DNA of 33,879 nt, taken from contig JANXUC010000016.1 of the NCBI GenBank assembly GCA_025352065.1, positions 1-33,879 on the forward strand, read 5' to 3'. Made by a program: the position numbers and the translations under genes. Below the pieces are notes generated by a model. That model made no database searches. It saw only the letters and a list, made by a program, of their open reading frames with translations, and was not told the DNA's origin. This DNA comes from Acidobacteriaceae bacterium. Its GTDB lineage: Bacteria > Acidobacteriota > Terriglobia > Terriglobales > Acidobacteriaceae. Below, in pieces: positions 1 to 33,879 of this stretch; within the stretch, counting starts at the first letter, position 1; the number at the start of each line of letters is the position of its first letter.

Positions 1-37
1 CATGAAGCGCGCACTCCTAGCATAGATAAATTCTTTT

Positions 38-55
38 CCCGTCCCCGCAGACGGG
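38..55. other. Short hairpin downstream of the sulfotransferase gene
   Basis: Positions 38-43 (CCCGTC) and 50-55 (GACGGG) form a perfect 6-bp stem with a 6-nt loop, 23 nt past the sulfotransferase stop. Read on the minus strand it is followed by A-rich sequence rather than a T-run, so it is not a typical intrinsic terminator. It may stabilise the 3' end of the transcript. Confidence 0.3.
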
Positions 56-77
56 ACCTTAGTTCGCTCCAAGGCTC

Positions 78-941
78 TTATCGAACGGACTGTTGCACAA
101 TTGCTCCCAAAACGTCCGAGTTCGGCCGGGTCGGAATAGAAACCAATTCGTAGCCCAGATGACTCATTAGAGGCCCCCAGGCCGACTCGATTTTGGCAAT
201 GTGCTCGGGAGTCAAGCCTGCCTTCCAGCCACCCGCTTTGGCAGCGCCCACAAATGGAATGTCCTTGCGGCCTTTGGCCACAACCGAACCGCTATCTTTC
301 TTTTCCAATTCACGCATGCGGTCCGCCGAGCCCAGTTCGACGCAGCGTTGCAGATGCTCAGGCGAAGCCTGGCACCTCATAAAGTCGGCCACTTTAGCCA
401 GCTCTTGTGCCGTCTGCCGCAGCATGTCCTCGTAGCGCAGCAGCAGAAAACGTTTTGTGCCGTTGCGCGCAACCAGCCAAGATCCAACATTCTCGCCCCA
501 CGATCCATAGTCGCTCAGTTCTCCGGAGAGGAAACGGTCCACGTAAAGATCCATAGAGTAGCTTTCCTCAATGGCTCCGCGTTTCAGGAAGAAGCGGTAC
601 TGCGAGAGCACCACATCGCGAGGGTCGCGCACGACATAAACAACACTCTGATAGCGCGCGTCGAAGTATTCATGACTCTTAATGAGCCGGGGACGTGGCG
701 TATTCCGTAACTGCCGTTTCGATTGCCCGGCTGCGGAAGGTAGCAGCACGTCAATATTCTTGAAACTTACTTCCTGGTTCGCGTTGACCAGAGCCGCCAG
801 CAAGAAGCGCGTCCACGTGCTCCCCGATTTCGGGTACGAAACGAGAAACGTGTCGTCGGGATAGACGTGGAAGTTCCGTCCCGCAACATCCTTCCCCGTG
901 GCGTATTTCACTGCGTAAGTGAGTTGCGAAAGCATGTTCAC
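78..941 (-). CDS. Sulfotransferase domain protein
   Basis: Predicted PAPS-dependent sulfotransferase that moves a sulfo group from PAPS to a hydroxyl or amine acceptor; acceptor unknown. Of 287 residues, the 5'-phosphosulfate loop is SYPKSGSTW at 35-43. The likely catalytic His is H90 in KSHEYFD. The 3'-phosphate site is YVVRDPRDVVLSQ at 102-114. A C-terminal GGWKAGL at 237-243 corresponds to the usual RKGxxGDWK-type PAPS loop. Length and motif order fit the cytosolic Sulfotransfer_1 family. It lies 80 bp downstream of a family 2 glycosyltransferase on the same strand, so a role in sulfating an envelope or secreted glycan is plausible but inferred. No signal peptide is visible. Confidence 0.88.
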   Translation of the reverse strand: MNMLSQLTYAVKYATGKDVAGRNFHVYPDDTFLVSYPKSGSTWTRFLLAALVNANQEVSFKNIDVLLPSAAGQSKRQLRNTPRPRLIKSHEYFDARYQSVVYVVRDPRDVVLSQYRFFLKRGAIEESYSMDLYVDRFLSGELSDYGSWGENVGSWLVARNGTKRFLLLRYEDMLRQTAQELAKVADFMRCQASPEHLQRCVELGSADRMRELEKKDSGSVVAKGRKDIPFVGAAKAGGWKAGLTPEHIAKIESAWGPLMSHLGYELVSIPTRPNSDVLGAIVQQSVR

Positions 942-1021
942 TGCGCTCCTTAGAAAATCTCCTCAATCAACCGAAGCGGGAACCGATTTACCGGTCTCTC
1001 ACGATTCTGGCAACCGCCGCG

Positions 1022-2347
1022 TCATTTCCCTGCTTTGACCCACGAATCAGCCTGGTTTGCAATCTCCGCAAAGGCCTCGTATCCAATCTTTGCGCCGTTG
1101 GAATTTCCCGTCCGAATTCGCTTCGTGCAGAAATCAGCTAGTCGGGCGCTCTCTCGTTGTTCCAAATACTGCAAATATGCCCGGTAAGACTTGCCAAAGA
1201 ACCGGGGGAAAAACTTGAGGCCAACGGTTGCCACTGAGAGCTTGGGGCTCTTCAAAATGCTGTTGGCCTGTTGAACTGCCGCTAGAGCCTGAGGAAACCG
1301 GCCGTTGAGCAAAGAATCCTTGGCAATGCCGATCTGCAGCCGTGTCTCCATCTCGCCAATCTTGCCTCGCAATAATTTGGGCTGTGCGGGAGTCAGCACA
1401 AGAGTCTTCAGTAGCTTCTCGTAAACGTTAATCTGCGCCTGATTCATGGCCGTGTTGTCGCAGGAGAGGCCATTGGCAACGCGGTGGCAGACCTGCACTG
1501 CTACGCTGTAACCCATGGCGCCGCCACGATGTGCCATCCGCAACCAGAGATCAAAATCCTCTGAGCGGTGGCGGCCTGTCTCAAAACCACCGGCATCCAG
1601 CAATGCTTGACGCGAAGCCACCGTCGTAGAAGTTCCAATCGTGCATGTTTCCAACACTAAAGCTTCAAAAGTGACAGGTGGCGCTTGTGGATTCTTTTCG
1701 AAAGCGGTTGCAAAGGGCACGTCGTCCCGAAGCAGAAGACTATCGGAATACACCAGAACAAGCGTCGCATCGCTTTGCAGGAGCTTCACTTGGTTCGCAA
1801 GGTGATTCGGCAGCCAGAGATCGTCGCCGTCGAGAAATGCTACGTAAGTTCCGCGAGCCTCTCGCACACCGCAGTTTCGCGCCGAACTTGGCCCCCCATT
1901 CTCCTGCCTGATATAACGGATATTCCGAATGTAAGGGGCAAGCTCACGCTCCAGAGCCTCCGTATCGGGTGATCCATCATTCACGACGATAATTTCGTAA
2001 TTTGTAAAGCTTTGGGCCAAAACGGACTTAAGCGTCGCCGCGATGTAGTCGGCACACTTATACGCAGGAATGACAACGCTCACCAAGACTGGCTTGGCGG
2101 CGCTGGTCGCTCCGTTGTGACTGGCTTCGGTCATCTTCGTTGCGTGATTCGCCTTCTGAAGGTTCGTGGTGCGCGCAGAGCCCCCAAGTAGAAGTGGCGG
2201 GTCCGCCACTCCGCGAGAAAAACAAGCATCCCTACCTATATTTTCGCTCATATCCTTCGCCGTAGCAATAAATTGCCTGTTAAAAGAGAAGTTACTTGAG
2301 CGTCCCCCAGCCTCAACAAAAGGCTGGACATACTGGTAAAACAGCAT
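1022..2347 (-). CDS. Family 2 glycosyltransferase
   Basis: GT-A fold glycosyltransferase that would transfer a sugar from a nucleotide-sugar donor to a glycan acceptor. The domain starts around residue 86 with VLVSVVIPAYKCADYI. It has the donor-site segment VVNDGSPDTE (121-130), the metal-binding DGDD at 173-176, and the acceptor-side EDFDLWLRMA motif. About 150 C-terminal residues look helical and are unassigned. Start choice is uncertain: ATG at 2347 has an AGGTGG Shine-Dalgarno 8 nt upstream, but the first 71 residues are not family-like and are crossed by a perfect hairpin at 2193-2210. An internal ATG at 2134 gives a 370-residue protein that begins just before the conserved domain. It probably forms a unit with the sulfotransferase downstream. 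Confidence 0.85.
   Translation of the reverse strand: MLFYQYVQPFVEAGGRSSNFSFNRQFIATAKDMSENIGRDACFSRGVADPPLLLGGSARTTNLQKANHATKMTEASHNGATSAAKPVLVSVVIPAYKCADYIAATLKSVLAQSFTNYEIIVVNDGSPDTEALERELAPYIRNIRYIRQENGGPSSARNCGVREARGTYVAFLDGDDLWLPNHLANQVKLLQSDATLVLVYSDSLLLRDDVPFATAFEKNPQAPPVTFEALVLETCTIGTSTTVASRQALLDAGGFETGRHRSEDFDLWLRMAHRGGAMGYSVAVQVCHRVANGLSCDNTAMNQAQINVYEKLLKTLVLTPAQPKLLRGKIGEMETRLQIGIAKDSLLNGRFPQALAAVQQANSILKSPKLSVATVGLKFFPRFFGKSYRAYLQYLEQRESARLADFCTKRIRTGNSNGAKIGYEAFAEIANQADSWVKAGK
2193..2210. repeat. Perfect 8-bp palindromic hairpin in the 5' part of the glycosyltransferase ORF
   Basis: AGTGGCGG (2193-2200) and CCGCCACT (2203-2210) are perfectly complementary across a 2-nt gap. Such GC-rich hairpins are typical of intergenic repeats, so this may mark leader sequence rather than coding sequence and would favour the start at 2134. 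Confidence 0.45.
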
Positions 2348-2618
2348 TTAGGGGTCCACCTATGGTATTAGCTTTGCTATGTGCAACTTGCAGAGGAGAT
2401 TCGACAATTTCGCCTGTTCGCGCATACCGCCAGTTACTTGTGTGCAAGAACTTTCGCCTCTAGGGGGAGATCAATTCCCCACTAAAAAGGCCCCCGACAC
2501 GTTCGTTCTGAAACTTTTGGGCCTGTCATTCGTCCCAACGTAAGGGACATTTAGCTATCGTCTTCCATCCAAGGCCTTTGCTACATCGTACTTGCAGATA
2601 GACTGCCGGAGCGCACTC

Positions 2619-3596
2619 ATGTTGATTAAGAACAAGGATTCGAGTTTTGTACCGTCGTCGGAGATTACGCCCAAGAGGGTCTACGTTAACCGGCGCACCT
2701 TCCTGAGGAATGCCGGATTTGCCGGAGCAGCGGCCATTGGCGCCGGACTGCTCGGGCGGGCGGCGTTCCCGGGGGAAGTCCGCGCCGGTAATCCGGCGGC
2801 GAAGATTGCAGGTGTGCAAAAGAGCCTGCTCAGTACCACTGGCGAGAAGCTGAACTCGCTCAAGGACATTTCGAGCTACAACAATTACTACGAGTTCTCG
2901 ACCGACAAGTACGAGCCTGCCGACCTCGCCAAGAACTTCAAGACGCGTCCTTGGACCGTCACCGTTGATGGTCTGGTGAAGAAGCCGAAGACCTACGATC
3001 TCGATGCCATCCTGAAGATGGCCGCCCCCGAGGAACGCGTTTACCGGCACCGCTGCGTGGAAGGCTGGTCGATGGTCATGCCATGGATCGGTTTCCCGAT
3101 CAGTGTCCTCATCCAGCAGGCAGATGTGCTGCCGAAGGCGAAGTATGTGAAGTTCACTACTCTGCTCGACGAGAAGCAAATGCCAGGGACGCGGCGCGCC
3201 GTGCTCGACTGGCCTTATACCGAAGGCCTCCGGATGGACGAAGCCATGCATCCGCTGGCTATCTTCACTTTTGGGCTGTATGGGGAGATGCTACCCAACC
3301 AGAATGGAGCACCGCTGCGCATCACCGTACCGTGGAAGTATGGATTCAAGAGCGGAAAAGCGATCACAAAGATTACGTTCACCGACACGCAGCCGTCTAC
3401 GGCCTGGAATAACGCTGCTCCGAATGAGTACGGTTTTTATTCCAACGTGAATCCGCAGGTGAACCACCCGCGATGGAGCCAGGCGACCGAGCGCCGACTG
3501 GGCGAGTTCTTGAAACGTCCCACGCTGATGTTCAATGGTTACGGAGACCAGGTCGCAAGTTTGTACAACGGCATGGACCTAAAGAAGAATTTCTAG
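2619..3596 (+). CDS. msrP: Protein-methionine-sulfoxide reductase catalytic subunit MsrP
   Basis: Periplasmic molybdopterin enzyme of the sulfite oxidase fold that reduces methionine sulfoxide in envelope proteins, with electrons from MsrQ. The 325-residue product has a twin-arginine signal ([16 protein letters not shown], arginines 25-26) for folded export with cofactor. It also has the family motif [14 protein letters not shown], whose cysteine (146 in this numbering) ligates molybdenum. ATG at 2619 was chosen because GGAG lies 7 nt upstream and the Tat signal follows at a normal distance; an upstream TTG at 2592 is also open. The next gene, msrQ, begins 20 nt after the stop, the usual msrPQ arrangement. 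Confidence 0.95.
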
Positions 3597-3616
3597 CCGC
3601 CATTTCGAAGACCAAG

Positions 3617-4234
3617 ATGAAAATTCGCTGGAGCAAAATTATTGTGTTTTCGGTTTGCCTGATTCCGGTGGCACGCCTCGGGCTAGCAGCCTACCAGGGA
3701 AACCTTGGCCCAAATCCGCTGGAGTTCATTACTCATGCCACGGGCGATTGGACGATTCGCTTTCTGCTGATCACGCTCGCGGTTACGCCGTTGCGGCAGC
3801 TCCTGAAACAGTATTGGCTGATCCAGTTTCGCCGCATGTTGGGGCTGTTCGCGTTCTTCTACGGGACGCTGCACCTCACCACATATCTCTGGTTTGACAA
3901 ATTCTTCGTGTGGCACGACATCTGGGAAGATGTTGCGAAGCGAAAATTCATCACTGTCGGCTTTCTTGCTTTTGTCTTGATGATCCCGCTCGCGGTTACG
4001 TCGACGAAGGGCATGATCCGACGCCTCGGCAAACGCTGGACGCAGTTGCATCGGTTGATTTATGTGAGTGCGATCGCAGGCGTCATTCACTACGTCTGGC
4101 TGGTCAAGGCGGACCTCCGCCTGCCTCTCACGTACGGAGCGATCCTGGCTGTACTGCTCGCGTATCGTGTGATGAAGTGGGCGGCACCAAAACTCGCCGC
4201 CAGCCCGACGACTGCCGCTGCAAGCAAAGCCTAA
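3617..4234 (+). CDS. msrQ: Heme-binding membrane subunit MsrQ
   Basis: Inner-membrane b-type cytochrome that passes electrons from the quinone pool or cytoplasmic flavin donors to MsrP. The 205-residue protein has about six hydrophobic segments and the ferric-reductase-like transmembrane domain. Histidines typical of heme ligation occur in TLHLTTYLWFD and in QLHRLIYVSAIAGVIHYVW. ATG at 3617 gives MKIRWSKIIVF, a normal membrane-protein N terminus; an upstream in-frame start at 3473 would overlap msrP by more than 100 bp and add non-family sequence. It ends only 11 bp from the convergent M14 peptidase stop, and no terminator is visible in the gap. Confidence 0.93.
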   Translation: MKIRWSKIIVFSVCLIPVARLGLAAYQGNLGPNPLEFITHATGDWTIRFLLITLAVTPLRQLLKQYWLIQFRRMLGLFAFFYGTLHLTTYLWFDKFFVWHDIWEDVAKRKFITVGFLAFVLMIPLAVTSTKGMIRRLGKRWTQLHRLIYVSAIAGVIHYVWLVKADLRLPLTYGAILAVLLAYRVMKWAAPKLAASPTTAAASKA

Positions 4235-4245
4235 GACCTCCGTTG

Positions 4246-6093
4246 CTACTGCAGAGGCACACCCTCCAACGTGGCCAACCGTCCGACAGGATAGAGCCCC
4301 AGCCTGTTATCCCGATACGGCGAATGATCGAAGAAGAAGCTGAGACGCGCGTAAGCGTTTCCTGCGAATTCCTTATCCGAGTTCACTTTCTTTTCGAACT
4401 CCGCCTTTAGCGCGGGGTCTTTCGCCAACATTTCGCGGGCCAGCTTCTCCAGCACGTATGGTTCGCCGAATTCCTTCTGTTCGAAGATGGCGTCAAAGAA
4501 TCCCCATTGCACGGCAGAGTCCGGCGCGTCTGGCTCCAGCCAGTGAACCGCAACTTTTGCGGCTCGCTGATCCATCGGCACAACTGCCGAACCGGCTGGA
4601 TAGAACAGCTTCTCCTTCGTAGCATCGCACATCGGCTGGTAATGACTTTCGTCGACGTTGTAATCGCCTATCGACATGGGGTGCCGTCCTTCAAAGAGTA
4701 CATTGTGCCAGTGCGGAGTACAGCGATAGGTCTCAACTTCAGACTCCCACGCAGCCGTTGTCTTCTTCATCTGCACTCCGTGCGCAGCTAAGACTTCAAT
4801 TACCCGCGTCCACTGCGCCGGAACGATGTACGCTCGCGGAGGCGCCACGGTGAAAGTAGGCTGAAAGTCGTTGTAGACGGGGATATCGGTGTACTCCAGC
4901 TCGTGCGTGTACTGATTCCATACCGCGCCGGAAACTTCACTCAATACCTGCCTGCGCTTGTACCCAAGATAATGGAACGGCGTCGCATGGTCGCTGGGAG
5001 CGGTGCGCAGCGCCATTTTCCGTGCCGGGTCGTAGGTCTTCCCAGCGGCAATCGTGGCTGCGTCGGCTGCGCGATTCATCTTCACAAGCTTGTCGGCGTC
5101 CGTGTTCACCTTCTCCAAAATCGCGCGCAACAGTTCGTAGTTCCCTCCCACGCGCATCTTGTAGTCCTTCAACATATGCATTTCAACGAGCAATCCCGGC
5201 CGGTTTTGCGGAATCATGTAGCCGGTCGAGTAGCGCGGCGCATCCTGCGACATCCGCAGGCCTTTTAGCGGATTCGCTTCTCCCACTCCAACATAGAGCC
5301 CAATTAAATGGCCGCTATCGTTGACAGACTTTTCAATATAGGGACGCAGTTCGTCACGCTGCCATGCCGCCAGGGCTGGGTCCATATCAGGACCAAAGTC
5401 GATGGAGTACGTAACGTCATATTGATAATCTGCACCGTCGGTGACGTGATCGTCGATGAAGAAGTCGGGCAGCCACTTCGCAAAATAGGCGAGGAACTGC
5501 CGCGCCTCCACCGAATCTGCTTTCATGTAATCGCGATTCAAGTTCAGATTATTCGACTGAGTGCGCCAGCCCATTTCCTCCGGCCCATTCTGGTTGATGC
5601 GGTTGTAGCGGGAAACACGCTCGTGACCATCAATGTTGTAGACCGGGACGATGATCACTACGGCTTTATCGAGGAGTTTGGCCTGCGTCTTCGTGACGAC
5701 CATGTCACGCAGCAACGCCAGAGAAGCGTCTTTGCCTTCAATCTCGCCAGGGTGAATGCCGTTCTGAATGTAGACCACAGGCCTGTCAGCTTTGTGAATG
5801 GCCGCAGGGTCAAAAACTCCATTTTTGGAGACGATCACGCCCACCAGTTCGCGGCCTTCGCCAGTTTCCCCCCAAGGCTCGATCTTCACCTGCTTGGGCG
5901 CGGCGGCAACCACGCGGCGAACGTATGCCATGGCCTCGTCGTAACGTGGCGTGCAGCGATACTCACAGATTTCGGTTGGAGTGCGCCAATCCGCGGAAAC
6001 AGGCGGCGTCTTCCCTTGCGCTGTGGCACGTGAAGAGATCAATAAAACATTGGTCAAGACGAAGGCGGCCAGCAAGGCCTTGCGATTTCTCAT
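4246..6093 (-). CDS. Secreted M14-family zinc carboxypeptidase
   Basis: Predicted exported metallopeptidase of 615 residues that removes C-terminal residues from peptides or acts on cell-wall peptides; substrate unknown. The start at 6093 gives a signal peptide (MRNRKALLAAFVLTNV, cleavage likely after ATAQ); the longer open frame to 6372 runs into the divergent kinase gene. The M14 zinc set is present: H114 and E117 in IHPGEIEG, H216 in DDHVT, and the catalytic Glu at about 304 in LVEMHML. The roughly 200-residue C-terminal part is unassigned. The gene is divergent from the kinase (157-bp gap) and convergent with msrQ. Confidence 0.9.
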   Translation of the reverse strand: MRNRKALLAAFVLTNVLLISSRATAQGKTPPVSADWRTPTEICEYRCTPRYDEAMAYVRRVVAAAPKQVKIEPWGETGEGRELVGVIVSKNGVFDPAAIHKADRPVVYIQNGIHPGEIEGKDASLALLRDMVVTKTQAKLLDKAVVIIVPVYNIDGHERVSRYNRINQNGPEEMGWRTQSNNLNLNRDYMKADSVEARQFLAYFAKWLPDFFIDDHVTDGADYQYDVTYSIDFGPDMDPALAAWQRDELRPYIEKSVNDSGHLIGLYVGVGEANPLKGLRMSQDAPRYSTGYMIPQNRPGLLVEMHMLKDYKMRVGGNYELLRAILEKVNTDADKLVKMNRAADAATIAAGKTYDPARKMALRTAPSDHATPFHYLGYKRRQVLSEVSGAVWNQYTHELEYTDIPVYNDFQPTFTVAPPRAYIVPAQWTRVIEVLAAHGVQMKKTTAAWESEVETYRCTPHWHNVLFEGRHPMSIGDYNVDESHYQPMCDATKEKLFYPAGSAVVPMDQRAAKVAVHWLEPDAPDSAVQWGFFDAIFEQKEFGEPYVLEKLAREMLAKDPALKAEFEKKVNSDKEFAGNAYARLSFFFDHSPYRDNRLGLYPVGRLATLEGVPLQ

Positions 6094-6233
6094 CGGTCCC
6101 CTAAGCAAAAGTTTATGCAAACTTCGACGCCAACTGCGCCGAGCCAAGAGTTTACTCCGTCGAAGAGCCTGCTCGCGAATGGATTTATATTGGCCTGCGA
6201 TCTTAGTGGCCGCGTGCAATACAAGAAGCAAGC

Positions 6234-6239
6234 TATAAT
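6234..6239 (+). promoter_or_regulatory. Consensus -10 box just upstream of the kinase gene
   Basis: A perfect TATAAT at 6234-6239 lies 11 nt before the ATG at 6251. Transcription would start at about 6246, leaving almost no leader. No good -35 hexamer is visible at 16-18 bp. Confidence 0.4.
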
Positions 6240-6250
6240 TTCCTCCGAGA

Positions 6251-8827
6251 ATGAACCTCACTCCTGGCACCAAACTCGGGCCGTACGAGATCATCGGCCT
6301 GTTAGGCGCGGGAGGCATGGGCGAAGTGTATCGCGCCCGTGATTCCCGTCTCAAGCGCGAAGTAGCGATCAAGGTTTTGCCGCAAGCGCTCTCGCTGGAT
6401 GGCGACCGGCTGCGCCGTTTCGAGCAGGAAGCTCTTGCGACCGCCGCGCTGAATCATCCCAATATTCTGTCGGTCTTCGATGTTGGCAGCAACCAGAAAG
6501 CGCCTTACGTCGTTTCCGAACTGCTGGAGGGAGAGACTCTGCGCGAGCGTTTGCGCAGCGGATCCCTCCCGGTCCGCAAGGCGCTGGACTACGCCTCGCA
6601 GATCGCACACGGACTGGCTGCAGCGCACGAAAAAGGCATCATTCACCGCGACCTTAAGCCCGACAATCTGTTCTTAACAAAAGACGGTCGCGTCAAGATT
6701 CTGGACTTCGGTCTCGCCAAGCTCACGCAGCCCGAACCGGGCAACAACAGCTCTATGCAGACTGCCACCCACGCCACCGATGTGGGTATGGTCCTAGGGA
6801 CGGCGGGATATATGTCGCCCGAGCAGGTGCGCGGCATTGCCGTGGACGCTCGTTCCGACATTTTTAGTTTTGGCGCCATCCTCTACGAAATGCTTTCGGG
6901 CAAGCGGGCCTTCCACGGCGATACGGTCGCCGACACGATGAGTTCTATCCTGAAGGAAGAGCCTCCCGACTTAGCTGAGACAAACCGCAATGTGTCGCCC
7001 GCGCTGGAACGCATTGTGCACCATTGCCTAGAGAAAAGTCCGGAATCGCGTTTTCATTCCGCCAGCGATATTGCATTTGATCTTGAGCATATTTCTGGCA
7101 GCTCCAGCGCAACGGCTAAAGTCGCGGAGGCTGGTGCATCGCCACGCCGCAAGCTTCTACTCAGACTTGCAGCCGCCCTCGGAGTGGCCTGCCTGGCGCT
7201 GGGTCTGGGCTGGTGGCTCGCCAAGAGCAATGCCGCGCCTGTGCCGGAATACCGCCAAATCACTTTCCGCACGGGTTCTATCGGGACTGCCCGATTCACT
7301 CCCGACGGTGGCGTTGTCTATAGCGCATCGTGGGATGGCGGCGGAAACGAACTCTATCTGGCTCGAACCGACGATCCGGGAGCTCGCGAACTCGGCATCA
7401 AGGACGCTGAGTTGCTGTCGATTTCAAAGAGCGGAGAGCTCGCGGTGCGCCTCAACACAATCGGGCACGGCGGCTATGCCAGAAGTGGAACGCTCGCACG
7501 GGTTCCCTTGAGCGGAGGCACCCCGCGGGAAGTGCTGGAGGATGTGCAGGAGGCGGACTGGTCCCCGGACGGGCAAAGCATGGCAATCATCCGGTTCGTT
7601 GCCGAAAACCAGCACTGGCGCCTCGAATATCCGACAGGCAAGGTCTTGTTCGACAGCATCAACTGGATCAGCCATCCCAAGATTTCCCCGGACGGACGCT
7701 GGATAGCTTTCGCCGACCACGAAGTCCCCGGAGGCGACGATCAGGGCTCTGTCGCCTTAATCAGCACGGATGGAAAGGGCAAGGAAAAGAAAATTTCTAC
7801 CGGCTGGACCTCGCTACAGGGAATCCTCTGGTCTCCAGAAAGCGATGAAGTCTGGTTTTCTTCCGCCAACACGGGCGCAGCTGCCAACCCCCATGCCGTG
7901 ACGCTCTCCGGCAAGGTGCGAACGATCACCAATGTCCCCGGCGGCCTATGGTTGGAAGATATGCGAGGAGGAGTGGCTCTGACGGTAACAAACCAGTCGC
8001 GCCTCAGCATTCGCGGTCTGAGTCCCGGCGAAAAGAATGAGCGCGAACTCGGCTGGTTCGGATGGTCCAACCTCGCGGACATTAGCCCGGACGGTCGCAA
8101 AATATTGTTTGATGAAGAGAGGGATGGCGGTGGCCCGAACTACACCGTATTTTTGCGAGGGACGGATGGGTCGCCTCCCGTGCGCATGGGCGAGGGTCTC
8201 GCCGAAGCGATTTCCCCGGATACAAAATGGGTTGTCACGCAATCGTCGCAGGGCGGTGGCTTGAGTCTGGTTCCAACGGGAGCGGGTGAAGCTCGCCAGC
8301 TTACGCACGACGCTATCAGCTACACGGCGGTTCGCTTTCTCCCAGACGGCAAACGGCTTCTGGCCGTAGGAATCGAGCCCGGGCACGGTGCACGAAACTA
8401 TCTCATCGACATCGGCACCGGTGATGCAAAGCCTATAACTCCGGAAGGCATCTCAGGCGTCCTGCTTGCGGCGGATGGCAGCAGCTCAGCAGTGCGCCAG
8501 CCCGATGGCAAGTGGGGCGTGTGGGCACTGGACGGTAACGCAATCCGTCTCATTCCCGAACTGGACTCAGCCTACCGAGTGCTTGGCTGGTCACCCGATG
8601 GCGGATCGGTTTACGCCGTTTCCAGCCGCAGCAACCAAACTCTTGCCAGGGTCTTACGGGTGAACATCGCCACGGGAAAGATGGATCCATGGAAAACCTT
8701 TGGAGCCGATGCGGGCACCGGAGTCACCTCGGTGGCGGCTCCTCTTATTTCTAGGGATGGAGCGGCTTACGCGTACGTTTACATTCGTACGATTTCACTG
8801 GCGTATGTGGTGAATGGATTGAAGTAG
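6251..8827 (+). CDS. Membrane Ser/Thr protein kinase with C-terminal PD40/TolB-like propeller
   Basis: Bacterial Hanks-type kinase of 858 residues. The cytoplasmic kinase domain spans about 10-280: glycine loop GAGGMGEVYRAR, ATP-binding lysine K41 in EVAIKVLP, catalytic HRDLKPDN (D134), DFGLAKL (152-158), and activation/APE-type segment GTAGYMSPEQVRG. One transmembrane helix follows at about 301-324. The remaining 530 or so residues are extracytoplasmic and contain repeated SPDG-type motifs (WSPDGQSMA, ISPDGRWIAF, ISPDGRKILF, WSPDGGSVYA) of a beta-propeller. This layout is common in Acidobacteriota; the propeller probably senses a ligand or partner protein. Ligand and phosphorylation targets cannot be read from sequence. 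Confidence 0.93.
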   Translation: MNLTPGTKLGPYEIIGLLGAGGMGEVYRARDSRLKREVAIKVLPQALSLDGDRLRRFEQEALATAALNHPNILSVFDVGSNQKAPYVVSELLEGETLRERLRSGSLPVRKALDYASQIAHGLAAAHEKGIIHRDLKPDNLFLTKDGRVKILDFGLAKLTQPEPGNNSSMQTATHATDVGMVLGTAGYMSPEQVRGIAVDARSDIFSFGAILYEMLSGKRAFHGDTVADTMSSILKEEPPDLAETNRNVSPALERIVHHCLEKSPESRFHSASDIAFDLEHISGSSSATAKVAEAGASPRRKLLLRLAAALGVACLALGLGWWLAKSNAAPVPEYRQITFRTGSIGTARFTPDGGVVYSASWDGGGNELYLARTDDPGARELGIKDAELLSISKSGELAVRLNTIGHGGYARSGTLARVPLSGGTPREVLEDVQEADWSPDGQSMAIIRFVAENQHWRLEYPTGKVLFDSINWISHPKISPDGRWIAFADHEVPGGDDQGSVALISTDGKGKEKKISTGWTSLQGILWSPESDEVWFSSANTGAAANPHAVTLSGKVRTITNVPGGLWLEDMRGGVALTVTNQSRLSIRGLSPGEKNERELGWFGWSNLADISPDGRKILFDEERDGGGPNYTVFLRGTDGSPPVRMGEGLAEAISPDTKWVVTQSSQGGGLSLVPTGAGEARQLTHDAISYTAVRFLPDGKRLLAVGIEPGHGARNYLIDIGTGDAKPITPEGISGVLLAADGSSSAVRQPDGKWGVWALDGNAIRLIPELDSAYRVLGWSPDGGSVYAVSSRSNQTLARVLRVNIATGKMDPWKTFGADAGTGVTSVAAPLISRDGAAYAYVYIRTISLAYVVNGLK

Positions 8828-8945
8828 GGCAACCCCGTCTCGTGGGGCATTTCTCGCCCGCGCAAATTCAAACCTAGCCGCGCTCGTTTCTCTCTCTCTC
8901 CGCTAATATTTCGGGTAGTATCGGCCCTGGTTCCAAAACTAACTA

Positions 8946-8974
8946 TTGACAAGCGATCCGTTACTCACGTAACG
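8946..8974 (+). promoter_or_regulatory. Orphan promoter-like site with inverted repeat
   Basis: TTGACA at 8946-8951 is a consensus -35. The inverted repeat CGTTAC-N4-GTAACG (8959-8974) occupies the spacer and -10 position, so the -10 itself is poor (GTAACG). No plus-strand gene follows. It may be a relic promoter with its operator. Confidence 0.25.
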
Positions 8975-9013
8975 TCTGTGTTCTCTTTTCTCAACTCGGA
9001 ACATATTTTGGGC

Positions 9014-9326
9014 TTAAGCGAGCACCGCTGCGAGTTGGAAGGCGCGTTGGGCCCGCGGAAAGGAATTCAGGATCACCGCCTCGAAGCTGCCTGGCACCAT
9101 ATAGGGTAGCTCCGGTCCCGTCGAGGTTGATGCTCGTTATTCCCCAAGTTGATGTGCCCGAACCAGCCTGACGAGCTCCTTCACCACGCCGCGCTCCCGG
9201 CGTGAACGATGCGCGGACGCCGCGCTCTGCGGCTCCAGTAACCGGACCCCTGGCAAAAAACACTACCTTCTTGCCGTCTGGAGTGAACGAAGGCGTGTCG
9301 AAGAAGAGGTTTGTCGGCATGAGCAC
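9014..9326 (-). pseudogene. Remnant of a PD40-repeat (TolB/WD40-like) protein gene
   Basis: The minus-strand frame opening with GTG at 9326 encodes LFFDTPSFTPDGKKVVFFA, a clear PD40 propeller blade, then loses resemblance to the family and ends at 8991. From about 9105 another frame reads PYMVPGSFEAVILNSFPRAQ and ends at a TAA at 9014-9016, which looks more protein-like. This suggests a frameshifted, truncated 3' end. A stop at 9333-9335 blocks any upstream extension. The nearest intact propeller is in the kinase upstream, but direct derivation from it is not shown. This is a fragment, not a functional gene. Confidence 0.4.
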
Positions 9327-9395
9327 CGTTTGCTATTAGTAATTTTCTTTAAATGGAATGGGACGACGTGGCGGGACGCAAGTCAACCGCGAGAA

Positions 9396-9434
9396 AAGCA
9401 GATTCCTCACGATAAAACCGTTCGGAATGACAAG
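9396..9434 (+). repeat. Dispersed two-arm intergenic repeat, copy 1
   Basis: AAGCAGATTCCTCA (9396-9409), an 8-nt variable middle, then CCGTTCGGAATGACAAG (9418-9434). Both arms recur exactly at 13233-13272 with a 9-nt middle, again in non-coding DNA. Confidence 0.7.
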
Positions 9435-9456
9435 GGGGTAGGGTTTGCAGCAGTTA

Positions 9457-9482
9457 CTCTGTGAAACTCTGTGCCCTCTGTG
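9457..9482 (+). repeat. Three CTCTGTG heptamers spaced 10 and 9 nt
   Basis: CTCTGTG occurs at 9457-9463, 9467-9473 and 9476-9482 (CACAGAG on the other strand), just downstream of the pntB stop. CACAGAG-rich runs of this kind occur between genes in several bacterial phyla. Function unknown. Confidence 0.6.
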
Positions 9483-9500
9483 GTCAAGGTTCTTCGGAGG

Positions 9501-10898
9501 TTAGTGTCCGCTGCCGCCCGTCAGTTCGCGGACGATACTTCCGACGAACGCCTTCGCATCGCCGAACAGCATCAGCGTCTTGTCGTCGTAGTAAAGAGGA
9601 TTGTCGATGCCCGCAAAGCCGGGGTTCATGCTTCGCTTGATGACCATCACCGTGTGGGATTTGTCGACATCGAGAATGGGCATGCCAAAAATCGGACTGG
9701 ATTGATCAGTCCGCGCGGCTGGATTGGTGACGTCGTTGGCGCCGATGATGAGCGCGACATCGGTCTGCGGGAAATCGCCATTAATGTCGTCCATTTCAAT
9801 CAGCCGGTCGTAAGGAATATCAGCTTCCGCTAATAGAACATTCATATGGCCGGGCATGCGTCCCGCAACCGGGTGAATGGCGAACTTAACCTCGACGCCC
9901 TTCTTGGTCAGCGCATCGTACAATTCGCGAACCTTATGCTGCGCCTGCGCGACTGCCATACCATAGCCAGGGACGATGACAACTTTATTGGCCGCCGCGA
10001 GAATGCTGGCGGCCTCCTCCGGAGTCGCACTGCGTACCGTTCTCTCTTCCTGCATTCCAGTTGCCGCTGCGGCCACTTGGCCGAACGCTCCGAACACGAC
10101 GTTGGTAAACGACCGATTCATCGCCTTCGACATAATGACGGAGAGAATTAACCCGGAAGACCCATCCAAAGCGCCAGCAATAATCAGCAGTTTGTTATTG
10201 AGAACAAATCCCATCGCCGCCGCTGAGAGGCCGGCATAGGCATTCAACAGCGAAATCACGGTCGGCATATCCGCGCCGCCGATGGGCACCACCAGCATCA
10301 CGCCGAAAATCAGAGGAATGAAAATCAGGAGTGGGAAAAGATAGGTCGCGCCGGGATGCATGACCAGATATCCGGCAATCCCGATGGCAACGGCCAGAAC
10401 GGACAGCGTGACAACGTTCTGTCCTTTGTAGGTAATCGGCCGCTGCGGCAAAATTTCCTGCAACTTACCAGCAGCCATCAAACTGCCGGTGAACGTCAGC
10501 CCTCCCAGGATGATTTCCATAGAGAGAACGGTCATCGTGAATTTCGAGATATTCGGCGACTGTAAATAAAACTCAGCGGTTCCCACCAGCGTGACGCAGA
10601 GTGCGCCGAATGCGTGACTGAGCGCGGTCCGCTGCGGGACAGCCGTCATCGCTACTTTGCCAAGGGGAATTCCAATGATTGTCCCGAGCACCAGTGCGGC
10701 AGCAATCCATTTGTAGTCGACGATGTCGTGGTGCAGCAATGTGCCGCAAATCGCGAGCAGCATGCCGATTTCGCCTGCCAGCACGCCTCGCCTCGCGGTG
10801 GTGGGGGAACTCATCCAGCGCAGCGAGAGGATGAACAGCGCGCTGGCTATGAGATAAACAACTTCGATAATGTGCTGCGTAAGGATTTGCTCAGTCAT
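9501..10898 (-). CDS. pntB: NAD(P) transhydrogenase subunit beta
   Basis: Beta subunit of the proton-translocating transhydrogenase, which reduces NADP+ with NADH using the proton gradient. The 465-residue protein has about eight or nine transmembrane helices in its first 270 residues (domain II). The C-terminal NADP(H)-binding domain III contains VIVPGYGMAVAQAQ, HPVAGRMPGHMNVLLAEA and GANDVTNPAA, all hallmark segments. Near the end, KRSMNPGFAGIDNPLY is the mobile loop that caps NADP. It is the last gene of a three-gene minus-strand operon, 31 bp after pntAB. Confidence 0.96.
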   Translation of the reverse strand: MTEQILTQHIIEVVYLIASALFILSLRWMSSPTTARRGVLAGEIGMLLAICGTLLHHDIVDYKWIAAALVLGTIIGIPLGKVAMTAVPQRTALSHAFGALCVTLVGTAEFYLQSPNISKFTMTVLSMEIILGGLTFTGSLMAAGKLQEILPQRPITYKGQNVVTLSVLAVAIGIAGYLVMHPGATYLFPLLIFIPLIFGVMLVVPIGGADMPTVISLLNAYAGLSAAAMGFVLNNKLLIIAGALDGSSGLILSVIMSKAMNRSFTNVVFGAFGQVAAAATGMQEERTVRSATPEEAASILAAANKVVIVPGYGMAVAQAQHKVRELYDALTKKGVEVKFAIHPVAGRMPGHMNVLLAEADIPYDRLIEMDDINGDFPQTDVALIIGANDVTNPAARTDQSSPIFGMPILDVDKSHTVMVIKRSMNPGFAGIDNPLYYDDKTLMLFGDAKAFVGSIVRELTGGSGH

Positions 10899-10929
10899 GA
10901 TTAGCTAGGCCCGTTCATTTTCCGGAAGT

Positions 10930-11226
10930 TCATTTCGCAGGCCGGCTGCTGCTTTTGAACATCTTCAACATACGATCCGTAATAATGAAGCCGCCAACAA
11001 TGTTGACCGTGGCGGCAACCACTGCAATGGTTCCAAGAACTGTAGCGAACGTGCTCTTGTGTTCCCCTGCTAGAACAATGGCGCCGACTACGGCAATCGC
11101 ATCCAAAGCGTTGGTCAGCGACATCAGCGGCGTATGCAGCAGCGGCGAAACTCGCTTGATGACTTCAAACCCAATAAAACCCGCCAGCATAAAGATGAAG
11201 AGACTATCGACAAGATTCGATGGCAT
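10930..11226 (-). CDS. pntAB: NAD(P) transhydrogenase subunit alpha 2 (membrane part)
   Basis: Small 98-residue membrane subunit that holds the first helices of transhydrogenase domain II. Three hydrophobic segments are visible, with the family motif SPLLHTPLMSLTNALDAI followed by VVGAIVLAG. In many bacteria and in Acidobacteriota the alpha subunit is split into a soluble NAD-binding PntAA and this membrane PntAB, as here. It begins 3 bp after the pntAA stop, so translation is probably coupled, and is followed 31 bp later by pntB. Confidence 0.94.
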   Translation of the reverse strand: MPSNLVDSLFIFMLAGFIGFEVIKRVSPLLHTPLMSLTNALDAIAVVGAIVLAGEHKSTFATVLGTIAVVAATVNIVGGFIITDRMLKMFKSSSRPAK

Positions 11227-11229
11227 TCG

Positions 11230-12408
11230 CTAAGCCTTTCCCGGCGCTGTTAAGGCCGGCAGCGAGAAGAATTCGCGCACGCGAGCGTTGGCGATTTCGC
11301 CGCTCCGCGTGAGCAAGGTGTCCCGCATAATTTCGTCGTCTAAATTGAGCGCCAGTTTCTGGTCTTTCACGATATGCAGCAGGAAATTGGTCAAGTTGCG
11401 CGCATACAGCTGGCTAGCATGATACGGAGCCGTACTCGCAAGATTGATGCACCCAATGATGGTGACGCCATGTTGCACAATTGTTTCGCCGGACTTGGTG
11501 AGTTCGCAATTGCCGCCACGTTCCGCTGCTAGATCAAGAATTACGGAACCCGGGACCATGTCTTTGACCATATCCGCAGTCACCAGGATCGGCGCTTTCT
11601 TGCCCGGGATGACAGCCGTAGTGATCACGATGTCTTGCTCCGCCACCACTTTTCCTAACAATTCGCGCTGGCGCTTGTAGAACTCTTCGCCTTGCGCGGT
11701 AGCGTAACCGCGAGCATCCTGCGCGTCCTTGGCTTCCAGGGGAAGTTCAACGAAACGTCCGCCCAAGCTTTGTACTTGTTCTTTCACCGCCGGGCGAAGG
11801 TCGTAGGCCGATACAACTGCGCCAAGCCGTTTCGCCGTGGCGATCGCCTGCAGCCCCGCGACGCCAACGCCCAGAATCAGAACACGCGCCGGAGTTACCG
11901 TTCCAGCCGCGGTCGTCATCATGGGAAGAATTCGAGGCAAAGTATCTGCGGCAACCAGCACAGCCTTGTAGCCATTAATCGAAGCCATGGTCGAGAGCGC
12001 ATCCATCGCCTGCGCGCGCGTGGTACGAGGCATCAGTTCAACGCAGAACGCCATCGCCCCGGTAGCGGCGATTTGCTGTACAACTTCCAACGACCCAAGA
12101 GGGCGCAGGAAGCCAATAAGAATTTGATCTTTCCTTAGCAGCGCAATATCCGCCTTGCCCGTGAGGTCGTTGGCGCCGTAGCAGAGAACCTGTGTGATGA
12201 TGTCGGCTGTCTTGAAAACATCGGCGCGCGTGGGCACAATCTTCGCGCCCTTCTCCACGTAGAAGGCGTCGGGGCAGCCAGCTTCCGAGCCAGCACCCGT
12301 TTCTATGACAATTTCAAATCCAGATTTGATGAGATTGGGAACAACCAGAGGAACCAGCGCAACCCGCCGTTCGCCGGGGTAAATCTCTTTCGGAACACCG
12401 ATGATCAA
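11230..12408 (-). CDS. pntAA: NAD(P) transhydrogenase subunit alpha 1 (NAD-binding)
   Basis: Soluble domain I of transhydrogenase, binding NAD(H). Family motifs are GVPKEIYPGERRVALVP at the N terminus, RVLILGVGVAGLQAIATAKR (Rossmann glycine loop near residues 175-190) and SAYDLRPAVKEQ, the segment after the second beta strand. The start was set at a TTG at 12408 because AAGGA lies 7 nt upstream and the protein then begins directly with IIGVPKEI, giving 392 residues. A GTG at 12450 adds 14 residues without a Shine-Dalgarno. First gene of pntAA-pntAB-pntB; divergent from lexA with a CRP-type palindrome between them. Confidence 0.95.
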   Translation of the reverse strand: MIIGVPKEIYPGERRVALVPLVVPNLIKSGFEIVIETGAGSEAGCPDAFYVEKGAKIVPTRADVFKTADIITQVLCYGANDLTGKADIALLRKDQILIGFLRPLGSLEVVQQIAATGAMAFCVELMPRTTRAQAMDALSTMASINGYKAVLVAADTLPRILPMMTTAAGTVTPARVLILGVGVAGLQAIATAKRLGAVVSAYDLRPAVKEQVQSLGGRFVELPLEAKDAQDARGYATAQGEEFYKRQRELLGKVVAEQDIVITTAVIPGKKAPILVTADMVKDMVPGSVILDLAAERGGNCELTKSGETIVQHGVTIIGCINLASTAPYHASQLYARNLTNFLLHIVKDQKLALNLDDEIMRDTLLTRSGEIANARVREFFSLPALTAPGKA

Positions 12409-12520
12409 GCGGCTGTCCTTTCTGCTACTGCGATTCAACGCGAAGCGCACTTCGACGGTGCAGAACTAGTCATATTAGAGGAAAGCTCGTTGGAAAAGAA
12501 GGGGTGGCCGCACAAACTAC

Positions 12521-12536
12521 TGTGACGGACATCACA
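12521..12536. promoter_or_regulatory. Perfect CRP/FNR-family palindrome TGTGA-N6-TCACA
   Basis: TGTGA at 12521-12525 and TCACA at 12532-12536 separated by 6 nt match the E. coli CRP consensus exactly. The site lies between the divergent pntAA and lexA genes. Its centre is 14 bp upstream of the lexA -35 box and about 120 bp from the pntAA start, so it could serve either gene. The regulator is not encoded in this window. Confidence 0.55.
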
Positions 12537-12542
12537 CAGTAC

Positions 12543-12571
12543 TTGACATTCGCCTTTCGTTCGCCAACAAT
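12543..12571 (+). promoter_or_regulatory. lexA promoter with direct repeat in the spacer
   Basis: TTGACA (12543-12548), 17-bp spacer, AACAAT (12566-12571). The start point would fall at or next to the ATG at 12578, implying a leaderless mRNA; no Shine-Dalgarno is present. The spacer is exactly TTCGCC-TTTCG-TTCGCC, an 11-bp-period direct repeat that may be a LexA operator (inference). Confidence 0.6.
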
Positions 12572-12577
12572 CAGGGC

Positions 12578-13201
12578 ATGGCCATTACAAAGCGGCAACG
12601 GCAAGTCTACGACTTCATTGCGAACTTCGTGCAGGAGAAGGGTTACTCGCCTTCGTTCGAGGAAATTGGCGACGGTATGAGCCTGAACTCGCTGGCGACG
12701 GTTCACAAGCATGTTTCTAATCTTGAAACAAAAGGCTTACTCAAACGCGACTACAACCGCAGCCGGTCCATCGATTTGCTCCCCATCAAAGGCAAGCTCA
12801 GGCAGGAGATGAGCGTCAGTACGGAACTGCGCCTGCCTCTCATGGGACGCATTGCGGCGGGCATGCCGATTGAGGCGATGGAAACGCCGGAGACAATTTC
12901 TCTCGCCGACTTCGTGCGCTCGAAAGAAGTTTTTGTGTTGCAAGTCCGCGGCGATTCCATGCAGGACGAGCACATCGTCGACGGCGACTACGTGCTGGTG
13001 GAGAAAACCAAGACAGCGCACAACGGAGAAATTGTTGCCGCGCTGGTCGATGGCTCCGACAGCACGCTGAAGCGCTTTTATAAGGAAGGCGACAAGATCC
13101 GGCTGCAGCCATCGAACGCTGCGATGAAGCCGATCATTGTTCCGGCGATTGACGTGCAGTTGCAAGGACGCGTGATTGGCGTGCTGCGGAAGTACGCTTA
13201 G
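12578..13201 (+). CDS. lexA: LexA repressor
   Basis: SOS repressor that cleaves itself when activated by RecA. The 207-residue protein has an N-terminal winged helix (residues 1-70; recognition region SLNSLATVHKHVSNLETKG) and a C-terminal S24 peptidase domain. The cleavage site is A94-G95 in RIAAGMPIE. The catalytic pair is S127 in RGDSMQDEHI and K165 in STLKRFYKE. Length and motif spacing are normal. It stands alone, divergent from pntAA, and is followed by a 6-bp hairpin at 13201-13218 and one copy of a dispersed repeat. Its promoter contains a candidate operator, which would fit autoregulation. Confidence 0.96.
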   Translation: MAITKRQRQVYDFIANFVQEKGYSPSFEEIGDGMSLNSLATVHKHVSNLETKGLLKRDYNRSRSIDLLPIKGKLRQEMSVSTELRLPLMGRIAAGMPIEAMETPETISLADFVRSKEVFVLQVRGDSMQDEHIVDGDYVLVEKTKTAHNGEIVAALVDGSDSTLKRFYKEGDKIRLQPSNAAMKPIIVPAIDVQLQGRVIGVLRKYA

Positions 13202-13218
13202 GCGAATTGGATTTCGCC
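13201..13218 (+). other. Hairpin directly after the lexA stop
   Basis: GGCGAA (13201-13206) and TTCGCC (13213-13218) form a 6-bp stem with a 6-nt loop immediately after the lexA stop codon. No T-run follows, so it is at most a weak or Rho-assisted 3' end. TTCGCC is the same hexamer repeated in the lexA promoter. Confidence 0.35.
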
Positions 13219-13232
13219 AGACTTGCTCGAAC

Positions 13233-13272
13233 AAGCAGATTCCTCAGGGCCGAAGCCGTTCGGAATGACAAG
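13233..13272 (+). repeat. Dispersed two-arm intergenic repeat, copy 2
   Basis: Same 14-nt and 17-nt arms as at 9396-9434 (13233-13246 and 13256-13272), with a different 9-nt middle. It lies between lexA and the trxA terminator. Confidence 0.7.
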
Positions 13273-13295
13273 TTTAAGATTGCAACTTAGCGACA

Positions 13296-13325
13296 ACAGA
13301 AACGCCCGGCAGCAGGCCGGGCGTT
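13296..13325 (-). terminator. Intrinsic terminator of trxA
   Basis: AACGCCCGGC (13301-13310) and GCCGGGCGTT (13316-13325) form a perfect 10-bp stem with a 5-nt loop. On the minus strand the stem is followed by TTTCTGTTG, just after the trxA stop. Confidence 0.8.
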
Positions 13326-13343
13326 CGCATTTCCAAGAATCCT

Positions 13344-13676
13344 TTACCCTATGTGCTTGTCGATGGCCTTCTCAATCGTCTCTTTCGGCACGTAGCCGAC
13401 AATCTGTTCCTTCACCTGGCCGCCCTTGAAAATCAGCAGCGTGGGAATTCCGCGAATTCCGTAACGGCCCGGAGTCCCCGGATTCTCGTCGACGTTCATT
13501 TTCATGACTTTCACTTTGCCGGAATAGCTTTGCGCGACTTCGTCGACTATCGGCGCCAGCGCGCGACAGGGTCCGCACCACACGGCCCAGAAGTCGATCA
13601 GTACTGGCTGTTCGGACTTCAGTACTTCTTGGTCAAAATTCGCATCGGTCAATTCCATGATTGCTGTGCCTGCCAT
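13344..13676 (-). CDS. trxA: Thioredoxin
   Basis: Small cytoplasmic dithiol oxidoreductase that reduces protein disulfides, recharged by thioredoxin reductase. The 110-residue protein has the WCGPC active site (C34, C37) in FWAVWCGPCRALAP, the cis-proline P78 in GIRGIPTLLIF, and a typical C-terminal helix. ATG at 13676 was chosen because GGAGGA lies 6 nt upstream; a TTG at 13688 adds only four residues. It is monocistronic, with a -10-like TATACT at 13757-13762 on the minus strand and a strong terminator after the stop. Confidence 0.96.
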   Translation of the reverse strand: MAGTAIMELTDANFDQEVLKSEQPVLIDFWAVWCGPCRALAPIVDEVAQSYSGKVKVMKMNVDENPGTPGRYGIRGIPTLLIFKGGQVKEQIVGYVPKETIEKAIDKHIG

Positions 13677-13756
13677 TGATTCCTCCAAAGTTTTAAGATA
13701 GCTTGGGCAACCTTGCGCTGCTTCACCATCGCTGGACGCTCGTTATCGTACCACTT

Positions 13757-13765
13757 AGTATAGAT
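13757..13765. promoter_or_regulatory. Overlapping divergent -10-like boxes
   Basis: On the minus strand TATACT (13757-13762) lies 81 nt before the trxA start. On the plus strand TATAGAT (13759-13765) faces the structured block. Neither has a convincing -35 at 16-18 bp, so both assignments are tentative. Confidence 0.3.
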
Positions 13766-13771
13766 GCGAAG

Positions 13772-14010
13772 CTGTCATGGAAGTTGCAAAGGGCTGGTTG
13801 GGAGGGCCTGCATCATCGCTCAAGTCGATGAAGCAACAAGGGCACATCTGCCCAAATCCCGGCAGCCGAGGCGCCTGCCGCTGCGTGAGTTTGCCTCGGG
13901 CAGGCTGTGCATGGGCTCGTCTTTGCAGAAAATAAAAAGCGCCCTGACGAATCAGGACGCCTCGGCTCGGCAGCCCTCCCCCAGGTCTGCCAAACTTACA
14001 GACCCAGTGT
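13772..14010 (+). ncRNA. Candidate structured RNA, family not recognised
   Basis: A 240-nt gene-free stretch with dense nested complementarity. The outer stem is 13800-13807 with 13973-13980 (8 bp). The main stem is 13862-13873 with 13958-13969 (12 bp, perfect), enclosing 13874-13879/13899-13904 and hairpin 13943-13947/13952-13956. Side hairpins are 13813-13818/13826-13831, 13840-13844/13849-13853 and 13984-13989/13999-14004. Possible long-range pairs 13783-13787/13833-13837 and 13785-13791/13921-13927 would add pseudoknots. I see no RNase P, tmRNA or SRP signature, and the branching does not fit 6S RNA. Strand is uncertain: plus is preferred because the minus strand contains a strong terminator in the middle. 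Confidence 0.45.
13930..13960 (-). terminator. Strong minus-strand intrinsic terminator
   Basis: On the minus strand, GCGTCCTGA and TCAGGGCGC pair (9 bp with one G-U) around a TTCG tetraloop, followed by TTTTTATTTT. It lies 140 nt after the anti-sigma gene stop, so it probably ends the sigma/anti-sigma transcript. It lies inside the self-complementary block described separately. Confidence 0.75.
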
Positions 14011-14066
14011 AGGGCGGATGGGCTGCGCCGCAAAGATCACTTCAGTAACCGCAGGAGGGCTGTAAA

Positions 14067-14087
14067 GGTAACCATGCGATGGTTACC
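14067..14087 (-). terminator. Hairpin just downstream of the anti-sigma gene
   Basis: GGTAACCAT (14067-14075) and ATGGTTACC (14079-14087) form a perfect 9-bp stem with a 3-nt loop, 13 nt after the anti-sigma stop. On the minus strand it is followed by TTTACAG, a weak T-tract, so it may be a partial terminator ahead of the stronger one at 13930-13960. Confidence 0.5.
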
Positions 14088-14100
14088 TCGTTGAACGAAG

Positions 14101-15378
14101 CTACTGTTTCCGCCAGCTCTTCCCACCATCCGATGTCGCCCAAACTTCGTGGCCAGCGGCTTCAAGGCGACCTTGCAGAGAGTCCGCAAACTCAAGCACC
14201 ACAATGTCCCCGGTGAGGATTGCGTATGCATCCTTCACGGCTACGGCTGCGAAGTTAGCGCCGCCATCCCAAGAATGAAACAACTTCCCGCCGTTCCCCG
14301 CTGCCCAAACATGCAATCCCGACATCGCCATCACGCGCAATCTCACCGGCTGGCCCAGACTCACGCTCTCCCAGCTCTTGCCAGAATCGTACGAACGCTG
14401 CAGCTCACCAGCAGTCGTGATCTGCCAGAGCGCAGCCTGACGAACGGCTTTGCGCGCCAAACGCAGGTTGCCTTCAATCGGCGCGGAACTCGCATGGAGT
14501 TCTTCCTTCACATCATTGTCCTTCTCTGTCCCCACCGCCTGCGCAGCCGAGGCAACCTCTGCAGTTTGGTTTGTTGCGCCAAATGTACCTCCACCTGCTA
14601 CCCCTGAGTACGAATACGCCTCCTTTTGTCGCGCATCCGTGTTGGCAGCCGTCAACTGATCTGACCGCATCGCCTCGGCTTTCTTGTCAGCCAGCAGGGC
14701 GGGAGCAGCTACCTTCGCGCTCTCAGCATTGAGACCTCCTAGAGGCGCTTGCCCCTTGCCCAAAGCAGTCTCCGGGGCCCCAGGCTCGTCGCGCTGAACT
14801 TCCAAATGCGGTTGGTCATCAGACTGACGCATACGCGCCTTGAGATCGAGTGCCTTCTGCTTGGACAACCGAGACGACAAAGCCAACGGCGACGCAGTCT
14901 TTGCAGCCGGTTGCGAAGGCGACGGAGCAACGCGCGATTCCGCCCGAGCGGACGTGACGCTGGCACTTGGTGCGACATTACTTGCCCTAGCTGGGATTGC
15001 CGCAGACTCATCCGCCCGCTTCGTCGCGACTACGGACGGCTTTTCTTCCTTGTTGCTATGCCGCAGTACCAGCGTCACCGCCAGCACCGCGCAAGCCGCC
15101 AGCGCTCCCCACCGCAGCCAGAAGCCACCAGAAACAAGGGGTTTAGGTATAAACGCCGGACTGCTCGTCACCAACTCCGGCTGTGCAAGCGCAACCACGT
15201 CGCGACACCTAGTACACTCCGCGAGATGGCCCACGACTTGGACCCGCTCCCACTCCGGCAACGAGCACTCCACAAACGCCGTGAGGAGATCAGGATCGGG
15301 ATGCGACACCGCGCTCGGAGGCAGCGCTCCCGTTCCCTGAGCCAGTTTGCTGGCCACGATTTTTGACAACTTTTCCAT
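14101..15378 (-). CDS. Membrane anti-sigma factor with Ycf48/BNR-like C-terminal repeats
   Basis: Likely partner of the sigma factor encoded upstream. In the 425-residue product the N-terminal cytoplasmic part has a zinc anti-sigma signature HLAECTRC (H51, C55, C58). One transmembrane helix lies at about 88-106. A long low-complexity Ala/Ser-rich linker follows. The last 120 or so residues hold three Asp-box-like motifs (RSYDSGKSWESV, HSWDGGANFAAV, ATSDGGKSWRKQ), as in Ycf48 or BNR proteins. The C terminus is therefore outside the membrane and could sense a ligand or misfolded protein and release the sigma factor; this is inference. It starts 78 bp after the sigma stop with no clear Shine-Dalgarno, and is followed by two minus-strand hairpins. 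Confidence 0.85.
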   Translation of the reverse strand: MEKLSKIVASKLAQGTGALPPSAVSHPDPDLLTAFVECSLPEWERVQVVGHLAECTRCRDVVALAQPELVTSSPAFIPKPLVSGGFWLRWGALAACAVLAVTLVLRHSNKEEKPSVVATKRADESAAIPARASNVAPSASVTSARAESRVAPSPSQPAAKTASPLALSSRLSKQKALDLKARMRQSDDQPHLEVQRDEPGAPETALGKGQAPLGGLNAESAKVAAPALLADKKAEAMRSDQLTAANTDARQKEAYSYSGVAGGGTFGATNQTAEVASAAQAVGTEKDNDVKEELHASSAPIEGNLRLARKAVRQAALWQITTAGELQRSYDSGKSWESVSLGQPVRLRVMAMSGLHVWAAGNGGKLFHSWDGGANFAAVAVKDAYAILTGDIVVLEFADSLQGRLEAAGHEVWATSDGGKSWRKQ

Positions 15379-15401
15379 ATAAAACGCTATCGCTGGAAAC
15401 C

Positions 15402-15429
15402 GCTATCGGCTTTCGGCTGTCAGCCCTCG
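15402..15429. repeat. Tandem 7-bp repeat (GCTNTCG) between sigma and anti-sigma genes
   Basis: GCTATCG, GCTTTCG, GCTGTCA and GCCCTCG follow each other without gaps at 15402-15429. A fifth GCTATCG stands at 15386-15392. The array fills much of the 78-bp gap between the two genes. It may be a degenerate short tandem repeat or affect translation of the downstream gene. Confidence 0.6.
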
Positions 15430-15456
15430 GCTCAACCGACGACCGTTACTCCTTCG

Positions 15457-16413
15457 TCAATCCTTCGGCTTGGCTCTCCGAATCGTCCCTTGCGCCTCTC
15501 CTGGTAAGAACGCTCCACCTGCAGAATCTTGCGCAAGGCTTGTTCGGACGTTCACTTTAAGATCCCGCACGTCACCTTCTAGAGCTTCCTCTGCCTGGCG
15601 GCGGCTCATTCCGGCACGCCCCAGCCCGCTAAGTAGCTGTTTCCTAAGGCCTTTCGCCAGCTTATCCACGCGGCGGCTGATCGTCGATTCATGCACCCCC
15701 AGCGTCCTGCCAATCTCCGCCAACGTCCTGCCATCAAGATAATACGAGGCCAGCACGTAGCGATCTTCAGCTGGCAGCGCCGTTAAAGCCTCCTTCGTCG
15801 CCTGCTCCACGCGTGGATCGTTCGAGGTCACTGCCGAATTCTCGGCAAGATCCGGCGCGTTGATCGCGAACTGCCTTCCCTGCTCGACTTCTTCATCCAG
15901 GCTGGTCGTCCGGCGCGTCTTGCGATAGCGGTTGACGAATTCCTGCGCCATCACCGTGCGTAGCCAGCCTTCAAGCGAACCGCGCCCCGTATAGGACGCC
16001 AACTTCGAAACGCGCTCCCCGCCGCGCGAGTTCACTCCATAGAGATCCGCGTACAGAGAATCCGCCAAATCGCGGGCAGCCGCGCCTTCGCGGGCGATGC
16101 CCAAAGCCATCTCAAAAAGCTTCTCCCGATAGCGCGTGAGAAACACCTCCCAGGCGCGCTCATGGCCCGCAGCACAGCTCCGAGCCAGCGCCAGCTCTTC
16201 CAGCTTCAGCGTTTCAAAGAAAGCCGCTACATCGCCGGGCAGGGCCTCGGAAGGTAGATATTTGCCTCCAACCGCGACTAGGATATCCGCGAAAGCTTGG
16301 CGCTGAATGCCCCAATCCGCAGCACGGCTGCGTGCCCAAATACCGTCGAGAACCGGCTCCAGCGCGGACGCCAGCCGATCGGCAGTTCCTTCGACTTGTT
16401 GTGACCCAGCCAT
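15457..16413 (-). CDS. ECF-like sigma-70 family sigma factor
   Basis: RNA polymerase sigma factor of 318 residues, larger than a standard ECF because of about 80 N-terminal residues of unknown role. Region 2 starts near residue 84 (RAWEVFLTRYREKLFEMALGI) and includes GSLEGWLRTVMAQEFVNRYRK. Region 4 lies near 205-262 (LPAEDRYVLASYYLDG, then the helix-turn-helix LAEIGRTLGVHESTISRRV). The start at 16413 gives MAGSQQVEG; the open frame to 16707 is unlike the family and overlaps the DUF6569 remnant on the other strand. It is transcribed with the zinc anti-sigma factor downstream, the usual order for such pairs. Confidence 0.88.
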   Translation of the reverse strand: MAGSQQVEGTADRLASALEPVLDGIWARSRAADWGIQRQAFADILVAVGGKYLPSEALPGDVAAFFETLKLEELALARSCAAGHERAWEVFLTRYREKLFEMALGIAREGAAARDLADSLYADLYGVNSRGGERVSKLASYTGRGSLEGWLRTVMAQEFVNRYRKTRRTTSLDEEVEQGRQFAINAPDLAENSAVTSNDPRVEQATKEALTALPAEDRYVLASYYLDGRTLAEIGRTLGVHESTISRRVDKLAKGLRKQLLSGLGRAGMSRRQAEEALEGDVRDLKVNVRTSLAQDSAGGAFLPGEAQGTIRRAKPKD

Positions 16414-16439
16414 CTTTAATGTGGATGCTACCAACTTTT

Positions 16440-16882
16440 CTGATGCAAGCGCCGGGAAAATCGACGAAAACGGTGGCGTCAAGCGAAAGCTGGACTCCGT
16501 CGCTGCGCCAATTGAGCGCGACTGCTCTAAACTAATGCGCGAGTAGCGAGATCGGAATGCAGTAGGAGTGGTGGTTGCGGTCAACGGCGAAATTATTTGG
16601 GCAGACATTTTCGCTAGCTCGCAGTTATTGGAGAAATATTGGCCTAAACCAGTGCGCTCGTATGTCACCGAAGCGCTTGTCTCAAGAACAAGTGATCGCG
16701 AGGTCAACTCAAAATCGGCACAAGCCTTCGTTGATCACCTGAACGGAAATCACGAGACCGTGGACCGCGAACCGGGACTTTATCAGCACACCGAAATCGG
16801 GGATCGATACAAGGTGTTCGTCCTGGCCTCGCTGCTGCCGAAAGTGGGCTTCGGCGTACACGTGGCGAAGATGGCTGAATAG
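16440..16882 (+). pseudogene. Broken DUF6569 (ARPP-1) family gene
   Basis: From about 16553 the plus strand reads RNAVGVVVAVNGEIIW, then ADIFASSQLLEKYW and VRSYVTEAL, and ends with LLPKVGFGVHVAKMAE. This matches the C-terminal half of DUF6569 proteins (about 300 residues, function unknown). An in-frame TAG at 16544-16546 lies directly before it. The open frame before the TAG has only faint resemblance, and further upstream the locus is occupied by the sigma gene on the other strand. A GTG at 16568 could in principle start a 104-residue product, but that would cut into a conserved strand. The left boundary is approximate. Best read as a 5'-truncated, nonsense-mutated remnant. Confidence 0.6.
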
Positions 16883-16911
16883 GCAAATTCGCGAGGCCGC
16901 GCCGATTGCTG

Positions 16912-16938
16912 GCACGGACGCCCGAAATTCCGTGCTTT
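16912..16938 (+). terminator. Possible weak terminator after the DUF6569 remnant
   Basis: GCACGGA (16912-16918) and TCCGTGC (16929-16935) make a 7-bp stem with a 10-nt loop, followed only by TTT. It is placed 30 nt after the remnant stop codon. Confidence 0.35.
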
Positions 16939-17027
16939 AAGCGATAATATGGTATTGGCCTGAATCAAGATGCTGGGCCCAGAACTCAGTAGCCAACATT
17001 CCTAACCCTTTAAGGATAATCCCCTCT

Positions 17028-17534
17028 ATGAAGCTGAAAAATCTTGCTGTGCCCCTACTATCGACAACCTTGGCACTGAGCGCTTTCGCAGCCGCCGATC
17101 AGAAACACCACCCTCCGCAAGTGAAGCCTGGGAACGCGCATAAGAACGCGGAAAACAATTCCGGTGCGAATTCCGAAATGCATTCGGATATCGAACGCTC
17201 TAAGCAATTACTGCAGGAAGAAAAAGCGCTGATCCAACAGGAAAAACAGAAGAATCAGCAGGCCAAGACACTCATCCAGCAGAAAAAAGCTTTGCGCAAC
17301 GAAGAGGTCGGGCAGGTGCATCAGGAAAAGGGCGACAAGAACAAAGGGGACCGTCGCGTGCTTGCCGGCGAAATCAAGCACGAATCCGCCGAAAGCGAAC
17401 GCCTCAACCGGGAAATCGACCAACTCGAACGTGAGCGCAAAGAGATCGCTCACCAACTCGCGGAAAAAACAGCTGAGCGTAAGGCCGTCGACCAGCGCAT
17501 TCAGCAGGAAGAGCACTCGCGCAAGAAGAAGTAG
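17028..17534 (+). CDS. Secreted coiled-coil protein, function unknown
   Basis: A 168-residue protein with a clear signal peptide (MKLKNLAVPLLSTTLALSAF, cleavage likely after SAFAA) and then an almost entirely charged Gln/Glu/Lys-rich sequence. The heptad-like stretch from about residue 55 to 168 predicts a long coiled coil, with near-repeats such as LIQQEKQKNQQAK and LIQQKKAL. I recognise no domain. It may be a periplasmic structural or stabilising protein. AAGGA occurs 11 nt before the ATG. It is monocistronic with its own strong terminator, so it is probably expressed at a useful level. Confidence 0.75.
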   Translation: MKLKNLAVPLLSTTLALSAFAAADQKHHPPQVKPGNAHKNAENNSGANSEMHSDIERSKQLLQEEKALIQQEKQKNQQAKTLIQQKKALRNEEVGQVHQEKGDKNKGDRRVLAGEIKHESAESERLNREIDQLERERKEIAHQLAEKTAERKAVDQRIQQEEHSRKKK

Positions 17535-17554
17535 CCGAGATTGTGCTCTGGAAG

Positions 17555-17588
17555 AAGGCCACGACCCTACTGGGTATGTGGCCTTTTT
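17555..17588 (+). terminator. Intrinsic terminator of the coiled-coil protein gene
   Basis: AAGGCCAC (17555-17562) pairs with GTGGCCTT (17578-17585). The loop contains a second stem, ACCC with GGGT. A T-run at 17584-17588 follows. Confidence 0.85.
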
Positions 17589-17722
17589 GATTTTGCGCTA
17601 ACACTGGTGACACCAAACAAGAGGGCCCATTCTGGTGGTCGTTCTTGCTGGACGTTCCTAAGTAGGACTAAACTAGCGGGTTCTGCATTACTCATTTCGC
17701 ATTGCATAAGGAAGGCAGCCTC

Positions 17723-18499
17723 ATGGCCGATGACAAGTTTTATACCGCACGGGTTACGAAGCGCACTGACTTTGCCCCCGACCTCTGGTCGGTCCGCATG
17801 AATCCCGGAGGAGAATTCAAATTCACCTCCGGCCAATATGCCACGCTCGGCTGTGACCGTGGCGACGGAAAACTGGTGGAGCGTGCATATTCCATCGTGT
17901 CGTCTCCGTATGAATCCGAATTGGAATTCTTTTTTGAGTTGGTACCGGAAGGTGCGCTCACTCCAAGGCTTTACAAATTGCAGGTGGGCGACACTTGCTC
18001 CATGCGCAAAGTATCAAAGGGCAGGTTCACGCTGGATACCCAAAGCGGGCACAAGAATCATCTGTTAGTCGCGACGGTCACGGGCGGCGCTCCGTATGTC
18101 AGCTATGTGCGAAGCATGTACAAGGATTGGAAAGAAGGCAAGCTCACCGGGGATCACAAACTCTTCATCCTGTTTGGAGCTAGCAAATCCTTTGAGTTCG
18201 GCTACGACCAGGAGTTGGCAAAGGTCGCCGCCGAAGTCCCGTGGCTCGAGTATGTGCCCACGGTCAGCCGCCCCTGGGACGATCCGACATGGAAGGGCGA
18301 GGTCGGACGCGTCGACGAACTCATCCGCAAATACGCCGACATGTGGGGCATGGCGGGAGACAACACTACCGCGTATCTCTGCGGCCATCCCGACATGATT
18401 GAGCACGGCAAGGGCATCCTGAAACGCAAGGGCTTCCTGAAAGAAGGCATGCGCGAAGAGGTGTACTGGATTCCGCCGAAGGCGGGGGCTACGACGTAG
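17723..18499 (+). CDS. Ferredoxin/flavodoxin-NADP reductase family protein
   Basis: FAD-dependent oxidoreductase of 258 residues that would exchange electrons between NADP(H) and a ferredoxin or flavodoxin. The N-terminal beta barrel has the FAD motif RAYSIVSSP (54-62). The C-terminal Rossmann part has VTGGAPYVSYVRSM, a variant of the usual GTGIAPF pyrophosphate loop, and YLCGHPDMIEHGKGIL near the end. The C terminus carries VYW plus a short tail, as in subclass-I bacterial enzymes that extend past the aromatic residue. ATG at 17723 was chosen for the GAAGG 7 nt upstream; a TTG at 17702 adds seven residues. No ferredoxin gene is adjacent, so its partner is elsewhere. Confidence 0.88.
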   Translation: MADDKFYTARVTKRTDFAPDLWSVRMNPGGEFKFTSGQYATLGCDRGDGKLVERAYSIVSSPYESELEFFFELVPEGALTPRLYKLQVGDTCSMRKVSKGRFTLDTQSGHKNHLLVATVTGGAPYVSYVRSMYKDWKEGKLTGDHKLFILFGASKSFEFGYDQELAKVAAEVPWLEYVPTVSRPWDDPTWKGEVGRVDELIRKYADMWGMAGDNTTAYLCGHPDMIEHGKGILKRKGFLKEGMREEVYWIPPKAGATT

Positions 18500-18606
18500 C
18501 TGGTGTTTGTGTGGGGCGAGTACGTTTGGGCAGAAGCGGTCGGAACAGCGACACAAGCAACCGATAGCAACATCGAAGTGACGGCGTAAAGCGCAAGTTT
18601 CCTCAT
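18484..18606 (-). pseudogene. 5' end of an exported-protein gene, antisense to the reductase 3' end
   Basis: On the minus strand, ATG at 18606 opens a classic signal peptide, MRKLALYAVTSMLLSVACVA then VPTASAQ, with a cleavage site after SAQ. After about 40 residues the frame runs into the antisense of the reductase gene and stays open to 18202 without looking like a protein. The simplest reading is the surviving 5' end of a secreted-protein gene cut by a past rearrangement. A small secreted protein cannot be excluded. The rest of 18500-18862 holds two short hairpins and no gene. Confidence 0.4.
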
Positions 18607-18702
18607 TGTAATTTTCTTTGTAGAACTACGCCCACTGGGAGTGAGGCTGGCCAGATTAAGGTTTGTCGTACCAACGGATAGCAAGTCGAAGTTAGGAGCA
18701 AA

Positions 18703-18720
18703 GGAGGACGCAAATCCTCC
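18703..18720. other. Short hairpin in non-coding DNA
   Basis: GGAGGA (18703-18708) and TCCTCC (18715-18720) pair with a 6-nt loop. There is no T-run, and the role is unknown. Confidence 0.3.
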
Positions 18721-18828
18721 CACCCAAATTGCCCGTGATTATGATTCTGAAGCCATAAACATGTCAAATGAATGGCTGATGAAAACTTCTGCAGCAGATT
18801 TGCTACCCGGCGGGAGTGTAAGACCGCA

Positions 18829-18844
18829 CGGGCGAGGACGCCCG
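18829..18844. other. GC-rich hairpin downstream of the cupin gene
   Basis: CGGGCG (18829-18834) and CGCCCG (18839-18844) pair around an AGGA loop, 19 nt past the cupin stop. On the minus strand no T-run follows. It may be an intergenic repeat or a weak transcription end. Confidence 0.35.
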
Positions 18845-18862
18845 CGCCTCCATGTGTGTTTC

Positions 18863-19213
18863 TCAGCCCTCGGCGGGACCGAAGATCACCAGCACAACTA
18901 ACTCTTCTTCAATCGAGTGGAAGCGGTGCTCAGTCCCAGCCTCGACAAAGATTATCGAACCTGTAGTGACCAGACGGTCTTCCGAAGTCATTCCCGCGGC
19001 AACATTCTCATCCCGCGTAATCTTCACGCGCGCGCGGCCGCTGATGACATAGTAGATCTCATCCTGATGGTGCGGCGTTTGCGGGTCTTTACCTTCCGTC
19101 GGGAGAACATAGATTCCGCTGCTGAGGGAGGGTACGCGCAAAAATTCAAGGTAGCGCTTTCCTGCAGCGTCGTGTTCGTTGCGTAACTCGGCGAGTTTGA
19201 AAAAGTGCTTCAT
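18863..19213 (-). CDS. Cupin domain protein
   Basis: Small 116-residue single-domain cupin. Motif 1 is HHQDEIYYVISGRARV, with two histidines and a glutamate as metal ligands; motif 2 is GSIIFVEAGTEHRFHSI. Metal-binding cupins include dioxygenases, isomerases and binding proteins, so the reaction is not predictable. Its ATG overlaps the TGA of the upstream TetR gene by 4 nt (19210-19213), so the two are translationally coupled. The cupin may modify or bind a small molecule to which the TetR protein responds. Confidence 0.85.
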   Translation of the reverse strand: MKHFFKLAELRNEHDAAGKRYLEFLRVPSLSSGIYVLPTEGKDPQTPHHQDEIYYVISGRARVKITRDENVAAGMTSEDRLVTTGSIIFVEAGTEHRFHSIEEELVVLVIFGPAEG

Positions 19214-19794
19214 CCGAAAATCCCCGAGCAGACGATCTCGGTAAATTGATCGACCAGCTCAGCTTCCGTGATGGAGCCGTCTGGGCGATGCCACTGGTAA
19301 ATCCAGTTGATCATTCCTAGCAGCGCGAACGCCGCCACCTTAGGAGTGACCTTGCTCTTGACAGCCTGCGCACGCTGCGCATCCGTGATCAGCCCTTCCA
19401 CAAAATGTACATATTCTTTCTTGCGAGCGTTGATGCGTCTGCGAAATTCTTCGGGCAGCGGATGGTTTTCGTGCAACATGACCGTAATTTCACGATCGCG
19501 TGTTTGTAGCACCACATGAATATGCAGGCGGATGCAGGTGCGCAGCCGCTCTTCCGGATCAGTCAGTGCCAGAACAGGCTTCTTGACCTGCTCCTCGGTG
19601 ATCTCCATCGCATGTTCCATAATGTGGAACAAGATTTCATCTTTGCTCTGGAAATGATGATAGAGCGCGCCTTTGCTCAGATTGAGCGTGGCGGCAAGGT
19701 CGTTCATGGAAGCGGCATCGTAGCCACGCTCTCGAAAAAGCTGAGCGGCGGCGCGAAGAATTTCGTGTCGGGAATCGGTAATGGCGCGTGTCAT
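19210..19794 (-). CDS. TetR family transcriptional regulator
   Basis: DNA-binding regulator of 194 residues. The N-terminal helix-turn-helix (about 10-55) reads ILRAAAQLFRERGYDAASMN, then LAATLNLSKGALYHHFQSKD, the TetR hallmark. The C-terminal domain (60-194), which binds the ligand and dimerises, includes LLGMINWIYQWHRPDGSIT; this resembles regulators of acyl-CoA or fatty-acid metabolism but is not diagnostic. Upstream, an inverted repeat at 19827-19849 could be its own operator. It forms an overlapping unit with the cupin. A TetR-type palindrome also occurs in the ilvC leader 1.3 kb away, but a link is only a guess. Confidence 0.92.
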   Translation of the reverse strand: MTRAITDSRHEILRAAAQLFRERGYDAASMNDLAATLNLSKGALYHHFQSKDEILFHIMEHAMEITEEQVKKPVLALTDPEERLRTCIRLHIHVVLQTRDREITVMLHENHPLPEEFRRRINARKKEYVHFVEGLITDAQRAQAVKSKVTPKVAAFALLGMINWIYQWHRPDGSITEAELVDQFTEIVCSGIFG

Positions 19795-19826
19795 TTTAGG
19801 GGCGTGGTCCGATAGTGATGGTACAG

Positions 19827-19849
19827 AGTTGGAGGGGCCTCTGCCAACT
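19827..19849. promoter_or_regulatory. Inverted repeat upstream of the TetR gene
   Basis: AGTTGG (19827-19832) and CCAACT (19844-19849) are separated by 11 nt and lie 33-55 nt before the TetR start. It may be an autoregulatory operator. It has no T-run on the minus strand, so a terminator of the upstream DUF1801 gene is less likely. Confidence 0.35.
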
Positions 19850-19867
19850 GCGGACTACTTCGCGGGA

Positions 19868-20368
19868 CTACTTGCGCTTCGCTTCTGGTCGGCGGGGCCG
19901 TTGCTTGGCCGAGACCGATTTGATAATGAGCTTGCGGCGCGCACCAGGATCAAGCGACACCTTCGCATGACGCAACGCCTCGTCAATCAAAGCGGAGATT
20001 TCCGGCTCATCGAGCGTGTCCGGTCCGGCGAGCCGGATATGCCGCACTACGTTACCGCTTCCCTGCAGCCGCTTGCCGGGGTCGGGCAGGCCAACACCCT
20101 GCAAAAAGAAAAGACTCACCCACTTTGGATACAGCGCGATCGACAGAATCGCTTCCGAAGCCCGCTCGGACGGTCCAAAGCCAAAAGCTAGTGCGTTGTA
20201 GTTGTCGTAGACAATCTCGGTCGCGTTGGGAAGACGCTTCCGCATCCTGGTCAGAATACGCTTGGCCTGCGCCTTCAGTTCTGGACTGAACTTGGCGAGA
20301 AAGGTTTCGATTTGCTGGTTCGGAGTGGCACTCTTAGCTTTCGAAATTGGTTTCCGATTCATGCTCAT
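19868..20368 (-). CDS. DUF1801 (YdhG-like) domain protein
   Basis: Cytoplasmic protein of 166 residues. The core (about 20-135) carries DUF1801 features: an opening helix with QIETFLAKFSPELKAQAKRI, the strand pair EIVYDNYNALAFGFG and ILSIALYPKWVSLFFLQGVG, and a helix ending in a basic tail. The family is widespread and its function is not established. ATG at 20368 has AGAGGT 5 nt upstream; another ATG at 20362 is possible. The C terminus is rich in Lys and Arg, which may suit nucleic-acid binding (inference). It is on the same strand as the TetR gene, 73 bp upstream of it. Confidence 0.8.
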   Translation of the reverse strand: MSMNRKPISKAKSATPNQQIETFLAKFSPELKAQAKRILTRMRKRLPNATEIVYDNYNALAFGFGPSERASEAILSIALYPKWVSLFFLQGVGLPDPGKRLQGSGNVVRHIRLAGPDTLDEPEISALIDEALRHAKVSLDPGARRKLIIKSVSAKQRPRRPEAKRK

Positions 20369-20665
20369 TCGACCTCTACAATCCATGCACCAAAGGGCTC
20401 GACGAAGATGGCACTCGGATCAGCCTGCCTAGAAATGGTACATGACGAAATCAGCCTCTTCGCCTTCTTTGCGTGCTTTTCTTGAGCTTAGGCAGATGCA
20501 ACGACTGTAAGCACCAGGCATTGATTGAGAGGTTGTCGATTGCCTATGCCAACGCTATCGGCAGGTGAAAAAGGAAGCTATCCAAAACTTGCCATGCAAG
20601 TCTGCATCGTGGATGAAACCGTAGACATAGGAGCCTACGAGTTCTAACGACTTGCTTCCCACAAA

Positions 20666-20677
20666 TTGTCCGGACAA
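20666..20677. promoter_or_regulatory. 12-bp perfect palindrome TTGTCCGGACAA
   Basis: It lies in the 770-bp gene-free stretch between the DUF1801 gene and ilvC, about 190 bp upstream of the orphan terminator. Its length and symmetry fit a dimeric regulator site, but no promoter is clearly attached. Confidence 0.3.
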
Positions 20678-20694
20678 GTTCCCTGAAAAGCACG

Positions 20695-20907
20695 TTGACG
20701 TAAGCATTCTTCTGCCCTAGCCTTGAATCAGGCCATGAATTCACGTCTCCATACCATAGCGGTCGTTGCGCGAATTAGTTCGCGAGTACAAATTATTGTG
20801 CGCCATGGCGCGCTTCTGGAGGAATCGATCTGCTGAGAGCCTAAATAACTCGAAGAGATTCGAACCCACCGCCGGAAGCGCAATCCGGCGGTGGGTTTTT
20901 CTTTTTG
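20695..20907 (+). ncRNA. Candidate small RNA ending in an orphan terminator
   Basis: No gene is seen between 20369 and 21136, yet the plus strand carries a near-perfect terminator at 20863-20906. Upstream of it lie a hairpin CGCGAA-TTAG-TTCGCG (20769-20784) and a palindrome GCGCCATGGCGC (20800-20811). A weak promoter (TTGACG at 20695-20700, 17 bp, TAGCCT at 20718-20723) could start an RNA of about 175 nt. No tRNA, 4.5S or 6S signature is visible. The 5' end is uncertain. Confidence 0.4.
20863..20906 (+). terminator. Very strong intrinsic terminator without an upstream gene
   Basis: AACCCACCGCCGGA (20863-20876) and TCCGGCGGTGGGTT (20884-20897) form a perfect 14-bp stem with a 7-nt loop. The T-tract TTTTTCTTTTT runs over 20896-20906. 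It shields the ilv promoter from upstream transcription. Confidence 0.85.
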
Positions 20908-21043
20908 AGCACCGAACGGACCGAGCCGAGGGGATTGCGAATGTGCCAACGAATAATGTCGTAAACTGTTGATTTGATAGGCTTATTTCATGATTCTGTC
21001 GAGGGTCGGTAATGTGGCGTTGTTGCAATGGTAAACAGCGGGG

Positions 21044-21072
21044 TTGACATAAGAGAAACCGGGGCCTAATCT
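21044..21072 (+). promoter_or_regulatory. ilv operon promoter
   Basis: TTGACA (21044-21049), 17-bp spacer, TAATCT (21067-21072). The predicted start is near 21079, giving a leader of about 58 nt that ends in AAGGAG before the ilvC GTG. Confidence 0.65.
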
Positions 21073-21083
21073 AGACCAACTAA

Positions 21084-21095
21084 CCGACCGGTCGG
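21084..21095. promoter_or_regulatory. TetR-type palindrome in the ilvC leader
   Basis: CCGACCGGTCGG is a perfect 12-bp palindrome just downstream of the predicted start point, where a bound repressor would block elongation. The GACCGGTC core is typical of operators of several TetR-family proteins. Which protein binds it is unknown. Confidence 0.5.
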
Positions 21096-21136
21096 CTTCT
21101 CACTCCCGGTCTCTGACTTTTTCAAGGAGAAACACT

Positions 21137-22180
21137 GTGGCAGCGAAACTCTATTACGAGCACGACCAGAATCCTGCGGCGCTTAAAGGAAAGACGATCG
21201 CCATTCTCGGCTATGGCAGCCAGGGACACGCGCAGGCGCAGAATCTGCGCGACAGCGGCTTCACCGTCATCATTGGCCTTGATCCCGACCGTCCCTCGGC
21301 GAAGCAAGCAAGAGCGGATGGCATGACCGTGGTCTCTCCGGCGAAAGCGGCCGAGCAGGCGGACTGGATTCATATTCTGACTCCGGATGAAACGCAGGGC
21401 GCGCTCTACGCGGCGGCGATTGCGCCGCACCTGACTCCCGGAAAGATTTTGGGCGTTTCGCACGGATTCAGCATTCACTTTAAGACGATTGTTCCACCGA
21501 AGGATGTTGACGTGGTGATGATCGCGCCGAAGAGTCCGGGCCACTTGCTGCGGCGCATTTATGCCGAAGGACGTGGCGTACCGGCGCTGATTGCGATATA
21601 TCAAGACGCGAGCGGACACGCGAAGGAATTTGCGCTCGCGTACGCTGGCGGAATTGGCTCGACCAAGGCTGGCGTGATCGAAACAACGTTCAAAGAAGAA
21701 ACCGAGACTGATCTGTTCGGCGAACAGGCTGTTCTCTGCGGCGGATTGACCTCGCTGATCAAGAAGGGCTTCGAAACACTGGTGGAAGCGGGCTATCAGC
21801 CGGAAATCGCTTACTTTGAATGCCTGCATGAGACCAAGCTGATCGTGGATCTGATTTACGAAGGCGGACTGAGCCGCATGCGTGACTCGATCTCGAACAC
21901 CGCTGAATATGGCGATTTGACGCGTGGCAATGTAGTCGTGAACGATTCGGCACGCGCTGCCATGAAGGACATTCTGAAGCAGATTCAGGAAGGCACTTTC
22001 GCGAAGGAATGGATTGCTGAAAACAACAGCGGTTGCCAGAACTTTGGGAAGCTACGAGCCGCGGAAAAAGCGCATCCGATTGAAATTGTTGGCGCTCAAT
22101 TGCGCGGCATGATGTCCTGGCTGCCTGGGCAGAAGAAAGCCGCTGCCGCCAAGAAGGAAGAAGAGACCGTTCATGCTTAG
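21137..22180 (+). CDS. ilvC: Ketol-acid reductoisomerase
   Basis: Second step of valine and isoleucine synthesis: isomerises and reduces 2-acetolactate or 2-aceto-2-hydroxybutyrate to the dihydroxy acid, with Mg2+ and NAD(P)H. The 347-residue class I (short) enzyme has the Rossmann loop [11 protein letters not shown] (25-35). Metal ligands are D192 and E196 in TDLFGEQ, and E228 and E232 in YFECLHE. The cofactor-specificity loop reads [11 protein letters not shown], with Asp49 where NADPH enzymes usually have a basic residue. It starts with GTG behind AAGGAG. First gene of the operon; its end overlaps ilvB by 8 nt. Confidence 0.97.
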
Positions 22181-23873
22181 AGGAGCCGATATCGTTCTCC
22201 GCTGCTTGCGCGCGGAGGGAGTGGACATGGTCTTCGGCTACCCCGGAGGCGCGATCATGCCGTTGTACGATGCGCTCGAGGGGAGCGGAATCCGTCACAT
22301 CCTCTCTCGGCATGAGCAGGGAGCGGTGTTTGCGGCGGAGGGTTACGCCCGTTCCACTGGAAAAACAGGCGTGGCAATCGCTACCAGCGGGCCGGGTGCA
22401 ACCAACCTCGTGACCGGAATTGCCGATGCCAAGATGGATTCGGTGCCGCTCGTCTGCATCACCGGGCAAGTACGTTCAATTTTGATTGGCAGCGACGCGT
22501 TTCAGGAGACCGATGTTTTTGGCATGACGTTGCCGCTGACGAAATGGAGTCGGTTGGCAACTTCGATTGAAGAGATTCCGGAGATTATTGCGCAAGCTTT
22601 CTATTGGGCACAGGCAGGACGCCCAGGGCCAGTATTGCTGGACTTTCCAGTCGATTTGTTGAAGGCCAAGATGGAATTTAAGGGGCCTGTGACCTTCTTG
22701 CCGCCAGTAACCGCATCGAAATCGAACGGCCACGCGAAGCCGGAGTTCTGGCCGCAATTGCATGCTTTATTGCAGGGTGCGAAGAAACCTTTTGTACTGG
22801 TGGGAGCGGGGACGAAACTCTCGGGCGCGTGTGATCAATTGGTGGAGCTCCTCGATACTCTGCAAATCCCCGCGTGCATGACGGTGCATGGCCTTGGAGC
22901 AATACCCTCGGCGAAACCGTATTGCACAGGAATGGTTGGGATGCACGGCACAAGAGCATCCAACATGGCGTTGCATGAGACGGACTTGTTGCTGGTTTTC
23001 GGAGCGCGGTTGGATGATCGCGTGACCGGTGAACCATCGCGGTTCGCGCCGGATGCCAAGATCGTGCATTTTGAAATTGATCCCGCGCAGTTAAATCGAG
23101 TGCGCCCTTGCCAGTTGCCGGTGGTGGGCAATTTGACGCAGACGATCCCGCAATTCCACAACGAAGTGCGTAAAGTGAAACTGCCCGATTGGAGCGGCTG
23201 GCGCGCAGTGGCCTGCGGATCGGAGCGGGCGGAAGTTGAATCGAGTGGATTATCGCAGCCAGCAACGCGTTTCCTCGACGCGCTGTTCGAGCAGCTTCCC
23301 GACAACTCTTTTGTCGTCACCGACGTAGGCCAGCACCAGATGTGGGCTGCGCAACGCTACCGCAAGAGCCGTCCGCGCGGATTTATTACGTCGGGCGGGT
23401 TGGGTGCTATGGGCTTTGGTTTACCCGCCGCGATTGGCGTACAACTCGCGAATCCGGATGCCTGTGTCGTTTGCATCTCGGGTGATGGCGGCTTCCAGAT
23501 GAATCTGCAGGAATTGGCAACGGTACACCGCCTGAAACTGCCGGTGAAAATGGTCATCATCGACAATAAATATCTGGGGATGGTGCGGCAGTGGCAGCAA
23601 TTGTTCTATGAACGCAACTACGCCGAAACGGACATGAGCGACAATCCGGATTTCGTAGCGATTTCAAAAGCCTACGGAATTCACGCTGCGTTGTTGGGCG
23701 TAGAAGCGGTTGCGGGGCTGGTCGCCCCGCCATCTACTGCAAAATCTTTGTTCCGATTTCTGCAATCACCTGTACCGGAGTTGCTGGTATTTGAGTGTCC
23801 AAAGGAAGCGAACGTATATCCGATGGTGCCTGCGGGAGCGGCGCTCTCGGAGATGGTTTTTGAGGAAGAATAA
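22173..23873 (+). CDS. ilvB: Acetolactate synthase large subunit
   Basis: Thiamine-diphosphate enzyme that condenses two pyruvates to acetolactate, or pyruvate with 2-oxobutyrate, the first step of the pathway. The 566-residue protein has the catalytic glutamate E48 in [17 protein letters not shown]. Other marks are [14 protein letters not shown], the FAD-region QETDVFGMT, and the thiamine/Mg2+ motif [14 protein letters not shown] with [11 protein letters not shown]. Its ATG overlaps the end of ilvC (ATGCTTAG), so translation is coupled. The start codon sits inside ilvC and the reading frame is full length. Confidence 0.97.
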
Positions 23874-23884
23874 GGAGCAAGATC

Positions 23885-24208
23885 ATGACGCACCTATTTC
23901 ACATCCGCTACAACAACACGCAAGGGACGTTGATGCGCATACTGCAAGCTGCTTCGCGACGCGCACTTCCCACGCCTTATGTGCAGGCTATGCCGGTTGA
24001 CGGCGCTCACGAGGTCCGCTTGCTTCTCGATGTGTCGGACAAGCAGGTCGCGCAACTTTATCGTGAGTGGAACGGCACGGTAGATATTCTGGACGTGAGT
24101 TCCATGAATGCTGCAGAAGAGGGCTGGAATGCCGACATTGCAGCCGGAGCGGCCATCCCCCCAGCATCGGCGGGGATTGAAGTCCGCTCTCGTTCGGCCA
24201 TGGCGTAG
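23885..24208 (+). CDS. ACT-domain protein, probable IlvM-type small subunit of acetolactate synthase
   Basis: A 107-residue protein with one ACT-like domain (about 1-75; HIRYNNTQGTLMRILQAASRR, then a strand-helix-strand pattern ending in TVDILDVSS). The position 11 nt after ilvB, with AAGGAG 8 nt before the ATG, supports a regulatory small subunit. It is shorter than the roughly 160-residue IlvH/IlvN and closer to IlvM (about 87 residues). About 30 C-terminal residues are extra and Ala-rich. Sequence similarity to IlvM is weak by eye, so the name is inferred mostly from context. It may be needed for full activity or for feedback control by valine. Confidence 0.7.
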   Translation: MTHLFHIRYNNTQGTLMRILQAASRRALPTPYVQAMPVDGAHEVRLLLDVSDKQVAQLYREWNGTVDILDVSSMNAAEEGWNADIAAGAAIPPASAGIEVRSRSAMA

Positions 24209-24295
24209 GAAAACTAACTTCTCCAGTGCACGGGAGCGACACCCGAGCCTCTATCATCGCGTGCTCTTGTTATCATGCTGCTTCGGAAAACTTCT

Positions 24296-25969
24296 ATGGA
24301 TCCCAAACACCGTAGCCATTTCATTACCGATGGGCGTGACCGTGCGCCTGCTCGCGCCATGTTCAAAGCTATCGGCTTCACTGACCAGGATTTGCGCCAG
24401 CCGCTGATTGGCGTGGCGAATACCTGGATTGAAACCATGCCGTGCAATTTCCATTTGCGGCGCTTATCCGCCAAGGTGAAGGAAGGTATTCGCGCGGCGG
24501 GTGGCACGCCGATGGAATTTAACACCATCGCGATTTCCGATGGCGAAACAATGGGTACGGAAGGCATGCGCGCTTCGCTGGTCAGCCGGGAGTTGATTGC
24601 CGATTCCATTGAGCTGGTTTGTCGCGGACAGTTATTTGATGCGGTCGTCGCAATCGTCGGTTGCGATAAGACGATTCCAGCCGCGGCGATGGCTTTGGCG
24701 CGACTGAATATTCCGGGCATCGTTTACTACGGCGGCACGATCGCCCCGGGAAGTTTTCACGGCAAAGACGTCACGATTCAAGACGTTTTCGAAGCTGTCG
24801 GCGCGAACGCGGCGGGCAAGATGAGTGACCAGGATTTGAAGGCTCTGGAAGATGTGGCGTGCCCCGGAGCGGGAGCCTGCGGCGGCCAGTACACGGCGAA
24901 CACTATGTCCACGGTGATGGAAATAATTGGGCTTTCGCCGATGGGCTTCAATAGCGTTCCGGCCAATGATCCCAGCAAAGACGATGTGTCTGTGGCATGC
25001 GGCAAACTCATCATGGATGTTCTGAAAGCTGGAATTTGCCCGAAAGACATCCTGACGCGAGAGGGCTTGGAGAACGCGATTGCGGCGGTCGCCAGCACCA
25101 GCGGATCGACCAACGCAGTCTTACACCTGCTTGCAATCGCCCGCGAAGCAGGTGTGCCGCTGGAAATTGACGATTTTCAAACTGTAAGTGAACGCACTCC
25201 CTTATTGGCCGATCTGAAACCAGCTGGTCGATTCGTCGCAGCCGATATGCATCGCGCAGGCGGCGTACGGCTGCTGGCTAAGCATCTGATCTCGGGCGGA
25301 CATTTGCACGGCTCCACTCGGACCGTTACAGGAAAGACGCTGGCAGAAGAAGCGGCTTCAGGAGCGGAGACGCCCGGACAGCAAGTGATCGTGCCTCCGG
25401 ATCGCCCCTTGAAGACGACCGGCGGCCTTGTCATTGTGCGGGGCAACATCGCTCCGGAAGGCGCCGTGGTGAAGGTCAGTGGGCACGAGCGCCCGAATCA
25501 TCGAGGGCCGGCGCGTGTATTTGAATCGGAAGAAGATGCCATGGCCGCTGTGACCAGCAAGCGCATTCAGGCAGGCGATGTCGTCGTGATTCGCAACGAA
25601 GGTCCGAAGGGCGGTCCGGGCATGCGCGAGATGCTGAGCGTAACTGGGGCTATTGTCGGCGAAGGGTTGGGAGAATCGGTTGCTCTACTCACCGACGGCC
25701 GTTTCAGTGGCGCAACACGCGGATTGATGGCAGGACACGTTTCTCCGGAAGCGGCGCTGGGCGGGCCAATTGGCGCTCTGCGCGACGGAGATATTATTGT
25801 GTTGGATGTACAGAAACGGCTTTTGCAGGCAGAACTCAGTGACGAGGAAATAAAAACAAGGCTGGCCGCCGTGAAGCCGCTTCCGCCTCGCTACCCGAGC
25901 GGAGTGTTTGCGAAATACGCGGCGCTAGTTTCTTCGGCTTCCGAAGGCGCGATTACGAAACCTAAGTAA
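24296..25969 (+). CDS. ilvD: Dihydroxy-acid dehydratase
   Basis: Fe-S dehydratase that converts 2,3-dihydroxy acids to 2-oxo acids, the third step of valine and isoleucine synthesis. The 557-residue protein has the three cluster cysteines C50 (TMPCNFH), C123 ([13 protein letters not shown]) and C195 ([14 protein letters not shown]). It also has [16 protein letters not shown] near the C terminus, the substrate-side signature. ATG at 24296 gives [18 protein letters not shown], the normal N terminus; an ATG at 24275 adds seven residues. No strong Shine-Dalgarno is visible for either. It follows the small-subunit gene by 87 bp and is probably part of the ilv operon, with possibly a weak internal promoter. 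Confidence 0.97.
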
Positions 25970-26000
25970 GAACTCTCAACAAATTTTGTGGTGCTGACCG

Positions 26001-29000
26001 CTAGAAATTTAGCCGCACACCCAGCTGCGCGGCAAACGGAATTCCCGTCGTCGTCCCGGGGCCAAAAAAATCGCCCAAGGCCCCAGCAGGGACTCGCAAA
26101 TCACTCAGGTTGCGAATTGGCACCGTTGTGTTGCAGGCCGGATCGACACAGCGTTGAGTCGCGTTCAGTTGCTGAGCCGTAGTTTGCGGAATCAGCGCGC
26201 TGATATCGGGAATGAAGTTGTTCCCTGGGTTCGTGCGATTGAAGAGATTGAAGAACTCCGCAAACGGTCGCACCGAAACGCGCTCCGTAATCCTGATCTC
26301 GCGACTCACCCGCATATCAACTTGCGAGTACGGTGTTCCACGAAATTGATCGAGAGAAGTTTGCACGCCGTTCACGACGGCACGGTCGTTCACATTACCG
26401 TCGTTATTGATGTCCTGCGGCGTGAACATCGTAAAGGGACGCGCGCTTTCAAACTGCGCTAGAGTCGACACCTGGAATTTGAATGGAAGCTCTAAGATAC
26501 CGCTGACAACGAAGCGGTGCCGAATGTCCTCGCCTGAGGGTCCGTGATCTCCCGGTCCAAACGGATGCAAGGCGTCGCTCACTCCGTTCACATAATCGAA
26601 GAGTTCGCCAACCGTAGCCCCCCAAGTCGTGGCTTTCGCAAACGTATAATGAGCCGTAAGGTCGTGACGTTTACCGCGATGCTGCGCAATGAAGGAGACG
26701 CCGTTGTAAGTGGAACGATTATCGGTGCGAAAGACGGACGCACTTGGCGCAGCTGCCGGAAGAGAAATGCCCTGCACGTATTCGTACCGACGGTACTGGT
26801 GAACGCCGCCCTGATGCTGAAATTGCGCCGTCACATGCCAGTTGTTGGCGAACGCGTGCTCAATCGCCGTACTGGCCTGGATGGCATATGGCGTGTGATA
26901 GTGCGGATCGATGACCGACGGCGGCCCGCCCCCGGACGCTATATTCCCATTGTTCACTTTTTGGAACGATTCGGCCCAGCCAGCTTGGGAAAGATCGTTG
27001 TAGAAAAGGCCAAAACCCCCGCGAACTACCGTGTTGCCATCTCCGGGAGAGTAAGCAACGCCCAAGCGCGGACTGAACGCTTTGCGATAGTCGTGCGGAA
27101 TTCCATTGGCAAACGGGACACCATCTGCCCGCAACGCTTGTAGCGTGGCGTTTTGATTCTGATCGCGGCCGCTGGCGGTGAACAACCCAAACGTAGTGTC
27201 GTACCGAACCCCGTAGTTCACTGTAAAGTGCGGGACGAGGTGCCAGCTATCTTCGGCGAAAAGACCCAAGCGGCGGATACTTTGGGAGAAGGTGCCGTCG
27301 GTAGCCGCAGTGTCGGAAATGATCGCATCGGTCTTGTCGTCTTTATTGTTGGTGCAGGGCGGGTTGTTCAGAGTACCGCACGTAAAAAACTTAGAAATAT
27401 CTGCGTATCCGCTTGGGTCGCTGTTGAATTGAATCAACCTCTCCGCGCTATCCGACAACCTTCCGCGCAACACGGGCTCATGAATAAAGTTGACTCCGAA
27501 CTTGGTTGCATGCCCGACGCCAACATGGCTGATGTCATAGCGGAACTGGTATTTTTCCTGATAACGCTCAACCGGAAACGCGGTGATCGCCGTCGCAAAT
27601 TGGTTGTCGCCAAAGGTTTCGAATCCGCTGGTCGTGATCGCCGTCGTGGAAAACGGAAACGCCAACGCGAATCCTAAATTCGAATTGCGCACCTTGTTGT
27701 GTTTGAAGATCGACGCTTCCACAACCAGCGCCCCCAGCCATTCAGAGCTGATGTTGTAGTGGTTGTTCAACAGGAGGTTGTAGTAGTTCGAATGGGTGGT
27801 GAAGCCTGTACCGGGCAAGGCTCCCTGCTGCACCAGGTCGTTGGCTGTGTGATTCCGGTCGAGCGCGAAACGGAGGAACCAACTCGATTTCTGCGATTGC
27901 TGCCAGTCGAGGCGTGAATCGAACAAGTGATCGCGAAATGGAACAGTGACGCTATTCGGGACTGCAATCGAAGTCACGCCAGGGATTTGTCCCGCCGAAG
28001 CGAACCCCGCCAAGGCCTGGAATTCGCTTTTGTTGTTCGCACTGTACGCAACGCTTGGGTCTTCGTGGTTGTACTCGTAGGAGGAAAAAAACCACAGCTT
28101 GTCTCGCTTCAGCGGACCGCCGATGGCTCCAACATAGTCCTGGCTGCTGAAAGGCTGTTTCGGATCCGGCTTCGGATTGTCGAGTTCATTGCGGGCATTA
28201 AGCGCCTTGGCACGAAAAAATCCAGCTCCGGTACCGTGCCACTGATTCGTGCCTGACTGGGTGCTCAGAATAATGGACCCGCCGTTCGTGCGCGACGTAT
28301 CGGCATCGAACTGCGCGGTGCGCACGTTGAATTCGCGAATGGCGTCCGGAGAAATGTTTTGCAGGAATCCGCCGATGAAGTCGTCGTTGTTATCGCCACC
28401 GTCTACCGAGAGGTCGACGTTCAAGCCGGAACTTCCCGCAAATGAAACGGACGTAATGCGAGCTTTCGTTGGATCCGAAGGCTCAACCGGCGCCGTCCCG
28501 GGAGCAATATACGCGATGTTCGCAAAGCTGCGATTTGCCAGCGGCGAATCCTGGATTTCGTGTTCCGTAATTGGATTTCCGATCACGGAAGACGTGCGGT
28601 CGAGACTACTCTCATTCACGTCAATGCTTTCATGAGCAGCTCCGACGCTGAGTTGCGCGCGAACGCTCGTGACCTGTCCAACTCGGATTGTTACGCGTCG
28701 CCGCAGTTCCGCGAAGTCCTTGGCGGAAACTGCAACTTCATATTCCCCTGCTTGAAGGCCGTCCGCTCGAAAAGAGCCGTCCGCCTTACTCTCGAGAGGA
28801 CGCATCACAAGGTTATCAAGACTCTTGATCTCGATTTTCGAGCGTCCAAGAACGCCACCTTGGGGGTCTGTCACCTGGCCACTTAGCGCGCCAGTAGAAA
28901 TCTGAGCAGTGGCGGCGATACAGAATACCGCCACAAACAGAAAGAGGGTTCTTAGGGACACAATAAGAGCGCGGGAATACGACTTGAGATTGGATGGGTT

Positions 29001-29003
29001 CAT
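26001..29003 (-). CDS. Oar-like TonB-dependent outer-membrane receptor
   Basis: Outer-membrane protein of 1000 residues. A signal peptide ends near residue 34 (FCIAATAQ). A carboxypeptidase-regulatory-like beta-sandwich follows (about 36-120, GALSGQVTDPQGGVLGRSKI). Then come a plug domain (about 120-260, with DLSVDGGDNNDDFIGGF and GGSIILSTQSGTNQWHG) and a large beta barrel that ends in aromatic LGVRLNF, as expected for outer-membrane insertion. The family is greatly expanded in Acidobacteriota and may take up glycans or peptides; the ligand is unknown. It is convergent with ilvD (31-bp gap) and sits 103 bp downstream of an M56 peptidase gene on the same strand. Confidence 0.92.
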   Translation of the reverse strand: MNPSNLKSYSRALIVSLRTLFLFVAVFCIAATAQISTGALSGQVTDPQGGVLGRSKIEIKSLDNLVMRPLESKADGSFRADGLQAGEYEVAVSAKDFAELRRRVTIRVGQVTSVRAQLSVGAAHESIDVNESSLDRTSSVIGNPITEHEIQDSPLANRSFANIAYIAPGTAPVEPSDPTKARITSVSFAGSSGLNVDLSVDGGDNNDDFIGGFLQNISPDAIREFNVRTAQFDADTSRTNGGSIILSTQSGTNQWHGTGAGFFRAKALNARNELDNPKPDPKQPFSSQDYVGAIGGPLKRDKLWFFSSYEYNHEDPSVAYSANNKSEFQALAGFASAGQIPGVTSIAVPNSVTVPFRDHLFDSRLDWQQSQKSSWFLRFALDRNHTANDLVQQGALPGTGFTTHSNYYNLLLNNHYNISSEWLGALVVEASIFKHNKVRNSNLGFALAFPFSTTAITTSGFETFGDNQFATAITAFPVERYQEKYQFRYDISHVGVGHATKFGVNFIHEPVLRGRLSDSAERLIQFNSDPSGYADISKFFTCGTLNNPPCTNNKDDKTDAIISDTAATDGTFSQSIRRLGLFAEDSWHLVPHFTVNYGVRYDTTFGLFTASGRDQNQNATLQALRADGVPFANGIPHDYRKAFSPRLGVAYSPGDGNTVVRGGFGLFYNDLSQAGWAESFQKVNNGNIASGGGPPSVIDPHYHTPYAIQASTAIEHAFANNWHVTAQFQHQGGVHQYRRYEYVQGISLPAAAPSASVFRTDNRSTYNGVSFIAQHRGKRHDLTAHYTFAKATTWGATVGELFDYVNGVSDALHPFGPGDHGPSGEDIRHRFVVSGILELPFKFQVSTLAQFESARPFTMFTPQDINNDGNVNDRAVVNGVQTSLDQFRGTPYSQVDMRVSREIRITERVSVRPFAEFFNLFNRTNPGNNFIPDISALIPQTTAQQLNATQRCVDPACNTTVPIRNLSDLRVPAGALGDFFGPGTTTGIPFAAQLGVRLNF

Positions 29004-29106
29004 GAGACTATTTCAGGGCAGGGGGGAACTGTCCTTTGCTAGGGTCCCACTTACTGTAGCGAACCTAACTAAACTACTACCAGCAGTCGTAGATTGGGAG
29101 TGCCTG

Positions 29107-30105
29107 CTACTGCATTAACAATTCGGTTAGGGCGTGGGCCCCAACCAGCATGGGTCCGTAACACAAGGCAAACAGGAAAGCGCCAACGAGAGCAGAAGTA
29201 TAAGGCCTGGGCCTTGCAGCAGCCACGCACTGGGGTTGCGTCCAGGCGACCAGCCGCTCGACGCGAGCCGGCACGGTGGTTCCCGCATGCAGCAACGCCA
29301 TGGTGAGCGTCTCTTCAGCAGGACGTCCGTCCGAAGAAGCGCGAGCCGGACCAGCCGCCACAAGACGCGAAAGCTTCACCAACGCTGCGGCTAAGTCCAA
29401 AGCTTCGTCAGCGCTGGACACTGCCGCATCGTCGGCTGCGCCCTCGGTAGCATCAGCCCAGGCATGCTCAATGTGCTGCATCGACGGAAAAGCACAGGCC
29501 CGAAAAAGAAGCCGCTTCAGATTGTCGTGGCGGCGAACATGAGCCATCTCATGCCGAATCACCGACTGTAGCTCTGCGGCAGACAGAGCAGCAGCAGCCG
29601 TCGGAGACATAAAGACGGCTGGTCGAACAATGCCCGCAACTGCAAATGGGGGAGACGCTTCGCCGGTACCGTGGTAGGCGGTTAGTGCCGGGTTCGTGCA
29701 AAAAACTGGAACAGACGCCTCGCGACCGACCTCTCGTGCACCCGCGCGCCATGCCCGTACCACATGGGTCGTCCGTCCCAAAGCCTTGACTGCGTTCCAC
29801 AAACCAAACACCAGCAACATCAAGCCCGCCCATCCCAGGAACAGGGGGATCGCGCGCAGCCGTTCTTGGCTCCAGCGCGGCTCGAACAAAAGGAAGGAAG
29901 GCACCACAAAAAGTACCGTAGTTAGGGATGCTGCGGCGAACGGCAGAATACGGGCCAGGAAAAAAATGTCGGCGAGATGCTGTTGAGAGCGTCGCTCACC
30001 GAAAAAAACGACGGCGTTCCATCCCTTAGCAATCGCCAGCGACAACGCCGCGTACAGCAAGAAGAATACAGAGAGACTGACAGCCAAGCCTCGCAGTAAA
30101 AACAT
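29107..30105 (-). CDS. BlaR1/MecR1-like M56 family membrane metallopeptidase
   Basis: Integral membrane zinc peptidase of 332 residues. Hydrophobic segments lie near 5-25, 50-75, 86-106 and 305-325. The zinc motif is HEMAH at 185-189 (H185, E186, H189), with downstream EGAADDAA at 221-228 supplying the third ligand region. In BlaR1 systems the peptidase cleaves the BlaI repressor after a signal. There is no C-terminal penicillin-binding sensor domain here, so the signal is unlikely to be beta-lactam binding through such a domain. Its ATG shares one base with the upstream BlaI stop (TGATG), so the pair is coupled. Confidence 0.88.
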   Translation of the reverse strand: MFLLRGLAVSLSVFFLLYAALSLAIAKGWNAVVFFGERRSQQHLADIFFLARILPFAAASLTTVLFVVPSFLLFEPRWSQERLRAIPLFLGWAGLMLLVFGLWNAVKALGRTTHVVRAWRAGAREVGREASVPVFCTNPALTAYHGTGEASPPFAVAGIVRPAVFMSPTAAAALSAAELQSVIRHEMAHVRRHDNLKRLLFRACAFPSMQHIEHAWADATEGAADDAAVSSADEALDLAAALVKLSRLVAAGPARASSDGRPAEETLTMALLHAGTTVPARVERLVAWTQPQCVAAARPRPYTSALVGAFLFALCYGPMLVGAHALTELLMQ

Positions 30106-30560
30106 CAGAGCTTCTCCTTCTTCCCCATATCCTGTACGCCAGACTCGGAGGCTTTCAACTCTTCGCGTTTGCGTTCGATCAGTGATTGCAATTCGTCGAG
30201 CAACACCGAATCCCGCTCGGTAACAATCTCAATCAAATAAGAGAGAGGCAGCGATGAGGTCTGCGACGAATCGAAGAGCTGCTGAATGGCCTCGCCAGCA
30301 ATGGCTCGCTGAATTTCCGCCTCAGTGTGGCGCGGCGAGTAGCGAAAAGCACGGCCCTCGGCGACCCGGTCGAGAAGTCCCTTCTTGTAGAGCCGATCCA
30401 GTGTCGTCATGACCGTCGTGTAGGCAATTCCGGCGCCGGCTTCCAGCAGAAGTTCGCGCACGGTCGCATCTCCCCGGTCTTGCAAAGCTTCCAGCAGACG
30501 GGTTTCGAGCGGACCTAAATTGGACCAGGCAGGAATCCGGATTTTAAGGATTCGATTCAT
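30105..30560 (-). CDS. BlaI/MecI/CopY family transcriptional repressor
   Basis: Winged-helix repressor of 151 residues, normally inactivated by cleavage by a partner M56 peptidase. The DNA-binding domain (about 10-85) shows LGPLETRLLEALQDRGDATV, then YTTVMTTLDRLYKKGLLDR, then GRAFRYSPRHT, which is the family signature. The C-terminal helices (90-150) dimerise. Start at 30560; the open frame to 30614 adds 18 unlikely residues. A -10-like TTATCT lies 10 nt before the ATG, so the mRNA may be leaderless. It forms a coupled pair with the M56 peptidase and is divergent from a foldase gene. Likely targets are its own promoter and neighbours (inference). Confidence 0.92.
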   Translation of the reverse strand: MNRILKIRIPAWSNLGPLETRLLEALQDRGDATVRELLLEAGAGIAYTTVMTTLDRLYKKGLLDRVAEGRAFRYSPRHTEAEIQRAIAGEAIQQLFDSSQTSSLPLSYLIEIVTERDSVLLDELQSLIERKREELKASESGVQDMGKKEKL

Positions 30561-30705
30561 TCGAGCACCGAGATAATTGTTGAATTCTACTCCAGATTGG
30601 GGCATTTTAGGCATAGAAATCTACCAACTTTTCCGGTGATTGCGCTGGCGAGCAGCTGGATCACTTGGCTTTCCATCCCAGCCTCAAAATGCAAAACAAT
30701 GCATC

Positions 30706-30745
30706 TTGACTCGCGCCGACGGTTCTCCTATAGTGCTCCTACTAT
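30706..30745 (+). promoter_or_regulatory. Promoter with operator-like inverted repeat upstream of the foldase gene
   Basis: TTGACT (30706-30711), 17-bp spacer, TATAGT (30729-30734) is a good sigma-70 promoter. The -10 box is part of the inverted repeat ATAGT-N6-ACTAT (30730-30745), so a regulator bound there would block it. The adjacent BlaI-type repressor is a candidate. The leader to the foldase start is about 180 nt. Confidence 0.5.
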
Positions 30746-30894
30746 TTGTAACCGTAGTGGTCGGTTGCTTCAATTCCCTGCTGCAGAAGACCTTACGACA
30801 TTCCATCTCCGAGATTTTCCCCTTGCCGGATGGAAGCTATGTTGGACACGGTATTACCCAGATTTTCATACTCAGCGATAGTTCGTCTGATTGA
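30733..30894 (+). other. Possible 53-codon ORF in the foldase leader
   Basis: A GTG at 30733 opens a frame reading VLLLFVTVVVGCFNSLLQK and ending in SDSSSD at 30894. The start is hydrophobic with a VVVGC lipobox-like site. It has no Shine-Dalgarno, no basic N terminus, and the predicted transcript would start after this codon. It is therefore probably not translated as such; a later start is possible. Confidence 0.2.
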
Positions 30895-30920
30895 CAATGT
30901 TTGTCGGCTGCGCTATCCAA

Positions 30921-31928
30921 ATGAATCGAATGAAATCTTCTATTGCACGTATCGCATTCTGCCTTTCTTGGACCGGATTTCTTCTTGCGGCAATGGGTCA
31001 CGCCCAAACGGCTTCGAGCGCCGGTTCAGCTGAATCTTCCGCCACAGCTCCCGATAAGAAGATCGTCATTAAAGTTGGCAACGAGCAAGTCACCCAACAA
31101 GACTTCGAGGCTGGCATCGGAAACTTCGAGGCGGAGAACGAAGAGGGCGCACAAAAAGAAAAGCGCAAACTCGGCGATGACTTCGCCTCGGTGCTCATGC
31201 TTTCGCAACAAGCCGTGGCCGAGCACCTCGACGCCACGCCAGAGGTGAAGCGGCAGCTTGTCCTACAGCGCCTCCAGATACTCTCCAACGCGGAATTCGA
31301 CAAGCTGATGGCGCAAGCGAAACCCTCTCAGGAAGAAACCGGCAAATACTATTCCGCTCATGCATCGGATTACGATCAAGTTTTGGTGCGCAGACTGTTC
31401 CTTTGGAAGCGCCACGACGCCCAGACCGGACCAGGTCTGTCGTCGCAGGAAGCCAGAGCGCGCGCCAATGCCATTCTCAAGGCTTCGGCGGCTGGCAACG
31501 GCGCCGACAAGTTGGCGGAACCTTTCAAGACTTCCAAAGATGGCTTGCTGGATGTTGAGCCTTCCGTATTTCCAAGGGGAGAACTTCCACCCCAAATGGA
31601 GAAAGTTGCATTTGCACTTAAACCGGGAGAGTGGGGCGAGGCGGAAGACACCCCGGATCGCATCACTCTCCTTCAACTCGTAAAGCGCGATCAACGGGAC
31701 CTGCAAACCGTGTCGTCGCTAATCGAACAACGGCTGCAGGCGCAGAACATGCAAGTGGCCATAGACAAGCTTAAGAAGAACGCCGGGATTTGGTTAGACG
31801 GGGAGTACTTTGGGACGGAGGCTCCCGCGCCCGGCGCTGAAATGCGTGGACCCAGCCCACCGCCCCAGGTTCAAAAATCCGCAAAATCGAAACAGGAGAA
31901 AAGCAATGCAGAGGACCAAAAGAATTAG
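30921..31928 (+). CDS. Periplasmic SurA/parvulin-type peptidyl-prolyl isomerase
   Basis: Exported foldase of about 335 residues. A signal peptide MNRMKSSIARIAFCLSWTGF is followed by cleavage after GHAQ. A SurA-like N-terminal helical region (about 50-150) with KKIVIKVGNEQVTQQDFEAG precedes a parvulin-like domain. There SKDGLLDVEPSVFPRGELPP and VAFALKPGEWGEAEDTPDRI correspond to the usual GGDLG-F-RGQ and AFALKPGE segments. The tail is Lys/Gln/Pro-rich. The start is uncertain (TTG 30891, ATG 30897, 30921 or 30930; none has a clear Shine-Dalgarno). It overlaps the next gene by 23 nt, so it may fold that secreted protein. Confidence 0.85.
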   Translation: MNRMKSSIARIAFCLSWTGFLLAAMGHAQTASSAGSAESSATAPDKKIVIKVGNEQVTQQDFEAGIGNFEAENEEGAQKEKRKLGDDFASVLMLSQQAVAEHLDATPEVKRQLVLQRLQILSNAEFDKLMAQAKPSQEETGKYYSAHASDYDQVLVRRLFLWKRHDAQTGPGLSSQEARARANAILKASAAGNGADKLAEPFKTSKDGLLDVEPSVFPRGELPPQMEKVAFALKPGEWGEAEDTPDRITLLQLVKRDQRDLQTVSSLIEQRLQAQNMQVAIDKLKKNAGIWLDGEYFGTEAPAPGAEMRGPSPPPQVQKSAKSKQEKSNAEDQKN

Positions 31929-33477
31929 TACGCCCTGCTACCTTGCGCTTCCAGCCCTTGTGCTGGCGGCGATTGTGCTTCAGCCAGCGTCGGCCCACGC
32001 CCAGATGACATCCGTGGGTATCAACTGCGCCCAAATCCAGAGCCTGCAATTGATGAAGCAGGACAACATGCGTGCCGGTCAAGCCCTGATCGAGTGCGGC
32101 ATCGTACGAGGAGGCCACGCTGCCGAATCCGGCACCGTGCCGCCAGCTCCGCCGAACGTCAACGTCAGCAACCGCCCCTGCACGGACCAGTTCAACTGCA
32201 CCCACAGCGAAAACGTGGTCGTTGGCAGCACCAAGGACAATGGCACCACCATCGTCGTGAATTACAACGATCACAACGCGAACCAGTACTCCGGCACCTC
32301 CTACTCTACCGACGGCGGCGTAACTTTCAAGGAAATCATTCCTCCGCCTTTCGCTGCAGCGCACGGCACAAACTTCGGCGATCCAATCGTCGTTTTCAAC
32401 TCGAAGCTGAACAAGTGGTTCGCTGGCGACCTGACCACCGGTTGCGGTGGGCAAGGAATCGGATTGTGGACCTCACTGAACGGCAAGACCTGGGCTAAGG
32501 GCGCTTGCGCTCATAACGGCGGCGGCGACGACCGTGAGTCGATGTGGGTTGACAACGAACCTACCAGCGGCACTTACGGTCGCATGTACATCTCCTTCAA
32601 CGACTTCGCCCTCGGCGGAGCTCTTTCCATCGTTTGGTCCGCCAACGGCACGACCTGGAGCGCGCCGGTCATCATCAGCAACACGGCTACCTTCATGCGT
32701 GACGTGCAAGTCACTGGCTCGCCCCGCGGTGCCACTCGATTCGAGGGCACAAACAGCACCGTGTTCGTAGCCTCCATGGATGAGGGCGGCGGTGGTTTCG
32801 CTACCCGTCAGAACGTCATGTTCAAGTCGCTTGACGGCGGCCTGACGTGGACGAACTCCGTTATGGGTGCGCGCTTCCCGGCTGTGGGCGATTCTCTTTG
32901 CTCCAGCAATGCTTACTTCGCAGCAGTCAACCCGATCTGGCGTCACATGGGTTGGGGCGAACCGGCTGTCGGTCCTAACGGCGTTGTCCACTACGCTTAT
33001 GCCAGAAAAGGCTCGCTCGGGGACAAGGGCGACATCTACTACGTGAAGTCGTTGGATAACGGCAAGACCTGGAAGGCGCCTATCAAGCTGAACACGGACA
33101 AGGATGCTGCCTTCAAAACGCAGTGGATGCCTTCCGTTTCATCCGACGTAGCGGGCAAGGTTACGGTCTCTTGGTACGATCGTAGCGCTTCCACAACGGC
33201 CTGCGTGAACGTCACCGACGCTGGCTGCAAATACCAGCGGACCGCTCGCCAGTCGAAAGACAACGGCACGACCTGGTTGGCTCAGTTCGCTGTCAGCACT
33301 GGCCTGATTGCTCAACCCGATCAACAGGATCCCGGCATCCAGAGCTGCTACGCCGGCGACTACGACTACGATACCGCCATCAACGGCAACGCCTTCGTCA
33401 CGTGGACCGACGGAAGCAAGGCTGTGGGCGGAGTGAATGTCCAGAACGTGGACTTCGCCAAGGTTCCGCTACCATAA
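31906..33477 (+). CDS. Secreted BNR/Asp-box repeat (sialidase-like propeller) protein
   Basis: Exported 523-residue protein. The signal peptide starts MQRTKRISTPCYLALPALVL and is cleaved after SAHAQ. At least four Asp-box motifs (S-x-D-x-G-x-T-W type) are visible: YSTDGGVTFKEI, KSLDGGLTWTNS, KSLDNGKTWKAP and QSKDNGTTWLAQ, marking a six-bladed propeller as in sialidases. I do not see the arginine triad and tyrosine/glutamate pair clearly enough to claim sialidase activity. Several cysteines could form disulfides. ATG at 31906 has AGGAG 7 nt upstream. The gene overlaps the foldase by 23 nt and is followed by a strong terminator, so the two form a bicistronic unit. Confidence 0.87.
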   Translation: MQRTKRISTPCYLALPALVLAAIVLQPASAHAQMTSVGINCAQIQSLQLMKQDNMRAGQALIECGIVRGGHAAESGTVPPAPPNVNVSNRPCTDQFNCTHSENVVVGSTKDNGTTIVVNYNDHNANQYSGTSYSTDGGVTFKEIIPPPFAAAHGTNFGDPIVVFNSKLNKWFAGDLTTGCGGQGIGLWTSLNGKTWAKGACAHNGGGDDRESMWVDNEPTSGTYGRMYISFNDFALGGALSIVWSANGTTWSAPVIISNTATFMRDVQVTGSPRGATRFEGTNSTVFVASMDEGGGGFATRQNVMFKSLDGGLTWTNSVMGARFPAVGDSLCSSNAYFAAVNPIWRHMGWGEPAVGPNGVVHYAYARKGSLGDKGDIYYVKSLDNGKTWKAPIKLNTDKDAAFKTQWMPSVSSDVAGKVTVSWYDRSASTTACVNVTDAGCKYQRTARQSKDNGTTWLAQFAVSTGLIAQPDQQDPGIQSCYAGDYDYDTAINGNAFVTWTDGSKAVGGVNVQNVDFAKVPLP

Positions 33478-33502
33478 GAAGGCTGCGAGAATCTACAAAC
33501 TG

Positions 33503-33535
33503 AAGAGGGTAGCCGGTTTCGGCTACCCTCTTTTT
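33503..33535 (+). terminator. Intrinsic terminator of the foldase-BNR unit
   Basis: AAGAGGGTAGCC (33503-33514) and GGCTACCCTCTT (33521-33532) pair perfectly over 12 bp with a 6-nt loop; a T-rich tail TTTTTCTTGTT follows. Confidence 0.9.
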
Positions 33536-33675
33536 CTTGTTCTGAATCCGCCACCCCGCACTCGAAAAACCCTCAAGTTCATTTCCCGCCAACGAACTCT
33601 GGTAGTAGTCCACTCCGCCTTGTTACCTAGGCAAAACTTCGAAGAAGCAAGCCAAATGCAGATTCTGTGAGAGAG

Positions 33676-33703
33676 CCCGCCGGACTGGTCCCGACGGGTT
33701 TTT
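33676..33703 (+). terminator. Second terminator-like hairpin in the gap before aceE
   Basis: CCCGCCGG (33676-33683) and CCGACGGG (33691-33698) pair with one C-A mismatch, followed by TTTTT at 33699-33703. It could be a backup terminator or the 3' end of a short RNA starting after 33540. The rest of 33536-33796 shows no gene. Confidence 0.6.
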
Positions 33704-33759
33704 CCACGGGATACTCTCCCGACTACCCTTGAACAGCAGTTCAGCGTATCGTCCAAAAG

Positions 33760-33789
33760 CTGACACGCGGCCTCACTTCAAGGCATACT
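33760..33789 (+). promoter_or_regulatory. Promoter of the aceE-like gene
   Basis: CTGACA (33760-33765), 18-bp spacer, CATACT (33784-33789). The start point would fall at or next to the ATG at 33797, again implying a leaderless mRNA. Confidence 0.45.
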
Positions 33790-33796
33790 TATCGGT

Positions 33797-33879
33797 ATGA
33801 ATGCGACGCGTACAGCCCAAGCACCGCCCGATTTCGACGAAATTGCTGAGTGGATTGAAGCTTTCGACCAGATAGTCCG
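33797..33879 (+). CDS. aceE: Start of a pyruvate dehydrogenase E1 (AceE-like) gene, cut by the window edge
   Basis: ATG at 33797 opens a frame with no stop to the window end, encoding MNATRTAQAPPDFDEIAEWI followed by EAFDQIV. The EIAEWIEAFDQIV segment resembles the N-terminal E1-dimer-contact helix of homodimeric AceE, which decarboxylates pyruvate in the pyruvate dehydrogenase complex. With only 27 codons visible this is a provisional call. No Shine-Dalgarno is seen; the promoter-like hexamers are so close that leaderless translation is likely. It follows two terminators, so it begins a new unit. Confidence 0.6.
   Translation, partial: MNATRTAQAPPDFDEIAEWIEAFDQIV

Follow-up and report, generated by a model that had tools for sequence, protein, structure and literature searches.

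Hfq-dependent trans-acting small RNAs (sRNAs) are short, are expressed from a promoter of their own, and carry a conserved exposed loop as well as a U-tailed intrinsic terminator. The described RNA closest in place and size to the one reported here is Yfr1, a cyanobacterial sRNA of 54-69 nt for which the excerpts available of the original report describe a terminator hairpin, an ultraconserved 11-mer, and a motif, ACUCCUCACAC, that is unpaired between two hairpins; 27 of the 31 genomes have trxA downstream of Yfr1 (PMC2190773). Excerpts of a second report describe the interaction of Yfr2 with Yfr1 and Yfr10 via nearly complementary motifs (PMC6778093). For Acidobacteria, Acido-1 (RF01686) and Acido-Lenti-1 (RF01687) appear as noncoding RNA candidates in the consulted part of another study (PMC2864571), and Table 1 of a 2022 review, also available as an excerpt, has only 4 annotated sRNAs for this group (PMC9029176). 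Our search of the open-access literature, i.e., without subscription papers or preprints, yielded no description of the present RNA among the matches listed.

The RNA gene lies in a window of 33,879 nucleotides (the whole stretch of DNA that was analyzed) from a soil-dwelling member of the Acidobacteriaceae, in a block between two minus-strand genes that encode an anti-sigma-like protein (ending at 14101) and thioredoxin (trxA, frame start at 13688; Table 1). The anti-sigma-like protein (14101-15378, minus strand) combines an N-terminal zf-HC2 domain with a C-terminal YCF48 match (PSII_BNR) of 23.6 bits, where the cut-off is 27, and akin C-terminal matches also adjoin the RNA in two other loci (L017 and L120). 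On the other side, lexA (12578-13201, plus strand; Peptidase_S24 and LexA_DNA_bind) is placed tail to tail with trxA. No Rfam model matched the RNA at its gathering score or anywhere in the block at E ≤ 10, and none matched its copies in three further loci (L043, L155, and L166) at E ≤ 1. 6S, Acido-1, and Acido-Lenti-1 can thus be set aside as identities of this RNA; it shares with the latter two, as far as the excerpts of their description go, that it is a noncoding RNA candidate from Acidobacteria, but neither of them matches it. A separate element about 1.6 kb from the RNA in one relative is a copy of Acido-Lenti-1 (L043:1146-1191, minus strand; 42.1 bits with a gathering score of 37).

Table 1. 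Coordinates of the RNA gene, its predicted elements, and its neighbors in the window.
Feature	Position	Strand	Basis and remarks
Small RNA gene, ~70 nt	13930..13999	-	63.5 bits with model R1, built from an alignment that includes the window's own sequence; model match 13930-13993, ends predicted
Hairpin 1, GGGGG loop 13978-13982, near-invariant core CUGGGGGAGGG	13965..13995	-	Fold and covariation
Intrinsic terminator: 12-bp hairpin, UUCG loop, then UUAUUUU	13929..13963	-	Fold and covariation
-10-like box TACACT, 16 nt from the -35-like box	14006..14011	-	Read from the sequence and relatives
-35-like box TTGCGG (TTTACA in many relatives)	14028..14033	-	Read from the sequence and relatives
Upstream element TTACTGAAGTGAT, possible activator site	14036..14048	-	Match located by sequence
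trxA (thioredoxin)	13344..13688	-	Pfam Thioredoxin, 119.3 bits; downstream neighbor, outside the RNA gene
Anti-sigma-like gene	14101..15378	-	zf-HC2 and weak YCF48-like match; upstream neighbor, outside the RNA gene

On the minus strand, the element consists of GGCAG, two variable bases, CUGGGGGAGGG, CUGCC, a short spacer, the terminator hairpin, and a T run. For an alignment made without reference to structure (A1), RNAalifold predicted 21 pairs in two helices; 65 cells were changed on both sides compared to 17.2 in shuffles, the true register scored above every slide on all measures, and hairpin 1 was hardly variable with 6 of its 9 pairs constant. We also used a model-fitted alignment, which by its making leans to the model (A3; 93 distinct rows, made from 95 selected sources that exclude terminator-only matches): There, 95.4% of cells were paired, 240 cells were changed on both sides versus 88 in shuffles, and 14 of 21 pairs had such changes, so that covariation was seen in both hairpins. 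These included 4 of the 9 pairs of hairpin 1, because A3 contains more distant members and extra copies. The RNA can be assigned to the minus strand through its T run and its U-G pairs (e.g., columns 10/21 in 85 of 93 rows), which would turn into A-C mismatches if the opposite strand were read. Conservation is limited to around 60 bases before and 70 bases after the start of the hairpin in a gap-free alignment of 97 distinct members on that position, scored as information content per 10-base bin. The values of 0.02-0.07 bits from -300 to -61 rise to 0.12 and 0.36 at -60 and -50 and are 0.20 and 0.39 at -20 and -10; they reach 1.76 and 1.66 in the first 20 bases, range from 0.15 to 0.63 across the terminator, and fall to 0.01-0.07 beyond +70. 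Judged from sequence, this profile is the outline of one short gene.

Three elements recur at constant offsets in front of this gene among the same 97 members: TTAC at -58 to -50 from the hairpin (79 members; control mean 2.6, maximum 11), a -35-like TT[TG][AG]C (76 members; control mean 4.7, maximum 10), and a -10-like TAnnnT (87 members; control mean 6.6, maximum 14). Transcription would be expected to start near position 13999. The gene therefore has a promoter region of its own like trans-acting sRNAs of the Hfq type; a strict sigma-70 consensus scan of the window, however, did not return it. Just upstream of the TTAC element lies a palindrome of 23 bases whose two halves carry GGTAACC and GGTTACC (14066-14088), and GTTAC repeats precede the TTAC element in many relatives. 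In the extra copies at L155, L156, and L157, a palindrome TGGCAC-N4-GTGCCA takes the place of the TTAC element, which suggests control by another regulator. A search for a TTAC-element regulon gave 22 sites in 6 genomes, of which 6 are promoters of this RNA while the rest showed no common theme. A peptide reading was considered by eye because some members have a GTG-initiated frame and was rejected, since single-base differences occur in the length of the inter-hairpin spacer and the core is largely invariant even at would-be synonymous positions. By all features that can be read from its DNA, the element is a free-standing gene: Its promoter region is conserved and includes an upstream element, its RNA of around 70 nt contains two hairpins that covary, and it ends in an intrinsic terminator. 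We are nearly certain that the minus strand carries a real sRNA gene here, and its product probably has a regulatory role.

When 100 genomes, including that of the window, were searched at the DNA level, 22 matches reached E ≤ 1e-4 in addition to the window itself, and all of them lay inside 13927-13999; weaker matches elsewhere in the block (e.g., to 13858-13890 with E = 2.2e-4) were short and scattered. The exact core is present in 28 of 80 trxA loci from named genomes, and model R1 added one more (L057). All 29 fall within the loci L038-L067, which are labelled Acidobacteria, Acidobacteriota, Acidobacteriales, Acidobacteriaceae, Terriglobia, or Terriglobales; one locus of that range (L045) matched neither the exact core nor R1, and a pattern test for the core found no match in L068-L117. 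Scanning 247 genomes of the phylum with a 20-base core that is blind to the four-G form of the loop detected exact copies in 9 of the 26 genomes that belong to the family and in 0 of the 221 remaining ones. A class-wide model search of 299 genomes with stricter filters (E ≤ 0.01) matched 62 of the 74 listed genomes from the window's family, and the core is absent from the 520 nt upstream of trxA in the 12 that did not match. Outside the family, 12 of 225 genomes matched, and the only one clearly showing the loop (G309; 52 bits) is an 85%-complete draft in which contamination is possible. Of the other 11, we read 7, leaving out G141, G170, G180, and G295, and found 6 to be terminator-only matches; one locus outside the family (L178 of G106) has a similar hairpin but neither the promoter element nor the T tail. 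The genomes that were read carry between one and four copies of the RNA, with a second copy in the window's own genome (C162:3206-3271) and four in G009. All 9 loci read from genus g34 have a four-G loop, and a third RNA subtype with GAGCAGCACTTGGGGGAGGGCTGATC was observed at L158:2001-2072 (plus strand) and at the center of L220 (reverse strand). Viral contigs contained 0 exact matches.

Most likely, this RNA acts in trans by pairing through its G-rich loop, since a single near-invariant loop of this kind, in a short RNA with a U-tailed terminator, agrees with such a mode of action. In the mechanism that we propose, a protein at the TTAC element would switch the RNA gene on, Hfq would hold the RNA at its U-tail, and the near-invariant apical loop (CUGGGGGAGGG) would pair with C-rich sites in other RNAs, altering their translation or stability. 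Extra copies, some of them with a different upstream palindrome, would feed several signals to the same targets. We regard the full mechanism, i.e., base pairing via the loop with the help of Hfq, as reasonably probable. The RNA resembles Hfq-dependent sRNAs in its promoter region, its short length, its conserved loop, and its Rho-independent terminator with a U-tail, and Hfq is encoded in its own genome (95.8 bits); Hfq-dependent sRNAs bind Hfq and target RNAs, both of which are putative here. Hfq scored over the cut-off in 22 of 23 further genomes (the exception being G309) and does not discriminate, because it is present whether or not the RNA was found.

Complements of the apical loop were counted near crude gene starts in 400 kb each of two genomes, G016 and G031. 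The 7-mers gave no overall excess (21 observed versus 19.7 expected in G016 and 16 versus 23.7 in G031), the corresponding values for the 8-mers were 8 versus 4.4 and 3 versus 5.6, and no target emerged from this sample. Single complements ranked high, such as CCTCCCC in G016 (3 versus 0.91) and CCCCCAG in G031 (3 versus 0.61). The exact complement CCCTCCCCCA occurs at 69 places in five genomes, the RNA genes themselves included, and exceeds a backwards-pattern control in 4 of the 5 with RNA copies counted (G000, 9 versus 1; G005, 15 versus 7; G027, 15 versus 5; G048, 14 versus 9; and, as the exception, G031, 16 versus 25). These places made 30 loci, 28 of them with context, of which 3 are RNA copies; the 25 others, 16 inside open reading frames and 9 not (including L220, opposite a further RNA copy), showed no recurrent gene or partner.

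That the complement searches marked no recurrent target, and that the invariant core takes in stem bases together with the loop, would also be expected if the RNA titrated a protein via its G-rich hairpin without pairing to any mRNA. CsrA is the best known ligand of GGA loops, but a CsrA sponge is ruled out by 0 CsrA matches in the RNA's own genome (98.47% complete); for the titration of some other protein, which we consider unlikely, no candidate was found. Still less probable is that the RNA is itself a sponge whose loop catches a C-rich small RNA. A G-rich loop would be the natural complement of a C-rich seed, and the consulted excerpts on Yfr2 with Yfr1 and Yfr10 in cyanobacteria provide the model case (PMC6778093), but no C-rich partner RNA appeared among our loci, nor did any partner recur in the 25 non-sRNA contexts of CCCTCCCCCA from five genomes.

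We weighed 2 further readings that concern the place and strand of the RNA rather than its partners. It is usually encoded on the strand of trxA, at 150-500 nt upstream of this gene, though other places occur as well, and it could be taken for a trxA leader, i.e., a terminator-type attenuator or riboswitch governing read-on into this gene. Among 119 distinct upstream regions of trxA, the core is on the trxA strand in 70, which favors such a role, but on the opposite strand in 4 (the 45 without the core include other phyla, the model-matched L057 and L173, and L022 with the RNA farther upstream). Extra copies adjoin unrelated genes (PilZ, GGDEF, TonB, Crp-like, and others), and some copies have no trxA in the examined stretch. 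A cis-only element bound to the strand of its gene does not fit these inverted and unaccompanied copies, which instead speak for independence of the RNA from trxA. Furthermore, a GCATC element nearer to trxA is kept in 64 of the 70 regions that carry the RNA and also in each of the 12 family genomes that did not match (L221-L232), which suggests that trxA may have a separate promoter. Taken together, the RNA looks like a neighbor of trxA and not its leader, and we judge the leader reading very improbable. The preliminary description of this locus had seen something else, namely a candidate unknown structured RNA in the form of a large nested fold across a self-complementary block of 240 nt on the plus strand. 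Of this, a structured RNA without an Rfam match and with covariation is borne out, the latter by the very comparison of homologues that it had proposed, but on the minus strand, around 70 nt long, and made of two simple hairpins. For either strand, the block as a whole is indeed more stably folded than its shuffled versions (z -2.99 for plus, z -3.19 for minus), yet the excess comes from 74 nt of the minus strand (14002-13929; z -3.97), and the remainder (13759-13928) folds like shuffled sequence on the plus strand (z -0.12). The block-wide plus-strand score favors a 240-nt RNA on that strand, whereas 22 of 22 matches at E ≤ 1e-4 in 99 relatives lie within the short conserved stretch, outside of which the nested fold has no conservation, and the U-G pairs and T run point to the minus strand; we hold this reading to be almost certainly wrong. 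Its 8-bp pairing (13800-13807/13973-13980) is exact, and a pairing given as a perfect 12 bp (13862-13873/13958-13969) is present with 10 bp only (13864-13873/13958-13967). Stem density, which had been called unusual, is weak evidence by itself: Of 267 stretches of equal length from the window, 7% contain at least 2 perfect stems with 8 bp or more. The terminator noted on the opposite strand is real; it is the 3' end of the minus-strand RNA itself and not a sign of two strands with different signals. Similarly, the plus-strand TATAGAT (13759-13765), taken for a -10 box, is the complement of ATCTATA in the conserved GCATC element upstream of trxA.

The minus-strand sRNA resembles Yfr1, as characterized in the excerpts of its description, by being short, ending in a terminator hairpin, and having trxA downstream, with 70 of 74 core-bearing trxA regions carrying it on the trxA strand. 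In contrast, its conserved core CUGGGGGAGGG sits inside hairpin 1, while the alignment has no unpaired ACUCCUCACAC between two hairpins as in Yfr1, and it comes from another phylum and lacks any Rfam match. It is not a Yfr1, because motif and layout differ, but represents a known kind of RNA as a new family. The limits of this family are well defined, both a covariance model and a promoter signature are available for it, and tests in culturable relatives should be feasible. The place beside trxA that it has in common with Yfr1, going by the available excerpts, raises a clear question on convergence. It is possible, though we offer this only tentatively, that the copies together form a multicopy sRNA regulon of Acidobacteria in which one G-rich loop is expressed from differently controlled promoters, with a Yfr1-like role beside trxA; the RNA would then be a global regulator specific to this lineage, with an independent origin at the same position in the chromosome.
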